Shown: positions 1 to 64,000 of the stretch, one piece after another
How the letters are laid out: each line of letters starts with the position of its first letter
How positions within the stretch are numbered: the first letter of the stretch is position 1
Assembly (NCBI RefSeq): GCF_001989615.1
Contig: NZ_CP019067.1
Coordinates: 1,426,001 to 1,490,000 of the forward strand
DNA length: 64,000 nucleotides
Direction: 5' to 3'
From: Halorientalis sp. IM1011
GTDB lineage: Archaea > Halobacteriota > Halobacteria > Halobacteriales > Haloarculaceae
Made by a program: the position numbers and the translations under genes
Notes under the pieces: generated by a model
The model's input: the letters and a program-made list of their open reading frames with translations, nothing else
Database searches by the model: none
What the model was told of the DNA's origin: nothing

Positions 1-169
1 CGTCGCCGAGACGGACATCGACCCCGGCGACATGGACCGCCTGTCGTCGTACGTCTCCGCCGACGAGATCGTCGCGCTCGCCGAGGATCCCAACCGCACC
101 TCACTCTCCTTCTCGATCGAAGGTCACGAGGTCCGACTCGACGAAGACGGGACGGTCACCGTCCCGTAA
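1..169 (+). CDS. C-terminal end of a protein, possibly a HalOD1-type domain
   Basis: Only the last 55 codons are inside the window, reading in the frame that starts at base 2 and stops at TAA 167-169. The tail ends in a short beta-rich segment (SFSIEGHEVRLDEDGTVTV). Its pattern of aromatic, Gly and alternating charged residues resembles the end of the small haloarchaeal output domain HalOD1. That likeness is from memory of the family and is weak. The start and upstream context are missing, so no function is assigned. Confidence 0.55.
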   Translation, partial: VAETDIDPGDMDRLSSYVSADEIVALAEDPNRTSLSFSIEGHEVRLDEDGTVTVP

Positions 170-222
170 CCTCACGACACGGGAGAAACACCTATCGGTC
201 TCGATCCGGTACCGTGTGCCAC

Positions 223-1374
223 ATGAGAGACGCACTCATCGTCGACGCGGTGCGGACGCCCTTCGGTAAGCAGAACGGCTCGTTCCGGGACACACACCCG
301 CAGGACCTGGCGGCGGAACCGCTGACGGCGCTGGCCGACCGTAACGACTTCGACGGGGCGGAGACGGTCGAAGACGTGATCTACGGCTGTGTCACGCCGG
401 TCGACGAGCAGGGGCTCAACATCGCCCGCCTCGCGCCGATGGTGGCCGGATGGGGCGATCAGGTACCCGGCGTCCAGTTGAACCGGATGTGCGGGTCGGG
501 CCAGCAGGCGGTCAACTTCGCCGCGACGAACGTCATGGCCGGCCAGCACGACGCCCTCGTCGCCGGCGGCGTCGAACACATGTCCCGGGTCCCGATGGGG
601 TCGGACGGCAACAGCGTCACCGAGACCTACTTCGAGCACTTCGACGAGGTGACCACGCAGGGTGAGGGCGCAGAGCGGATCGCCGAGGAGTACGATTTCA
701 GCCGGCAGGAACTCGACGAACTCGCCGCCGACTCCCAGACACGGTGGGGCGAGGCCTGGGAGGCCGGCCGCTACGACGACCAGATCACGCCCGTCGAGAC
801 GGAACTCGACGGCGAGACCGTCACCGTCGAGCAGGACGAACACCCTCGCCCCGAGACCGACGTGGAGACCCTCTCCGGACTCCCCCTCTCCTTCCGGCAG
901 GAGGGTAACGGCGTCCACCACGCCGGCAACTCCTCGGGTATCGTCGACGGGTCGGCGGGCCTGCTCGTCGCCAGCGAGGACGCCGTCGAGGAACACGGCT
1001 GGGACCCGATGGCACGCATCGTCGCCACGGAAGTCGTCGGCGTCGACCCGATCACGATGCTGAAGGGGCCGATCCCGGCGACCGAGCAGGTGCTAGAGAA
1101 AGCCGACATGGACATCGAGGACATCGACCTCTTCGAGGTCAACGAGGCGTTCGCCGCCGTCGTCGCGGCGTGGCTCGAAGAGACCGGGGCCTCGTGGGAG
1201 GACACGAACGTCAACGGCGGGGCCATCGCCCACGGCCACCCGCTGGGCGCGACCGGCGGCGCGCTGCTGACGAAGCTCGCCCACGAACTCCAGCGGACCG
1301 GGCAGGACTACGCACTCTCGACCATGTGCATCGGCTTCGGACAGGGCGTCGCGACCATAATCGAGCGGGTCTGA
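223..1374 (+). CDS. Thiolase (acetyl-CoA C-acyltransferase)
   Basis: A 383-residue thiolase of normal family length, catalysing thiolytic cleavage or condensation of acyl-CoAs in beta-oxidation or acetoacetyl-CoA formation. All catalytic elements are visible: the nucleophilic Cys90 in NRMCGSGQQ, the Gly-rich NVNGGAIAHGHPLGATG segment with His337/His339, and the second Cys369 in MCIGFGQG. The ATG at 223 is preferred over an in-frame GTG at 214 because MRDALIVDAVRTPFG is the usual thiolase N-terminus. It stands alone, with no acyl-CoA dehydrogenase or hydratase next to it, so degradative and synthetic roles cannot be separated. The membrane Fe-S oxidoreductase at 35 kb could serve the same pathway, but that is inference. 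Confidence 0.93.
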   Translation: MRDALIVDAVRTPFGKQNGSFRDTHPQDLAAEPLTALADRNDFDGAETVEDVIYGCVTPVDEQGLNIARLAPMVAGWGDQVPGVQLNRMCGSGQQAVNFAATNVMAGQHDALVAGGVEHMSRVPMGSDGNSVTETYFEHFDEVTTQGEGAERIAEEYDFSRQELDELAADSQTRWGEAWEAGRYDDQITPVETELDGETVTVEQDEHPRPETDVETLSGLPLSFRQEGNGVHHAGNSSGIVDGSAGLLVASEDAVEEHGWDPMARIVATEVVGVDPITMLKGPIPATEQVLEKADMDIEDIDLFEVNEAFAAVVAAWLEETGASWEDTNVNGGAIAHGHPLGATGGALLTKLAHELQRTGQDYALSTMCIGFGQGVATIIERV

Positions 1375-1528
1375 CGCCCTCCGTACGCGCGCTACTGGGC
1401 CGGCGTGACGGATCATGCGGCCAGCCACTCAAAAACGACCAGAGGATTCAGGGGAAAGCCATCTCCGTGCGAGCGGCGAGTCGGCAACTGCGGTCGGACC
1501 GGAAGGTTCGTTCCGCTACTCCCACTTG

Positions 1529-1547
1529 ACGGGCACCTCGTGCCCGT
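1529..1547 (+). terminator. Hairpin with short T tract downstream of thiolase
   Basis: A perfect 8-bp inverted repeat (ACGGGCAC / GTGCCCGT) with a 3-nt loop is followed by TTT, about 155 bases after the thiolase stop. It could end the thiolase transcript, or be a solitary member of the triloop palindromes seen elsewhere in the window. Nothing else is evident between 1375 and 1621. Confidence 0.3.
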
Positions 1548-1621
1548 TTCTGGCCGCGGGCAACGGCCTTCTCCCGTCTCGGGTTTGTGTCTCGTAGCGA
1601 CGGAGACCACGAGCGAGTCGC

Positions 1622-1843
1622 TCAGTCCAGCGTCGGCGCCGTGTCCGCCTCGGCCAGTCGCGCGACGGTCGACCCGACGAGGGCGACGGCGAGGCCGGTG
1701 ACCGCTACGAACGCCAGCAGTTCGGGTTCACCCGTGGCCATCGCCCACACCGACGCCGTGCCGACCAACAGTGCGAGGGCGAAGGCGACGTCCGTGATCG
1801 TGAACTGCACTCGCCGACGGACCGAAGTCGTATCGAGGACCAT
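1622..1843 (-). CDS. Small two-TM membrane protein
   Basis: A 73-residue protein with two hydrophobic segments, around residues 16-35 (FALALLVGTASVWAMATG) and 40-60 (LLAFVAVTGLAVALVG), separated by a short acidic turn. The start at 1843 (MVLDTTSVRRR) is favoured because an AT-rich TATA-like box sits about 27 bases upstream, at 1865-1874. That is the geometry of a leaderless haloarchaeal mRNA, and it excludes a longer TTG-initiated version. The charged N-terminus VRRR suggests a cytoplasmic N-end. I do not recognise a family. It lies convergent to the thiolase and is probably monocistronic. Confidence 0.6.
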   Translation of the reverse strand: MVLDTTSVRRRVQFTITDVAFALALLVGTASVWAMATGEPELLAFVAVTGLAVALVGSTVARLAEADTAPTLD

Positions 1844-1919
1844 ACCCGATCCGTCGGGTCGCTCGTACAAATACCTTCTTCACGGTTGACCAGAACGAGT
1901 GACCGTTCCGCCGACCTCC

Positions 1920-3740
1920 TCACCCCTCGCTGCCGTTCAACACGTCGGTCTCGATGGCAGACTCCGCACCCAGCGAGTCGAGCGCGACGCGGTCGCGCTG
2001 GCCGAGGACGGAGACGGTGGCCTCCACGTCCACGTCGAAGGTCGACCGCTCGCCGTTGCGGACGTGGCGCACCCACCAGCGATCCATCTTCGAGTTGTCG
2101 AGTACCATCCGGGCCTCGACGGTGTCGCTCGACCGGGGGTCGATCACCTCGCCGACCTGCACACTCCGGTCGGCCAGCGTCACGCCGTTGGTCGCCACGG
2201 AGTAGTGGATCGACTCGACGGTCACGGGCGTGGCGAGTTCGTTCCGGACCGACGTGCGTGTCTGGATGGGGGCCGTCTCCGGGGTCGCTCGCCCCCACGC
2301 CGAGTCGACGCCCGTGACGACCATCGCGGTCCGGCCCTGCACCTGGACCTCCTCGTTCCGGTCACCGTTCATGCCGGCGAGCAGGTCGGTCTCGAAGACG
2401 CTCTCACGGGTCCCGAGGTCGGCGTCGAACTTGGTCGCACCCACGTCGGCGGTCGCGGTCGGGGTCGTCACCACCCGGGAGCGCTCGCCGTCGTTGAGGT
2501 GCCGGGCCCACCACTCCGGCACCGCGCCGTTGTCCTTCAGGCTGGTCAGCGAGAGCGTGTCGGAGCCGGGTTCGACGCTGTCTACGGCGGTCGAGCCCTC
2601 GGCGACCGTGATGCCGTTGATCGTCGTCGACTGGCGCACGTCCAGCGAGAGGAGGGCGGCCAGTCCCGGATCGTCGGGCGTGTCGAGAGTCGCGTCGGTC
2701 ACGATCGCCGTCGTGTCGTCGGTGACGGCGCCCCACCGCTGGTCGGTCTCGGTGACCGTCGGGGACTCGTAGTCGCTCTCGTTCTCGGGGGTTTCGACCG
2801 GCGAGACGCTCGTTCCCCCGCCGCCGAGCATGTCGGTCTCCAGTCGCAGCGTCCGGTCGAACACGCGCATGGGGACGCGCTGGCGCTCGCCGTCCCGGAC
2901 GACGTAGCCGTACATCCGGACCGAGAGGTCGCTCACCTCGTCGTCGGTGACGTGCTCGCGCCACCAGTCGGCCATCTTCGGCGTGTCGAGCCCGACGGTC
3001 ACGTCGATGGAGCCCGATTCGCCGGGCGCGACGTTCAGCCCAGCTTCCCGGTGGCCGGTCCCGAGTTCGACGCCGTTCATCTCGACGACGTACTCGACGC
3101 CGGAAAGCGTGACGGGGTAGTCGTGGACGTTCTCCACGTCGGCGGCAAAGGAGAGGGGCGTCGTCTCCGCGGTCGCCTCACCCCAGCTGGCTCGCTGGTT
3201 CCGGAGGTTCAGGAAGGGGTCACCCTGGAACTGGACCTGTCGTGGTTCCGCTGTCGTGAACCCGCCGAGGATGTCGGTCTCGACGGCCGAGGAGCGGGCG
3301 GGAATCTCACGGGAGAACCCGGGGGCGGTCACGGTCGCGTCGACGGTGAGTTCCGACCGCTCGTCCCCGTTGACGTGGGTCACCCACCAGTCGGCGATCT
3401 TCGAGTTCTCCATCGCCGCGGTGAGGGTGATCGTGTTCGTTCCGGTGCCGAACCCGACGCCGGAGCGCTCCCCGCGGGCCAGCGTCACGTCGTTCAGCCG
3501 GGCCGTGTACGCGACGTTCACGACGCCCGGCACCCCGACGGGGTTGGGGTTGTCCACCGTGACGCTCGTCCGGATTTCGGTGGTCTCGTCGGTGACGGCC
3601 CCCCACTCGTAGCTGGTCGATTCGACCGTCGGCGCGGCGAACGCACCGGTCACGGCCAGCGCGCTGACCGTCACGACTCCGAGAACGAGCACGACCGCGA
3701 CGACAGCGCCGGCCTTCAGCGCGACTTCACGTGACACCAT
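1920..3740 (-). CDS. LEA14/WHy-domain protein with four tandem repeats, membrane-anchored
   Basis: 606 residues. An N-terminal hydrophobic helix (about residues 9-35) acts as a membrane anchor or uncleaved signal. It is followed by four repeats of about 140 residues of the WHy (water stress and hypersensitive response) LEA14-like fold. Each repeat ends in the same signature: ADWWVTHVNGDERSEL, ADWWREHVTDDEVSDL, PEWWARHLNDGERSRV and DRWWVRHVRNGERSTF. Each also has a pairing such as WGAVTDETTEI, WGEATAETTPL, WGAVTDDTTAI or WGRATPETAPI. LEA14 proteins are linked to desiccation and osmotic stress, and in archaea their role is not established. The predicted location is extracytoplasmic, facing the brine. 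A TATA-like element lies about 27 bases upstream of the ATG at 3740. Confidence 0.85.
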   Translation of the reverse strand: MVSREVALKAGAVVAVVLVLGVVTVSALAVTGAFAAPTVESTSYEWGAVTDETTEIRTSVTVDNPNPVGVPGVVNVAYTARLNDVTLARGERSGVGFGTGTNTITLTAAMENSKIADWWVTHVNGDERSELTVDATVTAPGFSREIPARSSAVETDILGGFTTAEPRQVQFQGDPFLNLRNQRASWGEATAETTPLSFAADVENVHDYPVTLSGVEYVVEMNGVELGTGHREAGLNVAPGESGSIDVTVGLDTPKMADWWREHVTDDEVSDLSVRMYGYVVRDGERQRVPMRVFDRTLRLETDMLGGGGTSVSPVETPENESDYESPTVTETDQRWGAVTDDTTAIVTDATLDTPDDPGLAALLSLDVRQSTTINGITVAEGSTAVDSVEPGSDTLSLTSLKDNGAVPEWWARHLNDGERSRVVTTPTATADVGATKFDADLGTRESVFETDLLAGMNGDRNEEVQVQGRTAMVVTGVDSAWGRATPETAPIQTRTSVRNELATPVTVESIHYSVATNGVTLADRSVQVGEVIDPRSSDTVEARMVLDNSKMDRWWVRHVRNGERSTFDVDVEATVSVLGQRDRVALDSLGAESAIETDVLNGSEG

Positions 3741-3817
3741 TTCGATAAACTATGGAAAATCGAGGTATAGTTTCGTCGGCCAAATCGAGCGTCGAGTTCG
3801 GTCGCGACGGCGGGCGG

Positions 3818-4687
3818 TCACCCCAGTGACACGTCCAGATAGAGCATGACGATGACGCCGAGCATCGTCCCGAGGGTGGCGACCCGCTCGTTGCCCCGGA
3901 CGTGGGTCTCGGGGACGATCTCGTCGGAGATGACGAACAGCATCGCACCGGCGGCAAAGCCCATCGCGTAGGGGAGCAGGGGTTCGACGAGCGTCACAGC
4001 GAGGACGCCCAGCAGGACCAGGGGGAGTTCGACGATGCCCGAGCGGAGGCCGGCGACGACGGCGTAGAAGCGCCGGTCGAGGCCGGCGTTGATCGCCGCG
4101 ACCGACACCGCCAGCCCCTCGGGCACGTTCTGGATGCCGATGGCGAGCATGAGCGAAATGGCCTGGCCCAGTGCCGCCTCCGCCGCCGCGGGGTCGGTGG
4201 CCTGTGCGACCGCCCCGAATCCGACCCCGACGGCCAGTCCCTCGGGCATGTTGTGCAGCGTGATGGCGAGGATGAAGAGGACGACCGGCGCGAGGCGGTC
4301 GTCGTCGAGGCCGGGGACGGACTCCCCGGGATCGGCGGCGTCGGTCCGGCGCTCGCCGGTCAGCAGATAGTGAGCGTGGGGAACCAGCCGGTCGGCCTGG
4401 TCGAGAAAGAGCACGCCGAGCGCGAGACCGACGAGGACCGGGATGGGGTCGCCGCCGGCGTACTCCTCGATGCCGGGGACGATGAGGCTCGTGAACGCGG
4501 CCGCGAGCATCACGCCCGCGGCGAAGCCGAGCGCGCCGTCGAGGCCTCGCTCGCTGGGGTCCCGCCAGAGAAACACGAGCGACGCCCCGAAGAGGTTCAG
4601 GCCGGCTATGACGAGCCCGCCGACGAGCCCCATCACGACCGGATTCGTCCCGACGACGCCCCGGAACACCTCCACGACTGCCGTCAT
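3818..4687 (-). CDS. ZIP family metal (zinc/iron) transporter
   Basis: A 289-residue membrane protein with about eight hydrophobic helices. The hallmarks of ZIP transporters are present: HNMPEGLAVGVGFG in the fourth core helix, GIQNVPEGLAVSVA in the fifth, and a histidine-containing loop (VPHAHYLLTGERR) between helices three and four. The two (H/Q)N(M/V)PEG motifs form the binuclear metal site that moves divalent cations inward. An upstream extension to 4747 is open, but a clear TATA box (complement of 4711-4720) lies 28 bases before the ATG at 4687, so the leaderless start at 4687 is chosen. No metal regulator is adjacent, so the substrate (Zn, Fe or Mn) cannot be fixed from sequence. Confidence 0.9.
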   Translation of the reverse strand: MTAVVEVFRGVVGTNPVVMGLVGGLVIAGLNLFGASLVFLWRDPSERGLDGALGFAAGVMLAAAFTSLIVPGIEEYAGGDPIPVLVGLALGVLFLDQADRLVPHAHYLLTGERRTDAADPGESVPGLDDDRLAPVVLFILAITLHNMPEGLAVGVGFGAVAQATDPAAAEAALGQAISLMLAIGIQNVPEGLAVSVAAINAGLDRRFYAVVAGLRSGIVELPLVLLGVLAVTLVEPLLPYAMGFAAGAMLFVISDEIVPETHVRGNERVATLGTMLGVIVMLYLDVSLG

Positions 4688-4759
4688 TGCCCGTCCGTTC
4701 GGCCAGCACTGGTATATAGGCTCCCCCGCCGGCCGACCGGCGGCCACGTCCCCCGCCGA

Positions 4760-5914
4760 TCAGGGGAGCGGCGGTGACGAATCTGCCGCAGGAAAGTCGA
4801 CCCCGTCGGTCGCCTCGACAAGCTCCGCGATGGCCGCGACGAGGTCGTGGTCCGCGCCCTCGACCGTGACCGCCCGCTCGTCGCCGCCCCGGGACCCCAC
4901 GAGGGCCGCTCGCTGGTCGGCGAGCACCAGCCTCCCGAACCGGCCGTGGTCGCCCGGGAGCGGGGCGAGTCGCTCGCCGTCGACGGACCGGACCGAGAGG
5001 TCGGGCACTGCGGTCTCGATGCGCTCTGTGCCCCACTCCGTGGTCGCGGCGAGGGTCACGGCCACGCCCCGGTCGACCGCCGCCTGCAGGTGATCGAGAC
5101 AGTCGTCGGTCACCATCTCCGGCGTCGCCGCCAGATAGACGAGCGACTCGTCGGCGTGGTCGAACAGCGCCCGCTGGCGCTCCCGGGCGTCGGCGCGGCC
5201 GCTGACGGTCCAGACCGAGCCGTCGCCGCCCCCCTGTCGGCGGTCGCCATCGCCGCCGCGTGTCGCCGCTCCGTCCCGGCCGTGGTCACCGAAATCGTCC
5301 CCACGGTAGCGGACGGTTCGCGTCGTCGGATCGTAGTCGACGACCCCGGCGGCGTCGAGTTTCGGCAGGTGGACGTGGTGGAGCATCGCGCGGACGCTCC
5401 CGTAATCGACGGCCTCGCCGCCCCGCTCGCTGACGGTGACGGCGACCGCGAGGACCGACAGGGTCGTTCGCTCGCCCGGTGCACAGGCCGTCAGTACCGA
5501 CCGGACCGTCCGGCGGCGGTCCCGGTAGCGCCCGGGCGTGGGGGCCTCGCCCGAGGTGGCCCGACCGTCGAACGAACGGTCGCCGTCTCGGGGTTCGCGT
5601 CGCCACCGGGCGACGGGGTCGGGGGTCCCCGGCTTGGCCCTGACCGTCCCGGACTCGCTGTCGTACTCGATCAGGCCGGCGGCGTCGAGTTTCGGGAGGT
5701 GGACGTGTACCAGTGCGACCTCGTGGCGCGTGGCGGCGTCGCGGTCGCCGTCCAGCCGGGTTGCCAGTGTCTCAGCGAGTTCGCCGACGGTGGTCTCGCC
5801 ACGCGCTTCGACCGCAGCGCGGACGTGTCCCTCGCGGTCGGAGAACGCATCAGCGGTGCCGACCTCCGTGCCGGATCGCGCGGCGGTTTCGTCGTACATC
5901 ACAGTGCAGAACAT
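4760..5914 (-). CDS. DUF7344-type regulator with TrmB/PLD-like C-terminal domain
   Basis: A 384-residue soluble, acidic protein. Two copies of a winged-helix-like module (DUF7344 type) each contain the phrase VHLPKLDAAG followed by (L/V)(I/V)(E/D)YD, at roughly residues 30-100 and 140-215. The C-terminal 130 residues (SLVYLAATPEM ... LVLADQRAALVGS) resemble the effector-binding, phospholipase-D-like region of TrmB-type regulators. That suggests a DNA-binding transcription factor that senses a small molecule. The start at 5914 is used because a TATA-like element at about 5939-5948 lies 28 bases upstream. A Met five codons later is an alternative. It is downstream of, and co-oriented with, the large sensor gene, separated by 73 bases, but has its own promoter. 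Ligand and targets are unknown. Confidence 0.7.
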   Translation of the reverse strand: MFCTVMYDETAARSGTEVGTADAFSDREGHVRAAVEARGETTVGELAETLATRLDGDRDAATRHEVALVHVHLPKLDAAGLIEYDSESGTVRAKPGTPDPVARWRREPRDGDRSFDGRATSGEAPTPGRYRDRRRTVRSVLTACAPGERTTLSVLAVAVTVSERGGEAVDYGSVRAMLHHVHLPKLDAAGVVDYDPTTRTVRYRGDDFGDHGRDGAATRGGDGDRRQGGGDGSVWTVSGRADARERQRALFDHADESLVYLAATPEMVTDDCLDHLQAAVDRGVAVTLAATTEWGTERIETAVPDLSVRSVDGERLAPLPGDHGRFGRLVLADQRAALVGSRGGDERAVTVEGADHDLVAAIAELVEATDGVDFPAADSSPPLP

Positions 5915-5987
5915 ACCGTTGTGGGGCAAAAGCCGCCTGCCTAAACGGTTTGGAGATCGCCCCCGTTCCCCGCCGCCGTGTGGCGAA

Positions 5988-8900
5988 TTAGCGCCCGTCG
6001 GCGCTGTCGTCGGGGTCGAGGAGCGCACGCAGAACGTGCTGTTCGGCCGCCCGGAGGTGCTGGTGGAAGGTCGGCGGCGAGATTCCCAGCGCCTCGGCGA
6101 CCTCCTCGCCGGTGCTCCCGCGGGGCCAGTCGAAGAACCCGGCGTAGTAGGCCGCTTCGACGGCGGCTAGCTGGCGTTCGGTCAGGATCTCGTCGAGGTC
6201 GATCCCGAGATAGCCAACGTCGCGGCTGTCCAGTGTCGTTCGGCGCTGGACGAGCATCTCGGCCTCGGGGTAGGTCTCCTGGACGCCGTCGACGACGGCC
6301 CGGACTGGTGCGTCCGGCGGGAGTTCGACGGTCATGTGGTAGTCCCCGTCTTTGATCCGGGCGGTCCTGACGCGGCCACCGTGGGCACTCAGTAGCGACA
6401 GCAATGGCGGATCGTCCAGACGGAGTTCGAACCGGTAGCCGTCCCCGGCCATCCCGACGTAGTTCAGCTCTTCCCAGTGCGGGACCGCCTCGACGAGCGC
6501 GTCCAGCCACTCCTGACCCTCCTCGCTGGCGGTCCCGTATGCCAGGTACTGGCCCTCGCCGGTCGGGATCGTCTCCGCGACGGTGACGGTCCCCGACCCG
6601 TCGTCGAGGTCGAGGTGTCCGAAGAGATCGCGGATACGGAACTCGACCTCGGTGATCTCGTCGCTCATCAGCAGGCGCTGGTGCTCGATGGCGTTCATCG
6701 CGTGACCCATCACGTCGCCCAGCCCGCCCAACACCGCCAGCTCCTCGGTGTCGAACGCGTCGGGCCGTTGGGTGTAGACGTTCAACACACCGTAGACGGT
6801 GTTCTCGGAGCTGATCGGGACCGCCGCCGACGTACGGTAGCCGTACTCCTCGGCGTGGTCGCGCCACTGCTCGTAGGCGGCATCGGTCTGGACGTTCCGT
6901 GAGACCTGCAGTTCGTTGGTCCTGAACGCCCGTCCGGTCGGGCCCTGGGCGTCGTCGCTGTCGTCGACACGGATGGTCACGTCGTCGAGATAGTCGGTCA
7001 CGCCGGCCTCGGCTCGGGGGACGACTTCGTCGCTTTGCTCGTCGACCGTCCCGACCCAGGCGAAGGTATACGAGTTCGAGTCGGCCAGTCGGTCACAGAC
7101 CAGTTGCTCCACCTCCTCGCGAGTCGACTGCCGGAGGAGTGCGCGGATGATCCCCCGGCTGATCGCGTTGAGGTTGTTCAGCGCCGCGAGCTGTTCGCGC
7201 TGGTGGCGAAGCGTCCGCTCGTGTTCGACCCGCTCGATGGCCGTCGCGAGGATGTTCGCGACCGCCTGCACGAAGTTGGCGTCCTGCTGGGTGAACTCCC
7301 TGGGCTCCGTGTCGTGGACGCCGAGCACGCCCCACGGGTCCTCGGTCGTCCCGACGACGACGCTGATCCCGCTGCGTACGCCGTGAGAGGTGAGGAGTTC
7401 CGGCCCGGAGAAGCGGTCTTCGGTCCGGAGGTCCTCGACGGCGACGGGTTCCTCCGAGAGGAGCGTGTATCCGGCCTGTGAGTCCCGGTCGGCCGGGACG
7501 GACGCCTCGCCGACGAGACCCTCACGCCAGCCGACGCCGGCCCGGAGCGACAGGGCGTCACCGTCCTCGTCGAGGTCGAGCACCTTGCAGTAGTCGCTGT
7601 CGAGAGTCTCCGCGACGACCTGCACGGTCGTGGCGAACAGCGCGTCGAGGTTCTCGGCCGCGAGGGCGCGTTGCCCCAGTTCCGTGACGACGGTCTGTTG
7701 ACGAACCCGCGTCTCGATCGCCGCCTGTCGCTGCCGCTGGTCGGTGACGTCCTGTGACATCCCCATGCCAGCGACGACCCGCCCGTCCTCGTCCCGGACC
7801 GGGACGGCGTGGAACTGCAGCGTCTGGCCGCCGAACGACACCTCGAAATCCCGTTCCGCGCCGTCGAAGACGGCCTCGTAGTGGGGGCGGATCTGGTCGA
7901 CGAGTTCCGGCGGCAGGCAGTCTTCGAGGAGGTGATTTTCGAGATCGGCGGCGTCGAACGGGTAGTTCTCGAACCCCTCACCGCCCGCGACGAGATATCG
8001 CAACTCCTCGTCGAACAGCGTCACGACGCCGTTGGGGAACTCCTCGATCAGCGTCCGGTAGCGGCGGCGCGACTGGGCGAGTGCCTGCTCGCGCTCCTTG
8101 CGCTCGGTCACGTCCCGGAAGTACACGGAGAGACCTGTCTCGGTGGGGTAGATCGTGTTCTCGAACCAGGCGTCGAGTGGTGGGTAGTAATCTTCGATCG
8201 TGACCGACGACTGTTCGTGGAGAGCCTCCTGCAGCGCGGCCTCGAATCGGTCGGTGGGGTCGAGTTCGTCGTGGATGTCCTTCCCCAGCACCTCGTGTTC
8301 GGCTAGCCCGAGTAACTCGGCCGCGCGTTCGTTGACGTACGAGAACCGCAACTCCGAATCGAGTCCGTATAACCCGTCACTGATGCGAGCGAACACGTCG
8401 CCGAGTTCGGTCTGCAACTCGTCGTGTTGGCGTTTCAGCTGTCGGGCCCGCTCGCGGTGCTCGGTCATGTCCCGCGTGACCTTGACGAACCCGTCGAGAT
8501 CGCCGTCGTCGTGAACCGGTGTGATGACGACGTTCGCCCAGAACCGGCTCCCGTCGGCCCGGACGCGCCAGCCCTCGTCCTCGACGCGCCCGTTCTCCAC
8601 CGCCCTCGCGAGGTTCCGGGACGGGACACCCGCCTCCCGGTCCTCGGCCGTGTAGAACACGTCGAACCGCTCGCCGACGATCTCCTCGGCCGTGTACCCC
8701 TTGATCCGCTCGGCACCGGTGTTCCAGCTGACGACGGTCCCGTCGGTGTCGAGCGTGAAGATGGCGTAGTCCGTCACGGCGTCGATCATCTCCTCGAACT
8801 CCCGGTGGCTGCCGTCGCCCGCATCCTCGTCCGCCCGTGGTCGCAACACGCCGAGGACCCCGTCGTCGCCCCGCCCCAGCCGGAGCGTGCATGGCGTCGT

Positions 8901-9209
8901 CACCTCGCCGTCGGTCACTGCCACGGCGACCGATTCGACCGCCTCGCCGTCGGTCCCCAGCCGCCGGAGGCCGATCTCCGCTCTGGCCGCGTCCGCCGAC
9001 TCGAAGAGGACGGAGACGTGTTCGCCCAGGAGTTCCTCGCGCGACCGCCCGGTCAGGTCGAGCACCTCGTCGGTGACGGCCCGCAATCGTCGGTCGTCGT
9101 CGAGTCTGAAACAGGCCGCATCGACCGTCCGTGCCAGCGTACCGACTAGCGTATCGTCGACCGCCCACCCCGATACGGGAGCCTCTGTTCCCGCCGGTTC
9201 GTCCGACAT
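5988..9209 (-). CDS. Multi-PAS/GAF sensor with bacterio-opsin-activator HTH_10 output
   Basis: A 1073-residue soluble sensor-regulator. Domains in order are an N-terminal PAS (about 20-115), a typical PAS/PAC (about 135-252, with DYAIFTLDTDGTVVSWN and the PAC end DGFVKVTRDMTE), a third PAS (about 265-375), a fourth (about 385-495), and a GAF domain (about 505-665). Then come a second GAF-like region (about 690-845), a bacterio-opsin activator domain and a C-terminal helix-turn-helix (LTERQLAAVEAAYYAGFFDWPR ... SPPTFHQHLRAAEQ). No histidine kinase domain is present, so it probably couples redox, light or gas sensing directly to transcription, as in the Bat family. A TATA-like element (GGATAAA, about 9233-9239) is 27 bases before the ATG. 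Signal and regulon are unknown. Confidence 0.88.
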   Translation of the reverse strand: MSDEPAGTEAPVSGWAVDDTLVGTLARTVDAACFRLDDDRRLRAVTDEVLDLTGRSREELLGEHVSVLFESADAARAEIGLRRLGTDGEAVESVAVAVTDGEVTTPCTLRLGRGDDGVLGVLRPRADEDAGDGSHREFEEMIDAVTDYAIFTLDTDGTVVSWNTGAERIKGYTAEEIVGERFDVFYTAEDREAGVPSRNLARAVENGRVEDEGWRVRADGSRFWANVVITPVHDDGDLDGFVKVTRDMTEHRERARQLKRQHDELQTELGDVFARISDGLYGLDSELRFSYVNERAAELLGLAEHEVLGKDIHDELDPTDRFEAALQEALHEQSSVTIEDYYPPLDAWFENTIYPTETGLSVYFRDVTERKEREQALAQSRRRYRTLIEEFPNGVVTLFDEELRYLVAGGEGFENYPFDAADLENHLLEDCLPPELVDQIRPHYEAVFDGAERDFEVSFGGQTLQFHAVPVRDEDGRVVAGMGMSQDVTDQRQRQAAIETRVRQQTVVTELGQRALAAENLDALFATTVQVVAETLDSDYCKVLDLDEDGDALSLRAGVGWREGLVGEASVPADRDSQAGYTLLSEEPVAVEDLRTEDRFSGPELLTSHGVRSGISVVVGTTEDPWGVLGVHDTEPREFTQQDANFVQAVANILATAIERVEHERTLRHQREQLAALNNLNAISRGIIRALLRQSTREEVEQLVCDRLADSNSYTFAWVGTVDEQSDEVVPRAEAGVTDYLDDVTIRVDDSDDAQGPTGRAFRTNELQVSRNVQTDAAYEQWRDHAEEYGYRTSAAVPISSENTVYGVLNVYTQRPDAFDTEELAVLGGLGDVMGHAMNAIEHQRLLMSDEITEVEFRIRDLFGHLDLDDGSGTVTVAETIPTGEGQYLAYGTASEEGQEWLDALVEAVPHWEELNYVGMAGDGYRFELRLDDPPLLSLLSAHGGRVRTARIKDGDYHMTVELPPDAPVRAVVDGVQETYPEAEMLVQRRTTLDSRDVGYLGIDLDEILTERQLAAVEAAYYAGFFDWPRGSTGEEVAEALGISPPTFHQHLRAAEQHVLRALLDPDDSADGR

Positions 9210-9273
9210 CGTACTGTTATTTTCTCTGCGAGCGGGATAAATTCAGTTGGGAGTTTCCTTCCGCGCTCGTGAA

Positions 9274-9906
9274 TCACAGTTCCCCGATCGCGTGCCCGAT
9301 GGCATCCACGTACTCCTCGCGGGTGTACCCCAGCCGCGAGCGCCACACCTCCTGATAGGAGGGGTGGAGCAATGGCAACACGGTCGTCGACAGCGCCGGA
9401 CACGGAACGGGGTCGAGGACCGTGTCGAGGAACCCGTCGACCTCGCGGTCGACCATCGACAGCACCGACTGCGTGGCGTGTTTCCCGGTCGTGACCACAG
9501 CCCGGGGCGCGACCGTCTCGATCTCCTCGCGCAGGTAGGGCCGGCAGTTGACCCGTTCCTCGGCCGTGGGCTCCCGGTTGGTCGTCGGGTCGTCGGGATC
9601 CGGCGGGAAGCACTTGACGGCGTTCGTGACGTAACAGTCCTCGTGACCGTAGCCGGCCTCGGCCAGCAACCCCCGGATCCGCCGCCCGGAGTGGCGAGAG
9701 GTGTAGGCCATGCCGGTCCAGTTGCCCCCCTGCCAGCGGTCGGCGTCGGGGTCGCCGTAGCCCGGTGCCTCGCCCACGACGACGAGGTCGGCCGATCGTG
9801 GTCCGTTGCCCCAGGAGATGCACTCCCGGCCGTCGACGAGAGCGGGACATCGCTGGCAGTCCTCGGCGAGGGGGTTGCGCTCGTCGGCGTCGGGAAACTC
9901 CGGCAT
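9274..9906 (-). CDS. Uracil-DNA glycosylase, family 4 (Fe-S)
   Basis: 210 residues. The motif GEAPG (45-49) and the C-terminal LHPSY loop are those of family 4 uracil-DNA glycosylases, which excise uracil from DNA in base-excision repair. Four cysteines (Cys17, Cys20, Cys99, Cys121) match the spacing of the [4Fe-4S] cluster ligands. The family motif TNAVKCFPP around Cys99 is intact. The gene is divergent from ileS, with 87 bases between the two starts. Nothing suggests an operon. Confidence 0.88.
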   Translation of the reverse strand: MPEFPDADERNPLAEDCQRCPALVDGRECISWGNGPRSADLVVVGEAPGYGDPDADRWQGGNWTGMAYTSRHSGRRIRGLLAEAGYGHEDCYVTNAVKCFPPDPDDPTTNREPTAEERVNCRPYLREEIETVAPRAVVTTGKHATQSVLSMVDREVDGFLDTVLDPVPCPALSTTVLPLLHPSYQEVWRSRLGYTREEYVDAIGHAIGEL

Positions 9907-9993
9907 CGGTGGGCCCGTTGCGCGCCGGCGACTTGACGCTCCCGGTACGGCGGGACCGATTTGCCTTTAGTCCCGGCACCGAATTGGATGCAC

Positions 9994-12900
9994 ATGAGCA
10001 GGTTCGAGCCGGTCGAGGACCAGTACGAGCCCCACGACCTCGAAGACGGGGTCTTCGAGTACTGGGACGCGGTCGACGCCTACGAACAGACCAAACAACA
10101 CCGGGCCGACGGCGAGACCTACTTCTTCGTCGACGGTCCGCCCTACACCTCCGGGGCGGCCCACATGGGGACGACCTGGAACAAGACGCTGAAGGACTGC
10201 TACATCCGCTATCTCCGCATGCAGGGGTACGACGTGACCGACCGCCCCGGCTACGACATGCACGGGCTCCCCATCGAGACGAAAGTCGAGGAGAAACTCG
10301 GCTTCGAGAACAAGAAGGACATCGAGGAGTTCGGCGAGCAGAAATTCATCGAGGAGTGCAAGGACTTCGCCGAGGAGCAACTGGAGGGCCTGCAGGAGGA
10401 TTTCAAATCCTTCGGCGTCTGGATGGACTGGGACGACCCCTACAAAACTGTGCGCCCGGAGTACATGGAAGCGGCCTGGTGGGGCTTCGAGAAGGCCCAC
10501 GAGCGCGGGCTGGTCGAGCAGGGCCAGCGCTCCATCTCGCAGTGTCCGCGGTGTGAGACCGCCATCGCCAACAACGAGGTCGAGTACGAACACGTCGACG
10601 ACCCGTCTATCTACGTCAAATTCCCGCTTCGCGAGGCCGAGCGGAGCGAGGCCTCGGAACGTGCGAGCGGGGACGAAGGACCCGCGAGCAGCGACGCGTA
10701 TCTCGTCATCTGGACGACGACCCCCTGGACCGTTCCGGCGAACACCTTCGTCGCGGTCGACGGCGACGCCACCTACCAGGCCGTGGAAACCACGAAGAAC
10801 GGCGAGACCGAGGTCCTCTATCTCCACGAGGAGACCGTCGAGGACGTCCTCTCGAAGGGCCGCTACGACGACTACGAGATCCGCGAGGAGGTCACCGGAG
10901 AGGAGATGGTCGGCTGGAGCTACGACCACCCGCTCCGGGAGGAGGTTCCGGAGGCCCCGGACTTCGAGGGTTCGCTGCAGGTCTACACCGCCGACTACGT
11001 CGAGGCGGATCGGACAGGACTGGTCCACTCCGCACCGGGCCACGGGGAGGTCGACTTCGAGCGCGGCCAGGAACTCGGGCTGGACATCTTCTGTCCGGTC
11101 GGCCCCGACGGAGTCTACGAGGACGCGGCCGGCGCCTATGCGGGTGCGTTCGTCAAGGACGCCGACGAGGCGATCATGGACGACCTCGATTCGAAGGGCC
11201 TGCTGCTCTCGCGGGACACCGTCCACCACGACTACGGCCACTGCTGGCGCTGTGACACCGGCATCATCCAGATGGTCACCGACCAGTGGTTCATCACGGT
11301 CACCGACATCAAAGAGGAACTCCTCGACAACATCGAGGACAGCGAGTGGTACCCCCAGGAGGCCCGGGACAACCGCTTCCGGGACTTCGTCGAGGACTCG
11401 CCCGACTGGAACGTCTCCCGCCAGCGTTACTGGGGGATTCCCATTCCCATTTGGACCCCCGAAGACTGGAACGGCGGGATGGACGACGCCATCGTGATCG
11501 GCACGCGCGAGGAACTCGCAGAGCGCGTCGACCAGGAGATCGACCCCGAGAGCGTCGACATCCACAAGGGCACCGTCGACGACCTGACGATTACCGAGGA
11601 CGGCACCACCTACACCCGCGTCGGCGACGTGTTCGACGTGTGGCTCGACTCCTCGGTCGCGACGTGGGGCACGCTGAACTTCCCCGAGCAGGACGAGGCG
11701 TTCGACGAACTGTGGCCCGCCGATCTCATCATCGAGGCCCACGACCAGACGCGGGGCTGGTTCTGGAGCCAGCTCGGCATGGGTACCGCCGCGCTGGGCG
11801 AGGTGCCCTACGATCAGGTGCTGATGCACGGCTGGGCGCTGGACTCGGATGGACGAAAGATGTCCAAGTCGATCGGGAACATCGTCGAACCCGGCGAGGC
11901 CATCGAGCGCCACGGCCGGGACCCGATGCGCCTGTTCCTGCTCTCGGTGACCGGCCAGGCCGACGACATGAAGTTCTCCTGGGAGGAGATGGCCGAGATG
12001 CAGCGCCGGCTCAACATCCTCTGGAACGTCTTCCGGTTCCCGCTCCCCTACATGCGGATGGACGAGTTCGATCCAGGTACTGTGGACCTCGAACACGCCG
12101 AGACGGAACTCGTCGACGAGTGGGTCCTCTCGCGACTCCAGACCGTCGAGGAGACGATGACCGAGCACTTCGAGGAGTTCGAGCAGGACAAGGCTCTCCA
12201 CGCCCTGCTCGAGTTCGTCGTCGAGGACGTCTCCCGCTTCTACGTGCAGGTCGTCCGCGAGCGGATGTGGGAGGAAGACGACAGCGACTCCAAGGAAGCG
12301 GCCTACGCCACGCTCTATCGCGTGCTGGAGGAGACGGTCGCGCTGATCGCGCCCTTCGCGCCCTTCGTCGCCGAGGAGATCTACGGCAACCTCACCGGTG
12401 ACGCCGGCCACGAGACCGTCCACATGTGCGACTGGCCCGAACCCGACGCGTTCTGGCAGGACGAGGAACTCGAGGACGAAGTGAAGGTCGCCCGCGCCGT
12501 CGAGGAAGCCGGCTCGAACGCGCGCCAGCAGGCCGAACGCAGCCTCCGCTGGCCGATCACGCGGGTCGTCGTCGCGGCCGACGACGAGGAGACGGCCGCC
12601 GCGGTCGAGAGCCAGCGCGACCTGCTGACCGAGCGGCTCAACGCCCGCGACCTCGACCTGATCGAACCCGGCGAGAGCTGGGGCGAACTCGCCTACTCCG
12701 CCGAAGCGGACATGAGCCTGCTCGGACCGGAGTTCGGCGACGACGCCGGCCGCGTCATGAACGCGCTGAACGAGGCCAGCGTCGACGAGCCGACCGTCGA
12801 GGCGCTCGAAGCCGCCGTCGAGGACGCGCTGGGCGAGTCCGTGGACCTCACGGAGGAGATGGTCGAGTTCGTCACGCAGACGCCCGACGACGTGACGGGC

Positions 12901-13245
12901 GTGGCCTTCGACGTGGACGGCGACGAAATGGGTGTGGTCTACATCGACGCCTCACTCACCGAGGACATCGAGAGCGAGGGGTACGCCCGCGAGGTGATCC
13001 GTCGGGTTCAGGAGATGCGGAAAGACCTCGATCTCGACCTCGAAGCGCGCATCCGCGTCGACCTCGACATCGGCGACGACCGCGTGGCCGACCTCGTCCG
13101 CGAGCACGAGGACCTGATCGCCGACGAGGTCCGCGCCGACGAGTTCGGAGCCGTCGAGGACGGCCTCCGGAAGGAGTGGGAGGTCGAAGGCGTCGCGATG
13201 GAGATCGCGGTGGAAGCGGTCGCGGCGGCCGAGGCGTCGGACTAG
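9994..13245 (+). CDS. ileS: Isoleucyl-tRNA synthetase
   Basis: 1083 residues, typical for archaeal IleRS. It charges tRNA-Ile in the cytoplasm. The class I signatures are the HIGH-like HMGT (57-60) and KMSKS (622-626). The editing (CP1) insertion, with TTTPWT, and a C-terminal anticodon-binding region are visible. The start is taken at the ATG at 9994, 27 bases after a TTTA box. An ATG two codons earlier (9988) is possible. Within CP1, residues about 213-235 form a low-complexity, Glu/Ser/Ala-rich stretch. It is encoded by a palindrome of the dispersed hairpin family (listed separately) and looks like an in-frame insertion. A stem followed by T residues after the stop probably terminates transcription. 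Confidence 0.96.
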   Translation: MSRFEPVEDQYEPHDLEDGVFEYWDAVDAYEQTKQHRADGETYFFVDGPPYTSGAAHMGTTWNKTLKDCYIRYLRMQGYDVTDRPGYDMHGLPIETKVEEKLGFENKKDIEEFGEQKFIEECKDFAEEQLEGLQEDFKSFGVWMDWDDPYKTVRPEYMEAAWWGFEKAHERGLVEQGQRSISQCPRCETAIANNEVEYEHVDDPSIYVKFPLREAERSEASERASGDEGPASSDAYLVIWTTTPWTVPANTFVAVDGDATYQAVETTKNGETEVLYLHEETVEDVLSKGRYDDYEIREEVTGEEMVGWSYDHPLREEVPEAPDFEGSLQVYTADYVEADRTGLVHSAPGHGEVDFERGQELGLDIFCPVGPDGVYEDAAGAYAGAFVKDADEAIMDDLDSKGLLLSRDTVHHDYGHCWRCDTGIIQMVTDQWFITVTDIKEELLDNIEDSEWYPQEARDNRFRDFVEDSPDWNVSRQRYWGIPIPIWTPEDWNGGMDDAIVIGTREELAERVDQEIDPESVDIHKGTVDDLTITEDGTTYTRVGDVFDVWLDSSVATWGTLNFPEQDEAFDELWPADLIIEAHDQTRGWFWSQLGMGTAALGEVPYDQVLMHGWALDSDGRKMSKSIGNIVEPGEAIERHGRDPMRLFLLSVTGQADDMKFSWEEMAEMQRRLNILWNVFRFPLPYMRMDEFDPGTVDLEHAETELVDEWVLSRLQTVEETMTEHFEEFEQDKALHALLEFVVEDVSRFYVQVVRERMWEEDDSDSKEAAYATLYRVLEETVALIAPFAPFVAEEIYGNLTGDAGHETVHMCDWPEPDAFWQDEELEDEVKVARAVEEAGSNARQQAERSLRWPITRVVVAADDEETAAAVESQRDLLTERLNARDLDLIEPGESWGELAYSAEADMSLLGPEFGDDAGRVMNALNEASVDEPTVEALEAAVEDALGESVDLTEEMVEFVTQTPDDVTGVAFDVDGDEMGVVYIDASLTEDIESEGYAREVIRRVQEMRKDLDLDLEARIRVDLDIGDDRVADLVREHEDLIADEVRADEFGAVEDGLRKEWEVEGVAMEIAVEAVAAAEASD
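10632..10656 (+). repeat. In-frame palindrome inside ileS (11-nt GAGCGGAGCGA loop)
   Basis: A 7-bp stem (CGAGGCC 10632-10638 / GGCCTCG 10650-10656) encloses the loop GAGCGGAGCGA. The reverse complement of this loop is the centre of the intergenic hairpin at about 33937-33963, and variants (GAACGAAGTGA, GAACGGAGTGA) occur at 13263, 43754 and 48240. It encodes part of the REAERSEASERASG segment of IleRS, which interrupts a well-conserved region just before YLVIWTTTPWT. Confidence 0.7.
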
Positions 13246-13254
13246 CGAATCGTA

Positions 13255-13287
13255 CCGGTCGCGAACGAAGTGAGCGACCGGCTTTTT
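13255..13287 (+). terminator. Hairpin plus T run after ileS
   Basis: A perfect 8-bp stem (CCGGTCGC 13255-13262 / GCGACCGG 13274-13281) has the 11-nt loop GAACGAAGTGA and is followed by CTTTTT (13282-13287). It starts ten bases after the ileS stop codon. The layout fits an intrinsic-type terminator. The loop also makes it a member of the dispersed hairpin family. Confidence 0.55.
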
Positions 13288-13395
13288 CGCCCACATTTTT
13301 CGAGTAGTGAGGGATCGAAGATCCCTCATACCATGCGAACGGGCCGCTTCGCGGCCCGTGAGCAGAGCGCGGTTCGCGACCAACGGGAGCGAACC
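13288..13395. repeat. Dispersed hairpin cluster, copy 1
   Basis: Three further stem-loops stand in tandem. They are TGAGGGATC-GAA-GATCCCTCA (13308-13328), ACGGGCCGC-TTC-GCGGCCCGT (13339-13359) and GGTTCGC/GCGAACC (13371-13395). The link ATACCATGCGA between the first two, and the GTGAGCAG after the second, recur at copies 3 and 4. Stem sequences differ between copies while pairing is kept, and loops are mostly GAA, TTC or TCC. It fills the gap between ileS and prs. Confidence 0.75.
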
Positions 13396-13434
13396 CAACG
13401 AGAAAAAGGTGGGGTGGAGGCGTCGGACTGAAAC

Positions 13435-14283
13435 TTACAGTTTTTCGGCGATCGCCGGCGCGGCGCTGACGGCGCTGACCGACCGCTCCAGCGTGTCGGT
13501 CCCGTAGATGGCTTCGACGCCGGCGCGGGCGAGTTTCGTCCGGGCGTCGGCGGCGAGCATCGGGTGGACGCAGGTGACGAAGATTCTGGCGGCACCCATG
13601 TCGTCCAGCGCACCGACGGCCTCGGACATCGTGGAGCCGGTGGCGACGATGTCGTCGGTCAGCACCACGTCGCGGCCGTCCACGTCGGCGTCGCGGGGCT
13701 CGATCTCGACCTCCGACCCGGAGAGCCGCGTCTTCTCGAAGTAGTCCGTCTCGCCGCGGCCGTAGGCGGTCTTGACTGTGTCGGCGATGTCGATCGCCCC
13801 CTCGTCGGGCGAGAGGAAGACGGGTTCGGCCAGGTCCTCGGGGAGCGGGTCGGCCAGGCAGGCGGCGGCGTCGACGGTCTCGGCCGGCACGTCGAAGTGG
13901 TCGACGATGGCGGGCTCGTGGGGGTTGACGGTCAGCACGCGGTCGGTCCCCGTACTCAGCGCCTTCGCCATCGCGCGGGCGGAGACGGGCTGACCCGGCT
14001 CGAAGGCCGCGTCCTGCCGCGCGTAGCCCATGTAGGGGATCACGGTGGTGATATCGGACGCGCCGGCCTCGCGGACGGCGTCCTGCAGCTGGAGCAACTC
14101 GACGTGTGCGTCGCTCGTGTCGGTCGAGGCGACGATCACGGCCGACTCGGAATCGAAGTACGGGACCTGTGCCATGAGTTCCCCGTCGGGGAACCGCTCG
14201 AAGGAGACGGGCGCGAGGTCCGCGTCGGTCGCCGCGGCCAGCGCGGCGGCCAGCGACTGGGAACTGGACCCACTGACGATCAT
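13435..14283 (-). CDS. prs: Ribose-phosphate pyrophosphokinase
   Basis: 282 residues, the short archaeal form. It makes PRPP from ribose 5-phosphate and ATP for purine, pyrimidine, His and Trp synthesis. Motifs are the substrate loop (RQDAAFEPGQPVSAR) and the PRPP-binding signature VVLTDDIVATGSTMSEAV near residue 205. It is preceded by a TATA-like TTTA box (about 14306-14313) 27 bases before the ATG. It is divergent from the SMR exporter. Confidence 0.95.
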   Translation of the reverse strand: MIVSGSSSQSLAAALAAATDADLAPVSFERFPDGELMAQVPYFDSESAVIVASTDTSDAHVELLQLQDAVREAGASDITTVIPYMGYARQDAAFEPGQPVSARAMAKALSTGTDRVLTVNPHEPAIVDHFDVPAETVDAAACLADPLPEDLAEPVFLSPDEGAIDIADTVKTAYGRGETDYFEKTRLSGSEVEIEPRDADVDGRDVVLTDDIVATGSTMSEAVGALDDMGAARIFVTCVHPMLAADARTKLARAGVEAIYGTDTLERSVSAVSAAPAIAEKL

Positions 14284-14371
14284 AGTCGGCCCCTCGCCGC
14301 GGCGGCTAAACCCCTTTTCGCTTCCGACGGGAAACGGAAGCGATTAGTGTCACTCGTTCGACTCCTCTCGC

Positions 14372-14704
14372 GTGAACCCGTATGCCCTCCTCGGTGCGGC
14401 GATCCTCTCGGAACTGCTGGCCACGACCTCGCTCAAACTCTCGGAGGGGTTCTCGAACCCGCTCCCGAGCGTCGGCGTCGTCGTCGGCTACGGCGCGGCT
14501 TTCTACCTGCTCGCGCTGGTACTGGAGGAACTCCCCGTCGGACTGGTCTACGCGACGTGGGCCGCCCTCGGTATCGTCGGCATCGCGGCCGTCGGCGTCG
14601 TCGCCTTCGGCGAGACGGTCGATCTCGCGGGACTCGCCGGCATCGCTTGCATCGTCCTCGGCGTCGTCCTGCTCAACGTCGTCAGCGGGATGTCCGCGCA
14701 CTGA
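14372..14704 (+). CDS. SMR-family multidrug/cation efflux protein (EmrE-like)
   Basis: 110 residues and four hydrophobic helices, exactly the size of small multidrug resistance proteins. The key proton/drug-coupling glutamate is at position 14 (AILSELLATTSLKL) and Trp63 (VYATWAALG) lies at the same number as in EmrE. It should work as an antiparallel dimer exchanging protons for cationic compounds. The start is GTG at 14372, placed 27 bases after an ATTAGT box, so it is probably leaderless. No regulator is adjacent. Confidence 0.9.
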   Translation: MNPYALLGAAILSELLATTSLKLSEGFSNPLPSVGVVVGYGAAFYLLALVLEELPVGLVYATWAALGIVGIAAVGVVAFGETVDLAGLAGIACIVLGVVLLNVVSGMSAH

Positions 14705-14720
14705 CCGCCCGGTCGCACCC

Positions 14721-15518
14721 CTACGCCTCGGGCGCGACGGCGACCCCGCTCACGCCGGGCAGCCCCAGCGCCCGGGAGCGCCAGCCGTCGCCGGCGTCGA
14801 CCAGCACCGTCCCCCGTTCGGAGACGGCGTAGTTTCCGGTCCCCTGTGCCAGCGCCACGACCGACTCCTCGGTCGGGATCTCGCACTCGCACCAGTCCTC
14901 GCCCTCACCAGCGTAGAGCGCGTCGGCGGTCGCGGCGAGACCGCCATCGGGATCGCTGGCGACGGCCGTGAACTCGCCGTCCATCGCCTTCGCCCAGCCC
15001 GGCCCGAGGTAGTAGAGTCCCTCGCCCGTGGCGGCCAGCGGCGTCCCGCCGGTCGCCACGTCCCACGCCTCGGTGAGGCCGACGTGGTCGAGGCCGTCGC
15101 CGACGCGGTAGACGCCGTCGGCCGCTCCGACGAGATCGCCGTCGATGGCCCGCACGTCCTCGACCGTGCCGAGCGTCGTCCAGTCCTCGCCCGCACGGCG
15201 GGCGACTCGACCGTCCGGGCCAGCCGCCAGCAGGTCGCCGTCGTCGAAGCCGACCGCGACGGCGGGGCCGAAGTCGGTCGGCTCGTAGCCCCCGTCGGCG
15301 CTGACCAGTACGTTCTCGTCGGTGGCGACGGCCAGAAAGTCGGGGCCGGCGGCCACGTCGCGGGCGGTACAGCGGTGGGCCAGCGAGAACTCGCCGACGA
15401 TGTCGGCCGAGACGGCGACGACGGCCACACCCAGTTCGGCCGCGACGTATAATTCTGTGGTCCCGGTCTTCTCGCCGTAGACCCGCTTCTCGTCGAGACT
15501 GATGTCCGCGTCGCTCAT
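14721..15518 (-). CDS. HVO_0234-type beta-propeller protein
   Basis: 265 residues, with repeated short blades of the form (L/V)AA(G/T)xDG or VYRVGDG with aromatic WT or WC turns, as expected of a seven-bladed-type propeller. The N-terminal half has AELGVAVVAVSAD and DFLAVATDENVLVSADGG. It has no signal peptide and is probably cytoplasmic. The sequence matches my recollection of the haloarchaeal HVO_0234 propeller family, whose function is unknown. It is convergent with the SMR gene, with a 16-base gap. Confidence 0.7.
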   Translation of the reverse strand: MSDADISLDEKRVYGEKTGTTELYVAAELGVAVVAVSADIVGEFSLAHRCTARDVAAGPDFLAVATDENVLVSADGGYEPTDFGPAVAVGFDDGDLLAAGPDGRVARRAGEDWTTLGTVEDVRAIDGDLVGAADGVYRVGDGLDHVGLTEAWDVATGGTPLAATGEGLYYLGPGWAKAMDGEFTAVASDPDGGLAATADALYAGEGEDWCECEIPTEESVVALAQGTGNYAVSERGTVLVDAGDGWRSRALGLPGVSGVAVAPEA

Positions 15519-15563
15519 ACTTCCGCTCGGGCGGGCACCGGCGAAAGCGTACCGATGCGCGGC

Positions 15564-16340
15564 CTACTCCCGGGCCCCCTTGGCCTGTGCGACGTGGGTG
15601 ATGGTGACGAGGCCGATCCCGCCGACGACGTTGCCCGCGGTGATGATCCCTGTCAGTGCCGCGAACTCGGCGAGGCCGATCTCGGCCCCGTAGAGGACGC
15701 CGAAGAAGGCGTGCAGCATCGTCACGACGACGTGTTCGAAGGGACCAAGCGCCAGCAGGAACCCGACGGCGTAGGCCATCCAGATCCGGCTCCCGCCGCT
15801 GTCGACCGCGGCGAGGAAATGGGAGAGCAGGGCGACGAGCGCCCCGCCGACGATGGCGCTGGTGAAGTTCGCGACCGTCGAGCGGCCGGCGGTGTGTTCG
15901 GCGAACGAGCGCAAGGCGACCTCGGTCCCCGCCGGGAGCGTCCCCTCGACCCAGAAGACGACGACCATCAGGCCGCCGCCGACGAGGTTCAGCGCGAACG
16001 TCACGCCCCACAGACGGAGCAGTTCCCCGGTGGGGAACCCGTCGCGCTCGATGGCGGCGGCGATCGGGTCGAAGAAGTTCTCGTTGAACAGTTCGGCGCG
16101 GCCGACGACCAGGAACACGACGCCGAGCCCGAACGCGAGCGCGCCGGCGACGGCGTCGAGACGGCCCGTTCCGGCCGGCACGGCGGCGTGGACGATGCCG
16201 AGCGCGACGGTCCCGAAGACGACCGTGAACCCGGCGATGAAACTCGTCGCGAGCAACTCGATCAGCGACTGGTCGAGGCGGCGCTCGCCCTCCTCGGCGG
16301 CCCGGTCGAATATCTCGGCGGGGTCTGGCGCCGCGGACAC
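15564..16340 (-). CDS. Formate/nitrite transporter family protein
   Basis: 258 residues. About six hydrophobic helices carry the FNT-type signature around AELFNENFFDP and NLVGGGLMV. The C-terminal GPFEHVVVTMLHAFFG and IITAGNVVGGIGLVTI segments are typical of the family. These channels move small monovalent anions such as formate, nitrite or hydrosulfide. The frame stays open upstream into hemL, but a GTG at 16340 with a TTTT box 27 bases before it marks the start. With nasA, narK and nirA 2-6 kb away, nitrite is a tempting substrate, but that is inference. Confidence 0.82.
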   Translation of the reverse strand: MSAAPDPAEIFDRAAEEGERRLDQSLIELLATSFIAGFTVVFGTVALGIVHAAVPAGTGRLDAVAGALAFGLGVVFLVVGRAELFNENFFDPIAAAIERDGFPTGELLRLWGVTFALNLVGGGLMVVVFWVEGTLPAGTEVALRSFAEHTAGRSTVANFTSAIVGGALVALLSHFLAAVDSGGSRIWMAYAVGFLLALGPFEHVVVTMLHAFFGVLYGAEIGLAEFAALTGIITAGNVVGGIGLVTITHVAQAKGARE

Positions 16341-16411
16341 GTGACCGATAACGACGGATTCGGCCAAAAGCGTCTGTGCGCTCCGTCGTGACAGGTCCCT
16401 TCCCGGAGCGG

Positions 16412-17752
16412 TCAGAGCGCTTCTTTGTACGCCTCCAGCGTGTCCGCGACGTCCTCCTCGGTGTGAGCGTACGTGACGAACTGGGACTCGAACTGATTCT
16501 GGCTGAGGAACACGCCCTCGTCTTTCATCTTCGGCCAGAAGACGCGCCGCCAGCGGTCGGTCTCGCCGGCGGCCACGTCCGCGCCGTTTTTCGGGCAGAG
16601 CTCGAACCGAGGACAGTCCTCGCGCTGCTTGCACGCGCCCTCGCAGTGGCCCTCGAACGTGTCGGGAGCCTCGCGGGAGAACACGAGCTTGAACATCCCG
16701 TCGACGCCGGTAACCGTGTACTCGGGGGCCTGCTCCCGGACGATCTCGGCCAGCCCGGTGCGCAGCTGCTCGCCGAGGTCGTGGATGTGGTCGTGCACGT
16801 CGTGTTCGGCGGCGTAGCGCAGCGATTCGAGGCCGGCGGCCATCGTGACCGGGTGGCCCGAGAAGGTGCCCGCCTGGAACACGTCGCCCGAGGGGGTGAA
16901 CTGCTCCATCAGCCGGGCGGGACCGCCGATCGCCCCAACGGGGAAGCCGCCGCCGATCAGCTTGCCGAACGTCGTCAGGTCGGGTTCGATACCGAACTTC
17001 CCCTGGGCACACTGGAGGCCGCCGACCCGGAAGCCGGTGATCACTTCGTCGAAGATCAAGAGGGAGTCGTGCTCCTCGGTGAGGTCCCGGAGGGTCTCGT
17101 GGTAGCCGTCGACGGGGCGGACGATGCCGTAGTTGGCGAGGATCGGCTCGACGAGGACGGCCGCGATCTCGTCGCCGTAGTCCTCGAAGACCCGGTGGGC
17201 GGCCTCCTCGTCGTTGAAGGGGATCGCCAGCGTCTCGTCGGCGAAGGACTGGGGGATTCCGGGGCTGGAGGGGCGGACGTCGTCGTACTCGCCCTCGACG
17301 AGCGTGGTCTCCTGTGCGCCGTGGTAGCCGCCCTGCATGACGACGATCTTGTCGCGGCCGGTGTGGGCGCGGGCGAGGCGGCAGGCCGAGACGGTCGCCT
17401 CCGTCCCGGAGTTGACGAACCGCAGCATCTCGACGCTGGGGACGTGTCGGGCGACGAACTCGGCGTGTTCGACCTCGATCTCGGTCGGCATCCCGTACAT
17501 CGGGCCCTCGCTGGCGTGGGACTGGATGGACGACTCGACGGGTTGGGGCGTGTCGTGGCCGTACAACAGGGGGCCGAGGCCCATCACCCAGTCGATGTAG
17601 CGGTTGCCGTCGGCGTCGATGACGTGGCCGCCGTCGCCCCGTTCGACGAAGGGCGGGTAGGGTTCGATGGCCGCCCGCACCGCGGAGTTGACGCCGCCGG
17701 GCAACACCGACAGCGCCCGGTCGTACAGATCGCGTGACTGCTCGTGGGTCAT
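16412..17752 (-). CDS. hemL: Glutamate-1-semialdehyde 2,1-aminomutase
   Basis: 446 residues. A PLP enzyme that makes 5-aminolevulinate in the C5 haem pathway. The N-terminus [14 protein letters not shown]-like segment, [15 protein letters not shown], the cofactor aspartate region [11 protein letters not shown] and the PLP lysine segment [14 protein letters not shown] are all present. A short cysteine cluster near residue 375 ([11 protein letters not shown]) is an insertion I also associate with haloarchaeal homologues. The ATG at 17752 is chosen, with a TATA-like CTTTGG box 26 bases upstream. hemB lies 14 kb downstream, so the pathway is dispersed. Its product feeds sirohaem for NirA as well as haem. 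Confidence 0.95.
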
Positions 17753-17867
17753 ACTCCGGCCTTGGCCCGCCCACACCAAAGACCTGACTCACTCGCCCGC
17801 GTCGCGGGTCCGCGCGAGGTCCGGGACCGCCCCACCGCCCGCGGTCGGTGACCGTCCGGCGATCCGT

Positions 17868-17884
17868 CGATTTACGTCCGTAAA
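17868..17884 (+). promoter_or_regulatory. Palindromic element upstream of nasA, shared with nirA
   Basis: TTTACG-TC-CGTAAA (17871-17884) is a perfect 6-bp inverted repeat in the 330-base hemL/nasA divergent gap, preceded by CGA. The same 17-base string with one change stands 174 bases before nirA. It lies 199 bases before nasA and 119 before hemL. It could be an operator of a nitrogen regulator, or part of a distal promoter. Apart from AT-rich patches at 17930-18000 I see nothing else in this gap. Confidence 0.5.
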
Positions 17885-18082
17885 GAGACCATATTCCAGT
17901 GCAAACCAGCCGTCCGTCCACCGACCGATCGGAAAATACCGCGTTTGTTTTGGGAAGTGTTTTACCACCGGAGATAGTGGAACGAAACGATCAGGAATGG
18001 CGTCGTGCTATCAGAGAATCGGTGGTGTATCAAACGACTGTTCACTTCTCACGGCCGAACGCACCGCCGTCGACTGGGACTC

Positions 18083-20227
18083 ATGACCGAGTGGGTTCCG
18101 ACCACGTGTATGCGGTGTGCGGTGGGCTGTGGTCACAAGCACCTGGGGGTCGACGAGGGGTACGGCGTCGACGTGGTGCGGGGCGACGGGCAACACCCCG
18201 TCAACCGGGGGCTGGCCTGCCAGCGCGGCATCGAGGAGAGCGCCGATCCCGACGGCGAGTGGCTCTCGAAGCCGCTCGTCCGCAAGGGGGGCGAACTCGT
18301 CGAGACCTCGTGGCCCGACGCGCTGGACCGGGTCGCCCAGCGGTTCGACGCGGCCCTCTCCCGGGATCGAGACGCCGTGGCCGTCCTGGGCAGCGGCCAG
18401 CAGACCAACGAAGCCGCCTACGCGCTGGGGAAACTCGCCCGCGGCGGCTTCGGGACGCGGTACTACGACGCCAACACCACGCTCTGCATGGCCAGCGCGG
18501 TGACGGCCTACTACGAGGCGTTCGGGAGCGACGCGCCACCGACGACATACGACGACATCCCCGAGGCCGAGACCCACGTCGTCTGGGGGGCCAACCCGGC
18601 CATCGCCCACCCCGTGATGTTCCGGTGGATCCGCGAGAGCGCGAGTGCGGCGGACAGCCGGATGCTCGTCGTCGATCCCGTCGAGACCGACACCGCGACG
18701 ACGGCCGACGACCACGTACAGCTCGACCCCGGCGCGGACCTCGCACTGGCCCGGGCCGTCCTCGCCGAGATCGTCGACCGCGGCGCGGTCGACCGCGAGT
18801 TCGTCGACGAGGCGACCGATGGGTTCGAGGACCTGGTCGCGGACCTCCCCGATCCGGCAGCGGCCGCCGACGAGGCGGGCGTCGATCTCGCGGCGGTCGA
18901 GGATCTCGCCGCAGCTTTCGAGGACCCAACCCTGATCTACTGGGGGATGGGGATCAATCAGAGCGTCCGGGGCACCGACGCCGCACGGGCGCTGATCGAC
19001 CTCTGTCTCGCGACCGGGAACCTCCGGCCCGGGAGCGGCCCGTTCTCGCTGACCGGGCAGGCCAACTCGATGGGGACCCGCGTCGTCTCCTCGAAGGGAT
19101 CCTGGCCCGGCCAGCGGCCCTTCGACGATCCGATCCACAGAGCCGAGATCGCCGACGAGTGGGGCGTCCCCGTCGGCCGGTTGCCCGACGACACCGGCCC
19201 AGGCCCGGTGGGGACGATCGACACGGTGGATGACGGGCCGGTCGAGGCGGTCTACGCCGTCGCGACCAACCCCGTGGCCGGGATGCCGGACGCCAACGCC
19301 GTCGCGGAGAAGCTGGAGGACGCCTTCCTCGTCGTACAGGACAGCTTCCGGACCGAGACGACGGAACTCGCGGACGTGGTCCTGCCGGCGGCGACCTGGG
19401 GCGAGTCCGAGGGCACCGTCATGAACATGGAACGCCGCGTCTCGCGGGTCCGGGCGGCCTCGGAGACGCCGCCGACGGTCCAGCAGGACATCGACATCAT
19501 CGCGGCGGTGGCCAACGAGATCGTCCCCGGCCTGCTGCCGGAACCGCCGGTCGACCCCGCCGCCGTGTTCGACGAGTTCACCGAACTGACCGCGGGCACG
19601 AAGGCCGACTGCTCGGGCATCGCCTACGAACGACTGGACCACGAACTCGCCGTCCGGTGGCCCGCCCCGGAACCCGACACCGAAGGCGGCTACCGCTACC
19701 ATGCCGCCGAGGGCGAGGGCGAGCGCTGGCAGTTCGCCACCCCCGACGGGACGGCCAACTTCTCGACCCCCCCCGAACCCGACCCACTCCCGGAACCGAC
19801 CGAAGAGGCGTACCCGCTCACGCTGACTACTGCGCGCGAGGTCGACGGCTACAACACTGGCGTCCGGTCGCGCCCGGTCGACGACCCCGGACCGGTGACG
19901 GCCCGGGTCAATCCCGAGACGGTCGCCGCCTACCTGGACGGGGACGCGGTGGACGATGTCGAGTCCGACGACGAACACGAGATTCGGCTGGAGACCAGAC
20001 GGGGGGCGATCACCGCCCGGCTCGATCCGGACCCTGCGGTCCCGGCGGGGCTGGTCTGGTTGCCGATCCACCACCCCGCGACGAACGAACTCACGGTCCC
20101 GGCGACCGATCCGCGCTCGGACGAACCGAACCTCAAGCAGTGCGCCGTGGCGCTCGCGGCTCCCGCGGCGGAACCCGCCAGCGGCGAGGCGACGGTCGAC
20201 CCCGATCCGGTCGAGGCCTCGGACTGA
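18083..20227 (+). CDS. nasA: Assimilatory nitrate reductase, molybdopterin subunit
   Basis: 714 residues. It reduces nitrate to nitrite in the cytoplasm for nitrogen assimilation. The N-terminal [4Fe-4S] ligands are Cys9, Cys12, Cys16 and Cys46 (TTCMRCAVGC ... GLACQRG). Cys135 in NTTLCMASA is the likely molybdenum ligand of this class. Bis-MGD-binding regions (VVWGANPAIAHPVMF, YWGMGINQSVRGTDAARAL) and the C-terminal molybdopterin dinucleotide domain are intact. There is no twin-arginine signal, consistent with the assimilatory type. The ATG at 18083 gives the standard N-terminus, and an upstream extension is not conserved-looking. Its stop codon overlaps by one base the start of a narK remnant. 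Confidence 0.93.
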   Translation: MTEWVPTTCMRCAVGCGHKHLGVDEGYGVDVVRGDGQHPVNRGLACQRGIEESADPDGEWLSKPLVRKGGELVETSWPDALDRVAQRFDAALSRDRDAVAVLGSGQQTNEAAYALGKLARGGFGTRYYDANTTLCMASAVTAYYEAFGSDAPPTTYDDIPEAETHVVWGANPAIAHPVMFRWIRESASAADSRMLVVDPVETDTATTADDHVQLDPGADLALARAVLAEIVDRGAVDREFVDEATDGFEDLVADLPDPAAAADEAGVDLAAVEDLAAAFEDPTLIYWGMGINQSVRGTDAARALIDLCLATGNLRPGSGPFSLTGQANSMGTRVVSSKGSWPGQRPFDDPIHRAEIADEWGVPVGRLPDDTGPGPVGTIDTVDDGPVEAVYAVATNPVAGMPDANAVAEKLEDAFLVVQDSFRTETTELADVVLPAATWGESEGTVMNMERRVSRVRAASETPPTVQQDIDIIAAVANEIVPGLLPEPPVDPAAVFDEFTELTAGTKADCSGIAYERLDHELAVRWPAPEPDTEGGYRYHAAEGEGERWQFATPDGTANFSTPPEPDPLPEPTEEAYPLTLTTAREVDGYNTGVRSRPVDDPGPVTARVNPETVAAYLDGDAVDDVESDDEHEIRLETRRGAITARLDPDPAVPAGLVWLPIHHPATNELTVPATDPRSDEPNLKQCAVALAAPAAEPASGEATVDPDPVEASD

Positions 20228-20394
20228 TGAGGACGACGAAGTGGCGGACGCTGGCGCTTCCCCGCGTCTTCGCCGACTGGCAGGGCCCGCTGTTCGCCGC
20301 CGGCTGGCGCGCGGCTCTCTTCTACACCGGCGTCGTCGGCGAGGCCACGGTCTTCGAGTACGCCGCCAGCGACTCCTTCCAGTTCCCCGGGTGA
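20227..20394 (+). pseudogene. Internally deleted narK remnant (55 codons)
   Basis: The ATG overlaps the nasA stop (TGATG). The short frame joins the first residues of NarK (TKWRTL) directly to an internal NarK segment: LPRVFADWQGPLFAAGWRAA then LFYTGVVG. The intact narK 480 bases downstream has TKWRTLLLA at residues 7-15 and [20 protein letters not shown] then AFFYTGVV near 153-180. About 140 codons have been lost between the two pieces, and everything after YTGVV is missing or scrambled. This is a decayed duplicate of narK, not a transporter. It may still be translated by coupling to nasA. Confidence 0.8.
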
Positions 20395-20706
20395 GCGGCC
20401 ACAGACTCACGCGGTCGGGCCGGATCGGATACCCTGGATTTTCCGGACAACGATCGTTCACTTTCGTCCCGAATTTCGGCCGAAGAACGTGATTATACTC
20501 CTTGTATTCTTCCTCATTTCGAGTGTACGTCGACTATGCGCCAGTGAATGTTGAAATCCAGCACAGTAGCGCTTATTACGATATCAGACACACACTCGAC
20601 TGGAGAAAAACATCAAATTCGAATCTATGTTCGGGAAAAAGGTGGATGTTCATTCGGAAATAGGATCGGACGGTGGCCACAGCGGTCTGGGCCGGGGTGA
20701 CCTGCG
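20395..20706. other. AT-rich gap before narK, no gene seen
   Basis: About 310 bases, clearly more AT-rich than the coding DNA around it. No frame of note and no tRNA were found. It presumably holds the narK promoter (for example the AT-rich stretch at 20600-20625) and scrambled residue of the duplication that left the narK remnant. The TTTACGTCC palindrome found before nasA and nirA is not present here. Confidence 0.5.
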
Positions 20707-22026
20707 ATGGGACTGATCGGGATGACCAAGTGGCGGACGCTCCTGCTCGCCACGATCGGGTTCAACTTCTCGTTCCTGATCTGGTTCTCGTTTGCCCCCT
20801 TCACGGGGCCGATGGCCGAGGAGTTCGGGCTGTCGCTGGCCGAGATCGGGATCCTCGCGAGCGCGGCCATCTGGCTCGCGCCCTTCGGCCGGATCCTGAC
20901 GGGGTGGCTCTCCGACAGGTTCGGCGCGCCCACGGTGTTCGCGATCGTGCTGGGCTACGTCGGGGTGTTCTCGATGGCCAGCGCCTTCGCCCAGAGTTAC
21001 ACCGTCTTCTTCGTCGAACGGCTGATCGTCGCGACCGCGGGGATCACGTTCGTCATCGGGATCCAGCACGTCTCCGAGTGGTTCGACGAGGAGACCCTGG
21101 GGACCGCCGAGGGAGTCTACGCCGGGGTCGGGAACGCCGGCGCGGCCGGCGGGGCGTTGATCCTCCCGCGCGTGTTCCCGACCGACTGGAGCGGCCCGCT
21201 CTTCCAGACGAACTGGCGGGCCGCCTTCTTCTACACCGGCGTCGTCTCGATACTGCTGGCGATCGCCTACTACACGCTCGGTGAGGCGGCAAAGAGCGAG
21301 CAGAAGCGCCAGGCGACCAAGGAGAGCGCGAGCTTCGAGGGGTGGTTCTACACCGCGACCCGCTACGGGACGGTCGTGCTCGCGTTAGCGTACGTGATGA
21401 CCTTCGGGCTCGAACTGTCGATGAACGGCTGGCTGGCGACCTACTACCGGGAAGGGTTCGACACGCAGAACCTCGTGCTGGCGAGTACGTTCGCGGCGAC
21501 GTTCTCGGTCGCGGCCGGCCTGCTCCGGCCCATCGGGGGCTACGTCAGCGACCTGCTCGCGCGCAAGGAGAAGAACATCCTCCCGATCTTCACCGGCCGG
21601 TACCGCGAGCAGTGGACGTTCGTCTCGCTGTGTTTCGTCGTCCTCACGATGTTCGGGATGACGCTCGCGGGTCTCAGTGGCCAGGTCCTGCTGGCGGTCG
21701 GGGCTGGCTTCCTCGTCGGGATGGGCTGTGCGTTCGCCGAGGGGGCGATCTTCGCGCAGGTGCCAGCGATGTTCCCCGACAGCTCCGGGGCCGTCGCGGG
21801 CGTCGTCGGCGGCGTCGGCACCGTCGGTGGGATCGTCTACCCGCTGGTCTACGCCGCGCCGTTCCTGGCGAACCTCCACCTGGGCTATTCCATCGTCGCC
21901 GTCTCGATGCTCCCCATCGTCCTGCTTGCGGCCTGGGTGTTCCAGCCCCACGTCGCCACCCGCGCGACGACTGACGGCTTCGTCGGCACCGAGACCGACG
22001 CCGGTAGCGTCGCCGCCGACGACTGA
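20707..22026 (+). CDS. narK: Nitrate/nitrite MFS transporter
   Basis: 439 residues with about twelve hydrophobic helices of the major facilitator superfamily. The nitrate/nitrite porter features are [15 protein letters not shown] in the first helix region and the loop [13 protein letters not shown]. Gly-rich helices follow ([20 protein letters not shown] and [22 protein letters not shown]). It imports nitrate, possibly exchanging nitrite. The start at 20707 follows a GGGGTGA purine-rich stretch by a few bases. A Met at 20722 (MTKWRTL) is an alternative. It lies between nasA and nirA, completing the nitrate assimilation set. Confidence 0.92.
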
Positions 22027-22028
22027 GA

Positions 22029-22331
22029 CTACTCGGCCTCCCGGAGCGCCGCCACGTGCTGGCGGGCCTCCTCACGGGTCATCCCCCGGACGCCACAGGA
22101 ACAGGAGAGGAGTTCGGGGTCCGCGAGGTCGTCCACCTGTTCCCGCCGGTCCCGCTCCAGTTCGTCCGCCGCCTGGTCGTACTCGAAGTACACCCGGTAG
22201 CTGACCTGCGTCACGCCCTCGATGCGGTGGTCCTCGTCGGGATCGGGGTCGGCGATCGCGGTCTCGTGTTCGGCCTGCATCTCCGCCTTCCAGTCCTCCA
22301 GCGTCTTCTCGGGGTCCCGGTCGTCCGTCAT
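22029..22331 (-). CDS. Hypothetical acidic protein with CSCG motif
   Basis: 100 residues, soluble, strongly acidic, with a long charged helix (EYDQAADELERDRREQVDDL). A short cysteine pair (LLSCSCGVRGMTREEARQHV) near the C-terminus may bind metal. The ATG at 22331 is 27 bases after a TTTTTG box, favouring a leaderless mRNA over a longer reading. It is convergent with narK and divergent from nirA, sitting inside the nitrate cluster on the other strand. I do not recognise a family. Confidence 0.65.
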   Translation of the reverse strand: MTDDRDPEKTLEDWKAEMQAEHETAIADPDPDEDHRIEGVTQVSYRVYFEYDQAADELERDRREQVDDLADPELLSCSCGVRGMTREEARQHVAALREAE

Positions 22332-22481
22332 GGCCGTGGCCTCGCGTCCCCGTGGCAAAAACGCTCTCCAACCGAACCGGCCCGCGCTCGCGCGCGGTCG
22401 CGACCCTCGATTCGCGGATCGGTCGATCAGTCACCCCCGAACGAACCGCCCGTTCGTCCATATATTCGTCCAGACGGTGGA

Positions 22482-22498
22482 CGATTTACGTCCTTAAA
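22482..22498 (+). promoter_or_regulatory. TTTACGTCCTTAAA element upstream of nirA
   Basis: CGATTTACGTCCTTAAA differs by one base from the element upstream of nasA. The inverted repeat is slightly imperfect here (TTTACG / CTTAAA). It lies 174 bases before the nirA ATG in a 340-base AT-rich gap. It is a candidate shared operator for nitrate and nitrite reduction genes. Confidence 0.5.
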
Positions 22499-22610
22499 CA
22501 CACTAACGCTCCTGATAAAGTAGACGAACGCCATGCGAGCACCCTTATTTCTGTACTTGTTCAACGATTACTGTTATACGGACGAGACTGGATTGTTGTA
22601 ACGTGAATAG

Positions 22611-22635
22611 CTGGAAAATCGTTGCAGTATTCCAG
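22611..22635 (+). promoter_or_regulatory. Inverted repeat just upstream of nirA
   Basis: CTGGAA (22611-22616) and TTCCAG (22630-22635) are perfect 6-bp arms 13 bases apart. They are centred about 50 bases before the nirA start codon, in the core-promoter zone. It could be a repressor or activator site. Support is only the symmetry and position. Confidence 0.3.
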
Positions 22636-22671
22636 AAAAATCGTGACAGACACCTAATTCAGTGATCGACT

Positions 22672-24483
22672 ATGCCACACAAGAAGGAAGGAGTCAAAGA
22701 CGAACTGTACGGTGACGAGGTCAGGGAGAAGCTCCTTGAGTTCGCCGAGACGGGGTGGGAGTCCATTCCCGAGGACGAGCGCGAGGAGTGGTTCACGCGC
22801 TTCAAGTTCTGGGGGATCTTCCACCAGCGGTCGGGCCAGGAGAGCTACTTCATGCTGCGGCTGACCAACTGCGGCGGGGTCCTCGAACCGGGGCAGCTCC
22901 GGGCGATCGGCGAGGTCGCTCGCGACTACGCGAAGGGGCCGGTCGACAACCCGGAGTTCGGCAACGGGTGGATCGACCTGACGACCCGCCAGTCGATCCA
23001 GCTCCACTGGATCAAGCTGGAGGACGTCCCCGAAATCTGGGAGAAACTGGAATCGGTGGGCGTCTCCAGTCGTTCCTCTGGAGGCGACACCATGCGCAAC
23101 ATCTCGGGCTGTCCGGTCGCCGGCAAGGCCGAGGAGTACGTCGAGAGCCGCGAACTCCTGGACGAGATAGAGGAAGACATCCGCGGCGACGACGACCTCG
23201 CGAACATGCCCCGGAAGTTCAACATCTCCGTGTCCGGCTGTCGGCAGGGGTGCGCCCAGGACTCGATCAACGACGTGGGGCTGGAGCCGGCCCACAAACT
23301 GATCGACGGCGAAGAAGTCAGGGGCTTCAACGTCCGCGTCGGCGGCGGCCTCGGCGGGCGCGAGCCGCGCCCGGCCCGTCCGCTGGACATCTTCGTCCGT
23401 CCGGACCAAGCGAAAGCGACCGTCCGGGCGTTCGTCGAACTCTACTTCGAGGAGGGCAACCGCGAGAACCGCCAGAAGAACCGTGCCCGGTTCTTCGTCG
23501 ACGAGTGGGGGACCGACGAGATCCGTGAGGCGATGGACGAGCGACTCGACTTCGAACTCGAACGCGCCGGCACGGACTTCCGCGGCGAGTACACCTACAA
23601 CGCCGGGAAGCCGGCCGAGCGCGGCGCACACGATCACGTCGGCGTCTACGACCAGAGAGACGGCACGAACTACGTCGGACTCTCGGTCCCCGTCGGGCGA
23701 TTGCCCGCCGAGGACGCCATCGAACTGGCCGACCTGGCCGACGAGTACGGCAGCGGCGAGATCCGGCTCACCCGCCGGCAGAACCCGCTCGTCATGGACG
23801 TCCCCGACGAGAAGCTGGACGACCTGCTCGCGCACGACCTGCTGGAGACCTACACCCCGGAGCCCAGTCCCTTCGAGCAGGGCGCGATGGCCTGTACCGG
23901 GACGGAGTTCTGTTCGATCGCACTGACCGAGACGAAGGCCCGGACCGCGCGGATGCTACGCTGGCTCCAGCGCAACGTCGAACTGCCCGACGACGTGGAT
24001 CGGATCAAGATCCACTACTCGGGCTGTACGGCCGACTGCGGGCAGGCCATGACCGCCGACATCGGGCTCCAGGGGATGCGCGCCCGCAAGGACGGCGAGA
24101 TGGTCGAGGCCATGGACGTGGGCGTCGGCGGCGGCGTCGGCGAGGACCCCAGCTTCGTCGACTGGGTGCGCCAGCGCGTCCCCGCCGACGAGGTCCCTGG
24201 ACTCATCAAGAATCTCGTCGAGGCCTACGCAGCGCTCCGGGAGGAGAGCGGTGCCCGTTCCGGGCACCGAAACGAAGACGGCGAAGCCGTCGGTGGCCAG
24301 ACCTTCCGCGAGTGGGTCGACGCCACCGGTCAGGAGAACCTGATCTCGCTCGCGGAACCCGAGGAGACCAGCTACGAGGACCCCTGGATGCACGACGCCA
24401 AGCAGTCCTGGTACCCCTTCGACGACGGCGAGAGTCCCGCGCCGACCGCCCCCGACGGGACGCCCCTCTCGGCCGATGACTGA
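22672..24483 (+). CDS. nirA: Assimilatory nitrite reductase (ferredoxin), sirohaem protein
   Basis: 603 residues. It reduces nitrite to ammonium with six electrons from ferredoxin. Two ferredoxin-like half domains alternate with two sirohaem-binding halves. The siroheme-[4Fe-4S] ligands are Cys408, Cys414 (ACTGTEFCS), Cys452 and Cys456 (SGCTADCG), with the standard C-x5-C and C-x3-C spacing. The basic motif for sirohaem carboxylates, TTRQSIQLHW, and NISGCPVAG are present. Residues about 526-541 (ESGARSGHRNEDGEAVG) look inserted and are encoded by two adjacent perfect palindromes. The gene forms the nitrate assimilation set with nasA and narK but has its own AT-rich upstream region. Confidence 0.95.
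   Translation: MPHKKEGVKDELYGDEVREKLLEFAETGWESIPEDEREEWFTRFKFWGIFHQRSGQESYFMLRLTNCGGVLEPGQLRAIGEVARDYAKGPVDNPEFGNGWIDLTTRQSIQLHWIKLEDVPEIWEKLESVGVSSRSSGGDTMRNISGCPVAGKAEEYVESRELLDEIEEDIRGDDDLANMPRKFNISVSGCRQGCAQDSINDVGLEPAHKLIDGEEVRGFNVRVGGGLGGREPRPARPLDIFVRPDQAKATVRAFVELYFEEGNRENRQKNRARFFVDEWGTDEIREAMDERLDFELERAGTDFRGEYTYNAGKPAERGAHDHVGVYDQRDGTNYVGLSVPVGRLPAEDAIELADLADEYGSGEIRLTRRQNPLVMDVPDEKLDDLLAHDLLETYTPEPSPFEQGAMACTGTEFCSIALTETKARTARMLRWLQRNVELPDDVDRIKIHYSGCTADCGQAMTADIGLQGMRARKDGEMVEAMDVGVGGGVGEDPSFVDWVRQRVPADEVPGLIKNLVEAYAALREESGARSGHRNEDGEAVGGQTFREWVDATGQENLISLAEPEETSYEDPWMHDAKQSWYPFDDGESPAPTAPDGTPLSADD
24250..24291 (+). repeat. Two in-frame triloop palindromes inside nirA
   Basis: GGTGCCCG-TTC-CGGGCACC (24250-24268) and GACGGC-GAA-GCCGTC (24277-24291) are perfect stems with 3-nt loops, separated by eight bases. 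The stem-GAA/TTC-stem format is that of the intergenic hairpin clusters. They encode a charged, flexible segment near the C-terminus of NirA, outside the cofactor-binding region. Confidence 0.75.
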
Positions 24484-24568
24484 GGCCGACCACGAAGACG
24501 GACGGACGACCGCCCCGGCGCCTGCGGACGCCGCGCCGGAACTGCTCCCGGTAGACGCCCGGGAGTAA
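24476..24568 (+). CDS. 30-codon ORF overlapping the end of nirA
   Basis: ATG at 24476 overlaps the last eight bases of nirA in another frame and runs to TAA 24566-24568. The product is MTEADHEDGRTTAPAPADAA followed by ten residues ending in VDARE: acidic, with no recognisable motif. The overlap resembles translationally coupled genes in this window. It may be a truncated downstream gene, a coupled micropeptide or chance. Support is only the overlap and haloarchaeal codon usage. Confidence 0.25.
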   Translation: MTEADHEDGRTTAPAPADAAPELLPVDARE

Positions 24569-24635
24569 CGACGGCCACAGTTCGCCGACGTAGCAAGCAG
24601 TTGGGATTTTACCGGGGCGCACCGACAGTCGGCGC

Positions 24636-25514
24636 ATGGTCGGCCAACTCCCGGAGTGGATGACAGGATTTCTGCTGGCGTACGATCGGATACTCTCCGA
24701 GCTGTTCTGGTTTCTCGTGGGCTTTCTGGTGGTCTATCTCGTGGGTCAGTTCGTTCTCGTCCCGGTCGCCGTCCGTGTCGTCCGGTCGCGCAATCGCAAC
24801 AACCCGACGATCGAGTCCGCGACGGAGACGTACCTGCAGGTGTTCCTGATCGGGTTCGCGACGGTCACGGGCATCATCGCCGCCGGCTACGGGTTCGTCT
24901 TCTCGGAGTCGGCTGTCATCATCGCGGCCATCACCTTCGGCCTGGGCATCGCGGGTCAGCAGGTCTTCGGCTCGCTCATCAGCGGGCTGTTCCTCGTCAC
25001 CGATCCCGACTTCAACGTCGGCGACTGGATCTCCTGGCAGGGTGGGGAAGGGACCATCGAAGCAGTCGACTTTCGCGTCACGCGAGTCCGGACACCCGAC
25101 AACGAGACCATCTCGGTACCGAACACCGAACTCACGAACAACGCACTGACTCGACCCTACGGCCGGGACACGTATCGAGTCACCGAACAGGTGTTTCTGG
25201 CCTACTACGAAGACACCGAGCGCGCCCTCATGGAACTTCAGCAGATCGCCGCGAATTTCGAGTCGGTTCTCGACGATCCAGCGCCGAACGCACGGGTGAT
25301 CGATCTGGGGGAAAACGCGATCACGGTGCAGGCGGAGCTCTGGATCGAAGACCCCGGAAACAGTGACATCGCGACCCTTCGCTCGGATTTCCGCCGTGCG
25401 GTGAAACGCCAGTTCGACGAGGAGGGGATCACACTCGCCCCGCCTGCCGCGCAGTTACTCTCGGGGGAACTCACAGTGACGGATCGGGCGACCGCGTCGG
25501 GATCGGACGAGTGA
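24636..25514 (+). CDS. MscS-family mechanosensitive channel
   Basis: 292 residues. Three hydrophobic helices span about residues 15-45, 65-85 and 95-115. The pore-lining third helix is Gly/Ala-rich (ITFGLGIAGQQVFGSLISGLF). A beta domain with FNVGDWISWQGGEGTIEAVDFRVTRVRTPDNETISVPN is the MscS hallmark, and a C-terminal alpha/beta domain completes it. It releases solutes on osmotic down-shock. The ATG at 24636 is 27 bases after a TTTTA box, so probably leaderless. Placement beside nitrogen genes seems incidental. Confidence 0.92.
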   Translation: MVGQLPEWMTGFLLAYDRILSELFWFLVGFLVVYLVGQFVLVPVAVRVVRSRNRNNPTIESATETYLQVFLIGFATVTGIIAAGYGFVFSESAVIIAAITFGLGIAGQQVFGSLISGLFLVTDPDFNVGDWISWQGGEGTIEAVDFRVTRVRTPDNETISVPNTELTNNALTRPYGRDTYRVTEQVFLAYYEDTERALMELQQIAANFESVLDDPAPNARVIDLGENAITVQAELWIEDPGNSDIATLRSDFRRAVKRQFDEEGITLAPPAAQLLSGELTVTDRATASGSDE

Positions 25515-25529
25515 GATACCGGCGACCGG

Positions 25530-25545
25530 AGGCGAAAAAAGCGGC
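25530..25545 (-). terminator. T-run terminator for the amt-glnK-lrp operon
   Basis: On the minus strand a GC-rich GGGCCGC is followed by six T residues (complement of A 25535-25540), 12 bases after the lrp stop. It is also close behind the convergent MscS gene. Archaeal termination on U-tracts makes this a credible end of the operon. Confidence 0.45.
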
Positions 25546-25551
25546 CCGTCG

Positions 25552-26010
25552 TCAGCCTTCCACGTCGACGGGGAACTGCGCGTTCTCCCGGACAACCTCG
25601 AGGACGACGCTCGTGTTCGCCGCCTCCACGTCGGGGTCGGTCAGCAGGTCCTTGATCTTGCGGTTCATCTCGTCGGTGTCCTCGAACTTCCCGACCGCGA
25701 CCACGTCGTGACCGCCGGTCACCTCGTAGACGCTGACCATTCGCTCGTGGTCGCGCAGGCGGTCGACGACGGGTTTGAGTCCGTTGCCGTCCACGCTGAG
25801 GTGGAAGACGGCAGTCACGTCGTAGCCCAGCCGATCGTAGTCGATCACCGGTCGGTAGCTCTCGATGACGCCGTCCTCTTCGAGGGCCGACAGCCGTTTC
25901 GAGACCGTCGTCGCCGCGAGTCCGGTCTCGCTGGCGATGTCGCGGGCGCTGGCCCGACCGTCGGAGAGCAGCGCGTTCACGATGCGACGGTCGGTGTCGT
26001 CGACTGCCAT
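25552..26010 (-). CDS. Lrp/AsnC family regulator in the amt-glnK operon
   Basis: 152 residues. An N-terminal helix-turn-helix (SARDIASETGLAATTVSKRLSALEEDGVI) is followed by an RAM/AsnC ligand domain (FHLSVDGNGL ... VYEVTGGHDVVAVGKF). It is clearly paralogous to the Lrp at 57.6 kb, sharing [12 protein letters not shown], the (M)(V/I)SVYEVTG core and NTSVVL. It follows glnK by three bases, so amt, glnK and lrp are co-transcribed. A role in nitrogen-responsive regulation, perhaps sensing glutamine or another amino acid, is inferred from position. Confidence 0.88.
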   Translation of the reverse strand: MAVDDTDRRIVNALLSDGRASARDIASETGLAATTVSKRLSALEEDGVIESYRPVIDYDRLGYDVTAVFHLSVDGNGLKPVVDRLRDHERMVSVYEVTGGHDVVAVGKFEDTDEMNRKIKDLLTDPDVEAANTSVVLEVVRENAQFPVDVEG

Positions 26011-26013
26011 CCG

Positions 26014-26382
26014 TCAGACAGCGTCGGGACCGGTCTTGCCGGTCCGGATCTGGACGGCGTCCTCGACGTCGACCACGAACACCTTGCCGTCGCCGGGTTC
26101 GCCGGTGTGGGCGGCGTCCTTGATCGCGTCGACGACGTCCCCGGCGGGCACGTCGGCGACGACCGTCTCCAGTTTGACCTTCTCGTGGAGGTCGACCACG
26201 TACTCCTCGCCGCGCCACTGCCCTTTCTTGACCGGCTGGCTGCCGCGACCGCGGACGTTCGTCACCGTCAGGGAGGGCGCGCCGACCTCGGCGAGGCCCT
26301 TCTTGACATCCGACAGTTTGCCGGGCCGGATGAACGCGATCACCATCTTGATACCGCCGTCGTTGGGTTGCGTGTCGCTCAT
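26014..26382 (-). CDS. glnK: P-II nitrogen regulatory protein
   Basis: 122 residues. The P-II fold is shown by [20 protein letters not shown], the T-loop [12 protein letters not shown] and the C-terminal [19 protein letters not shown] that binds ATP and 2-oxoglutarate. The T-loop tyrosine is present. Its start is immediately adjacent to the amt stop (no spacer). By family precedent it plugs or opens the Amt channel according to ATP and 2-oxoglutarate, and in haloarchaea also affects glutamine synthetase. Confidence 0.95.
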
Positions 26383-27765
26383 TCAGTTCTCACCGTCGTT
26401 GTCGTAGTCGCCTTCTGACCGAAGGTCAGACGAGGAATCGTTCGCTCTGCTCACGATACCGCCGTCGGTCTTGTAAGCCGGTGCAGTACCGCCGTCCGTC
26501 ATCGTCGCGTCGTCACCGAGCGAGAACTCGGGGTAGCTCTCGACGCCGTGTTCGGCGATGTCGAGGCCCTCGCGCTCGTGGCTCTCGGAGACGCGGGCCT
26601 GACCCAGCGCCTTCAACACGCCGAAGACGAGCGCGGTCGCCACGACCGTCCAGACGCCGATCACGGCGACGCCCGCGACCTGCGAGATCAGGGCGTCCAC
26701 CGAGAAGCCGCCGACCGCGACGAAGGGGAAGGCGAGTGATCCGAGGACGCCGGCGCTCCCGTGGACCGGGAAGACCGCACAGACGTCGTCGATCTTCAGC
26801 CGTTTCTCGACGAAGCTGAACACGATGGGGAGCTGTGCGCCGGCGAGGCCGCCGACGAGGACCGCACCCCACCAGGTGACGGCGTTGGTGATCCCGGTGA
26901 TCCCGACGAGACCGGCCAGCAGACCGTTTGCGACGTACAGCGTGTCGACCTTGCCGGTCTTGGCCAGCGCGACGGCCGCGGCCCCGATCGCGCCCATCGC
27001 CATCGCCAGGGTCGTCGTCAGCGCGACGCGGCCGAGGATCGCTCCGTTGAAGCCGGCGATGGAGCCGTCCGCCGCGGTCGTGAAGATCGCGGCCGTGCCC
27101 ACGTTGAACCCGTACCAGCCGAAGGCCAGGATCAGCGTTCCCAGCACGGCGAAGGTCAGCGAGTGCCCGGGGATGACGTTGACGCTGCCGTCGCTGTTGT
27201 AGCGGTCGATGCGGGGGCCGAGCACCCACGCGGCCGTCAGCCCGGCGATGCCGCCCATCCCGTGGACGATCATCCCGCCGGCGAAGTCCTGGAAGCCGGT
27301 CCCCAGGAACTCGGCGAAGTAGGTCCCGGACCACGTGATCCCGGTGACGACGGGGTAGATGACCGCCGCCAGCAGGAACGTGTAGGTCACGTACGCACGG
27401 AGCTTCGCACGGCCGGCCACCGCCCCGGAGACGATGGTCGCCGCCGTCATGGCGAAGACGGCCCCGTAGAGCCAGCTACTGGCCCAGGACGACGGATCGC
27501 TCCCCGGCGTCCAGGCGAAGCCCGACCCGCCGACGAGACTACTGACCCCGGCACCGATCAGGAAGAAGGCCATCACCCCGATCGACCAGGTCAGCAGGTT
27601 CTTGGTCAACTGGTTGGCGACGTTCTTCGAGCGCACCTGCCCCGCCTCCAGCATGGCGAACCCGGCGTGCATGAAGAAGATCAGGAACGATACGACCAGG
27701 ATCCAGGTGAAGTTCACCGCACTCGCGACGTCACCGACCGTGACCTGCAGGAAGATCGGATCCAT
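26383..27765 (-). CDS. amt: Ammonium transporter
   Basis: 460 residues with eleven predicted helices. The Amt family start (NFTWILVVSFLIFFMHAGFAMLEAGQVRSKN), the central FAGGMIVHGMGGIAGL and the late VHGSAGVLGSLAFPF supply the twin pore histidines. The C-terminal cytoplasmic tail of about 60 residues is longer and more acidic than the minimal GlnK-binding tail. First gene of amt-glnK-lrp. It should scavenge ammonium when scarce. Confidence 0.95.
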   Translation of the reverse strand: MDPIFLQVTVGDVASAVNFTWILVVSFLIFFMHAGFAMLEAGQVRSKNVANQLTKNLLTWSIGVMAFFLIGAGVSSLVGGSGFAWTPGSDPSSWASSWLYGAVFAMTAATIVSGAVAGRAKLRAYVTYTFLLAAVIYPVVTGITWSGTYFAEFLGTGFQDFAGGMIVHGMGGIAGLTAAWVLGPRIDRYNSDGSVNVIPGHSLTFAVLGTLILAFGWYGFNVGTAAIFTTAADGSIAGFNGAILGRVALTTTLAMAMGAIGAAAVALAKTGKVDTLYVANGLLAGLVGITGITNAVTWWGAVLVGGLAGAQLPIVFSFVEKRLKIDDVCAVFPVHGSAGVLGSLAFPFVAVGGFSVDALISQVAGVAVIGVWTVVATALVFGVLKALGQARVSESHEREGLDIAEHGVESYPEFSLGDDATMTDGGTAPAYKTDGGIVSRANDSSSDLRSEGDYDNDGEN

Positions 27766-28221
27766 CAGGCCGGCACCCCCGTTCCACGGATGCTGTGAGT
27801 ACCCGAGTGTTTGTCTAACTTTTCACCGCAACGCGCTATGCTCGTTTGGTATTTCACGAGAGAAGGTCATGGAATCCCACCACATAAGCATTAGCTTGAG
27901 AATCGCACAGTTTCCAACTGTTGGGTAGACGAACGTTGGAATTGCAGTAGACTATTATCTGTATAAGGTTGTATTTCGTCCAGTATCTGGGCATTTGTTC
28001 GATGCATTTCCGGACGTTTGTCGACCGGAGTTCGGGGCGATTACCCGTTCGTAGCCCCTGCGCGCGTCGTCTGGCTGTCTCGTCCGCAAACGCGACGATC
28101 ACGTACCGATTCGTCACGAAACTAGCCGAAAACACCGTCTCTTTTCGAATTCGCTCGGCCGTTCGACCGTTCGGGCAGTTATCCAGCCGCGATCGACGGT
28201 GTCGCGGGAGTACCGGACCCG
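27766..28221. other. Gap upstream of amt, promoter region, no gene seen
   Basis: About 455 bases, AT-rich between 27800 and 28160. It must contain the amt promoter. A small inverted repeat CAGTT-TCC-AACTG lies near 27909-27921, and several TATA-like runs occur (TATTATCTGTATAAG at about 27951-27965), which could drive an unseen short RNA. No coding frame with haloarchaeal character was found, and the nasA/nirA palindrome is not repeated here. Confidence 0.45.
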
Positions 28222-28704
28222 TTACTCCGGGAGCGCGAGCGCGGCCGTCAGGCAGACTCCGCCCACCAGCAGGAGTCCGACGCCGGATGGCGACGCCGAG
28301 ACAGACAGGACCGTGGGTGCGACGGCGACGCCGGCCGCGCCCAGTGCGACGGCGGTAGTTCCGGCGGCGTGAGTCGCTTCCAATCGATGGGCGTCGGCCG
28401 CCTCGTCGAGCGCCGCCCGGAGTTCGGTCGCCGTCCGTCCGACGGTCCAGGCGACGGCGACGGCCGCGCCGGCACCCACCAGCTGTGCGGTCCCCGCACC
28501 AGCCACGCCACCGACCACGATCGCGCCGAACAGCCCCACGGCACCGACCGTGACGATGGTCGCCCGGCCGCGGAACGACCCGATAGCGATCCCGACTAGC
28601 CCGAGCACGCCCAGCACCGTTGCGAGCGCGCCGACGCCGGCGAGGACGAACGCCACGACGGCCGCGCCCGTCGCGTAGCCGGCGGCGACCCGGCCGGGTC
28701 TCAC
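28222..28704 (-). CDS. DUF7519-type membrane protein
   Basis: 160 residues (GTG at 28704), about six short Ala/Gly/Val-rich hydrophobic helices and one amphipathic segment (RTATELRAALDEAADAHRLEATH). The GTG overlaps the stop of the DUF58 gene in a GTGA, repeating the coupling used upstream. A longer version starting at 28713 is possible. It matches my recollection of the small membrane partner (DUF7519) of haloarchaeal DUF58 clusters, and its function is unknown. Last gene of the four-gene cluster. Confidence 0.65.
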   Translation of the reverse strand: MRPGRVAAGYATGAAVVAFVLAGVGALATVLGVLGLVGIAIGSFRGRATIVTVGAVGLFGAIVVGGVAGAGTAQLVGAGAAVAVAWTVGRTATELRAALDEAADAHRLEATHAAGTTAVALGAAGVAVAPTVLSVSASPSGVGLLLVGGVCLTAALALPE

Positions 28705-30002
28705 CGCGACCACCTCGTCGTCGCGATGGCGCGTTCGACGTCCTCGGCCGGCCCGAACTCGACGACGGGGACACCGCCCGCGCGAACGTCGGCGAGTCGT
28801 GCTCGGCGTTCGAGTCGCGCGAGCGTCCGTCCTGCCGTGGTCTCGGCCGTGGGATCCGGGCTGACGACGCTGACCGGCCGTCCGAGCGCGGCGAGTCCCT
28901 CGATCAAACCCGCGACGGCGTCGTCGACCGCCGGCGTCACCACGATCACCTCGGCAGTTCCGGGAAGGCGCTCACGAAGCCACGCACGACCGGCGTCGGG
29001 CGCGTCCGTTTCTTCGCTGCCCTCGCCCGCCGTCTCCTCGTCGCCGTCGCTCGCCCCGCGCTCCACCGACCGGGAGAGCAGTTCACGTGCACGCCGCTCG
29101 TGTGTACGCCCGCGGCCAGGCGCGAGCCACGCCCGCTCCGGGCCGAGCGTCGCGATGCCGACCCGGTGATCGGCGGTTACGAGCCCGCCGAACAGCGTCG
29201 CTGCCGCCGACAGCGACCGTTCGATCGCGGTCTCGCCGTCCGGCGTCGGTGCCACCGCCGCCACCGGCCGGGTGTCGATCACGAGGACGACCGGAAGCGA
29301 CCGCTCGGGGTGGAACTCGACGGTCGCCAGTTCACCTGTTCTGGCACGACGTCGCCAGTCGACGCGACTCAGCGGGTCGCCCCGCCGGTACTCCCGGATC
29401 GTCCGGAACGTCAACCCGTCACCGGAGCCGTCGACGGTTCTGCGGCCGGCGAACTGGGCGGTCGCGGCCCGCAACGGGAGCGGTCGACCGTCGGCCAACC
29501 GGAGCGACTCCCCCAGTTCCGTCGCGTCGTCGGCCTCGATCTCGACCCGTCGCTCGATCACGCCCGCGGCGTCCCGGAAGACGGCGGTCGCCGGTCGGAA
29601 CTCGTGGACGCCCGAGGCGGCTTCGACGGTGTAGGACAGCGTGGCCGTCCCGCCGGGGCGCAGGCTCGTCCCGAGACTCGGCGCGCCCTCGACGACCCGG
29701 AGCGCGGGTGGCACGCCGTCGACCAGTCGCAGTTCCGGAAGCGTCCGATCACCGACGTTCTCGACCGTGAGCTGGACCCGCACGTCGTCGCCGGGGTCCG
29801 GGTCCGACTCACTGACCGACCGGGTGAGCGCGAGCGTCGCGGACGGGGGCGCGACGACCCGCCCGTACGCGAGCAACGCGACCGCGACGGCGGCGACGGG
29901 GAACAGCGCCGGCGTCCAGGTGACCAGTCCGAACGCGCCGGCGAGCAACGCAGCGGCCCCGAGTCCGCGCCAGCGCCTCGTTCGCTGGACGGTCCCGGTC
30001 AC
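28701..30002 (-). CDS. DUF58 domain protein (von Willebrand-like)
   Basis: 433 residues. Two N-terminal hydrophobic helices (about 8-50) precede a beta-rich extracytoplasmic or linker region with VTVENVGDRTLPEL. The DUF58 signature follows: FRTIREYRRGDPLSRVDWRRRARTGELATVEFHPERSLPVVLVIDT, including the DxxxxVDW motif. A vWA-like C-terminal half contains VIVVTPAVDDAVAGLIEGL. DUF58 proteins usually act with a MoxR AAA+ ATPase to mature or assemble a membrane partner. No MoxR gene is adjacent here. The GTG start at 30002 overlaps the preceding stop (GTGA). Confidence 0.85.
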   Translation of the reverse strand: MTGTVQRTRRWRGLGAAALLAGAFGLVTWTPALFPVAAVAVALLAYGRVVAPPSATLALTRSVSESDPDPGDDVRVQLTVENVGDRTLPELRLVDGVPPALRVVEGAPSLGTSLRPGGTATLSYTVEAASGVHEFRPATAVFRDAAGVIERRVEIEADDATELGESLRLADGRPLPLRAATAQFAGRRTVDGSGDGLTFRTIREYRRGDPLSRVDWRRRARTGELATVEFHPERSLPVVLVIDTRPVAAVAPTPDGETAIERSLSAAATLFGGLVTADHRVGIATLGPERAWLAPGRGRTHERRARELLSRSVERGASDGDEETAGEGSEETDAPDAGRAWLRERLPGTAEVIVVTPAVDDAVAGLIEGLAALGRPVSVVSPDPTAETTAGRTLARLERRARLADVRAGGVPVVEFGPAEDVERAIATTRWSR

Positions 30003-30532
30003 CCCTCCACCTCCCGCAGCGCCGCGAGCGCGGCGCGAGCACGCCGCGAGAACGTCGGTTCGCCGCGCAATAACGTCCGCAATCGGTCCCGGCGCGAGGG
30101 GGGCCGCTCCTCGAAGAACGCCCGCGCGGCGGCGTCGTCGGTCCACTCGCCCGCGGCCAACCGCTCACGCGCCTCGGCTCGCGAGCAGTCCAGTCGTTCG
30201 GCCAGCACCGCGACGGCGACCGCCTCGATCCGTGCCCGCAGCGTCTCCCGTGTGTCCTCGTCCCGGGTCGAGAGGGCGGCCAGTTGCCGGTCGATTTCGT
30301 CGCCGGGCACCGGCCGCTCCCGGTCGCTCGGGTCGGGCAAACTCCCGTCGGCGACCGTCGTCGAGGAGCGGTCGAGCGCAGCCAACCCGCCGACGCCGCC
30401 GGCCAGCAGTGCCGATCCGACGAGGACGACCGCTGCCAGCCCGCCCCCACCGACCGACAGCGGCGTGAAGACGAGCGCAGCCCCGGCGGCTATCGACGCG
30501 AACCCGACGGCGAGCAGGACGCGCCGGATCAC
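29999..30532 (-). CDS. DUF7269-type membrane protein
   Basis: 177 residues. Two hydrophobic helices (about 4-25 and 30-52) are followed by a cytoplasmic helical domain (EIDRQLAALSTRDEDTRETLRARIEAVAVAVLAERLDCSR ... RRARAALAALREVEG). It overlaps both neighbours by 4 bases (ATGA at its start, GTGA at its end), so its product is made in step with them. I associate it with the DUF7269 member of the haloarchaeal DUF58 cluster. No catalytic motif is visible. Confidence 0.65.
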   Translation of the reverse strand: MIRRVLLAVGFASIAAGAALVFTPLSVGGGGLAAVVLVGSALLAGGVGGLAALDRSSTTVADGSLPDPSDRERPVPGDEIDRQLAALSTRDEDTRETLRARIEAVAVAVLAERLDCSRAEARERLAAGEWTDDAAARAFFEERPPSRRDRLRTLLRGEPTFSRRARAALAALREVEG

Positions 30533-31197
30533 TCCGCATCACCGTCCTCGACGGCGGCCAGTGCGTCCCGAGCCGCCCGCTCGCGCTCTTCGGTCGGTTC
30601 CACCGCTCCGTATCGAACGCGGTCGAACAGGTCGGTCAACCGCTCGACTGCGGCGCTGTCAGCGCCAGCCTCGACCGCCTCGCGGGCGAACTCCCGCGGT
30701 GTGGTCGTCTCGCCGTAGGTCACGTCGAGTTCCGAAACCATCGCCCGCCAGGCGCGGTACACGTCGTTATCGGTCGGGGGCGCGTCGGAAATGGCCGCGC
30801 TCGCTCCGGTCGCGTCGTCACGCCCCCTCTCGGGATCGACCGACACCTCCGGTTCCGGGGGGCGGTCGGTCCCGTCCCGGCGGTGTCGGAGTCCGGCGAG
30901 CGCGAGAGCGGCTACGACCAGCGCGGTGAGTATCAACAAGAGCGCCGGCGGCACTGTCGGGAGCAGTCCCGCGACGAGGCCGTAGATCCCGCCGACGGAT
31001 CCGAAGGGATCGACGCCACCGGGGCCCCCACCGCCGGCACCGCCGCCTGCGCTCGCGTTCGCGCTCTCGTTGGTCGTATTCACCGGGCCACTCGTGACAC
31101 TCGGAGAGTCGAGGTCGGCGACGGCGGTGGCACCGACGCCGAAGGCCAGCGCGGCCGAGAGGGCGACCAGGGCGACGAACAGCGGTCGTCTCTGCAC
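30529..31197 (-). CDS. DUF4129 domain exported/membrane protein
   Basis: 222 residues. An N-terminal signal-like helix (RRPLFVALVALSAALAFGVGATAVA), an extracytoplasmic Gly/Asn-rich stretch and a central transmembrane helix (about 80-105) come first. A cytoplasmic DUF4129 domain follows (YRAWRAMVSELDVTYGETTTPREFAREAVEAGADSAAVERLTDLFDRVRYG). DUF4129 is often found with DUF58 and transglutaminase-like genes. First gene of the cluster, GTG start at 31197. Confidence 0.75.
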   Translation of the reverse strand: MQRRPLFVALVALSAALAFGVGATAVADLDSPSVTSGPVNTTNESANASAGGGAGGGGPGGVDPFGSVGGIYGLVAGLLPTVPPALLLILTALVVAALALAGLRHRRDGTDRPPEPEVSVDPERGRDDATGASAAISDAPPTDNDVYRAWRAMVSELDVTYGETTTPREFAREAVEAGADSAAVERLTDLFDRVRYGAVEPTEERERAARDALAAVEDGDAE

Positions 31198-31286
31198 GCC
31201 TGTCCGTTCGACTGCACGGAACTTGAAGCTCGACCGGCCTTTTCGCGGTCAGAAACCGACCGAAACCGGCGGGCCTCGCCGACCCG

Positions 31287-32267
31287 TCACAACTGCGCGG
31301 CCACGTCCTCAGCGAAGTACGTCAGAATCAGGTCCGCACCCGCCCGCTTGATCGACAGCAGCGACTCGTACGCGACGGCCTCCAGATCGAGCCACCCCTT
31401 CTCGGCGGCGGCGTGCAACATTGCGTACTCCCCGGAGACGTTGTAGGCCGCGACGGGGTAGTCGAACTCCCGGCGGACCGCACTCACCACGTCGAGGTAG
31501 GGCAGGGCGGGCTTGACCATCAGCACGTCCGCGCCCTGTTCCACGTCCAGTCGGACCTCCCGCATCGCCTCGCGGGCGTTCGCGGGATCCATCTGATAGT
31601 GCCGGCGGTCGCCGAAGGCGGGCGCGCCGTCCGCGGCGTCCCGGAACGGGCCGTAGAAGGCGCTCTCGTATTTGGCCGCATAGCTCATGATCGGCACGTC
31701 CGAGTAGCCCGCGCCGTCGAGTCCCTCCCGGATCGCGCCGACCATCCCGTCGGTCATCGAAGAGGGCGCGACCATGTCCGCGCCCGCCTCGGCGTGGGAG
31801 ACGGCCGTCTCCGTCAGCAGATCGAGGGTCTCGTCGTTTTTCACCGTCAGCGTGGGGTCCTCGGCCGCGCGCTCCTCGACCACGCCGCAGTGCCCGTGGT
31901 CCGTGTACTCGCACATGCACACGTCGGTGACGACGTAGGCGTCGGTCTCGTCGGTGATCCGCCGGACCGCCCGCTGGACGACGCCGTCCTCGGCCCAGGC
32001 ACGCGTTCCCCGGGGGTCTTTGGACTCGGGGATGCCGAAGACCATGACGGCGTCGACGCCGGTCTCGCGGACCTCCTCGACCCGGGCGACGGCCTCGTCG
32101 ACGGGCACGCGCTCGTGGCCGGGCATCGAGGGGATGGGCTGGCGGTCGTCGGTCGTCGCGTCGACGAACACGGGCGCGATCAGGTCGCTGGCCGAGAGGT
32201 CGACCTCGCTGACGAGCGAGCGGATCCCGTCGCGACGGAGCCGGCGGGGCCGCTGCGTGATGTTCAT
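31287..32267 (-). CDS. hemB: Delta-aminolevulinic acid dehydratase (porphobilinogen synthase)
   Basis: 326 residues. It condenses two 5-aminolevulinates to porphobilinogen. The zinc-type cysteine motif [14 protein letters not shown] is present, so this is a Zn-dependent form. The two active-site lysine regions are [17 protein letters not shown] and [10 protein letters not shown]. The long upstream open frame is ignored: the ATG at 32267 has a CAAAAAC box 27 bases before it. It serves the same pathway as hemL at 16.4-17.8 kb, upstream of haem, sirohaem and cobamide. Confidence 0.95.
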
Positions 32268-32304
32268 ACCCGTGCTACCGCCGGTGTGCGCAAAAACCCA
32301 CTGT

Positions 32305-33798
32305 TCAGAGATAGCCAAACAGCGGCATCGCCAGCCCGACCAGCCAGCCGAGGGCACCCACGAGGAGCAGGCTCCCACCGCGCTCGTCGATCCGGGTCGC
32401 CCCGGCGGCGATCAGCCCCAAGGCGACGGCCAGCCCCACCCGGTGGATCGCGAGTTCGATCGGGACCGACCTGATGCCGATACCACCGAAGTCGAGGACG
32501 AACGCGGCACAGAGGCCGACGAAACTGAACCCGAAGGCCGCGGTCGGGTCGATCCGCGGGCCCAGCAGCCGCGCGATCCGTTGTAGTCGCTCGAATCGCG
32601 ACGTCGCGCCGAACGGCTGGGCGAACACGAAGGCCACGACCGGCAGGCCCAGCGCGATGATCGGGTAGAGGACGGCGACGAACGCGCGCGGGTCGACCGA
32701 CGACAGCGACTCAAGGTAGATGCCCGCGCTCCGGACACCCAGATACAGCCCGGCGAGCACCGCCATCGTCACCAGGCCGCGGACGTTCCGACCGGTCCAC
32801 CGCAGGGCGGCGGCCGCGTCGCGCCCGAGCGCGCGACGGGTTCCCGACGATATCAGGCCGATCAGGCCGACGACGGCGAGCATGGCCGGCCCGAGGTGGA
32901 TCTCGGACAGCCAGCCGTCGTTCCAGCCGCGATTGATCCCGTAGTACGTCCGGGTGACGTCGGTGACGTACGGTTGCCCGATGAACTCCGCCTCCAGCTG
33001 GTTCCTGGCGTTCCGGATGTCGGTGACGGTGTGTCGCAGTCGGAACCAGTCCCAGTACTCCTGGTGGACCTGGATCGCCGTCCAGTCGTCCCGCGGGGCG
33101 GCGTAGGCCCGGATGTGGTGGCGGCTCCCGAGGTACGCCCCCGCGTGGATCTGGTAACTCTCGTCGACCCACTGTCCCGATCCGCCGCGCGGCGTCCCAT
33201 CAAAGTACGTGTACCGCGTCGATCCGTGTGCGTCCGCCCACTCGAAGATCCGCTTCTGGAGGGCCTGTCGGGGGCCGGGACCCGGCGCCTCGGTCGCGTT
33301 CGCCGTACCGTTAGCCGTCCCGTTATCGGTCACATTCGCCGTGCCGTTGCCCGTCTCGTTTCTGGTTGGCGTCTCCGTGCCGTTAGCCGTCTCGTTCCCG
33401 GTGATGTTCGCCATCGAAACGGTTCCGGGCGCGTCCTCGGGCGTCCCGGTGACGGTGTCGTTCCCGACTCCCGTCTCGTTGTCGGCGGAGTCGTTTCGCC
33501 GTTCGTCGATCGGCGCTCGCCAGTCGAGACTGGTCTGTTCGGTCAGCGCCCGCCTGACGCGGTCGTCTTCGCCGTGGATCACGAGGTTGATCGCGAGCGT
33601 GCGACCGGAACTGGCCCGTTTACGGGAGGTGTACGGCCAGAGATACGTTCCGTTGTCGGTCGGCTGGACCAGTTTGCTCCGGTTGATCGCGTCCCCCTCG
33701 CTCGGCGTGTCGGCGATCGTGCCGAGCCCGCCCACCAGAAGATAGGCTGCCGAGAGCGCGACCAGTCCGACGAGAAGCAGGTGACGACGGGTAACCAC
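32305..33798 (-). CDS. Membrane protein with LssY-C-like domain and N-glycosylation-rich linker
   Basis: 497 residues, GTG start. An N-terminal anchor helix (7-28) is followed by an extracytoplasmic region with [29 protein letters not shown] and later [11 protein letters not shown]. This resembles the LssY C-terminal domain split in two. The split is filled by about 70 residues with eleven N-x-S/T sequons (NET, NDT, NIT, NGT, NVT, NAT). Six hydrophobic helices form the C-terminal half. Haloarchaea N-glycosylate surface proteins, so this linker is probably heavily glycosylated. The repeat-like DNA encoding it may vary in length. Function unknown. Confidence 0.7.
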
Positions 33799-33862
33799 AG
33801 GTGTTCGATAATACCAGCGTGCGGGGTCACTTATGTTTTCCCAGCCACCTTTTTCTTCGTCG

Positions 33863-34040
33863 GGTCGCGCTTCGCGCGACCACTACCTCGAAAAACGTGG
33901 GTGAAAAAGGCCGGACGCTCGCTCCGCTCGCGTCCGGTGTCCTCGTGAGTGACCGCAGGGAACGAACGAGGGGTCGAAAGACGCACTGTGTCTTTCGGTG
34001 AACCGCCTCACTCCGTTCGACGGATGCTTTTTCGACAGCC
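33863..34040. repeat. Dispersed hairpin cluster, copy 2
   Basis: This sits in the 416-base gap 33799-34214. GGTCGCGC-TTC-GCGCGACC lies at 33863-33881, then AAAAACGTGGGTGAAAAAGG. A stem CCGGACGC / GCGTCCGG with loop TCGCTCCGCTC follows (about 33937-33963), then a segment ending in GGTGAACCGCCTCACTCCGTTCGACGGATGC. The same AAAACGTGGGCGAAAAA and GGTGAACCG links occur in copies 4 and 5. No gene is seen in the gap. Confidence 0.7.
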
Positions 34041-34214
34041 CGTAATTCGTTCCCGGCGAGTCAGTCTCTCCGTCATTTGGTTCCAGCAGTCGCGGTCACG
34101 CTGACGTATCGTTCGCGACGCTCACGGAACTTCCGAGCGAAATCAACTGGCGGTCACGCGACGGCCGACGGTGGTCGAACCGCTCGGCTCGATCCGGGGG
34201 GCGAGCCGCGGTGC

Positions 34215-34811
34215 TTACATCTTCTGGTCGTTCTGACGCTCGCGGATGACGGCGGCGACCTCCTCGTAGTTGCTGATGCCACCGAAAGTCATCCCGCTGA
34301 CGCGGAACCGGCCGAAGCCCGACGCCATGATGTCCGTCGAGACGACGATGTGACCGTGGCCCAGTAGCCGCTCGATCAGCGACGCGCCGGTCTTGAGCCC
34401 GCGCACGTCGAGCATCCACGCCTCGTTGGTCGACTTCGAGGAGATGCCCGTGAGCTTCATCATTCGGCGGTCGGTAACGACGTACCTGACTTTCCGCCGC
34501 TGGTACAGGACGTACCCAGATATGGCCGCCGCGATGAGGAAGCCAACGATCACCGCTTCGTCACCGGCCGCGAGTCCGCCGACGAAGGCCAAGATCGCGA
34601 CCAGTAACTGGAGGCTGTACGCCGACCACGCCGGTCGCGCATCGATCAACACCTCCTCGCCGTCCATCAGCGGCATCGACGCCTGCGTGGGTCGTGACGG
34701 TCCGCCGCCGGCCGACCCGGTACCGCTCTGCGTGCCGTTGCCACCGTGGCCCTGCTGTGTCTGTTCCGTGTACTGCGTCCCCTGCCCGGGGTCGTCGTTC
34801 TGCCCTGACAT
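34215..34811 (-). CDS. PH-domain (bPH2-type) membrane protein
   Basis: 198 residues. A Gln/Gly/Thr-rich N-terminal tail (about 1-45) is followed by MDGEEVLIDARPAWSAY, two close hydrophobic helices (about 65-105) and a PH-like beta domain (YVVTDRRMMKLTGISSKSTNEAWMLDVRGLKTGASLIERLLG then HIVVST). That end matches bacterial PH/DUF304-type domains. It is probably an inner-face membrane protein of unknown role. The ATG at 34811 lies about 28 bases from a TTTAC box. The long upstream frame is not needed. Confidence 0.78.
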   Translation of the reverse strand: MSGQNDDPGQGTQYTEQTQQGHGGNGTQSGTGSAGGGPSRPTQASMPLMDGEEVLIDARPAWSAYSLQLLVAILAFVGGLAAGDEAVIVGFLIAAAISGYVLYQRRKVRYVVTDRRMMKLTGISSKSTNEAWMLDVRGLKTGASLIERLLGHGHIVVSTDIMASGFGRFRVSGMTFGGISNYEEVAAVIRERQNDQKM

Positions 34812-34948
34812 CCGAGCCGAAAATGACAGCAAACCCGTAAAGTACCAGCGGTCATTTCGGACAGTGAGCCGTCTCCCGGTGATTCGCGGGCGTTTGAACA
34901 GCCGTGAAAGGCCCACAGGATGTTGTCGAGTGCCACGTCGTGGTACCG

Positions 34949-35077
34949 AACCCGCGGCGGAGCCGCGAGTTCGGCTTTTTCCCCAAGTTTTTGCTTAGTG
35001 AGGGACCGAATGTCCCTCATACCATGCGAACGGGCGCTCCGCGCCCGTGAGCAGACGGGAGGTGCGCTCTGCGCACC
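34949..35077. repeat. Dispersed hairpin cluster, copy 3
   Basis: Four stems: CGCGGC-GGA-GCCGCG (34953-34967, followed by AGTTCGGCTTTTT), TGAGGGAC/GTCCCTCA (34999-35019), ACGGGCGC-TCC-GCGCCCGT (35030-35048) and GGTGCGC-TCT-GCGCACC (35061-35077). The order, the ATACCATGCGA link and the trailing GTGAGCAG match copy 1, with different but compensated stem bases. It lies downstream of the Fe-S oxidoreductase gene. Confidence 0.75.
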
Positions 35078-35101
35078 CCCCGATGGAAAAAGTGGGTGCC
35101 G

Positions 35102-37306
35102 TTAGTCGTCGGCGGGTGCGGACTCGCCGCCGGCGGCCGCGCCGGCCCTGACGCCGCCGGACTCGATGGCTTCGACGAGCAGTTCGGCCACGTCGACGAC
35201 CTCGATGTCGTCCTCGAAGTTGCCGGTCTTGCGGCCGTCCTCGTACATCGTCATGCACATCGGGCAGGCGACGACGAATTTCTCGACGGCGTTGCCGGCC
35301 TCGGTGTCCTCCAGGGCTTCCCGGAGGCGTTCCTCGCTCGGTTTCTCTTCTTCTTCGAGTTCCATCCAGAGGCCGCCGCCACCGCCACCGCAACAGTAGG
35401 AGTCGTCGCGGTTGCGCGGCATCTCGTGGAGGTCACAGCCCGTGGCGCGGATCAACTCGCGCGGGGCCTCGTACTCGTCGTTGTACCGGCCGAGGTGACA
35501 GGGGTCGTGGTACGTGACGGTGTAGTCGAGTTCGGTGCCGGTGAGGCCGAGTTTCCCGCGGTCGACGAGTTCCTCGACGGCCTGGGTCCAGTGGTAGATG
35601 CCGGCGTCGGGGTTCCACTCGTCGTCCTCGATGTCGAAGTCCATCATCGGGTCGTCGGCGAACTCCTCGAAGTCGACCTCCGGATACTCGTTCTTGAACG
35701 TGTTGAACGAATGGGGGTCGGTACAGACGATCTTCTCGAAGTTCACGTCCTGGAAGTTCTCGACCATCGTCGCGGCCTGCTCGACGAACAGGAACTCCTC
35801 GCCGACCCGCCGGATGTCGTTGGCGTCGTAGACCTCGTCCTCGTAGAGGATACCGAACTCCACGTCGGCCTCCTGGAACAGTTTGGCCAGCGACCGGGCG
35901 ACCTGCTTGTTGCGGTCGTCGTAGGACGGGTAGTCGCCGACGTACCAGAGGAACTCGACGTCCTCCTCGCGGGCGTCGGCCACGTCGAATTCGAGGTCCT
36001 CGGCCCAGTCGCCGCGGTTGCGCTGGGAGTTGCCGAAGGTGTTGCCCTTCTGCATGACGTTCTGGAACACGTCCTGCAGGCTGGGCTGGATCTCGCCCTC
36101 GTCGGTGAGCTGGCGGTTGAGCCGGGTGAAGGTCTTGAGGTGCTCGATCTCGACCGGGCAGGCGTCCATGCAGGCCATGCAGGCCATGCAGGACTCCATC
36201 GTCTCGGCCTGGATCACCGCGTCGTCGGAGTCGCCGACGATGGTCTTCTCGTCGCCGCCGTTGTCGACGTGTTCGCGGTAGTTCTTCAGGTCGAGGATCA
36301 CGTCCCGCGGCGAGAGGGGACGGCCGGAGCCGTTGGCCGGGCAGACCGAGGTACACCGGCCACACTTCGTACAGGCGTCCTGATCGAGGATCTCCTTCCA
36401 CGAAAAGGAGTCCATCGACTCCGCGCCGGTGTCGGCGTCCAGATCCGCGGGGATGCCGGGCAGACGCTTGCCGGCTTTCTCGTCGCGCGTGACGACGTTG
36501 GCGAACGACGAGATCATGTGGAACGGTTTCGCGTAGGGGATCGCCGCGATGAAGATGAAGGCGTTGATGGCGTGGCCCCACCAGATGATCGGATACAGCG
36601 CCGTGGCCGTCTCCGGGGTCATCCCGGCGGCCGCGAACACGTCCTTGAGGAACCAGCCGACGAAACTGACGGTCTCGAACGAGACGTCACGGACCGCGCT
36701 GGTGCCCAGAATTCGGATGGCCTCGGCGACGAACCCGCCGACGCCGAGCAGGAACAGCGACCAGATGAACAGGTGGTCCTCCAGACTGGAGTTCGGGCCC
36801 CAGAGGCGCTCGTTCCGGACGACGTAGCGCCGATACAGCGCCATGCCGATCCCGACGACAAAGAGCAGGCCCATGAAGTCCATCACGAGCGAGTACGAGA
36901 GGTAGAAGTCCCCGTTGAAGATGGAGTAGCTCTGGCCCGTCAGGAGTTTCCCGCCCTTCTCGAGGAAGTCCATGTCGATAGCCAGGATCGTCGTCCCGAT
37001 GAGCAGGGTCAGAAAGCCCCACAGGATGAACGAGTGCATCAGTCCGCCGTAGAGGTCACGATCGAACTGTTTCTCGTTCGTGAACACGATCTTTGTCGCC
37101 TCGGTGATCCGACTGCCGAGGTCGTCGAGGCGTTCGAACCAGTCCTCGTCGCCCTGTGTGTACCGGTCGAACCGCCGGTACACACCCCAGATCAGCACTG
37201 CGACAGTGATAGCGGCGAGGTAGTAGAAGACGACCTCGCCAAGGTGGCCGATCTGCCACATCGTCGGCCGCGTGACGGTGTCACCCGCCTGCAACGGTAG
37301 TACCAT
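35102..37306 (-). CDS. Membrane-bound Fe-S oxidoreductase (HdrD/GlpC/EtfD-like)
   Basis: 734 residues. The N-terminal 280 residues hold about five helices with conserved His, like a nitrate reductase gamma/HdrE cytochrome b domain. Two [4Fe-4S] motifs follow (CTKCGRCTSVCP, and CMACMACMDACP in the regular C-x2-C-x2-C-x3-CP spacing). Then come two CCG-type domains (DPCHLGRYN ... DSYCCGGGGGGLW and a C-terminal CPMCMTMYED). This architecture is known in heterodisulfide reductase relatives and in mycobacterial EtfD, which passes electrons from electron-transfer flavoprotein to menaquinone. An ETF:quinone role in fatty-acid oxidation is the best guess but is inferred. It is divergent from the CMI4-like gene. 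Confidence 0.85.
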   Translation of the reverse strand: MVLPLQAGDTVTRPTMWQIGHLGEVVFYYLAAITVAVLIWGVYRRFDRYTQGDEDWFERLDDLGSRITEATKIVFTNEKQFDRDLYGGLMHSFILWGFLTLLIGTTILAIDMDFLEKGGKLLTGQSYSIFNGDFYLSYSLVMDFMGLLFVVGIGMALYRRYVVRNERLWGPNSSLEDHLFIWSLFLLGVGGFVAEAIRILGTSAVRDVSFETVSFVGWFLKDVFAAAGMTPETATALYPIIWWGHAINAFIFIAAIPYAKPFHMISSFANVVTRDEKAGKRLPGIPADLDADTGAESMDSFSWKEILDQDACTKCGRCTSVCPANGSGRPLSPRDVILDLKNYREHVDNGGDEKTIVGDSDDAVIQAETMESCMACMACMDACPVEIEHLKTFTRLNRQLTDEGEIQPSLQDVFQNVMQKGNTFGNSQRNRGDWAEDLEFDVADAREEDVEFLWYVGDYPSYDDRNKQVARSLAKLFQEADVEFGILYEDEVYDANDIRRVGEEFLFVEQAATMVENFQDVNFEKIVCTDPHSFNTFKNEYPEVDFEEFADDPMMDFDIEDDEWNPDAGIYHWTQAVEELVDRGKLGLTGTELDYTVTYHDPCHLGRYNDEYEAPRELIRATGCDLHEMPRNRDDSYCCGGGGGGLWMELEEEEKPSEERLREALEDTEAGNAVEKFVVACPMCMTMYEDGRKTGNFEDDIEVVDVAELLVEAIESGGVRAGAAAGGESAPADD

Positions 37307-37482
37307 GTTGTGGGTGTGTGGAAGTTACGCGCTTAAGTCTTGCCAAGCGCCAGCATACCCACGCTACACAACTGGCACGCGATTTTTCGACCGAGTGGTC
37401 GGTTCCCCGCCCCTATCACCCCACCCGACCGGCTATCGCCGGCAACACCTTTTTGTACGCGCGTCGATCGGTACGGGGCACG

Positions 37483-38091
37483 ATGGACGACAAGACCGAG
37501 GAACTCCGGGACATCTTCGTCGACGTGACCGACGAGGAGACCGTCACGGAGTCCCAGGCGGAGGGGCCGGGGTCGCTCACCGACGCCGACGACGAGGCGG
37601 TCACGGCCCGCATCGAGGCCGTCGTCGAGCGCATGGCCGACCGCTACGACTTCTCGACCGCCCTCGACACCGACGCCCTCGTGGCGATCGTCCGCGGGTT
37701 CTACGACGGCGACGACGACGAGCGACTGGCCGACGAGGTCGATCTCGACCCCGATACCGTCTTTCGCGCCCGCATGGACCTCCACCTGCTCGACGACGCC
37801 GACACCGACTTCCCGTTCGACCTGTCTATCATCCGTGACGCCCGCAGCGAGGGCGACGACCCCGATCCCGCCGCCCTCGCCGACGAACTCGACGCCGACT
37901 CCGAAACCGTCGAGCGTGCGCTCGCCGTGATCGACGCACAGGCCGAGATTCGCCGCGTCAGTGGCCGCTTCCAGAGCGAATTCGAAGACGCCATCCCCGA
38001 CGCCGCCCTCTCGATCCGGCTGACCGAGTCCGCCCAGGAGGACGGCCTCGAAGAGGCCGCCGAGGACATCGAGACGGATACCAAGTTCTGA
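37483..38091 (+). CDS. Conditioned-medium-induced protein 4-like (CMI4)
   Basis: 202 residues, soluble and extremely acidic. The opening MDDKTEELRDIFVDVTDEET followed by VTESQ is the sequence I recall for the widespread haloarchaeal protein annotated as conditioned medium-induced protein 4. It is mostly helical and has two weak helix-turn-helix-like stretches (RLADEVDLDPDTVFRARMDL and ALADELDADSETVERALAVI), suggesting a regulator. The ATG at 37483 is 27-30 bases after TTTTTGTA, and the longer open frame upstream is not coding. Function is not established. Confidence 0.72.
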   Translation: MDDKTEELRDIFVDVTDEETVTESQAEGPGSLTDADDEAVTARIEAVVERMADRYDFSTALDTDALVAIVRGFYDGDDDERLADEVDLDPDTVFRARMDLHLLDDADTDFPFDLSIIRDARSEGDDPDPAALADELDADSETVERALAVIDAQAEIRRVSGRFQSEFEDAIPDAALSIRLTESAQEDGLEEAAEDIETDTKF

Positions 38092-38114
38092 AACCCACGT
38101 TTTTCCCGCTCGGA

Positions 38115-38317
38115 TGGCCTGCGGCCACCATCTGCTCACGGGCGCGAAGCGCCCGTTCGCATGGTATGCGGGAGTGGTTCGAGAGAGCGAAGCTCTCTCG
38201 TCATCACGAGGGACTTGGTCCCTCGAACGACTTTGCTCCCGCACTACTCGCGGCAAAAACGTGGGCGAAAAAGGCCGAGAGCGCGCTCCCGGTGAACCGG
38301 CGGCCGGAGGCCGCCGG
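38115..38317. repeat. Dispersed hairpin cluster, copy 4 (inverted)
   Basis: In the 304-base gap before the next gene. Stems are TGGCC-TGC-GGCCA (38115-38127), ACGGGCGC-GAA-GCGCCCGT (38138-38156), CGAGAGAGC-GAA-GCTCTCTCG (38180-38200), CGAGGGAC-TTG-GTCCCTCG (38207-38225) and CCGGCGGCC-GGA-GGCCGCCGG (38297-38317). CTGCTCACGGGC and TTCGCATGGTAT are the reverse complement of the shared core of copies 1 and 3. AAAAACGTGGGCGAAAAAGGC separates the last two. Confidence 0.8.
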
Positions 38318-38395
38318 ACGGTGGCAGGATCCGCACCGCGACCGCACCGCCCGGCACAGAGTTCTTCGCAGTCCGCGCGAAACAGCTGCTCCACG

Positions 38396-38791
38396 ATGCC
38401 CTCAGTCACCGCCCGCGACTGGTTCCCCGACGGAGCCCCCGACAAAATCGAAGTCGCCATCGCCGTCGTCCTCCTGTTCGACGTGGCCTACGACTTCTAC
38501 ACCGGGGAGCCAGTCGTCTGGTCCTGGTTCGTCGGCGGGTTCGTCGCCTGTGTGCTCGCGCTAGGTCCGGTCGCGGCCTCCCCCGTCGGGTCGCAGGTGG
38601 ACACATGGTTCCGTGACATCGGCGTCGCCGGCCGCGCCCTAGTCATCATCGCCTTCGCGGTCGTGGTCTGGATGGGGTACGAGTTCGCCGGGCTACCCCC
38701 GAAACGCCTATCGAGCGCCGCGAGCGGCATCTTCCTCGCGGTCGGGTTCGTCATCGGAGTTCGACTGTTCTCCGCTCGTACCGTGGGATAG
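38396..38791 (+). CDS. Four-TM membrane protein, uncharacterised
   Basis: 131 residues with four hydrophobic helices (IEVAIAVVLLFDVAYDFY, WSWFVGGFVACVLALGPVA, GRALVIIAFAVVVWMGYEF and GIFLAVGFVIGVRLFS) and short polar ends. The ATG at 38396 is the first Met after the hairpin cluster. An upstream open frame is hairpin DNA. No family recognised. It precedes the Cas4-like gene by 42 bases, but that gene has its own TATA-like box. Confidence 0.65.
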   Translation: MPSVTARDWFPDGAPDKIEVAIAVVLLFDVAYDFYTGEPVVWSWFVGGFVACVLALGPVAASPVGSQVDTWFRDIGVAGRALVIIAFAVVVWMGYEFAGLPPKRLSSAASGIFLAVGFVIGVRLFSARTVG

Positions 38792-38833
38792 AGGGACGAA
38801 AGTTCAAGTACGAATCCGGAACCAGCCCCGGCT

Positions 38834-39481
38834 ATGCACACGTTCCGGGACGTGGAGACGGCCGCGTACTGCCCGCGAAAGCTCTACTACCGCCGCCGCG
38901 CCGGGCCGCCGGACGTACCCGACGAGGTCGCCGCCTGCCGAAACCTCGCCTTCGAGTACGAGCGCCTGCTCGACAGCGACGCCGACCTGCTGGCCGCCCC
39001 CATCGAGGTCTCACCCACCACGTTTCGCTCCCGACTGGGCCAGGCGAAGGCCAGACTCGACGCCTGGGACGGACTGGTCGATCCGCCGATCCGTGAGCGA
39101 ATGCTGGAGGGCAGGGAGTGTCGCGGCGTCGCACACAAGGTACTCGAAGACCCGCTGGCTCCCTCGCTCGTGTTCGCCGGCAGTCCGCCCGACGTAGGGG
39201 TCTGGGAGCCCCAGACCGCGCGGCTGGTCGCGGCCGCCAAGGCGCTGTCCTGGGAGCGGGAGACACCGGTCGAGCGCGCGTTCGCGGAGTATCCGGCCTA
39301 CGGCGTCATCAGGGAGGTGCCGCTGACCACGCGCCGGAAGGGGACCTATCGCAGCGCCGTTCGGACCGCCGAGGCCGTCGACGGACCACCGGGGCGCATC
39401 GACGACGACGCGAAGTGTTCCCCCTGCGAGTTCCGCGAGCAGTGTGGGGTCCGCACCCGGTCACTCCGGTCGCTGCTCTAA
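38834..39481 (+). CDS. Solo Cas4/Dna2-like Fe-S protein
   Basis: 215 residues. One cysteine near the N-terminus (TAAYCPRKLYYRR, Cys13) and three at the C-terminus (CSPCEFREQC; Cys195, Cys198, Cys204) reproduce the four [4Fe-4S] ligands of Cas4 and AddB-type nucleases. The central part has EYPAYGVIREVPLTTRRKGTYR where the RecB-type nuclease motifs (GxxD, then ExK) should be, but no canonical D...ExK is apparent. It may therefore be an inactive or divergent nuclease. No other cas gene or repeat-spacer array is in the window. It is leaderless by promoter geometry (AGTTCAAG box 27 bases upstream). Confidence 0.72.
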   Translation: MHTFRDVETAAYCPRKLYYRRRAGPPDVPDEVAACRNLAFEYERLLDSDADLLAAPIEVSPTTFRSRLGQAKARLDAWDGLVDPPIRERMLEGRECRGVAHKVLEDPLAPSLVFAGSPPDVGVWEPQTARLVAAAKALSWERETPVERAFAEYPAYGVIREVPLTTRRKGTYRSAVRTAEAVDGPPGRIDDDAKCSPCEFREQCGVRTRSLRSLL

Positions 39482-39577
39482 CCATTTATATATCCAGACG
39501 CCCGTCAGCTATCCGTCTGACACAGGTCATATCCGGCCGCAGTATGGCGGTTTCGGGATGGCAGAATGTCCACGGGG

Positions 39578-39585
39578 TTTAAGTA
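39578..39585 (+). promoter_or_regulatory. Strong orphan TTTAAGTA promoter-like box
   Basis: GGGGTTTAAGTA in the 297-base gap 39482-39778 resembles strong haloarchaeal promoters of stable RNAs. A transcript would begin near 39607. It would read through CCGTTTTTG (39627-39635) into a GC-rich, self-complementary region up to about 39720. No protein frame or tRNA follows directly, and the ilvA start at 39779 has its own box (about 39750). A small RNA is possible. Confidence 0.3.
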
Positions 39586-39778
39586 TCTCGGAGGTGGCAG
39601 TCGAAACGCAGTCACACGCTCCATTCCGTTTTTGCCGGCCCGTGGCACGGACCGCGAGCCGCGCGGCCGACCATCGGGAGGCCGCGGACAGAGCGAGGGG
39701 TGACCACAGGGGACCGTGAGCGGTGCGGTCGCGACGCGTCCGGGAAACCCCTAACTCCGCGTAGTGGGAAATCCGAGC

Positions 39779-40990
39779 ATGCTCGAACTCGCGGACGTGG
39801 AGGCGGCGCGCGAGCGGGTCGCGGAGACGGCCAGACACACGCCACTGGAGTACTCCCACAGTTTCTCGTCGATGACCGACGCGGCGGTCCACCTGAAACT
39901 GGAGACGTTCCAGCGCACGGGCGCGTTCAAGATCCGAGGCGCGACAAACCGGATCGCGACGCTCTCCGAGACGGAACGTGAGGCCGGCGTCGTGACGGCC
40001 AGTGCCGGCAACCACGCCCAGGGGGTCGCGCTGGCGGCCACACGGATCGGCGTCGACTCGAAGATCGTCATGCCCGAACCCGCGCCGGTCTCGAAGGTGC
40101 AGGCCACCCGGGCCTACGGGGCCGAGGTCGTCCTCCACGGCGAGGACTACAGCGAAGCCACCGAACGCGCCCACGAGATCGAACGCGAGGAGAACCGCAC
40201 CTACGTCCACGCCTTCGACGACCCGATGGTGATGGCCGGGCAGGGCACCATCGGCCTGGAAATCCTCGAGGACTGCCCCGAGGTCGAGACCGTCGTCGTC
40301 CCCATCGGCGGCGGCGGCCTCATCAGCGGCATCGCCACGGCGATCAAGGGCCGAAACCCCGACGTGCGCGTGATCGGCGTTCAGGCCGAAGGAGCCTCCA
40401 GCGCGGCCGCGTCGCTGGCGAAGGGGGAAATCGTCGAGCGCGACAGCGTCGAGACCATCGCCGACGGCATCGCGACCCGGCGGATCGGCGACGAGACGTT
40501 TCCGATCATCCAGGAGCGCGTCGACGAGGTGGTCACGGTATCTGACGAGGAGATCGCCGTCGCGCTGACGAAACTGCTGGAGCGCTCGAAGACCCTCGTC
40601 GAAGGTGCGGGCGCGGTCCCGCTGGCGGCCGTCCTCGAAGAGCGGTTCGACTACGAGGAGGGCGAGGTTATCGTCCCGGCGCTCTGTGGGGGCAACATCG
40701 ACCTCAACCAGCTCACCACGGTGATCCTGCGAGGGCTGGTGAAGACCGGTCGCTACCTGCGGCTGCGGACGGTCCTCAAAGACCGGCCCGGGACGCTGGA
40801 GGAGTTGACGAACATCCTCTCGGAACACCGGGCGAACATCTACGCCATCCGCCACGACCGCACGTCCCGCGACGTGGCGATGAACGACGCCGAGGTCGAA
40901 CTCGACCTCGAAACGCGGGGCCACGACCACGTCGCGATCGTGCTCGAGGCTCTGGAGGAGGCGGGCTACGAGACCGAGGTCCTGCTCTAG
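39779..40990 (+). CDS. ilvA: Threonine ammonia-lyase (threonine dehydratase) with ACT domain
   Basis: 403 residues. A PLP fold type II enzyme deaminating threonine to 2-oxobutyrate, feeding isoleucine synthesis or threonine catabolism. The PLP lysine is in FQRTGAFKIRGATNRI, the phosphate loop is PIGGGGLISGIA, and SAGNHAQGVA binds substrate. A C-terminal ACT domain (RLRTVLKDRPGTLEELTNILSEHRANIYAIRHDR) of the short TdcB-like type suggests allosteric control. The ATG at 39779 has a CCTAAC box 27 bases upstream. Its stop codon overlaps that of the convergent patatin gene within a CTAG. Confidence 0.92.
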   Translation: MLELADVEAARERVAETARHTPLEYSHSFSSMTDAAVHLKLETFQRTGAFKIRGATNRIATLSETEREAGVVTASAGNHAQGVALAATRIGVDSKIVMPEPAPVSKVQATRAYGAEVVLHGEDYSEATERAHEIEREENRTYVHAFDDPMVMAGQGTIGLEILEDCPEVETVVVPIGGGGLISGIATAIKGRNPDVRVIGVQAEGASSAAASLAKGEIVERDSVETIADGIATRRIGDETFPIIQERVDEVVTVSDEEIAVALTKLLERSKTLVEGAGAVPLAAVLEERFDYEEGEVIVPALCGGNIDLNQLTTVILRGLVKTGRYLRLRTVLKDRPGTLEELTNILSEHRANIYAIRHDRTSRDVAMNDAEVELDLETRGHDHVAIVLEALEEAGYETEVLL

Positions 40991-41946
40991 CGGTCGTCGA
41001 GGAACGCCTCGGCCCGCTCGCGGCCCAGCTCGATCATCTCCTCGACGAACTCGGGGCTGCGATCGAGTTTCGAGGCGTAGGAGAACTCGTCCGGGAGGCC
41101 GAGCTGGTGGACGGCTGTCTCTCTGAACTCGTCGTCCGGGAGGTACCCGTCGCGGACGAACTCGTTGATCCGCTCGACGTGGTGCAGCTCCTGATTGAGC
41201 GAGAGGTTGCCCGCGAGTTCGTTGCGCCGGTCGACGATCTCACGCATCGAAGTCGGGTTGCCCGACCGTGTCTGGGGGTTGATCCGGACGACCCACAGCT
41301 CCTCGGGTTTGCGCTCGTACGGAACGTGGAACAGGTCCCGGATCGGCGGGTTCTGGGAGAACAGGCCGTCCCAGTGGCTGTCGCCGTCGATCTCGACCGC
41401 CGGGAACAGGTGCGGGACGGCCGCGGAGGCGAGCACCGCCGTCGGCGTCACGTCGCCGCCGGTGAACGTCTCGAAGGTCCCGGCCTCGATGTCGACGGCC
41501 CCGACGACGAGTTCGGGTGTGTCGGCCGTCGCCAGCGCTGGCAGCGCGTCGAAGTCGACGACTTCCGTCAGCGTCTCGCGGAGCTGGTCCTGCCCCCAGG
41601 CGGCGAAGGGGTACTGGTAGGGACTGATCTCCGGGAAAGGGACGCCCATGTTCTCCAGATAGGTGGTCCAGACCAGCGCGTCGTTGCTCGTCCTGTCGAG
41701 TGGGCCCGACGCCGCAAGTTCGGTCCAGAGGTCCTCGAGCACCGACGGCGCAGTCGTGTCGTCGGCGAGGGAGCCGTACCAGCCGGCGACAGCCGCGAAC
41801 GCGCCGCCGGAGGTACCGCTGAGTCCCACCAGCCGGTCGCCTCGGCGGTCGATGGCCGGCAGGAGTTCCCCGAGGGCACCGGCGGTGAACGCGGTGTGGC
41901 TACCCCCACCCTGGCACGCGATCGCGACGTTCGTCTCGTCGCTCAT
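40987..41946 (-). CDS. Patatin-like phospholipase/esterase
   Basis: 319 residues. The oxyanion loop is CQGGGSHTAF (11-20), the nucleophile elbow G-T-Ser46-G-G (GTSGG) and the catalytic Asp193 of WDGLFSQNPP. Together they form the Ser-Asp dyad of patatins. It should hydrolyse an acyl ester. Archaeal lipids are ether-linked, so the natural substrate is unclear (polyhydroxyalkanoate or exogenous lipids are options). The neighbouring SDR resembles 3-hydroxybutyrate dehydrogenase, and a PHB-related role is speculative. Confidence 0.88.
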   Translation of the reverse strand: MSDETNVAIACQGGGSHTAFTAGALGELLPAIDRRGDRLVGLSGTSGGAFAAVAGWYGSLADDTTAPSVLEDLWTELAASGPLDRTSNDALVWTTYLENMGVPFPEISPYQYPFAAWGQDQLRETLTEVVDFDALPALATADTPELVVGAVDIEAGTFETFTGGDVTPTAVLASAAVPHLFPAVEIDGDSHWDGLFSQNPPIRDLFHVPYERKPEELWVVRINPQTRSGNPTSMREIVDRRNELAGNLSLNQELHHVERINEFVRDGYLPDDEFRETAVHQLGLPDEFSYASKLDRSPEFVEEMIELGRERAEAFLDDR

Positions 41947-41977
41947 GATCCCGTCTCCGGCCCCGAGTCACCTAAAC

Positions 41978-42832
41978 TCACTCGTACGTCGACAGGTGGC
42001 CCCCGTCCCAGGTGAGGTCGCCGCCGTCGAGGTGTTTGCCGTACTCCGAGAACCCGAGGGTGAAGAGGTTCGCCACGTCGACCGGCTCCATCATCTCCGT
42101 GACCTGGGACTCCCCGAGCATCACGTCCTCGACGACCTCCTCTTCGGTGATGCCGCGCTCCTCGGCGGTGTCGGGGATCTGGTCTGTCACCAGCGGCGTC
42201 TTCACGTACCCCGTCGAGACGGTGAACGCGCGCAGGGGGCCGTCGCCCTCCGCAGCGATGGATTTCGTCAGCCCCCGCAGGCCGAACTTCGAGGTGATGT
42301 AGCCCGCCTTGTCCTGGGTCGCCGTGTGGCCGTGGATCGAGCACATGTTCCCGATCGCACCCACGCCGTCGTCGGTGTCGCGGATGTGGGGCATCACGAG
42401 CTTGGCGATCAGGAACGGGGCGCGGACCATCACGTCGTGCAGCAGGTCGTACTTCTCCATCGGAAACTCCGGAAGCGGCGAGATGTGCTGGAGGCCCGCG
42501 ATGTTGGCGACGTAGCGCAGGTCGCCTTCCTCGGCGGCCCCGTCGACGATCCGACGCACGTCCTCGTCGTTCGTCAGGTCGCCGACGATCTCGTGAATTT
42601 CGCCGCTCACACTCATTCCCTCGGCCTTCTCGGTCGTCCCGGCCAGTCCTTCCTCGTCCACGTCGGTCGCCGCGACGGCGAGGCCGTTCTCCGCCAGCGC
42701 GACCGCGGTCGCGCGGCCGATGCCCGAGCCGGCGCCGGTCACCAGCGCCACGCTGTCGGTCGTGAAGCGGTCGTCGTCCAGGGTCAGAATGCGGTCGGCC
42801 GTGAGTTCCGGGGGTTCGACTCCGTCTGTCAT
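41978..42832 (-). CDS. SDR oxidoreductase, 3-hydroxybutyrate dehydrogenase-like
   Basis: 284 residues. Rossmann motif GAGSGIG (33-39), NAD(P)-binding Asp57 region, and the catalytic Ser165, Tyr178 and Lys182 (SIHGHTATQDKAGYITSK). The body and the C-terminal lid with VSTGYVKTPLVTDQIPDTAEE resemble D-3-hydroxybutyrate dehydrogenases more than reductases of fatty-acid synthesis. A roughly 28-residue N-terminal extension precedes the first strand. The ATG at 42832 is 28 bases from a CAAAAAG box. It is co-oriented with the patatin gene, 31 bases upstream of it. Confidence 0.85.
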   Translation of the reverse strand: MTDGVEPPELTADRILTLDDDRFTTDSVALVTGAGSGIGRATAVALAENGLAVAATDVDEEGLAGTTEKAEGMSVSGEIHEIVGDLTNDEDVRRIVDGAAEEGDLRYVANIAGLQHISPLPEFPMEKYDLLHDVMVRAPFLIAKLVMPHIRDTDDGVGAIGNMCSIHGHTATQDKAGYITSKFGLRGLTKSIAAEGDGPLRAFTVSTGYVKTPLVTDQIPDTAEERGITEEEVVEDVMLGESQVTEMMEPVDVANLFTLGFSEYGKHLDGGDLTWDGGHLSTYE

Positions 42833-42937
42833 GATTGCATCTGACTCCCCGACCGTGCAAAAAGATGGGCGTGTACATACCAGCGACTCGGCGACGCACC
42901 GCCGGTGTTTAAGTCCGCGCCGACCCCGTGTTCGTCC

Positions 42938-43315
42938 ATGAAACGCACCGTCAGCACCGACGACGCGCCCGCGGCGGTCGGGGCCTACAGTCAGGCCACC
43001 GCGACCGACTCGCTCGTGTTCACCGCCGGCCAGATTCCCCTCACCCCGGACGGGGAGTTGCTCGACGACGCCCCCATCGCCGACCAGACCGAGCAGGCAC
43101 TCGACAACCTCCGTGCCATCGTCGAGGAGGCCGGCGCGACCATGGACGACGTGCTGAAAGTCACCGTCTACATGGCCGACATCGACGACTTCGAGGCGAT
43201 GAACGAGACCTACGCCACCTACTTCGAGGACGAGCCACCGGCCCGCAGCGCCGTCGAGGTAGGTGCCCTCCCGAAAGGCGTCGGCGTCGAGATCGAGGCC
43301 GTCGTCACGACCTGA
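42938..43315 (+). CDS. ridA: RidA-family enamine/imine deaminase
   Basis: 125 residues, exact family length. Signature GAYSQATATDSLVFTAGQIPLTPDG at the N-terminus, catalytic Arg103 in PARSAVEVGALPKGVGVEIEA and the C-terminal acidic residue. RidA hydrolyses 2-aminoacrylate and related enamines released by PLP dehydratases such as the threonine dehydratase encoded 2 kb away. Leaderless start, with TTTAAG 27 bases before the ATG. Confidence 0.95.
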   Translation: MKRTVSTDDAPAAVGAYSQATATDSLVFTAGQIPLTPDGELLDDAPIADQTEQALDNLRAIVEEAGATMDDVLKVTVYMADIDDFEAMNETYATYFEDEPPARSAVEVGALPKGVGVEIEAVVTT

Positions 43316-43518
43316 TGGACCCACGCATCAAGTCGAGCCTGCTGTGGGGTTTCGTCGGCGGGCTTGGCTTTCTGGTGCTGTTGCAGGGGTACGAACTCGT
43401 GAGTACGGAACGGGTGGACTGGCTCGTGAAGTTCGCCGTCGCTGCCCTCGTCGTGGCCGGGGCGAGTGGGGTGAGCTACGTCTATCAGTTCGGGCTGACG
43501 ACGGACCCCAAAGGGTAA
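43315..43518 (+). CDS. Small two-TM protein coupled to ridA
   Basis: 67 residues. Two hydrophobic helices (LLWGFVGGLGFLVLLQGYEL and LVKFAVAALVVAGASGVSYVYQF) with a short charged loop. The ATG shares its first base with the ridA stop (TGATG), so it is translated by coupling and co-transcribed. It looks conserved in style but I recognise no family. Confidence 0.7.
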   Translation: MDPRIKSSLLWGFVGGLGFLVLLQGYELVSTERVDWLVKFAVAALVVAGASGVSYVYQFGLTTDPKG

Positions 43519-43552
43519 ACGTTAAACGCAGAACGGCGATAGGCTCACGTGA

Positions 43553-43634
43553 GCCAGGATGGCCGAACGGTAAGGCGCACGCCTGGAAAGCGTGTTCCCT
43601 TCCGGGATTCTGGGTTCAAATCCCAGTCCTGGCG
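43553..43634 (+). tRNA. tRNA-Ser (GGA anticodon)
   Basis: 82 bases. Acceptor GCCAGGA/TCCTGGC with discriminator G, D-arm GCC..GGC, anticodon stem CACGC/GCGTG around CTGGAAA (anticodon GGA), long variable arm TCCC-TTCC-GGGA and T-arm CTGGG-TTCAAAT-CCCAG. All stems pair perfectly. No CCA is encoded and there is no intron. A TAAACGTTAAAC box (about 43516-43527) places the transcript start at or next to the mature 5' end. Confidence 0.97.
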
Positions 43635-43653
43635 TGTCTGTGACGAGCAACCC

Positions 43654-43689
43654 GTGAGCGACGCCGACCGTCGGCGAGGCGTCGCTCAC
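43654..43689 (+). repeat. 12-bp stem hairpin just after tRNA-Ser
   Basis: GTGAGCGACGCC (43654-43665) pairs perfectly with GGCGTCGCTCAC (43678-43689) around a 12-nt loop, 19 bases after the tRNA. There is no T run. It may protect or end the tRNA transcript, or belong to the palindrome family around it. Confidence 0.55.
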
Positions 43690-43720
43690 TCCCCGCGAGT
43701 CACGACCGACAGTGGATTTG

Positions 43721-43873
43721 AAGCCCTGGAAGACGCAGCCCCGGGAGCACAGCGAACGGAGTGAGCGAGCACCCCGGAACGTCTTCCTCTGGGTTCAAAT
43801 TCCGATAGACGAGCAGAGCTCGTCTATCGGCGTTCGCGAACGCTCCGCGTTCGCTCACTCCCAGTCCTGGCGT
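43721..43873 (+). pseudogene. Decayed second tRNA-Ser 3' end, split by palindromes
   Basis: TCTGGGTTCAAAT (43788-43800) and CCCAGTCCTGGCGT (43860-43873) are identical to the T-arm and acceptor end of the intact tRNA plus one flanking base. They are separated by 59 bases consisting of two perfect palindromes: CCGATAGACGAGC-AGA-GCTCGTCTATCGG (43802-43830) and GCGAACGC-TCC-GCGTTCGC (43836-43854). Upstream, CCCTGGAA (43725-43732) may be anticodon-arm residue. GGAAGACG/CGTCTTCC (43729-43736, 43780-43787) is another large palindrome with the GAACGGAGTGA motif. It could be a former attachment-site repeat or a tandem tRNA duplicate. Confidence 0.65.
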
Positions 43874-43896
43874 ACCACCTTTTTTCACGGGGCCTC

Positions 43897-44037
43897 GCCG
43901 CGAGCCGAAGGCTCGCGGCTCGACCCCCGTCTGCTCACGGGCGGCAAAGCCGCCCGTTCGCACGGGCCGAGGGAGCTCCGCTCCCTCGAGGCCAAAAAAC
44001 GTGGGCGAAAAAAGCCCGCTCGCGCTTCGCGCGAGCG
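43897..44037. repeat. Dispersed hairpin cluster, copy 5
   Basis: Four perfect stems: GCCGCGAGCC-GAA-GGCTCGCGGC (43897-43919), ACGGGCGGC-AAA-GCCGCCCGT (43937-43957), CGAGGGAGC-TCC-GCTCCCTCG (43968-43988) and CGCTCGCGC-TTC-GCGCGAGCG (44017-44037). AAAAAACGTGGGCGAAAAAA and GGTGAACCGCG links recur as in copies 2 and 4. With the tRNA remnant it accounts for the 514-base gap 43635-44148. Confidence 0.8.
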
Positions 44038-44148
44038 GTGAACCGCGCTCCCTTCGGTCGCGCGGATGCTAGACACCAGATGCACACTCCAGCAACCGCC
44101 AGACTCAAACCCAAAAGGGATATGTGATATCTGCGTGAAAGGAGAGGC

Positions 44149-44970
44149 ATGGGGATATTTAGCCGCCTGAAGATGGGCTGGAACCTGTCGATGGACAGCC
44201 TTCGCGTCCTCCGCAAGCAGCCGGAACTGACCCTCTTCCCGGTGATCAGCGGTATCGCAGGGTTGCTGTTCATCGCCCTGCTGTTCGGTGGATCGTACGT
44301 CCTGAACCTGTTCGAGGGGGCGACGGCCTACGTCGTCCTCTTCGCGCTGTACCTGGGCACGTCGTTCATCGCCTCGTTCTTCAACGCGGGGCTGGTGTAC
44401 AGCGCTCGCGAGAGCTTCGAGGGGCGTGAGCCCTCCGTCAAATCCGGGTTGGCCGCGGCCTGGCGACACAAGACGCCGCTGTTCGTCTGGGCGGTCATCT
44501 CGGCGACCGTCGGGATGCTCCTCCGGGCCATCGAGAGCGACGACAGCATCGTCAGCAGCATCGTCGCGCTCGTGGTGAGCGTCGCCTGGTCGATCATCAC
44601 CTACTTCATCATCCCGGTGATCGTCTTCGAGGACGTCGGCCCGCTGGAGATGTTCAAGCGTAGCGGCGAGACGTTCAAGAACACCTGGGGTGAGACCGCC
44701 GGTGCCAACTTCGGCGTCGGACTGGTCTCGATTCTGTTCGTCCTCGTCGGACTGGCCGTCGCCGCCGTGGTGTTCTTCGCGCTCGGCGGCTTCGGTGGCG
44801 GCGCGGGCTTCGTCGTCGCCGCCGTCATCGCCGCAGTCGTCATCCTCGGGGCCGCGCTCCTGTCGACGGCGCTGGGTGCCATCGCCAAGACCGCACTGTA
44901 CGTGTACGCGACCGAGGGCAAGCGCCCACCGGAGTTCGACAACGTCGACTTCGACCGCGGCGCGCGCTGA
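44149..44970 (+). CDS. DUF6159-type membrane protein
   Basis: 273 residues. The N-terminal amphipathic stretch GIFSRLKMGWNLSMDSLRVLRKQPELTLFPVISG leads into six hydrophobic helices in two halves. A loop (VFEDVGPLEMFKRSGETFKNTWGE) is typical of the DUF6159 / glycerophosphoryl-diester-type membrane domain family. Function unknown. A purine-rich AAAGGAGAGG ends three bases before the ATG, so unlike many neighbours this gene may use a leader with a ribosome-binding site. Confidence 0.8.
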   Translation: MGIFSRLKMGWNLSMDSLRVLRKQPELTLFPVISGIAGLLFIALLFGGSYVLNLFEGATAYVVLFALYLGTSFIASFFNAGLVYSARESFEGREPSVKSGLAAAWRHKTPLFVWAVISATVGMLLRAIESDDSIVSSIVALVVSVAWSIITYFIIPVIVFEDVGPLEMFKRSGETFKNTWGETAGANFGVGLVSILFVLVGLAVAAVVFFALGGFGGGAGFVVAAVIAAVVILGAALLSTALGAIAKTALYVYATEGKRPPEFDNVDFDRGAR

Positions 44971-45012
44971 CGAATCACCTGTTTTCTTGTTGGGTCAGCG
45001 TCACGTCTGCGT

Positions 45013-45405
45013 ATGACCGAGCAGTATCGCGCCGACTACCGGCTGCTGGAGGTGCGGGAACACCTCGGTGAGAACCCGAATGCCCTCGACGTGCCGTGGG
45101 CGGAGTTCGTCGGCGACCGCTCCTCCGAGCAGCGGTTTCGCGTGCCCACCGACGCGGCCACGGACGCGTACCTCGAACTCCAGGCCTACGGCGTCGACGC
45201 GTACGGCCACGAGGTGATCGTCAACGACCGGGCGCTCTCGGGGTTCGACGTGCCGCCCGGCGACGGCTGGCAGTACTGGATGACGACGATTCAGGTGCCC
45301 GACCTCCGCGAGGGTGAGAACACGCTCCGGATCCGCCGCGATCCGGACACGCACGACGAGTTCGTGATCGGGACCGTCACGGTGAACTGGCGAGAGCCGG
45401 TTTAA
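45013..45405 (+). CDS. Conserved haloarchaeal beta-sandwich-like protein
   Basis: 130 residues, soluble, no signal. Predicted mostly beta, with alternating patterns (DAYLELQAYGVDAYGHEVIVNDRALSGFDVPPGDGWQYW then MTTIQVPDLREGENTLRIRRD). The overall shape is like a carbohydrate-binding or galactose-binding jelly roll (ligand-loop W-Q-Y-W and closing strand FVIGTVTVNW). The ATG is 27-29 bases after TTTTCTTG. I cannot name the family with certainty. Confidence 0.6.
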   Translation: MTEQYRADYRLLEVREHLGENPNALDVPWAEFVGDRSSEQRFRVPTDAATDAYLELQAYGVDAYGHEVIVNDRALSGFDVPPGDGWQYWMTTIQVPDLREGENTLRIRRDPDTHDEFVIGTVTVNWREPV

Positions 45406-45460
45406 ACGGCCTCACCTCTCGGGGAACAGTGGAATCCGGGCTGGGGGTGTGGTGGCACAC

Positions 45461-46333
45461 ATGTCCACGCCAGCAGTCGAAGAGACGACGCTCGACACGA
45501 CCGGGCTGGAGTTCGCCGCGCTGACCTGTGGGGACGGGGATCGCGACGCCCTGCTGTTGCACGGGTTCCCGGACTCTCCCCGCACCTTCGTCCCGCTGAT
45601 GGAACGACTCGCCGACGCCGGCTACACCTGTTACGCCCCGTACATGCGCGGGTACGGCGAGACCGAGCGACCGCCGACCGAGCCGGGCAACTACTCGCCC
45701 ATGATGCTCGCCTCGGACGTGTTCGCGCTGACCGGCGAACTCGACGACCCCGACCCGCTCGTGGTGGGCCACGACTGGGGCGGGATGGCGGTCACGACGG
45801 CAGCGGTCACCGGCGGGCAGGGGCTCGGGACCTGTGTCTCGATGGCGATCCCGCCGAACTTCTGGTCGCAGTTCGACGACTACGCCACGCAAGCGATGCG
45901 GAGCTGGTACATGAACCAGTTCCAGGTCCCCGGCCACGGCGAGGAGATCGTCCGCGCGAACGACTTCGCGCTGATCGAACGACTCTGGCAACTCTGGAGC
46001 CCCGACTGGGACTACGACGCGGCCCACCTCGACGCGGTGAAGGACACCTTCCGGGCCGGCGAGACCGTCGAGGCCGCCCTGCGGTACTACCGCGATTTCT
46101 TCGACATGTTCCTGCCCCGCCGTCGGTCCGAACAGGAGATCGCCGGCATCGACGCCCCCACGCTCGTACTCGCGGGCGCGCACGACGGCTGTATCGGGGC
46201 CGACCTCTTCGAGGGCGTCACCGACTGCTTCGACGCCCGCGCCGACCTGGAGATCCTGAACAACGCCGGTCACTTCCTGCACGCCGAACGGCCCGACGCC
46301 GTCGCCGACCGGATCCTCTCGTTTGCCGACTGA
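45461..46333 (+). CDS. Alpha/beta hydrolase, epoxide hydrolase/haloalkane dehalogenase type
   Basis: 290 residues. Oxyanion motif HGFPDSP (34-40), nucleophile elbow GHDWGG with Asp105 instead of Ser, and catalytic His271 in NNAGHFLHAERPD. An Asp nucleophile means attack on an epoxide or alkyl halide, so soluble epoxide hydrolase or dehalogenase activity is more likely than esterase. The cap region (residues about 135-205, with WYMNQFQVPG) is of normal size. ATG at 45461, preceded by a G-rich leader and a TTTAAACG promoter-like box near 45402. Confidence 0.85.
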   Translation: MSTPAVEETTLDTTGLEFAALTCGDGDRDALLLHGFPDSPRTFVPLMERLADAGYTCYAPYMRGYGETERPPTEPGNYSPMMLASDVFALTGELDDPDPLVVGHDWGGMAVTTAAVTGGQGLGTCVSMAIPPNFWSQFDDYATQAMRSWYMNQFQVPGHGEEIVRANDFALIERLWQLWSPDWDYDAAHLDAVKDTFRAGETVEAALRYYRDFFDMFLPRRRSEQEIAGIDAPTLVLAGAHDGCIGADLFEGVTDCFDARADLEILNNAGHFLHAERPDAVADRILSFAD

Positions 46334-46484
46334 TTACTTAAACGCGTCTGGATTCCCGACATCTATCGCTGGCCAGTAGTATGTTACTCCTGCACATAGG
46401 CCGACGAAACCCGTCGCAAGCGGCCGGTTCTCCGGTTCGATGCCGTTCTCTCGCCGGATCCGCTATCGGCGCAGGGACGACAGG

Positions 46485-46492
46485 TTTTTATA
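46485..46492 (+). promoter_or_regulatory. TATA box of the thermosome gene
   Basis: TTTTTATA at 46485-46492 predicts a start site near 46515, leaving about five untranslated bases before the ATG at 46520. It is one of the clearest core promoters in the window, fitting a highly expressed, heat-inducible chaperonin. The rest of the 186-base gap shows no gene. Confidence 0.6.
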
Positions 46493-46519
46493 GAAGCACT
46501 TTCAATCATTCGCTTGATT

Positions 46520-48199
46520 ATGAGCCAGCAGCAGCGAATGCGCGGTCAGCCGATGATCATCATGGGCGAGGACGCCCAGCGCATGAAAGACAAGGACGCT
46601 CAGGAACACAACATCGCGGCTGCCCGCGCGGTCGCCGAATCGGTACAGTCGACACTCGGCCCGAAGGGCATGGACAAGATGCTCGTCTCCTCGATGGGGT
46701 CGGTCACCGTCACGAACGACGGCGTGACCATCCTCCAGGAGATGGACATCGACAACCCGACCGCCGAGATGATCGTCGAAGTCGCCGAGACCCAGGAGGA
46801 CGAGGCCGGCGACGGCACGACGACGGCGGTCGCCACGGCGGGCGAACTCCTCAAGCAGGCCCAGGACCTGCTCGATCAGGACATCCACCCGACGGCGATG
46901 ATCAAGGGCTTCGACATCGCCAGCAAGCACGCCCAGGCCGAGATCGACGACATCGCCGAGTCCGTCGACCCCGACGACGAGGAGACCATCCGCAAAGTCG
47001 CGGAGACCTCCATGACCGGCAAGGGCGCGGAACTCAACAAGGAACACCTCAGCCAGCTCATCTACGACGCCGTGCAGGCCGTCACCGTCGAGGCCGACGA
47101 CGGCTCCAGCGTCGTCGACCTGGAGTTCCTCAACATCGAGACCCAGGAAGGCAGCTCCGCGGGCAACTCCGAACTGCTCGAGGGCGCAGTCATCGACAAG
47201 GACCCCGTCCACGAGGACATGCCGACCGACCTCGAGGACGCCTCCGTCATGCTACTCGACCAGCCCATCGAGATCGAGGAGGCCGAGGCCGACGCCTCCC
47301 TCTCGGTCGACAGCCCCGACCAGCTCCAGTCCTTCATCGAGCAGGAAGAAGAGCAGCTCCGCGCCAAGGTCGACGCCATCGTCGACAGCGGGGCCGACGT
47401 GGTCTTCTGTCAGAAGGGCATCGACGACATGGCCCAGCACTACCTCGCCAAAGAAGGTATCCTGGCCCTGCGCCGCGTCAAGAAGACGGACATGCAGTTC
47501 CTCGCGGAAGTGCTCGGCGCGAGCATCGTCTCCGACCTCGACACCGTCGAGGCCGACGACCTCGGCACCGGCGATCTGACCCGCGACGACGACGCCGAAC
47601 TGTTCTACGTCGAGGGGTCGGACAGCCACGGCGTAACGCTCCTGCTGCGTGGCTCCACCGAACACGTCGTCGACGAACTCGAACGCGGCATCAGTGACGC
47701 GCTCGACGTCGTCGCCGCTACCGTTTCGGACGGCCGCGTGCTGGCCGGCGGCGGTGCCGTCGAGGTCGAACTCGCCCGCCGCGTCCGCGACCACGCCGAC
47801 TCCGTCGAGGGCCGCGAACAGCTGGCCGTCGAGGCCTTCGCCGACGCGCTGGAACTCGTCCCCCGCGTCCTGGCCGAGAACTCCGGGCTCGACCCCATCG
47901 ACACGCTGGTCGACCTGCGGGCCGCCCACGACGACGGCGAGGAACGGGCCGGCCTGAACGTCTTCACCGGCGACGTCGAAGACACCTACGAGGCCGGCGT
48001 CGTCGAACCGGCCCACGCCAAGGAACAGGCCCTCTCGTCGGCCACCGAGGCCGCGAACCTCGTGCTGAAGATCGACGACATCATCTCCGCCGGCGACCTC
48101 TCGACCGAGGGCGACGGCGAGGAAGGCGGCCCCGGCGGCGCGCCCGGCGGTATGGGCGGCATGGGCGGCATGGGCGGCGGTATGGGCGGCATGATGTAG
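46520..48199 (+). CDS. Thermosome subunit (group II chaperonin)
   Basis: 559 residues. An ATP-dependent, double-ring protein-folding chaperone. Motifs are [25 protein letters not shown], the nucleotide loop [10 protein letters not shown] (Gly97-Thr101 region), [16 protein letters not shown] in the apical domain and [10 protein letters not shown] in the lower equatorial half. The C-terminus is a Gly-Met-rich tail ([17 protein letters not shown]) that projects into the ring cavity. Typical for the haloarchaeal CCT family. A hairpin cluster follows the stop codon. Confidence 0.96.
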
Positions 48200-48400
48200 G
48201 AGAGGCGAGCGTAGCAAGTCTCTCCGAACTGCGAGCGGGGAACGAAGTGACCCGCGAGGCAACCCCACTTTTTACACGCTTCGTCGCGCGCTCCGCGCGC
48301 GACTCGCGGCAAAAAGCTCGGCCAAAAATCGCGGCTCGCTCCCGTTCGTCGCTCGCCGCGGTCCGCGCGCTCACGGCGCTTCGCGCCGTTCGCGTGCGGT
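48200..48400. repeat. Dispersed hairpin cluster, copy 6
   Basis: Directly after the thermosome stop. GCGGG-GAACGAAGTGA-CCCGC lies at 48235-48255, followed by CCCCACTTTTTA (possible terminator). GTCGCGCGC-TCC-GCGCGCGAC (48283-48303) and ACGGCGC-TTC-GCGCCGT (48373-48389) follow. It fills most of the 351-base gap 48200-48550. The last 60 bases are AT-rich and carry the promoter of the next gene (TTACTTAATC at about 48511). Confidence 0.75.
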
Positions 48401-48550
48401 CCTGCCGCTGGCTGCCCGCCGCACCGCACCCGCACCGCATTTCGACTAATTTTCCGCTTCCTTTGTACTCTATAGAGGGCTCAGTCCCGCTCTGAGGAAT
48501 ACATATCAAAATTACTTAATCTAAAGCGATGGCCGCGCGCAGGCCCGCAC

Positions 48551-49003
48551 ATGTCCCACACAGCGGACCGGTCCGTTGACGCACAGGAGAGCATCTACGA
48601 GGAGTACGTCCTGAACGTCCGGATCGTCGAGATTGAGGACGAGGACGGGCGGCGTTACCACTTCGAGGCACCCGATCACTGCGGCAAGACGTTCGAGGAC
48701 CCGGAGATGGCGACGCTGTACGCCGACGTGTACTTCGACGTGAACGGCTTCGTCGAGTCGGAGACGGGCGAACGAGGTGTGCCGCCGAAGATCATCCCGG
48801 CGGGCCGGGACACGATGGTGGCGTACATGCGGACGCTCCCGGGCGCCAGCGAAGACTGGGTGAGCTGTTACTTCGCCGAGCGACCCGACAAGATCCAGCG
48901 GCTCATCAGGAACGTCCGGGCACGGGCCGAGAAGGTTCGCGAGGGAGCCGTCGAACAGGGCGTAGCCGACCGACACGACTCGCGTCGCAACGTCGAGAGG
49001 TAA
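48551..49003 (+). CDS. Conserved haloarchaeal hypothetical protein
   Basis: 150 residues, soluble. It has the phrases EEYVLNVRIVEIEDEDGRRYHFEAPDHCGKTFEDPEMATLYADVYFDVNGFVE and IPAGRDTMVAYMRTLPG, followed by a basic C-terminal helix (KIQRLIRNVRARAEKVREGAVEQG). The fold looks alpha/beta with two cysteines (near 45 and 105). No family named with confidence. A TTACTTAATC box is 30-35 bases upstream. Confidence 0.65.
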   Translation: MSHTADRSVDAQESIYEEYVLNVRIVEIEDEDGRRYHFEAPDHCGKTFEDPEMATLYADVYFDVNGFVESETGERGVPPKIIPAGRDTMVAYMRTLPGASEDWVSCYFAERPDKIQRLIRNVRARAEKVREGAVEQGVADRHDSRRNVER

Positions 49004-49216
49004 CCGCGCCCCGTCGCAATCCCGCTGTTTTTCGTCCGGCTTCCGACCGCCTCCAGCAACTGCTCGCAGTTCCTCCGTGTCACGGGAGGCTGTCAAACGT
49101 ACCCACGCATAGCGGTACGAAGCGACAGCGGTCGTATGTACGCGGGCGTATTTTTCTTCCCCCAACGTACTGGTAATATAAAGCGGCTTTGTACGTGCAT
49201 CCCGCTCTCCGCCTGC

Positions 49217-51871
49217 ATGGTGGATCTCAATCGGCGAAACCTGATGAAATCGTCAGTCGCTGCCGCACTGGGGGCCAGTGTGGTGGGAATTGCCGGCGGT
49301 TCGGAGACCGAAATCCCGGAGAGCGATACGTCCGGTGCACCGAGCGTCGTCGGCGATATCAAGCGCTTCTCCACGACGGCCTACGGTGCGGAGGTCACGG
49401 GCCCGTTCGTCTTCGAGAACGGCGGCCTGCTGTACAGCCTCCAGCACCCGAGCGGTGACAATCCGGAACCGTTCGACCGGGCCGGTGTCGGCTACTTCAG
49501 CGACTTCACCTTCGAGCTGGACGGGGACAACGACGACTTCGCGGAAGTCCCGGTCCCGACCACTGACGCGGAGCAGGGCCGCGTTCGCGCGGCCAACCAC
49601 GAGTACGTGTTGCTCGCTCAGGGCCGCGAACCGATCGACGGCGGGAGCGAACGGCTCGGCGTCGCCCAGACGCCCGACGGCACCGATATCTCGCTCGATA
49701 CCTTCGAAGGCACCCAGTACGGTGGTGCCGCGACCAACCCGGACTGTAACCAGTTCGTCCCCACGAACGACGCGGGCACCGAGGGGTATCTGTTCACCAA
49801 CTGGGAGAACAGCCCGGGGAACGTCAGCCGCATCCCGATCAGCATGACCGAGGACGGCGAGTGGGAGGCCGACCTGGAGAACGCGATCAACCTCGCCAAC
49901 ACGGAGCCCCTCCGAGAACTCGGCGGGACCCGGATCAACTGTTACGGCGATCTCAGCCCCTGGGACACGATGCTCTCCTCCGAGGAGAACTACGCACACC
50001 CGCGCGTCTCTCGTACCAACACGGTCGGCGACATCGTCGACGCCGGCTCCGGCGAGGGCATGATCGGCGGCTGCCAGTTCTGGAACCGACCGAACCCAAG
50101 CGACTGCACGGAGCACCTCGACTTCTCCCCACAGGGATACTGGGCGCTCAGCGGCGTCGAGTTCCTGGCGTACTACCTCGGTGCCGAGCGTGTCGACCAG
50201 GGCAGCGACTCCAACACGACCGAACCGATTTCGGACGTCTACCCGAACCCATACCGGTACGGCTACCACGTCGACGTCCGCGAGCCGACCGCCGACCCGC
50301 CCCAGCCGGTCAAGTACTACGTCATGGGCCGGGCCGCCTGGGAAGCCCCGAACATCCAGGCCGACCGGAAGACCGCCTACGGGCTCTCCGACGGCGACAG
50401 CAAGGGCATCTACAAGTTCGTCGCCGACGCGGAGATCGACGGCTACGACGACCCGATGGACGTCGAGGGTACGCTGTACGCGCCGAAGATCACGAACGAC
50501 GCGGCCTCAGCCGAGGACGCAGGCGTTCGCAACAACCCTGCCGAAACCGACCTCCTGATCGACTGGCTCCCGCTCGGGCACGCCAGCCAGCGCGAGTGCG
50601 AGCAGTGGATCGCCGAGTACGACGACGTGACCCAGGTCGACTATCTCGAAGCCCACACCGAACGCTGGAGCGAGGGCGACGAGGTCACCGACGAGGTGCT
50701 GGCCGAAGCCGACCAGTACGTCGTCGAGAACGGGAACCGGAACTACATCACCAACGAGGAGATCGTCGAGTGGGCCGAACAGTACGAGGAACACGGCTAC
50801 GACGGCGTCGACGAGGACCTCCGGAGAGTGCCGTTTCTGGAGACCCGAGCGGCCGCCAAGGAGATCGGAGCGTCCATCGAGTTCAACAAGGCCGAAGGCG
50901 TCGACAGCCGGGACGGTGCCGGCCCCGGTGAGTTCGTCTACTTCGGCATCTCGGAGTTCAACGACGCCCTGGCCGACGAGGAGGGCGACGTTCAGCTCGA
51001 CCGCATCGACGGCGGCATCATCTACCGCGGCGAACTGGAGCAGGATTACAACGTCTCCCGGCTCGAACCCGTCGTCGTCGGCCCCGACTTCGTCGCGAGC
51101 GATCGGCAGGCGGACGGCGACGACGGTGTGGCCAACATCGACAACGTCTACGTGATGGACGACGGTCGCGTCCTCTGCTGTGAGGACGGCTTCAAGTCGG
51201 GTCCCGCGAACTTCCCCAACGACGGGCTCTACGTCTATCAGCCGCCTGTCGACGTCGACGTCGAATCCCTCGCCATCGCCAGCGGCGGCTCCGGCGAGAC
51301 CGATCTCACTGTGTCCTCGCTCCCGAACGGCTTCTCGGGCGCACGGCTCACCGTCTCGACCAGCGACGACGGCGTCGCCGAGATCACGGGCGCGAGCTAC
51401 GACGACGCGCTCGGGATGACCGCCGAACCCGAGGTAGCCGGGGACGGCCAGTCGGTCGAACTCCGCGTCGCGGACCTCGACGGCGAGGTCCAGCCCGGCG
51501 CACAGAACGTCACGCTCGGCACGCTCGTACTCGAAGCGACCGGTACCGGCACCACCGATCTCGAAGTGTCCGTCCGCGACATGGACGACGAAGTCGGCAG
51601 CGAGATCGACGTGCAGGAACGCACGGGCGTCGTCGTCACCGGCCCACCCGCCATCGGCAGCGGTCCGGGCGGCACGGCCCCGACCGACCCCGACGGCGAC
51701 GGCCGCTACGAGGACGTCAACGGCAACGGTCGCATGGACTACGCCGACATCGAACTCCTGTTCGAGAACCTCGACGACGAGTCCGTGACGATGAACGTCG
51801 AAGCCTACGACTTCAACGAGAACGGCCAGATCGACTACGACGACGTGGTCGAACTGTACGAAGAGCAGTAA
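49217..51871 (+). CDS. Tat-exported PhoX-type phosphatase with cohesin-like and dockerin domains
   Basis: 884 residues. A twin-arginine signal (NRRNLMKSSVAAALGASVVGIAGG) is followed by a DUF839/PhoX catalytic region (about 40-670). Its motifs are TRINCYGDLSPWDTMLSSEE, YGYHVDVREP and MGRAAWEAPNIQADRKTAYG, as in calcium/iron alkaline phosphatases. A cohesin-like beta domain (about 677-808) and a linker come next. A dockerin of two calcium-loop repeats ends the protein (DVNGNGRMDYADIELLFENL and DFNENGQIDYDDVVELYEEQ). It probably works outside the cell, releasing phosphate. The start at 49217 gives the Tat signal, and AATATAAA (49175-49182) is the promoter. The next gene encodes a paralogous cohesin-like domain, 44 bases downstream. 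Confidence 0.85.
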   Translation: MVDLNRRNLMKSSVAAALGASVVGIAGGSETEIPESDTSGAPSVVGDIKRFSTTAYGAEVTGPFVFENGGLLYSLQHPSGDNPEPFDRAGVGYFSDFTFELDGDNDDFAEVPVPTTDAEQGRVRAANHEYVLLAQGREPIDGGSERLGVAQTPDGTDISLDTFEGTQYGGAATNPDCNQFVPTNDAGTEGYLFTNWENSPGNVSRIPISMTEDGEWEADLENAINLANTEPLRELGGTRINCYGDLSPWDTMLSSEENYAHPRVSRTNTVGDIVDAGSGEGMIGGCQFWNRPNPSDCTEHLDFSPQGYWALSGVEFLAYYLGAERVDQGSDSNTTEPISDVYPNPYRYGYHVDVREPTADPPQPVKYYVMGRAAWEAPNIQADRKTAYGLSDGDSKGIYKFVADAEIDGYDDPMDVEGTLYAPKITNDAASAEDAGVRNNPAETDLLIDWLPLGHASQRECEQWIAEYDDVTQVDYLEAHTERWSEGDEVTDEVLAEADQYVVENGNRNYITNEEIVEWAEQYEEHGYDGVDEDLRRVPFLETRAAAKEIGASIEFNKAEGVDSRDGAGPGEFVYFGISEFNDALADEEGDVQLDRIDGGIIYRGELEQDYNVSRLEPVVVGPDFVASDRQADGDDGVANIDNVYVMDDGRVLCCEDGFKSGPANFPNDGLYVYQPPVDVDVESLAIASGGSGETDLTVSSLPNGFSGARLTVSTSDDGVAEITGASYDDALGMTAEPEVAGDGQSVELRVADLDGEVQPGAQNVTLGTLVLEATGTGTTDLEVSVRDMDDEVGSEIDVQERTGVVVTGPPAIGSGPGGTAPTDPDGDGRYEDVNGNGRMDYADIELLFENLDDESVTMNVEAYDFNENGQIDYDDVVELYEEQ

Positions 51872-51915
51872 CGGTCCGGACCCGATTCCAGTCCCCCTCT
51901 CACGCCCGACAGACC

Positions 51916-52611
51916 ATGTCACGAACCCCTATCCGAACGGTCGCGGCCTTCACCCTCCTCGCCGGCCTGCTGCTGGTCGGCGGGGCCGGGACGGCGACGG
52001 CCGACGACGGCGCACAGCTGACCGTCACGAACGCAACGGTCGAGGAAGACGAGACGCGCACGCTCCGGCTCGCACTCTCCCGTGCCCCGGCCGGGCTGTC
52101 GGGCTACGAGGTGACCCTCGAACTCGCCGAGGACGGCGTCGCCGAAGTCCGCAACGCCAGCTATCCGGACGCGTTCCGGCTGACGACCGATCCGTCCGTC
52201 TCCGGCGACGGCCAGCGCGTGACCCTCGAAGCCGCCGTGACCGACACGCCCCCCGGCGCGACGAACGTCACGCTGGCGACCGTCGAGGTCGCGGGCACCG
52301 GCGGCGGGACCACCGCCGTCCGCGTCACCGACGCACAGGTCGACGCCGACAACGGAAGCCGGGTCGCACCGGCCTCCGATCCCGGATGGGTCGCCGTGGA
52401 ACCGCTGGCCAGCGACGGCGGTGCCGGCTCGGACGGCAGTGGCGGGGCCGACGGTGGCGGCTCGATCGGCGATACCGCCGGCGATCCGGCCGACGACCCC
52501 GGTTCGGGAGACTCCACCTCTCCGACCGGGACCGCCGGTCCCGGCTTCGGCGGGGTCGTCACACTCGTGGCCCTGCTGACCGTGGCGCTGCTGGTGCGCC
52601 GGCGGCGCTGA
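51916..52611 (+). CDS. Surface-anchored cohesin-like protein with PGF-CTERM
   Basis: 231 residues. A Sec signal (AAFTLLAGLLLVGGAGTATA) precedes one cohesin-like domain (about 30-155). It aligns well with residues 685-800 of the upstream phosphatase: DGVAEVRNASYPDAFRLTTD against DGVAEITGASYDDALGMTAE, then GDGQRVTLE and PGATNVTLATVEV. A Ser/Gly/Asp-rich linker (about 156-205) follows. The C-terminal tripartite signal is PGFG, a hydrophobic helix and RRRR, recognised by archaeosortase A, so the protein should be lipid-anchored to the cell surface. It is likely co-transcribed with the phosphatase and may receive its dockerin. Confidence 0.82.
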   Translation: MSRTPIRTVAAFTLLAGLLLVGGAGTATADDGAQLTVTNATVEEDETRTLRLALSRAPAGLSGYEVTLELAEDGVAEVRNASYPDAFRLTTDPSVSGDGQRVTLEAAVTDTPPGATNVTLATVEVAGTGGGTTAVRVTDAQVDADNGSRVAPASDPGWVAVEPLASDGGAGSDGSGGADGGGSIGDTAGDPADDPGSGDSTSPTGTAGPGFGGVVTLVALLTVALLVRRRR

Positions 52612-52679
52612 CCCCCGACGCTCGTTTTTGCCTGGGTCGGATCGAAACCGTTGAGCCGTCGCCGTGGCTCACACCGAGC

Positions 52680-53633
52680 GTGTCGCTGGTATCGGTACTG
52701 GGATCGGCGGTATTGCCGGTCGTGGCCGTCGCCGCGATCGGGTACGCGCTCGGCTGGACCAAGGACGTCGCCGTCGAACCGCTCTCCGATATCACGCTGT
52801 ACGTCCTCGCGCCGGCACTCGTCTTCTACAGTCTGGTGACGACCCCCATTTCGGGGCCAACGGTCGCACGGCTGTTCGCCGGCGTGGCGCTGTTCACCGT
52901 CGGGATGGTGGCGCTCGCGGAGGTGGTCGGGCGTGCGCTCGGCGAGGACGAACCCGTCCTCGGAGCGCTCGTCCTGACGAGCACGTTCTCGAACGCGGGC
53001 AACTACGGTATCCCGCTGTCGGCCTTTGCCTTCGGGGCCCTGGGGCGGAGTACGGCCGTCCTCTACATCGTCGCCCAGTCCGTGCTGATGTACACGGTCG
53101 GAGTCTACGTCGCCGCCCGCGGCGACGCCGGGTCGGCACTGGGCGCAGTCACGCGGGTCTTCCGGCTCCCGCTCGTCTACGCGCTTGCCGCCGCGGCCGT
53201 CGTCCGGGTGGGTGACCTCGCGCCGCCGACCGACACCGCCGTGATGGAGACGATCCGGCTCACCGGTGACGCCGCGATCCCCGTCATGTTGCTCATGCTC
53301 GGCATCCAGCTGGCGAACTCGAGCGGCGGGAGTTCCGTCGCACGGACGGCCCCGGCGAGCGCGCTCAAGCTACTGGTCGCGCCCGTCCTCGCCGCCGGCG
53401 TCGCCCTCGCCGTCGGGCTGACGGGGACGGTCGGCCGGGTGTTCGTCCTCGAATGCGCGATGCCGGCGGCGGTGACGCCGCTGATGCTGACGATCGAATT
53501 CGGATCCAGCGATACCACCGCGGGGATTTCGGCCGCGGACTACGTGAGCACGACGATCCTCGTCACCACGCTGGCGAGTCTGGTGACGCTGACCGGCCTG
53601 ATCGTGTTCTTGCAGACGGGAGTGATCCTCTAG
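52680..53633 (+). CDS. AEC family (auxin efflux carrier-like) transporter
   Basis: 317 residues with about ten hydrophobic helices. Typical AEC features are TLYVLAPALVFYSLVTTPIS, the crossover TSTFSNAGNYGIPLSAFAFG, and a second crossover with GDAAIPVMLLMLGIQLAN and AMPAAVTPLMLTIEFG. It probably exports an organic anion or similar solute, substrate unknown. The start is GTG at 52680, as the frame upstream has no better codon. Its stop overlaps that of the convergent MATE gene in a CTAG. Confidence 0.87.
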   Translation: MSLVSVLGSAVLPVVAVAAIGYALGWTKDVAVEPLSDITLYVLAPALVFYSLVTTPISGPTVARLFAGVALFTVGMVALAEVVGRALGEDEPVLGALVLTSTFSNAGNYGIPLSAFAFGALGRSTAVLYIVAQSVLMYTVGVYVAARGDAGSALGAVTRVFRLPLVYALAAAAVVRVGDLAPPTDTAVMETIRLTGDAAIPVMLLMLGIQLANSSGGSSVARTAPASALKLLVAPVLAAGVALAVGLTGTVGRVFVLECAMPAAVTPLMLTIEFGSSDTTAGISAADYVSTTILVTTLASLVTLTGLIVFLQTGVIL

Positions 53634-55075
53634 TCGTCGGTCGCGGCCGTGGGACTGCCCATCTCCGTCTCCTCACCGCCCTCGCCCTCGTCGTCGGTGA
53701 GGTCGGCCTCGCGCCAGGTGCCTCGCTTGAACCAGAGGTACGCGATGGTCGCGGCGAGGACGTTCGAGATGGCAAAGGAGGCCCAGACGCCGTTCGGGCC
53801 GTATATCTGCGCCCCGAACCAGGCGATCGGCAGGCGAATGAGCCCCAGCATGAGGATGGAGATACCGGCGGCAGTCAGCACCTTTCCGGCTCCGCGGAAC
53901 CCACCGCTGTATGCCCGCACAGCGCCGATACAGCCGAACGTGGGTGCGACAATCCGGAGGAAGTTCGCGCCCTCCGAGATCACCGCCGGGTCGTCCGAGA
54001 AGATACTCATCACCGCCGGTGCGACCGCGAAGGTCACGACGCCCAGCGCCGCGAGGATCACGAAGGAGGCCTTCGCGGCGAAGTGGTTGGCGGTCGCGGC
54101 GCGGTCGGGCTTGCCCGCGCCGATGTTCTGCCCAGTCATGGTCTCGACGCCCCGGTCGACCGCGATAGCGGGCATGAAGATCGTCGAGAATACCCGGACA
54201 CCCACGCCGAAGGCCGCCTCCACGGTGACGGAGAACGTCGCGACGATCACCAGCAACAGGTTGACCGACACCGCACGGCTGGTCCCCTCGACGGAGGCCG
54301 GCACCCCGATCCGCAGGAGACGGCGAGCGTAGGCCAGGTCGGGGACCATATCGCGGACGTTGATCTGGATGCCGCGCCGCCCGCCGATCATGATCGCGAC
54401 GCCGACGGCCATCGCCAGCCCGCGCGAGAAGACGGTCGCGATAGCCGCCCCCTGCACGCCGAGTTCGGGGAAGGGGCCCCAGCCGAAGATCAGGAACGGG
54501 TCCAGCGCGACGTTCAGGACCACGGTCCCGAGCATGACGAGCATGGGTGTGATCGTGTCGCCCGAGCCCCGCATCAGCGCGATGAACACGATGAACCCGA
54601 ACATGAAGGGCAGCCCGAGGGTGACGACCTCCATGTAGTCGGTCGCCGGGGGCAAGACCGGTCCGGAGGCCCCGATCAGCGACAGGAAGTCCCCGACGAC
54701 GAAGAAGCCGGCCAGCCCGAGCGTCGCCGAGAACAGCAGGGCGAAGGTCACCGTCTGGGAGGCTGCGTACTCGGCCTCGGCGGTCTCGTCGGCCCCGGTG
54801 TACTGGGCGACCAGCACGCTCCCCGCGACCGAGAGCCCCATCCCCAGCGAGATCAGCAGGAAGACGAGCGGAAAGCCGAAGGTGATCGCCGCCAGCGCCA
54901 CGGTACTGTACTGGCCGAGCCAGAACGTGTCCGCGAGGTTGTAGGTGACCTGCAACAGATTGGTGATGACGATCGGCAGGGAGAGATAGAACAGCGGCTT
55001 GGCGATGGGGCCGCTCGTCAGTTCCAGTTCCTCCTGGCCCACGAACAGACCGCTCAGGCGCTCGCGGATGCTCAT
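53630..55075 (-). CDS. MATE family efflux transporter
   Basis: 481 residues with twelve hydrophobic helices in two homologous halves. The N-terminal half begins GPIAKPLFYLSLPIVITNLLQVTYNLADTFWLGQYS, and the second half has GVPASVEGTSRAVSVNLLLVIVA. Sodium- or proton-driven export of cationic drugs or metabolites. The start codon overlaps the TetR stop by four bases (ATGA), so the two genes form one operon under the TetR protein's control. Confidence 0.93.
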   Translation of the reverse strand: MSIRERLSGLFVGQEELELTSGPIAKPLFYLSLPIVITNLLQVTYNLADTFWLGQYSTVALAAITFGFPLVFLLISLGMGLSVAGSVLVAQYTGADETAEAEYAASQTVTFALLFSATLGLAGFFVVGDFLSLIGASGPVLPPATDYMEVVTLGLPFMFGFIVFIALMRGSGDTITPMLVMLGTVVLNVALDPFLIFGWGPFPELGVQGAAIATVFSRGLAMAVGVAIMIGGRRGIQINVRDMVPDLAYARRLLRIGVPASVEGTSRAVSVNLLLVIVATFSVTVEAAFGVGVRVFSTIFMPAIAVDRGVETMTGQNIGAGKPDRAATANHFAAKASFVILAALGVVTFAVAPAVMSIFSDDPAVISEGANFLRIVAPTFGCIGAVRAYSGGFRGAGKVLTAAGISILMLGLIRLPIAWFGAQIYGPNGVWASFAISNVLAATIAYLWFKRGTWREADLTDDEGEGGEETEMGSPTAATDD

Positions 55076-55689
55076 TCGGGACCGACCTCCTGTGGTTCCC
55101 GGTCTGGGCCGTCGACCGTCAGCGTCCCCTCGATGTAGGCGGTGAGCATCCGGCGGGCACAGTCGGGGTCCTGCCCGACCGCGACCTGTTTCGTGCTCGC
55201 GCCGTCCAGCGCCGTCACCAGAAACCGGGCGGCGTCGTCGGGATCGATCCCGGAATCGATCGTTCCCGCCTCGATCCCGTCGTCGATGACAGCCCGGACC
55301 TCCCCGCGGAGGAACTCGCCGAACTGCTGGAGGCGGTCGCGGATCCCATCGTCGTAGGGGCCCTGCGCCTTCAGTTCGAGCAGGGCGGTCTTGAACGCCA
55401 CTCGCTCGTCGTCGTCCTCGACCGGCGGGTAGAGGACCGCGTCGACCAGCGCCCGCAGGCGCTCTGGTGCGGTCTCGCCCGCCGGGTCGCTCACGCGCTC
55501 GGTGAACCTGTCGTAGAGGAACTCCAGAAACGACTCCAGCAGTTCCCGTTTGCTGTCGTAGTGGTAGTGCAACGCCGCCTTGCTCAACTCGGCCTCGTCC
55601 GCGATGTCCTGCATCGTCAGATCGGCGTATCCGTGGGTGCAGAGCGCACGGTAGGTCGCCTCCATAATATCGTCGCGCGCGTCGCTCAT
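55072..55689 (-). CDS. TetR/AcrR family repressor of the MATE transporter
   Basis: 205 residues. An N-terminal HTH (IMEATYRALCTHGYADLTMQDIADEAELSKAALHYHYDSKRELLESFLEFLYDRF) is followed by a helical ligand-binding and dimerisation domain. First gene of a two-gene operon with the MATE exporter. A palindrome covering its own TATA box (55704-55717) suggests autorepression relieved by the exported compound. Confidence 0.92.
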   Translation of the reverse strand: MSDARDDIMEATYRALCTHGYADLTMQDIADEAELSKAALHYHYDSKRELLESFLEFLYDRFTERVSDPAGETAPERLRALVDAVLYPPVEDDDERVAFKTALLELKAQGPYDDGIRDRLQQFGEFLRGEVRAVIDDGIEAGTIDSGIDPDDAARFLVTALDGASTKQVAVGQDPDCARRMLTAYIEGTLTVDGPDREPQEVGPE

Positions 55690-55703
55690 CTACGCCGTCT
55701 TAC

Positions 55704-55720
55704 TGACTGTTCAGTCAAAA
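55704..55720 (-). promoter_or_regulatory. TetR operator overlapping the TATA box
   Basis: TGACTG-TT-CAGTCA (55704-55717) is a perfect 6-bp inverted repeat. On the minus strand the TATA-like TTTTGA (55715-55720) overlaps its edge, and the start codon at 55689 lies about 27 bases downstream. Binding there would block TATA recognition, as expected for an archaeal repressor site. Confidence 0.6.
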
Positions 55721-55834
55721 GCGTTGGGAACGCGCTGTGTGAGGGTTTCACACCTCACAGCAGCCGGTTCGGGAGCTGCATGCCGATGTGATCCGAGACA
55801 CGAGACTTATTCCGTTGACAGGACTGGTACCGAT

Positions 55835-57622
55835 ATGTTCCGCCGACTGGTCCTCGCGGGGGTGGTGGTAGTCTTGGGTGTCGGGGTGGCCGTTCAGCCT
55901 GCGGCCGCGATCCCACAGCAGACCGACAACGGAACCGCGTTCGAGGTGCGCGCGGCCAGCGACGAGATCCCGCTGGGCGGGAACGGGACGGAGTTGTACG
56001 TTTCAGGCCTGCCGGTGGGGACCCCGATCGAGATCACGGCGACTGGGATCGGATCGCCGACGCTGGGATCGATGATCGACGGCGACCCGACCGCAAACGG
56101 CGTCCGGACGACCGTACCGGCAAACGGCACGATCCCGGTGGCGAATCCGCCGATACTGGGATCCGGTGACTACGAGTTCACGGTCCAGCGCCTCGACACC
56201 GGTACGACGACGAGGGCTTCGATTACGGTGACCCACGAGGGCGGGTTTACCGCGGACTTCGCCCGAGACACGTACACGGGCACGCCCGAGAGCGTCGTCC
56301 CCGTCGATATCACGACGAACTACGACCGCGCGACGCTCCAGCTCGTCGACCCGAACTCCGACTACCGTGCGTCGGTGACCGTCGACGACGAAGACCGGAC
56401 CCACACGGTCTGGATCGACACGAGCGCGCCGACCAACGCGAGCGAACTATTCACCACGGAACTCGACGCCGAGGCGACCGACCGCAAGCGGACCGGGTAC
56501 CTGCCGGAACTGAACGGGACGTACAGACTCCGACTCGATCCACGGGTCTACGGGAACCGGAGCAACGCGGCGAACCTGACCATCTCGTCAGACGGACGGG
56601 CGCGGCCGACGGCGGACGAGGGGCAGATTTCGGCCGAGGCACTCTCGGACGAGTTCTCGACGAACGATCCGGGGAACTGGGCGTTCGTCCGGGTCGATGG
56701 CGTTCCCGACGGTGTCCCCGTCACCGCCGCCCTCAATAACCCACCGACCGGTTACTCGCAGGCGACGCTCGGGGCGATGCTCCGCGGCGAGCAGGTCGGT
56801 GACGACATCCGGACGATCCCCTACGAGAACGGGACGATCGAACTGTCAGCCATCCCCGCGATCCGGTGTCTGGGCGCGGACCTCTCGATCGAGGTCCAGC
56901 GTCTCGACACTGGTCAGACGGCGACGGCCGAGATCGCAACGACATACCACTCCTCGGTCACGGGCGTGATCCACCGAGAGAACTACACCGTCGCGTCCGG
57001 TAGCGTCCTGCCGATCACGCTCACGCGGGACTGCAACGAACTGACGCTCGAACTCACCCGGGTCGGATCGAACGCGTCCGCGTCGATAGGGCTCGCTGAC
57101 GACGCACCTATCGAACGCAACGAGACGCTCTGGCTCGACACGGCCGGGGCCGGGAACGCGAGCGGGCTGTTCCGATCCGCAGTCGGGACCGTGACTCGCA
57201 ACGCGACGACGAACTTCTCGGACGGCGCGCTCGCGCCCGGGACCTACCGGCTCCAGCTCACGTACGGCAGATACGAGCTGGATACCGCGACCCTCTCCGT
57301 GACGAACCAGTCGAGCGAGCAGTCGCCGTCGGGACCGATGCCTGATCCGCCCGAAACACCGCCCTCGACACCCAACACCATCGTGCCGCCGCCGGCGACC
57401 GACACGTCGACACCCGATCAAACCACGGGCGACCGAACCGTGACCGAACCCTCGTCCTCGAACCGCACCGCCGAGGGCAACGCACACCGGCCCGCCGGTA
57501 CCGAACCGTTCGGGACGACCGCTGCGACGACCGACGGCTCCGGCCCCGGGTTCGGTCCTGTCATAGCGGCACTGGCACTGGCGGCGCTCTCGATGCTCGC
57601 GGCTCGCAGAAACGACGACTGA
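55835..57622 (+). CDS. Secreted surface protein with two large repeats and PGF-CTERM
   Basis: 595 residues. Signal peptide (RRLVLAGVVVVLGVGVAVQPAAA) and two homologous regions of about 250 residues, each with VQRLDTG(T/Q), an acidic beta region and WIDTSAPTNASELF or WLDTAGAGNASGLF. A Pro/Thr/Ser linker and PGFGPVIAALALAALSMLAARR follow, an archaeosortase signal. At least ten N-x-S/T sequons suggest glycosylation. The repeats resemble the S-layer-like DUF7827 domains, which is a recollection rather than proof. The ATG at 55835 is 28 bases after a TTATT box. Probably a structural or adhesive surface protein. Confidence 0.78.
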   Translation: MFRRLVLAGVVVVLGVGVAVQPAAAIPQQTDNGTAFEVRAASDEIPLGGNGTELYVSGLPVGTPIEITATGIGSPTLGSMIDGDPTANGVRTTVPANGTIPVANPPILGSGDYEFTVQRLDTGTTTRASITVTHEGGFTADFARDTYTGTPESVVPVDITTNYDRATLQLVDPNSDYRASVTVDDEDRTHTVWIDTSAPTNASELFTTELDAEATDRKRTGYLPELNGTYRLRLDPRVYGNRSNAANLTISSDGRARPTADEGQISAEALSDEFSTNDPGNWAFVRVDGVPDGVPVTAALNNPPTGYSQATLGAMLRGEQVGDDIRTIPYENGTIELSAIPAIRCLGADLSIEVQRLDTGQTATAEIATTYHSSVTGVIHRENYTVASGSVLPITLTRDCNELTLELTRVGSNASASIGLADDAPIERNETLWLDTAGAGNASGLFRSAVGTVTRNATTNFSDGALAPGTYRLQLTYGRYELDTATLSVTNQSSEQSPSGPMPDPPETPPSTPNTIVPPPATDTSTPDQTTGDRTVTEPSSSNRTAEGNAHRPAGTEPFGTTAATTDGSGPGFGPVIAALALAALSMLAARRNDD

Positions 57623-57631
57623 TCGCCTGCG

Positions 57632-58087
57632 TTACTCCACGTCCAGCGTGAACTGCTCGTGTTCGCTGGCGGCGTTGAGCACGACGCTGGTGTTGGACTC
57701 CTTGATCTCGGGATCGACCAGCATCTCCTTGATCTGGTCGTTCATGCCGTCTGTGTCGGTGAACTTGCCGATGGCGATGATGTCGTAGTCGCCGGTGACC
57801 TCGTAGACCGAGATCATCTGTTTGTGTTCCTGCAGGCGGTCGGTCACGTCTGGCAGGGCCGACCCCTCGACTTTCAGCTGGACGACGGCGGTCACGTCGT
57901 AGCCCAGCGCGTCGTAGTCGACTTTGGGCGTGTACCCGGTGATGATCCCGTCTTCTTCGAGGTCTTTGAGGTGATTCGAGATGGTCGTGACGGACACGTC
58001 CAGTTCCTCGGCGAGGCTTCGCAAACTCGCACGGCCGTCGCCCAGTAGGGAATTCACCAACTTTCGGTCCAGATTTTCGTACGTCAT
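57632..58087 (-). CDS. lrp: Lrp/AsnC family regulator divergent from glnA
   Basis: 151 residues. [35 protein letters not shown] and RAM domain [42 protein letters not shown]. It is paralogous to the Lrp of the amt operon. Divergent from glnA across 127 bases, an arrangement I recall from other haloarchaea where Lrp controls glnA. Likely senses amino acids and sets glutamine synthetase expression. Confidence 0.9.
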
Positions 58088-58214
58088 TATGTCTGAACAG
58101 ACGCCCCTCCCTTTAGAATTTTACGAATATGCAATTCCCCTCGATCTGACGGAAGACTTGCGCAAAGCAGCAGGGTTTTTGTATCTCGGGTCTACCGATC
58201 CGATGACGAGAAAG
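58088..58214. promoter_or_regulatory. lrp/glnA divergent promoter region
   Basis: For lrp, a TTCTAAAG box (complement of about 58110-58117) lies 27 bases before its start. For glnA, TTTTTGTA (58174-58181) predicts transcription beginning near 58204. Between them, GAATT (58116-58120) and AATTC (58133-58137) form a spaced inverted repeat, a candidate Lrp site. The open frame through this region, in phase with glnA, is not considered coding. Confidence 0.5.
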
Positions 58215-59588
58215 ATGACAAACCCGAACATCAAGGCTGACGGCGGGTTGACAGAGGACGCACAGGCAGTGGTAGACGAGATCGAGGAGAAAAACGTCGA
58301 CTTCCTCCGGCTCCAGTTCACGGACATTCTGGGGACCGTGAAGAACGTGAGCGTACCGGCCGAGCAGGCCGAGAAGGCCTTCAGCGAGGGGATCTACTTC
58401 GACGGCTCTTCGATCGAGGGGTTCGTCCGGATCCAGGAGTCGGACATGCGGCTCGTGCCGGACCCGGACACCTTCTCCGTTCTGCCGTGGCGTAACTCCG
58501 AGGAACACGCCAGCGCCCGACTCATCTGTGACGTCATCAACACCTCGACCGGCGAGCCCTTCGAGGGCGACCCCCGGTACGTTCTGAAGCAGGCCCTCGA
58601 ACGCGCCGAGGAACTGGGCTACACGGTCAACGCCGCACCGGAACCCGAGTTCTTCCTGTTCGAGGAGGACGAGGACGGCCGCGCGACGACCAAGACCAAC
58701 GACGCCGGCGGCTACTTCGACCTCGCACCCAAGGACCTCGCTTCCGACGTGCGCCGTGACATCATCTACGGCCTCGAGGAGATGGGCTTCGAGATCGAGG
58801 CCAGCCACCACGAGGTCGCCGAAGGGCAACACGAGATCAACTTCGAGTACGACGACGCCCTGACGACGGCCGACAACGTGGGGACCTTCCGGACGGTCGT
58901 GCGGGCCATCGCGGCCGAACACGACCTCCACGCCACCTTCATGCCCAAGCCGATCCCGAAGATCAACGGCTCGGGGATGCACACCCACATCTCGCTTTTC
59001 ACCGAGGACGGCGAGAACGCCTTCCACGACGGCGACGACGAGTTCGACCTGAGCGAGGAGGCAAAGCAGTTCACCGCCGGCATCCTCGAACACGCGCCCG
59101 CGCTGGCGGCCATCACGAACCCGACCGTAAACTCCTACAAGCGCCTGGTGCCCGGCTACGAGGCACCCGTCTACGTCGCCTGGTCGGACCGCAACCGCTC
59201 GGCGCTGATCCGCAAGCCGGCCGCCCGCATCCCGGCCGCCAGTCGGATCGAGGCGCGCTTCCCCGACCCGTCGTGTAACCCCTACCTCGCCTTCGCGGCG
59301 CTCATCCACGCCGGTCTCGACGGCATCGAGCGCGGGCTGGAGTGCCCCGACCCCGTCCGGGAGAACATCTACGACTTCGACGCGGAGAAACGCGAGGAGT
59401 ACGGCATCGAGACCCTCCCCGAGAACCTCGGCGAAGCCGTCGACGAACTCCAGGAAGACGAGACCGTCATGAACGCCCTTGGCGATCACATCGGCGAGAA
59501 GTTCGTCGAGGCCAAAGAGCAGGAGTACAAGGAGTACCTCGTCGACGTCTCCGAGTGGGAACTCGACCGCTACCTCGAGACGTTCTAA
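58215..59588 (+). CDS. glnA: Glutamine synthetase
   Basis: 457 residues, GSI type. It makes glutamine from glutamate, ammonium and ATP. Motifs are [28 protein letters not shown], the ATP-binding [12 protein letters not shown] and the glutamate-binding NRSALIRKP region. The [12 protein letters not shown] start at 58215 resembles known haloarchaeal GlnA N-termini. ATG 58203 is an alternative closer to the predicted TSS. It assimilates the ammonium produced by NirA or imported by Amt. Confidence 0.95.
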
Positions 59589-59634
59589 CTGCGGCTCACT
59601 TTCGTTTTCGGTCGGCGGTAGGGCGACGCTTTAC

Positions 59635-60540
59635 TCATCCGAGAGCGGCATCGACGCGCGCGCCAGCCACCGGGACCGCCACCAGCGCCCCGATGACGAC
59701 CGCAACCGCGACCACGGTCCCCAGCGCCGGGAGGTCAAGCGCCGCGACGACCGCCAGGAGGCCACCGACGACCAGTATCCCTAGCACGACCGTCACCAGC
59801 GCCTCGCGACCCGAGCGAGCCCTGTCCGGAATCCGATCGCCGAGGGTCCACCACGCGGCGGTCGCGCCGAGCGAGGCACCCAGTCCGAACAGCAGGTACT
59901 CGGTCGGACCGACGGCGACCAGTCCGATCGCGGCCAGCACGCCCGCCGCCGGGAACGACCGGGCCGGCGTCGGGAAGTATCGAGTGACGACGAGAAGCAG
60001 CGCCACGCCCAGCGCGACCCCGACGAGGACGTCACCGAGGTAGTGGACGCCGACGACGACTCTGGACAGCGAGACGAGGACTGCGATCGTCGCGCCGGCG
60101 TACAGCGGTCGCCGATCGCTCTCGTCTGCGACCAGCCAGCCGAGGCCGCCGTAGACGGCGGTGCTACCGATGGCGTGCCCGCTCGGGAACCCGTAGCCGT
60201 CATCGACGGTCGCCCCTCGTACCAGCGGTCGGAGCGCGTCGGGGACGCCCGCGACCGCGACCGGCGTGCCGGCCCCGGGCGGACGCGGGAGCGCGAAGAC
60301 GTGTTTCAGAACTGTGACGAGCGCCAGCGCCGTGAATCCGAGGGCGACGACCTGGACGATCAGGGGTCGGTCCAGCCGGTCGCCGATGACGGGGGTCCGG
60401 TCGCCCAGCCAGTAGAGGACGGAGAACAGCAGGAAGTAGGTGGCCACGTCGCCCAGCAGTGTCACCAGTGCGAAGGCGGCGACGAGCGGGTCGGGCAGCG
60501 CGCCAAAGGCCTCGACGGCACCGGCGTCGCGGAGCGACAT
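59635..60540 (-). CDS. PAP2 superfamily membrane phosphatase
   Basis: 301 residues with about eight hydrophobic helices. The three PAP2 motifs are KHVFALPRP, FPSGHAIGST and SRVVVGVHYLGD (catalytic His in the last two). Likely a dephosphorylase of isoprenoid or lipid phosphates at the membrane face. The C-terminal third adds three helices beyond the core. The ATG at 60540 lies one base from the stop of the upstream BrkB-family gene, so the two are co-transcribed. Confidence 0.88.
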   Translation of the reverse strand: MSLRDAGAVEAFGALPDPLVAAFALVTLLGDVATYFLLFSVLYWLGDRTPVIGDRLDRPLIVQVVALGFTALALVTVLKHVFALPRPPGAGTPVAVAGVPDALRPLVRGATVDDGYGFPSGHAIGSTAVYGGLGWLVADESDRRPLYAGATIAVLVSLSRVVVGVHYLGDVLVGVALGVALLLVVTRYFPTPARSFPAAGVLAAIGLVAVGPTEYLLFGLGASLGATAAWWTLGDRIPDRARSGREALVTVVLGILVVGGLLAVVAALDLPALGTVVAVAVVIGALVAVPVAGARVDAALG

Positions 60541-60541
60541 C

Positions 60542-61819
60542 TCAGCTTCGGAACGATTCGACGGCGGCGCGCAGGCGGCCGGGCAGGCCGGCCACCGTGA
60601 TGCCGAGGCCGACAAGCACCATCAGCGTGTACAGGCCGAGCGTCGACAGCCAGATCACGAGCATCGCGAGGATGGCCCAGCCGCCGTCGAGGAAGTAGAA
60701 CGCGCCGATGGTCATGGCGGTGCCGTACAGCAAGACCAGGTACGGGCCCCACCCGGTCGCGTGACCGCGGCGCACGCGGCGGCGGACGTACCGTTCGAGG
60801 TCGTGTTCGATCTCCTCGCGGTGGACGGTCCGGTCGTCGATGTCCTCCTCGAACTCGTCGAGTTTCGAGCGGAGTTCGGCCAGTTCGGCCTCCACGTCGG
60901 ATTCCTCGTCCGGACCTGTCGCTGTCGCGTTCACGTCGGCACCGTCGTCGCCGTCGTCCGGCGCGTCCCCGTGTTCGTCGGACATACTCGCTCGTTGACC
61001 GATACCTCGTTGCGGTTCCTGTTGTAGTTGCCGGTTGCCATCGTCCCGGTCGGCCAGCACGGCGTTCAACACGGCACCCGAAAGCAAGACGAGCCCGCCG
61101 ACGTAGAACCACGTCACCAGCAAGAGGACGCCACCGATGACGCCGTACAGCTGAAATCCGCCCGCGTTCTGGGCGTAGATCCGGAAGCCGGAGCTCAGGA
61201 GTGCCCAGCCACCCCCCGCGAGGACGGCCCCGGGAACCGCCTCCCGGATCCCGACCGGCACGTCCGGGAGGATCACGTACAGCGGGAGGAACGTGATCGT
61301 CAGAGCCAGCGCCAGAATCGGGATCCCGAGCGCGGCCACGAGCCGATTCGGGAGGTAGCCGACGGCGACGTTGACGCCCGCCGCCACGCCGACACCGACG
61401 CCGACCGCCACCAGTGCGACGGTGGCGTCGACGACCTGATCGACGAGCGTACTCGACTCGGCGGTGCCGTACACCTGCCCGAAGGCCACGTTGAGGCCGC
61501 GAAACAGCTTCAGTGCCCCCCACACCAGTACCACCACCCCGGCGACGGTCGCACCGGCGCGCCCGCTCGCGCCCGTCAGCGACTCCAGCAGGATCTGTTC
61601 GCCCGACGGCGAGAGGATCGTGCCTAGCTGACCGACCACGCTCGCGGCCAGGGCGTCCCCACCGAGCGCCGTGGCGATCACGATCGCCAGCAAGAGGAGC
61701 GGCATCAGCGAGACGAACGTGTAGTAGGCGAGGCTGGCGGCCAGAAACGTGATCTGCTCTGATCGGGCGGCGGCGACGACGGCTCGCGCCACACCCGTCG
61801 CGTCTGCGTTCCGTGACAC
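60542..61819 (-). CDS. YihY/BrkB family membrane protein with extra C-terminal coiled-coil/TM domain
   Basis: 425 residues, GTG start at 61819 placed by a GATATT box 27 bases upstream. Residues 1-270 form a six-helix BrkB domain (LAYYTFVSLMPLLLLAIVIA, GALKLFRGLNVAFGQVYG, LLLVTWFYVGGLVLLSGAVLNA). Residues from about 279 begin MSDEHGDAP, pass through an acidic coiled coil (VEAELAELRSKLDEFEEDIDDR) and end in two or three helices. That second half looks like a separate small membrane protein fused in frame. An internal ATG at 60985 could also start it independently. Function unknown. Confidence 0.78.
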   Translation of the reverse strand: MSRNADATGVARAVVAAARSEQITFLAASLAYYTFVSLMPLLLLAIVIATALGGDALAASVVGQLGTILSPSGEQILLESLTGASGRAGATVAGVVVLVWGALKLFRGLNVAFGQVYGTAESSTLVDQVVDATVALVAVGVGVGVAAGVNVAVGYLPNRLVAALGIPILALALTITFLPLYVILPDVPVGIREAVPGAVLAGGGWALLSSGFRIYAQNAGGFQLYGVIGGVLLLVTWFYVGGLVLLSGAVLNAVLADRDDGNRQLQQEPQRGIGQRASMSDEHGDAPDDGDDGADVNATATGPDEESDVEAELAELRSKLDEFEEDIDDRTVHREEIEHDLERYVRRRVRRGHATGWGPYLVLLYGTAMTIGAFYFLDGGWAILAMLVIWLSTLGLYTLMVLVGLGITVAGLPGRLRAAVESFRS

Positions 61820-61930
61820 GACACTCACTTCGACCGCCTGTCCCAATATCGCATCGGAATAGCTACCGTTTCACGACAGGTCCGCTCGTGTGACCGAAAA
61901 CCCATTTAGGCCCGGGCCTGCACAACTGGT

Positions 61931-62332
61931 ATGGACGAGAAATACGAACGGGGGATCCTCCGCATCTCGGTCGTGTTCCTGCTGGCGGCCGTACTTCTCA
62001 TCCCGGTGGGCTACGCCGGGATCGGAGCGTCACCTATTCTGCCCGTCGGCTTCGCGGTTCTGGCCGCCGGACTCTACGTCGCCTGGCAGCGCAGCGACGA
62101 GTACGGGGCCTACCTCTCTGGACTCTGGCTCGGGCCCGTCCTCGCCGCCGTCGTGGCGATCGCTGGCTTCCTCATCGGCGCCACGCCCGGCGAACTCCAG
62201 GCGCTGGGCGGCATCGTCGGAATCGTGGGCGTGTTCAATCTCATCCTCCGCCCCGTCTACCGGGCCGTCCACTACGTCGTCGCCGGCGCGCTCCAGATCG
62301 GCCGCGAGATCCAGGAAGAACGCTCCTCCTAG
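61931..62332 (+). CDS. Four-TM membrane protein, uncharacterised
   Basis: 133 residues with four hydrophobic helices ([76 protein letters not shown]) and a charged C-terminus. Leaderless by promoter geometry (CATTTAGG, 27 bases upstream). Its stop overlaps the convergent trm1 stop in a CTAG. No family recognised. Confidence 0.7.
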
Positions 62333-63432
62333 GCCAGCGCCGCCTCGACCTCGGCCACGTCCGCCGTCGTCTTGAACGTCGTTCCCCCGTAGTGAGTTCT
62401 GGATGCCTCGTACCCCGCGTCCCGCAGTGCCGCGAGAAAGTCGTCCATCCCCACCGCCGACTCGTTCCACCGTTTGTAGAGCCGATGCTGGTCGTAGTGG
62501 GTCGGCGTCGATAGCTCCCCCTCGATGGTCGAGAGGAGGTCGCGTGCCCGGTCGGCGGTCCCGAACTCGTCGGTGACCGCCTCGCGGACGGCGGCGACGA
62601 ACTCGGGGTCGTGGGCGTCGCCGAGCCAGATCGGACCGGCGGTCTGGAGGTGGTGACCGCAGTTCGGGCAGTCCTCGCGCGGGTCGGCCAGCAGTCCACG
62701 TTCGTGCTCGCGGTAGAGACAGTGCTGGCAGTGATCGACGTGACCGAGTTCCTCAAGCAGGGCGTTCGCGGCCCGAGCGCCCTGCTCGACGTCGAGGTAC
62801 GTCCGGGCGTAGTGGTCGGTGACGTGGCTGAAGACGGGGCGGGCGGCCACGTCGAACTTCGCGGCGGTGCGGACCAGCGCCGAGAGCAGTACCCGGAGTC
62901 CCATCTCGGCGTGGTACTCGGTGTTGCGCGGGACCGCGCCGTACTTTCGGACGCCGCTCTCGAAGTGTGCGCCACACAGCGGCGCGGTGTCGGTCGCGGT
63001 GACACAGAGCAGCCCCTGCGCACTCCGGGCGGCGGCGTCGGCGAAGGGGATCGGCGTCCCGAACGGGTCCACGTCCACCACGTCGAAGCGCCGCTGGTGC
63101 ATCAGGACGTTCGCGTCCTCGTGGATCGTCTCCCCCGCCAGCCCGTTGCGCTCGAAGTTCGCCGCCGCGAGGTCGACGGCCTCGGGGTCCACGTCGCAGG
63201 TCGTGGCCGTCCAGCCGTCGGCCGCGGCCCGCACGCCCCGGATGCCGCTGGCGGCCGTCGCGTCGAGATAGGTGGTCGGCTCCGAATCCTCGCGCTCCCG
63301 GTAGGCCCGCAGCGTCGCCACCGTGAGGTCACGGTTGAGCTCCATCTCCGGGTTGTAGAACACCTCGCCCTCCTTCCCGTCGGTGGCTTCCCCGGGAACC
63401 TCGACGTCGACGCCGCCCTCCTCGATTCGCAT
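62329..63432 (-). CDS. trm1: tRNA (guanine26-N2)-dimethyltransferase
   Basis: 367 residues, typical archaeal size. It adds two methyl groups to G26 of tRNA using S-adenosylmethionine. AdoMet motif [15 protein letters not shown], acidic pair [12 protein letters not shown], catalytic [13 protein letters not shown], and a zinc site C-x2-C ... C-x2-C (CQHC, CPNC). The N-terminus [20 protein letters not shown] is characteristic. The frame is open upstream, but the ATG at 63432 gives this conserved start. Confidence 0.94.
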
Positions 63433-63467
63433 ACCGGGGGTCGCCGGGCCAGCACGAAAAGGGATGC

Positions 63468-63560
63468 GCTCCGCGCCGGATCGGATCCACTCCGACGCAG
63501 CGCTTCGCCGCTCACGGGCTCCGCCCGCTCGCGCGTTGGGAGCCGCTCCTCGCCTCGCGT
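63468..63560. repeat. Degenerate hairpin cluster upstream of trm1
   Basis: Shorter stems such as CGGGC-TCC-GCCCG (63515-63527) with GCTCACGGGC, GCGCTTCGC and GCGCTCCGCGC triloops. It looks like a weakened relative of the other hairpin clusters, lying between the divergent trm1 and SWIM-type genes. Confidence 0.45.
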
Positions 63561-63606
63561 CTCCCGCATCGAACCTGTTTTGACGGTCCGCCACTATTTC
63601 GCGGTC

Positions 63607-63954
63607 GTGACAGCGGTCGACGACTGGGTGGCCGCACTGGCCACCGCCGGCGAACTCACCCCGGAGAGCGTCGACCGTATCGTCTCCGTCCACGGCGAAC
63701 GCGGCCAGCGCGCCATCGAGGCCGTCGGCGAACACCGCGTCAAGGAGTACCGCGATTTCACCGTCGTCGTCGGCTACGAGGACGAGTACATCGTCGAGGA
63801 GGGAAACTGCACCTGCGCCGACTCGGAGTACAACTTAGACCCCGACGACCCGACCGAACTCTGCTGGCACGCGCTGGCCGTCCGCATCGCCGAGGCCATC
63901 GACGAGGTGGACCACCACGACATGTGGTACAGCGACGTGCGGGATTTCCTCTGA
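63607..63954 (+). CDS. Small SWIM-type zinc-finger protein
   Basis: 115 residues. An N-terminal helical part ([42 protein letters not shown]) precedes a SWIM-like motif CxC...CxH ([32 protein letters not shown]), which binds zinc and often DNA or protein partners. GTG start at 63607, 27 bases after a TTTTGA box, so leaderless. No partner gene is in view. Confidence 0.78.
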
Positions 63955-63967
63955 TTTTTCGCCCCAG

Positions 63968-63974
63968 TTTATAA
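63968..63974 (+). promoter_or_regulatory. TATA-like box at window end
   Basis: TTTATAA at 63968-63974 predicts a transcript beginning near 63998, so the next plus-strand gene probably starts at or just beyond the window edge. Confidence 0.35.
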
Positions 63975-64000
63975 CTGCCGAGAGGCCGTCCTGAAGACCA

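Follow-up and report, generated by a model that had tools for sequence, protein, structure and literature searches.

We propose that two adjacent genes in the window, the 64,000-nucleotide stretch of DNA analysed here, encode a trans-anchored phosphatase in which a PhoX-type enzyme docks on an anchored neighbour protein. We consider this likely, and the best explanation of the sequence data and of the comparisons described below; a connector of the cellulosome type probably fastens PhoX to the cell surface. PhoX would be exported by the Tat pathway as a soluble protein, and its neighbour would leave by the Sec pathway, with a C-terminal PGF-CTERM segment fixing it in the membrane or the surface layer. 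We infer that, outside the cell, a calcium-dependent dockerin on PhoX plugs into the cohesin of the neighbour and that this docking retains PhoX at the cell surface, where the phosphate it frees could be taken up. The arrangement suggests that docking links an enzyme exported by Tat with an anchor exported by Sec.

The two genes are separated by 44 bases (Table 1), and their coordinates, reading frames and spacing were the same on re-reading as in a previous, sequence-only reading of this DNA. That reading described the upstream product as an exported PhoX with a cohesin-like domain and a two-loop dockerin, a description with which Pfam matches for PhoX and dockerin, as well as fold and profile comparison, agree. 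Based on the family profile, the window PhoX is a predicted phosphatase (PF05787, 71.4 bits against a cut-off of 24), and the twin-arginine motif at its N terminus recurs in 113 of the 114 PhoX genes examined. The PF00404 match that defines the dockerin spans residues 831-878 and scores 23.2 bits in the whole protein and 26.1 bits in the isolated module (cut-off 22.9). The dockerin sequence has two calcium loops, each followed by a helix in a low-confidence AlphaFold2 model.

Table 1. Features of the PhoX gene and its downstream neighbour, in window positions.
Feature	Position	Strand	Basis or detail
PhoX gene	49217-51871	+	884 residues, open reading frame
Tat (twin-arginine) signal of PhoX, LNRRNLMKSS	49217..49306	+	Pfam TAT_signal 14.8 bits, under cut-off 22.7
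PhoX-type phosphatase domain, bounds approximate	49307..51232	+	PF05787, residues 223-661
PhoX cohesin-fold domain, residues 675-811	51239..51649	+	AlphaFold2 model, VIA-align Z, hhalign 95%
Dockerin, residues 822-884	51680..51868	+	PF00404
Dockerin calcium loop 1, DVNGNGRMDYAD	51713..51748	+	Sequence
Tyr842, position 10 of calcium loop 1	51740-51742	+	Tyr in 76/76 scored paired dockerins
Dockerin calcium loop 2, DFNENGQIDYDD	51809..51844	+	Sequence
Anchored cohesin gene	51916-52611	+	231 residues, open reading frame
Putative Sec-type signal peptide of anchored cohesin protein	51916..52005	+	Sequence MSRTPIRTVAAFTLLAGLLLVGGAGTATADD
Neighbour cohesin-fold domain, residues 32-163	52009..52404	+	Model of orthologous domain (L118); hhalign 94%
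PGF-CTERM membrane/surface anchor	52525..52608	+	TIGR04126, PF18204

The downstream product had been read as a PGF-CTERM protein with a single cohesin-like domain. Fold comparison agrees with the domain, and the protein ends in a PGF motif, a hydrophobic helix and a basic tail that score above the cut-offs of both TIGR04126 (NCBIfam; 35.7 bits against 24.5) and PF18204 (Pfam; 30.3 against 18.8). Across relatives, the neighbour proteins combine a Sec-like signal with a hydrophobic segment at the C terminus; a PGF-type motif is found in 35 of 68, and nearly all of the others have just a transmembrane segment followed by a basic tail. The PhoX of one relative (G025) has instead its own C-terminal GPGLG-plus-hydrophobic segment, an anchor-like tail that we read as a predicted cis version of the anchoring.

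Both cohesin-like domains are, by fold modelling and profile comparison, predicted to be divergent cohesin-fold domains overlooked by the standard Pfam model. They share 42% identity over 114 residues (BLASTP, E 4e-21), and the alignment contains all four motifs by which the sequence-only reading had placed them in one subfamily. Neither window protein matched the Pfam Cohesin model (PF00963), even at E 1, and among 5'-nucleotidase relatives with the same module the best score against this model is 17 bits (cut-off 24.1). The AlphaFold2 models, in which the cohesins reach pLDDT values of about 75-92, were made for the PhoX domain and, for the neighbour type, for the orthologous domain L118. 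When each model was compared with the PDB by Foldseek, all of the 50 matches listed were cohesins. VIA-align gave Z scores of 16.2 (PhoX domain) and 15.4 (neighbour domain) to 6kgc_A, and of 15.4 and 15.0, respectively, to 2xdh, a non-cellulosomal cohesin of Archaeoglobus fulgidus. Structure prediction, which the earlier reading had proposed as a check, returned a cohesin beta-sandwich, at Z 15-16 over 123-131 residues. Profile-profile comparison also indicates homology to accepted archaeal cohesins: against a reference set of 23 archaeal cohesins collected by the Pfam model, hhalign aligned both domains over their whole length with probabilities of 94-98%, and a reversed control gave 0.2%. 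A neighbour-cohesin profile run against PDB sequences retrieved no cohesin and only chance methyltransferase matches. The home genome has a single other protein with a hint of a Pfam Cohesin match, L001 (E 0.146), which was ruled out as a cohesin by the haloarchaeal cohesin model.

In the home genome we detected one dockerin, on PhoX, and two cohesins, that of PhoX and that of the neighbour protein, so the possible partners of the dockerin are the neighbour and PhoX itself. A survey of 392 Halobacteriales genomes, which were searched and whose loci were then read, bears on this choice. It yielded 114 PhoX genes in 107 genomes, 81 of which, in 76 genomes, encode a dockerin. The conservation on which the earlier reading had made its proposal depend was found: in 71 of the 76 genomes with a dockerin-bearing PhoX, a gene for a single-cohesin anchored protein lies directly downstream on the same strand, with a median of 184 bases (range 98-330) between the PhoX stop and the downstream cohesin domain. 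Because it recurs in 71 sampled genomes, the two-gene arrangement is not a matter of chance. Five genomes keep the dockerin and have no neighbour gene. A further 33 PhoX genes have no dockerin, one of them (in G285) being cut by a contig end, and a downstream cohesin gene was found beside none of the 32 intact ones. The spread of the pair over Halobacteriales is a point that the earlier reading had missed.

A Fisher test of dockerin against neighbour gave p 3e-23, on counts slightly before the final ones and on genomes that are not independent; for the latter reason a tree-based test outweighs it. An IQ-TREE maximum-likelihood tree of the PhoX cores implies 8 changes of the dockerin and 9 of the neighbour. 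Among the roughly 7 contrasts that are independent, the two change in the same direction 6.5 times on average and in opposite directions 0 times (median sign test p 0.016). Among the matches listed in the 392 genomes, every strong neighbour-type cohesin adjoins a dockerin-bearing PhoX. One genome (G305) has lost both the dockerin and the neighbour and retains the PhoX cohesin.

Recognition residues of clostridial type I dockerins lie at loop positions 10-11. Position 10 of loop 1 in the haloarchaeal dockerins is Tyr wherever a scored dockerin is paired with a neighbour (76 of 76), whereas all five orphan dockerins, which have no neighbour gene, carry Asp (four) or His (one) instead. The corresponding position of loop 2 is Tyr or Phe in 75 of the 76 scored paired dockerins (one was not parsed) and in all five orphans. 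In four of the five orphans, dockerin divergence has also outpaced what the PhoX core would predict (z -1.8 to -4.4), as scored with a dockerin profile trained on paired loci; the Tyr count is independent of that profile. Loss of the loop-1 tyrosine in the absence of the anchor points to a tie between the two, one that is suggestive and short of proof, as the orphan losses amount to two or three independent events only.

Direct modelling of the dockerin was less informative than modelling of the cohesins. A read-through AlphaFold2 chain of dockerin, spacer and neighbour cohesin reached a pTM of 0.52, with a good cohesin and a dockerin pLDDT of about 50; the PhoX cohesin-linker-dockerin module reached 0.61, with a good cohesin and no ordered dockerin. 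Over both chains the dockerin pLDDT is about 40-57, too low to judge a complex.

It has to be asked whether self-assembly could be the main job of the dockerin. The dockerin of one PhoX would bind the cohesin of the next, building chains whose end is tethered by the anchored cohesin. Such an organisation would fit with the presence of a cohesin in nearly all dockerin-bearing PhoX proteins examined, and with the five genomes in which tandem genes for PhoX with cohesin and dockerin are followed by one common anchor gene. Dockerin divergence also follows the PhoX cohesin: the partial r of dockerin distances is 0.68 with the PhoX cohesin versus 0.59 with the neighbour cohesin, and 0.47 versus 0.22 when the other cohesin is controlled for too. 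However, this tracking may merely come from both domains sharing one gene, and the mirror-tree correlations do not separate trans docking from self-association. The dockerin, moreover, decays in the neighbour's absence even though the PhoX cohesin is still present, and we regard chain building as an unlikely main function.

A second alternative, which we judge very improbable, is that the dockerin folds onto the cohesin of its own PhoX as a calcium-dependent lid or stabiliser, the neighbour being a mere related paralogue. The short linker between the two domains in PhoX relatives (9-22 residues, median 14) would allow this closure, and the cohesin-dockerin module moves as a unit among several enzymes. 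Closure in cis does not require, however, that neighbour and dockerin be gained and lost together, as they are, and the model of the cohesin-linker-dockerin module has no ordered dockerin to serve as a lid. Scarcely credible is the reading that the module binds an environmental substrate, unrelated to docking, as has been proposed for other haloarchaeal dockerin proteins (PMC10963439; PMC13260240), given that these two papers name no cohesin and that cohesin-fold genes missed by Pfam adjoin dockerin genes in this pair as in several others.

Docking of PhoX on its anchored neighbour also makes sense by comparison with a known archaeal system. According to PMC9705933, which cites Voronov-Goldman 2011, the dockerin of A. 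fulgidus AF2375 attaches strongly and specifically to the cohesin of AF2376, and this binding has been exploited for surface display. The layout is the same as here: an upstream protein with a cohesin and a C-terminal dockerin, followed by a protein with a signal peptide, one cohesin and a PGF-type anchor; the haloarchaeal cohesins align to 2xdh at Z about 15. The two systems differ in that the A. fulgidus enzyme position is taken by a WD40-like propeller and the haloarchaeal one by PhoX, in that Archaeoglobus-type cohesins pass the Pfam model whereas the haloarchaeal ones fail it, and in that dockerin-neighbour binding is published for A. fulgidus alone (PMC9705933) and is predicted for the haloarchaeal pair. 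We found four comparable loci, labelled Archaeoglobaceae-like from their match with AF2375/AF2376, in which a gene for a propeller-cohesin-dockerin or other cohesin-dockerin protein adjoins or overlaps one for a signal peptide-cohesin-PGF protein of 174-192 residues. The sequence-only reading had overlooked this architecture. Its proposal of surface docking is strengthened by co-occurrence, co-loss, the orphan Tyr losses and the bound A. fulgidus pair; the chains that it also envisaged are neither supported nor contradicted.

With the clostridial type I cellulosome the pair shares its plug-and-socket logic, the cohesin fold and a two-loop dockerin. It differs in having neither multi-cohesin scaffoldin nor polysaccharidase, and in a catalyst that bears both partners: the two cohesins detected in the home genome include no multi-cohesin scaffoldin, and the one dockerin detected there, on PhoX, leaves no dockerin-bearing polysaccharide-degrading enzyme. 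The dockerin and cohesin proteins of ANME archaea (PMC9012536) are likewise exported archaeal proteins with no link to cellulose; those modules are reported chiefly from transporter-binding and multi-cohesin proteins, whereas in haloarchaea the unit is a phosphatase pair of two genes in a fixed arrangement. Glycoside-hydrolase cohesins of Clostridium perfringens (2jh2, 2vo8, 2w1n) are enzyme-borne and among the best fold matches, but belong to bacterial carbohydrate enzymes without an adjacent PGF-anchored cohesin gene. Judged by its sequence, the haloarchaeal unit belongs with the non-cellulosomal cohesin-dockerin pairs of archaea, as a variant with PhoX as its predicted cargo.

PhoX is not the only enzyme to carry the module, a point that had escaped the earlier reading with regard to further phosphorus-acquisition enzymes. 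The module also occurs on PhoD in 8 genomes, on 5'-nucleotidase in 3 and on choice-of-anchor I proteins in 2; Halorientalis sp. LUM.68 has it on PhoX, PhoD and a choice-of-anchor I protein. The PhoX-cohesin pair is present in all nine of the genomes involved (G004, G007, G032, G176, G208, G219, G274, G296 and G382), whereas in the whole set it occurs in 71 of 392. In the stretches read, the PhoD, 5'-nucleotidase and choice-of-anchor I genes had no cohesin gene nearby. The dockerins of these other enzymes are closer to the PhoX dockerin in their own genome than to the PhoX dockerins of most other genomes (13 dockerins, mean rank 0.76, Wilcoxon p 0.002, genome kinship uncorrected). These data suggest that one anchored receptor may be common to several phosphorus enzymes, their role in phosphorus being taken from family names. 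Tentatively, and with more doubt than confidence, we envisage a shared surface complex in which one anchor, encoded next to PhoX, takes the dockerins of PhoX, PhoD, 5'-nucleotidase and choice-of-anchor I proteins. Each enzyme would also present its own cohesin to the following one, so that mixed chains could grow from that one anchor without a scaffoldin. Next to the genes of a staphylococcal-nuclease family lies a separate cohesin gene.

In the literature, dockerins of haloarchaea have been taken for modules that bind substrates, with no partner named, perhaps because their cohesins score under the Pfam threshold; no haloarchaeal cohesin partner turned up in the open-access papers searched. 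The PhoX/neighbour pair would supply that missing cohesin. With its predicted binding, it would be a lineage-wide case of a cohesin-dockerin connector serving phosphorus instead of carbohydrate, and what makes it interesting is its wide spread, its predicted phosphatase cargo and the fact that the standard domain model does not see it. We suggest as its rationale that the connector lets an enzyme exported by Tat be fixed, once outside the cell, to a receptor that is exported by Sec and anchored at its C terminus. Should one anchor indeed serve several phosphorus enzymes, haloarchaea would possess a novel type of surface complex for scavenging nutrients.

The single-cohesin proteins of the four loci with the gene layout of the A. 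fulgidus AF2375/AF2376 pair (L171, L172, L175 and L177) end in a PGF-type anchor, and at three of these loci a third, small downstream gene carries another dockerin-like repeat. The membrane helix is N-terminal, not C-terminal, in the cohesin proteins at L145 (genome G363), L146 (G208), L149 (G296) and L150 (G352), and those of G363 and G296 adjoin a dockerin-bearing protein. In the PhoX at L016 (G025), the cohesin-dockerin module is replaced by a C-terminal acidic linker, a GPGLG motif and a hydrophobic segment, a tail that would provide anchoring in cis.

Cohesins and dockerins are also paired on genes other than PhoX. At L138-L142, the SNase and DUF4350 protein terminates in a cohesin-dockerin and its gene is directly followed by its own partner gene, encoding a single-cohesin protein of ~305-340 residues. 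At L158 (G098) and L165 (G090), a dockerin protein with a BNR-repeat (PF14870-like) adjoins a cohesin protein that has a long Thr/Glu-rich stretch and an extra C-terminal domain.

Features discussed, with their coordinates (those without a locus number refer to the window)
Feature	Coordinates	Description
150-residue protein	48551-49003	upstream of PhoX
632-residue exported protein	55724-57622	repeated domains and PGF-CTERM-like end
Second pair type	L138:2091-6327; also L139, L140, L141, L142	SNase + DUF4350 / single cohesin
Gene run	L307:7608-16126	cohesins, dockerins, GH5; in G276, a genome from the family to which the window's genome belongs

Within the window, the 150-residue protein was without a match in Pfam or NCBIfam; in the short stretches that flank 107 PhoX loci, 75 homologous ORFs were found, and they occur beside PhoX with and without the dockerin module. 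The PGF-CTERM-like end of the 632-residue protein scores 22.2 bits, just below the curated cut-off of 24.5.

Scaffoldin-like proteins with two to three tandem cohesins and a dockerin are encoded at L143 (G090), L144 (G189), L151 (G387) and L170 (G013). Near those of G090, G189 and G387 lie genes for further dockerin-bearing proteins, of malectin, plastocyanin, multicopper oxidase and sugar-isomerase-like kinds.

The gene run of G276 opens with a protein bearing a single cohesin and a C-terminal TM. The next protein, of 1040 residues, has a Tat signal, five cohesins and one dockerin, and after it come a GH5-fn3-cohesin-dockerin protein and a GH5-dockerin protein; GH10-dockerin proteins are encoded away from this run. 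A paper on cellulose use by haloarchaea (PMC10267330) makes no mention of cohesin or dockerin. It is possible that this run constitutes a haloarchaeal cellulosome operon.
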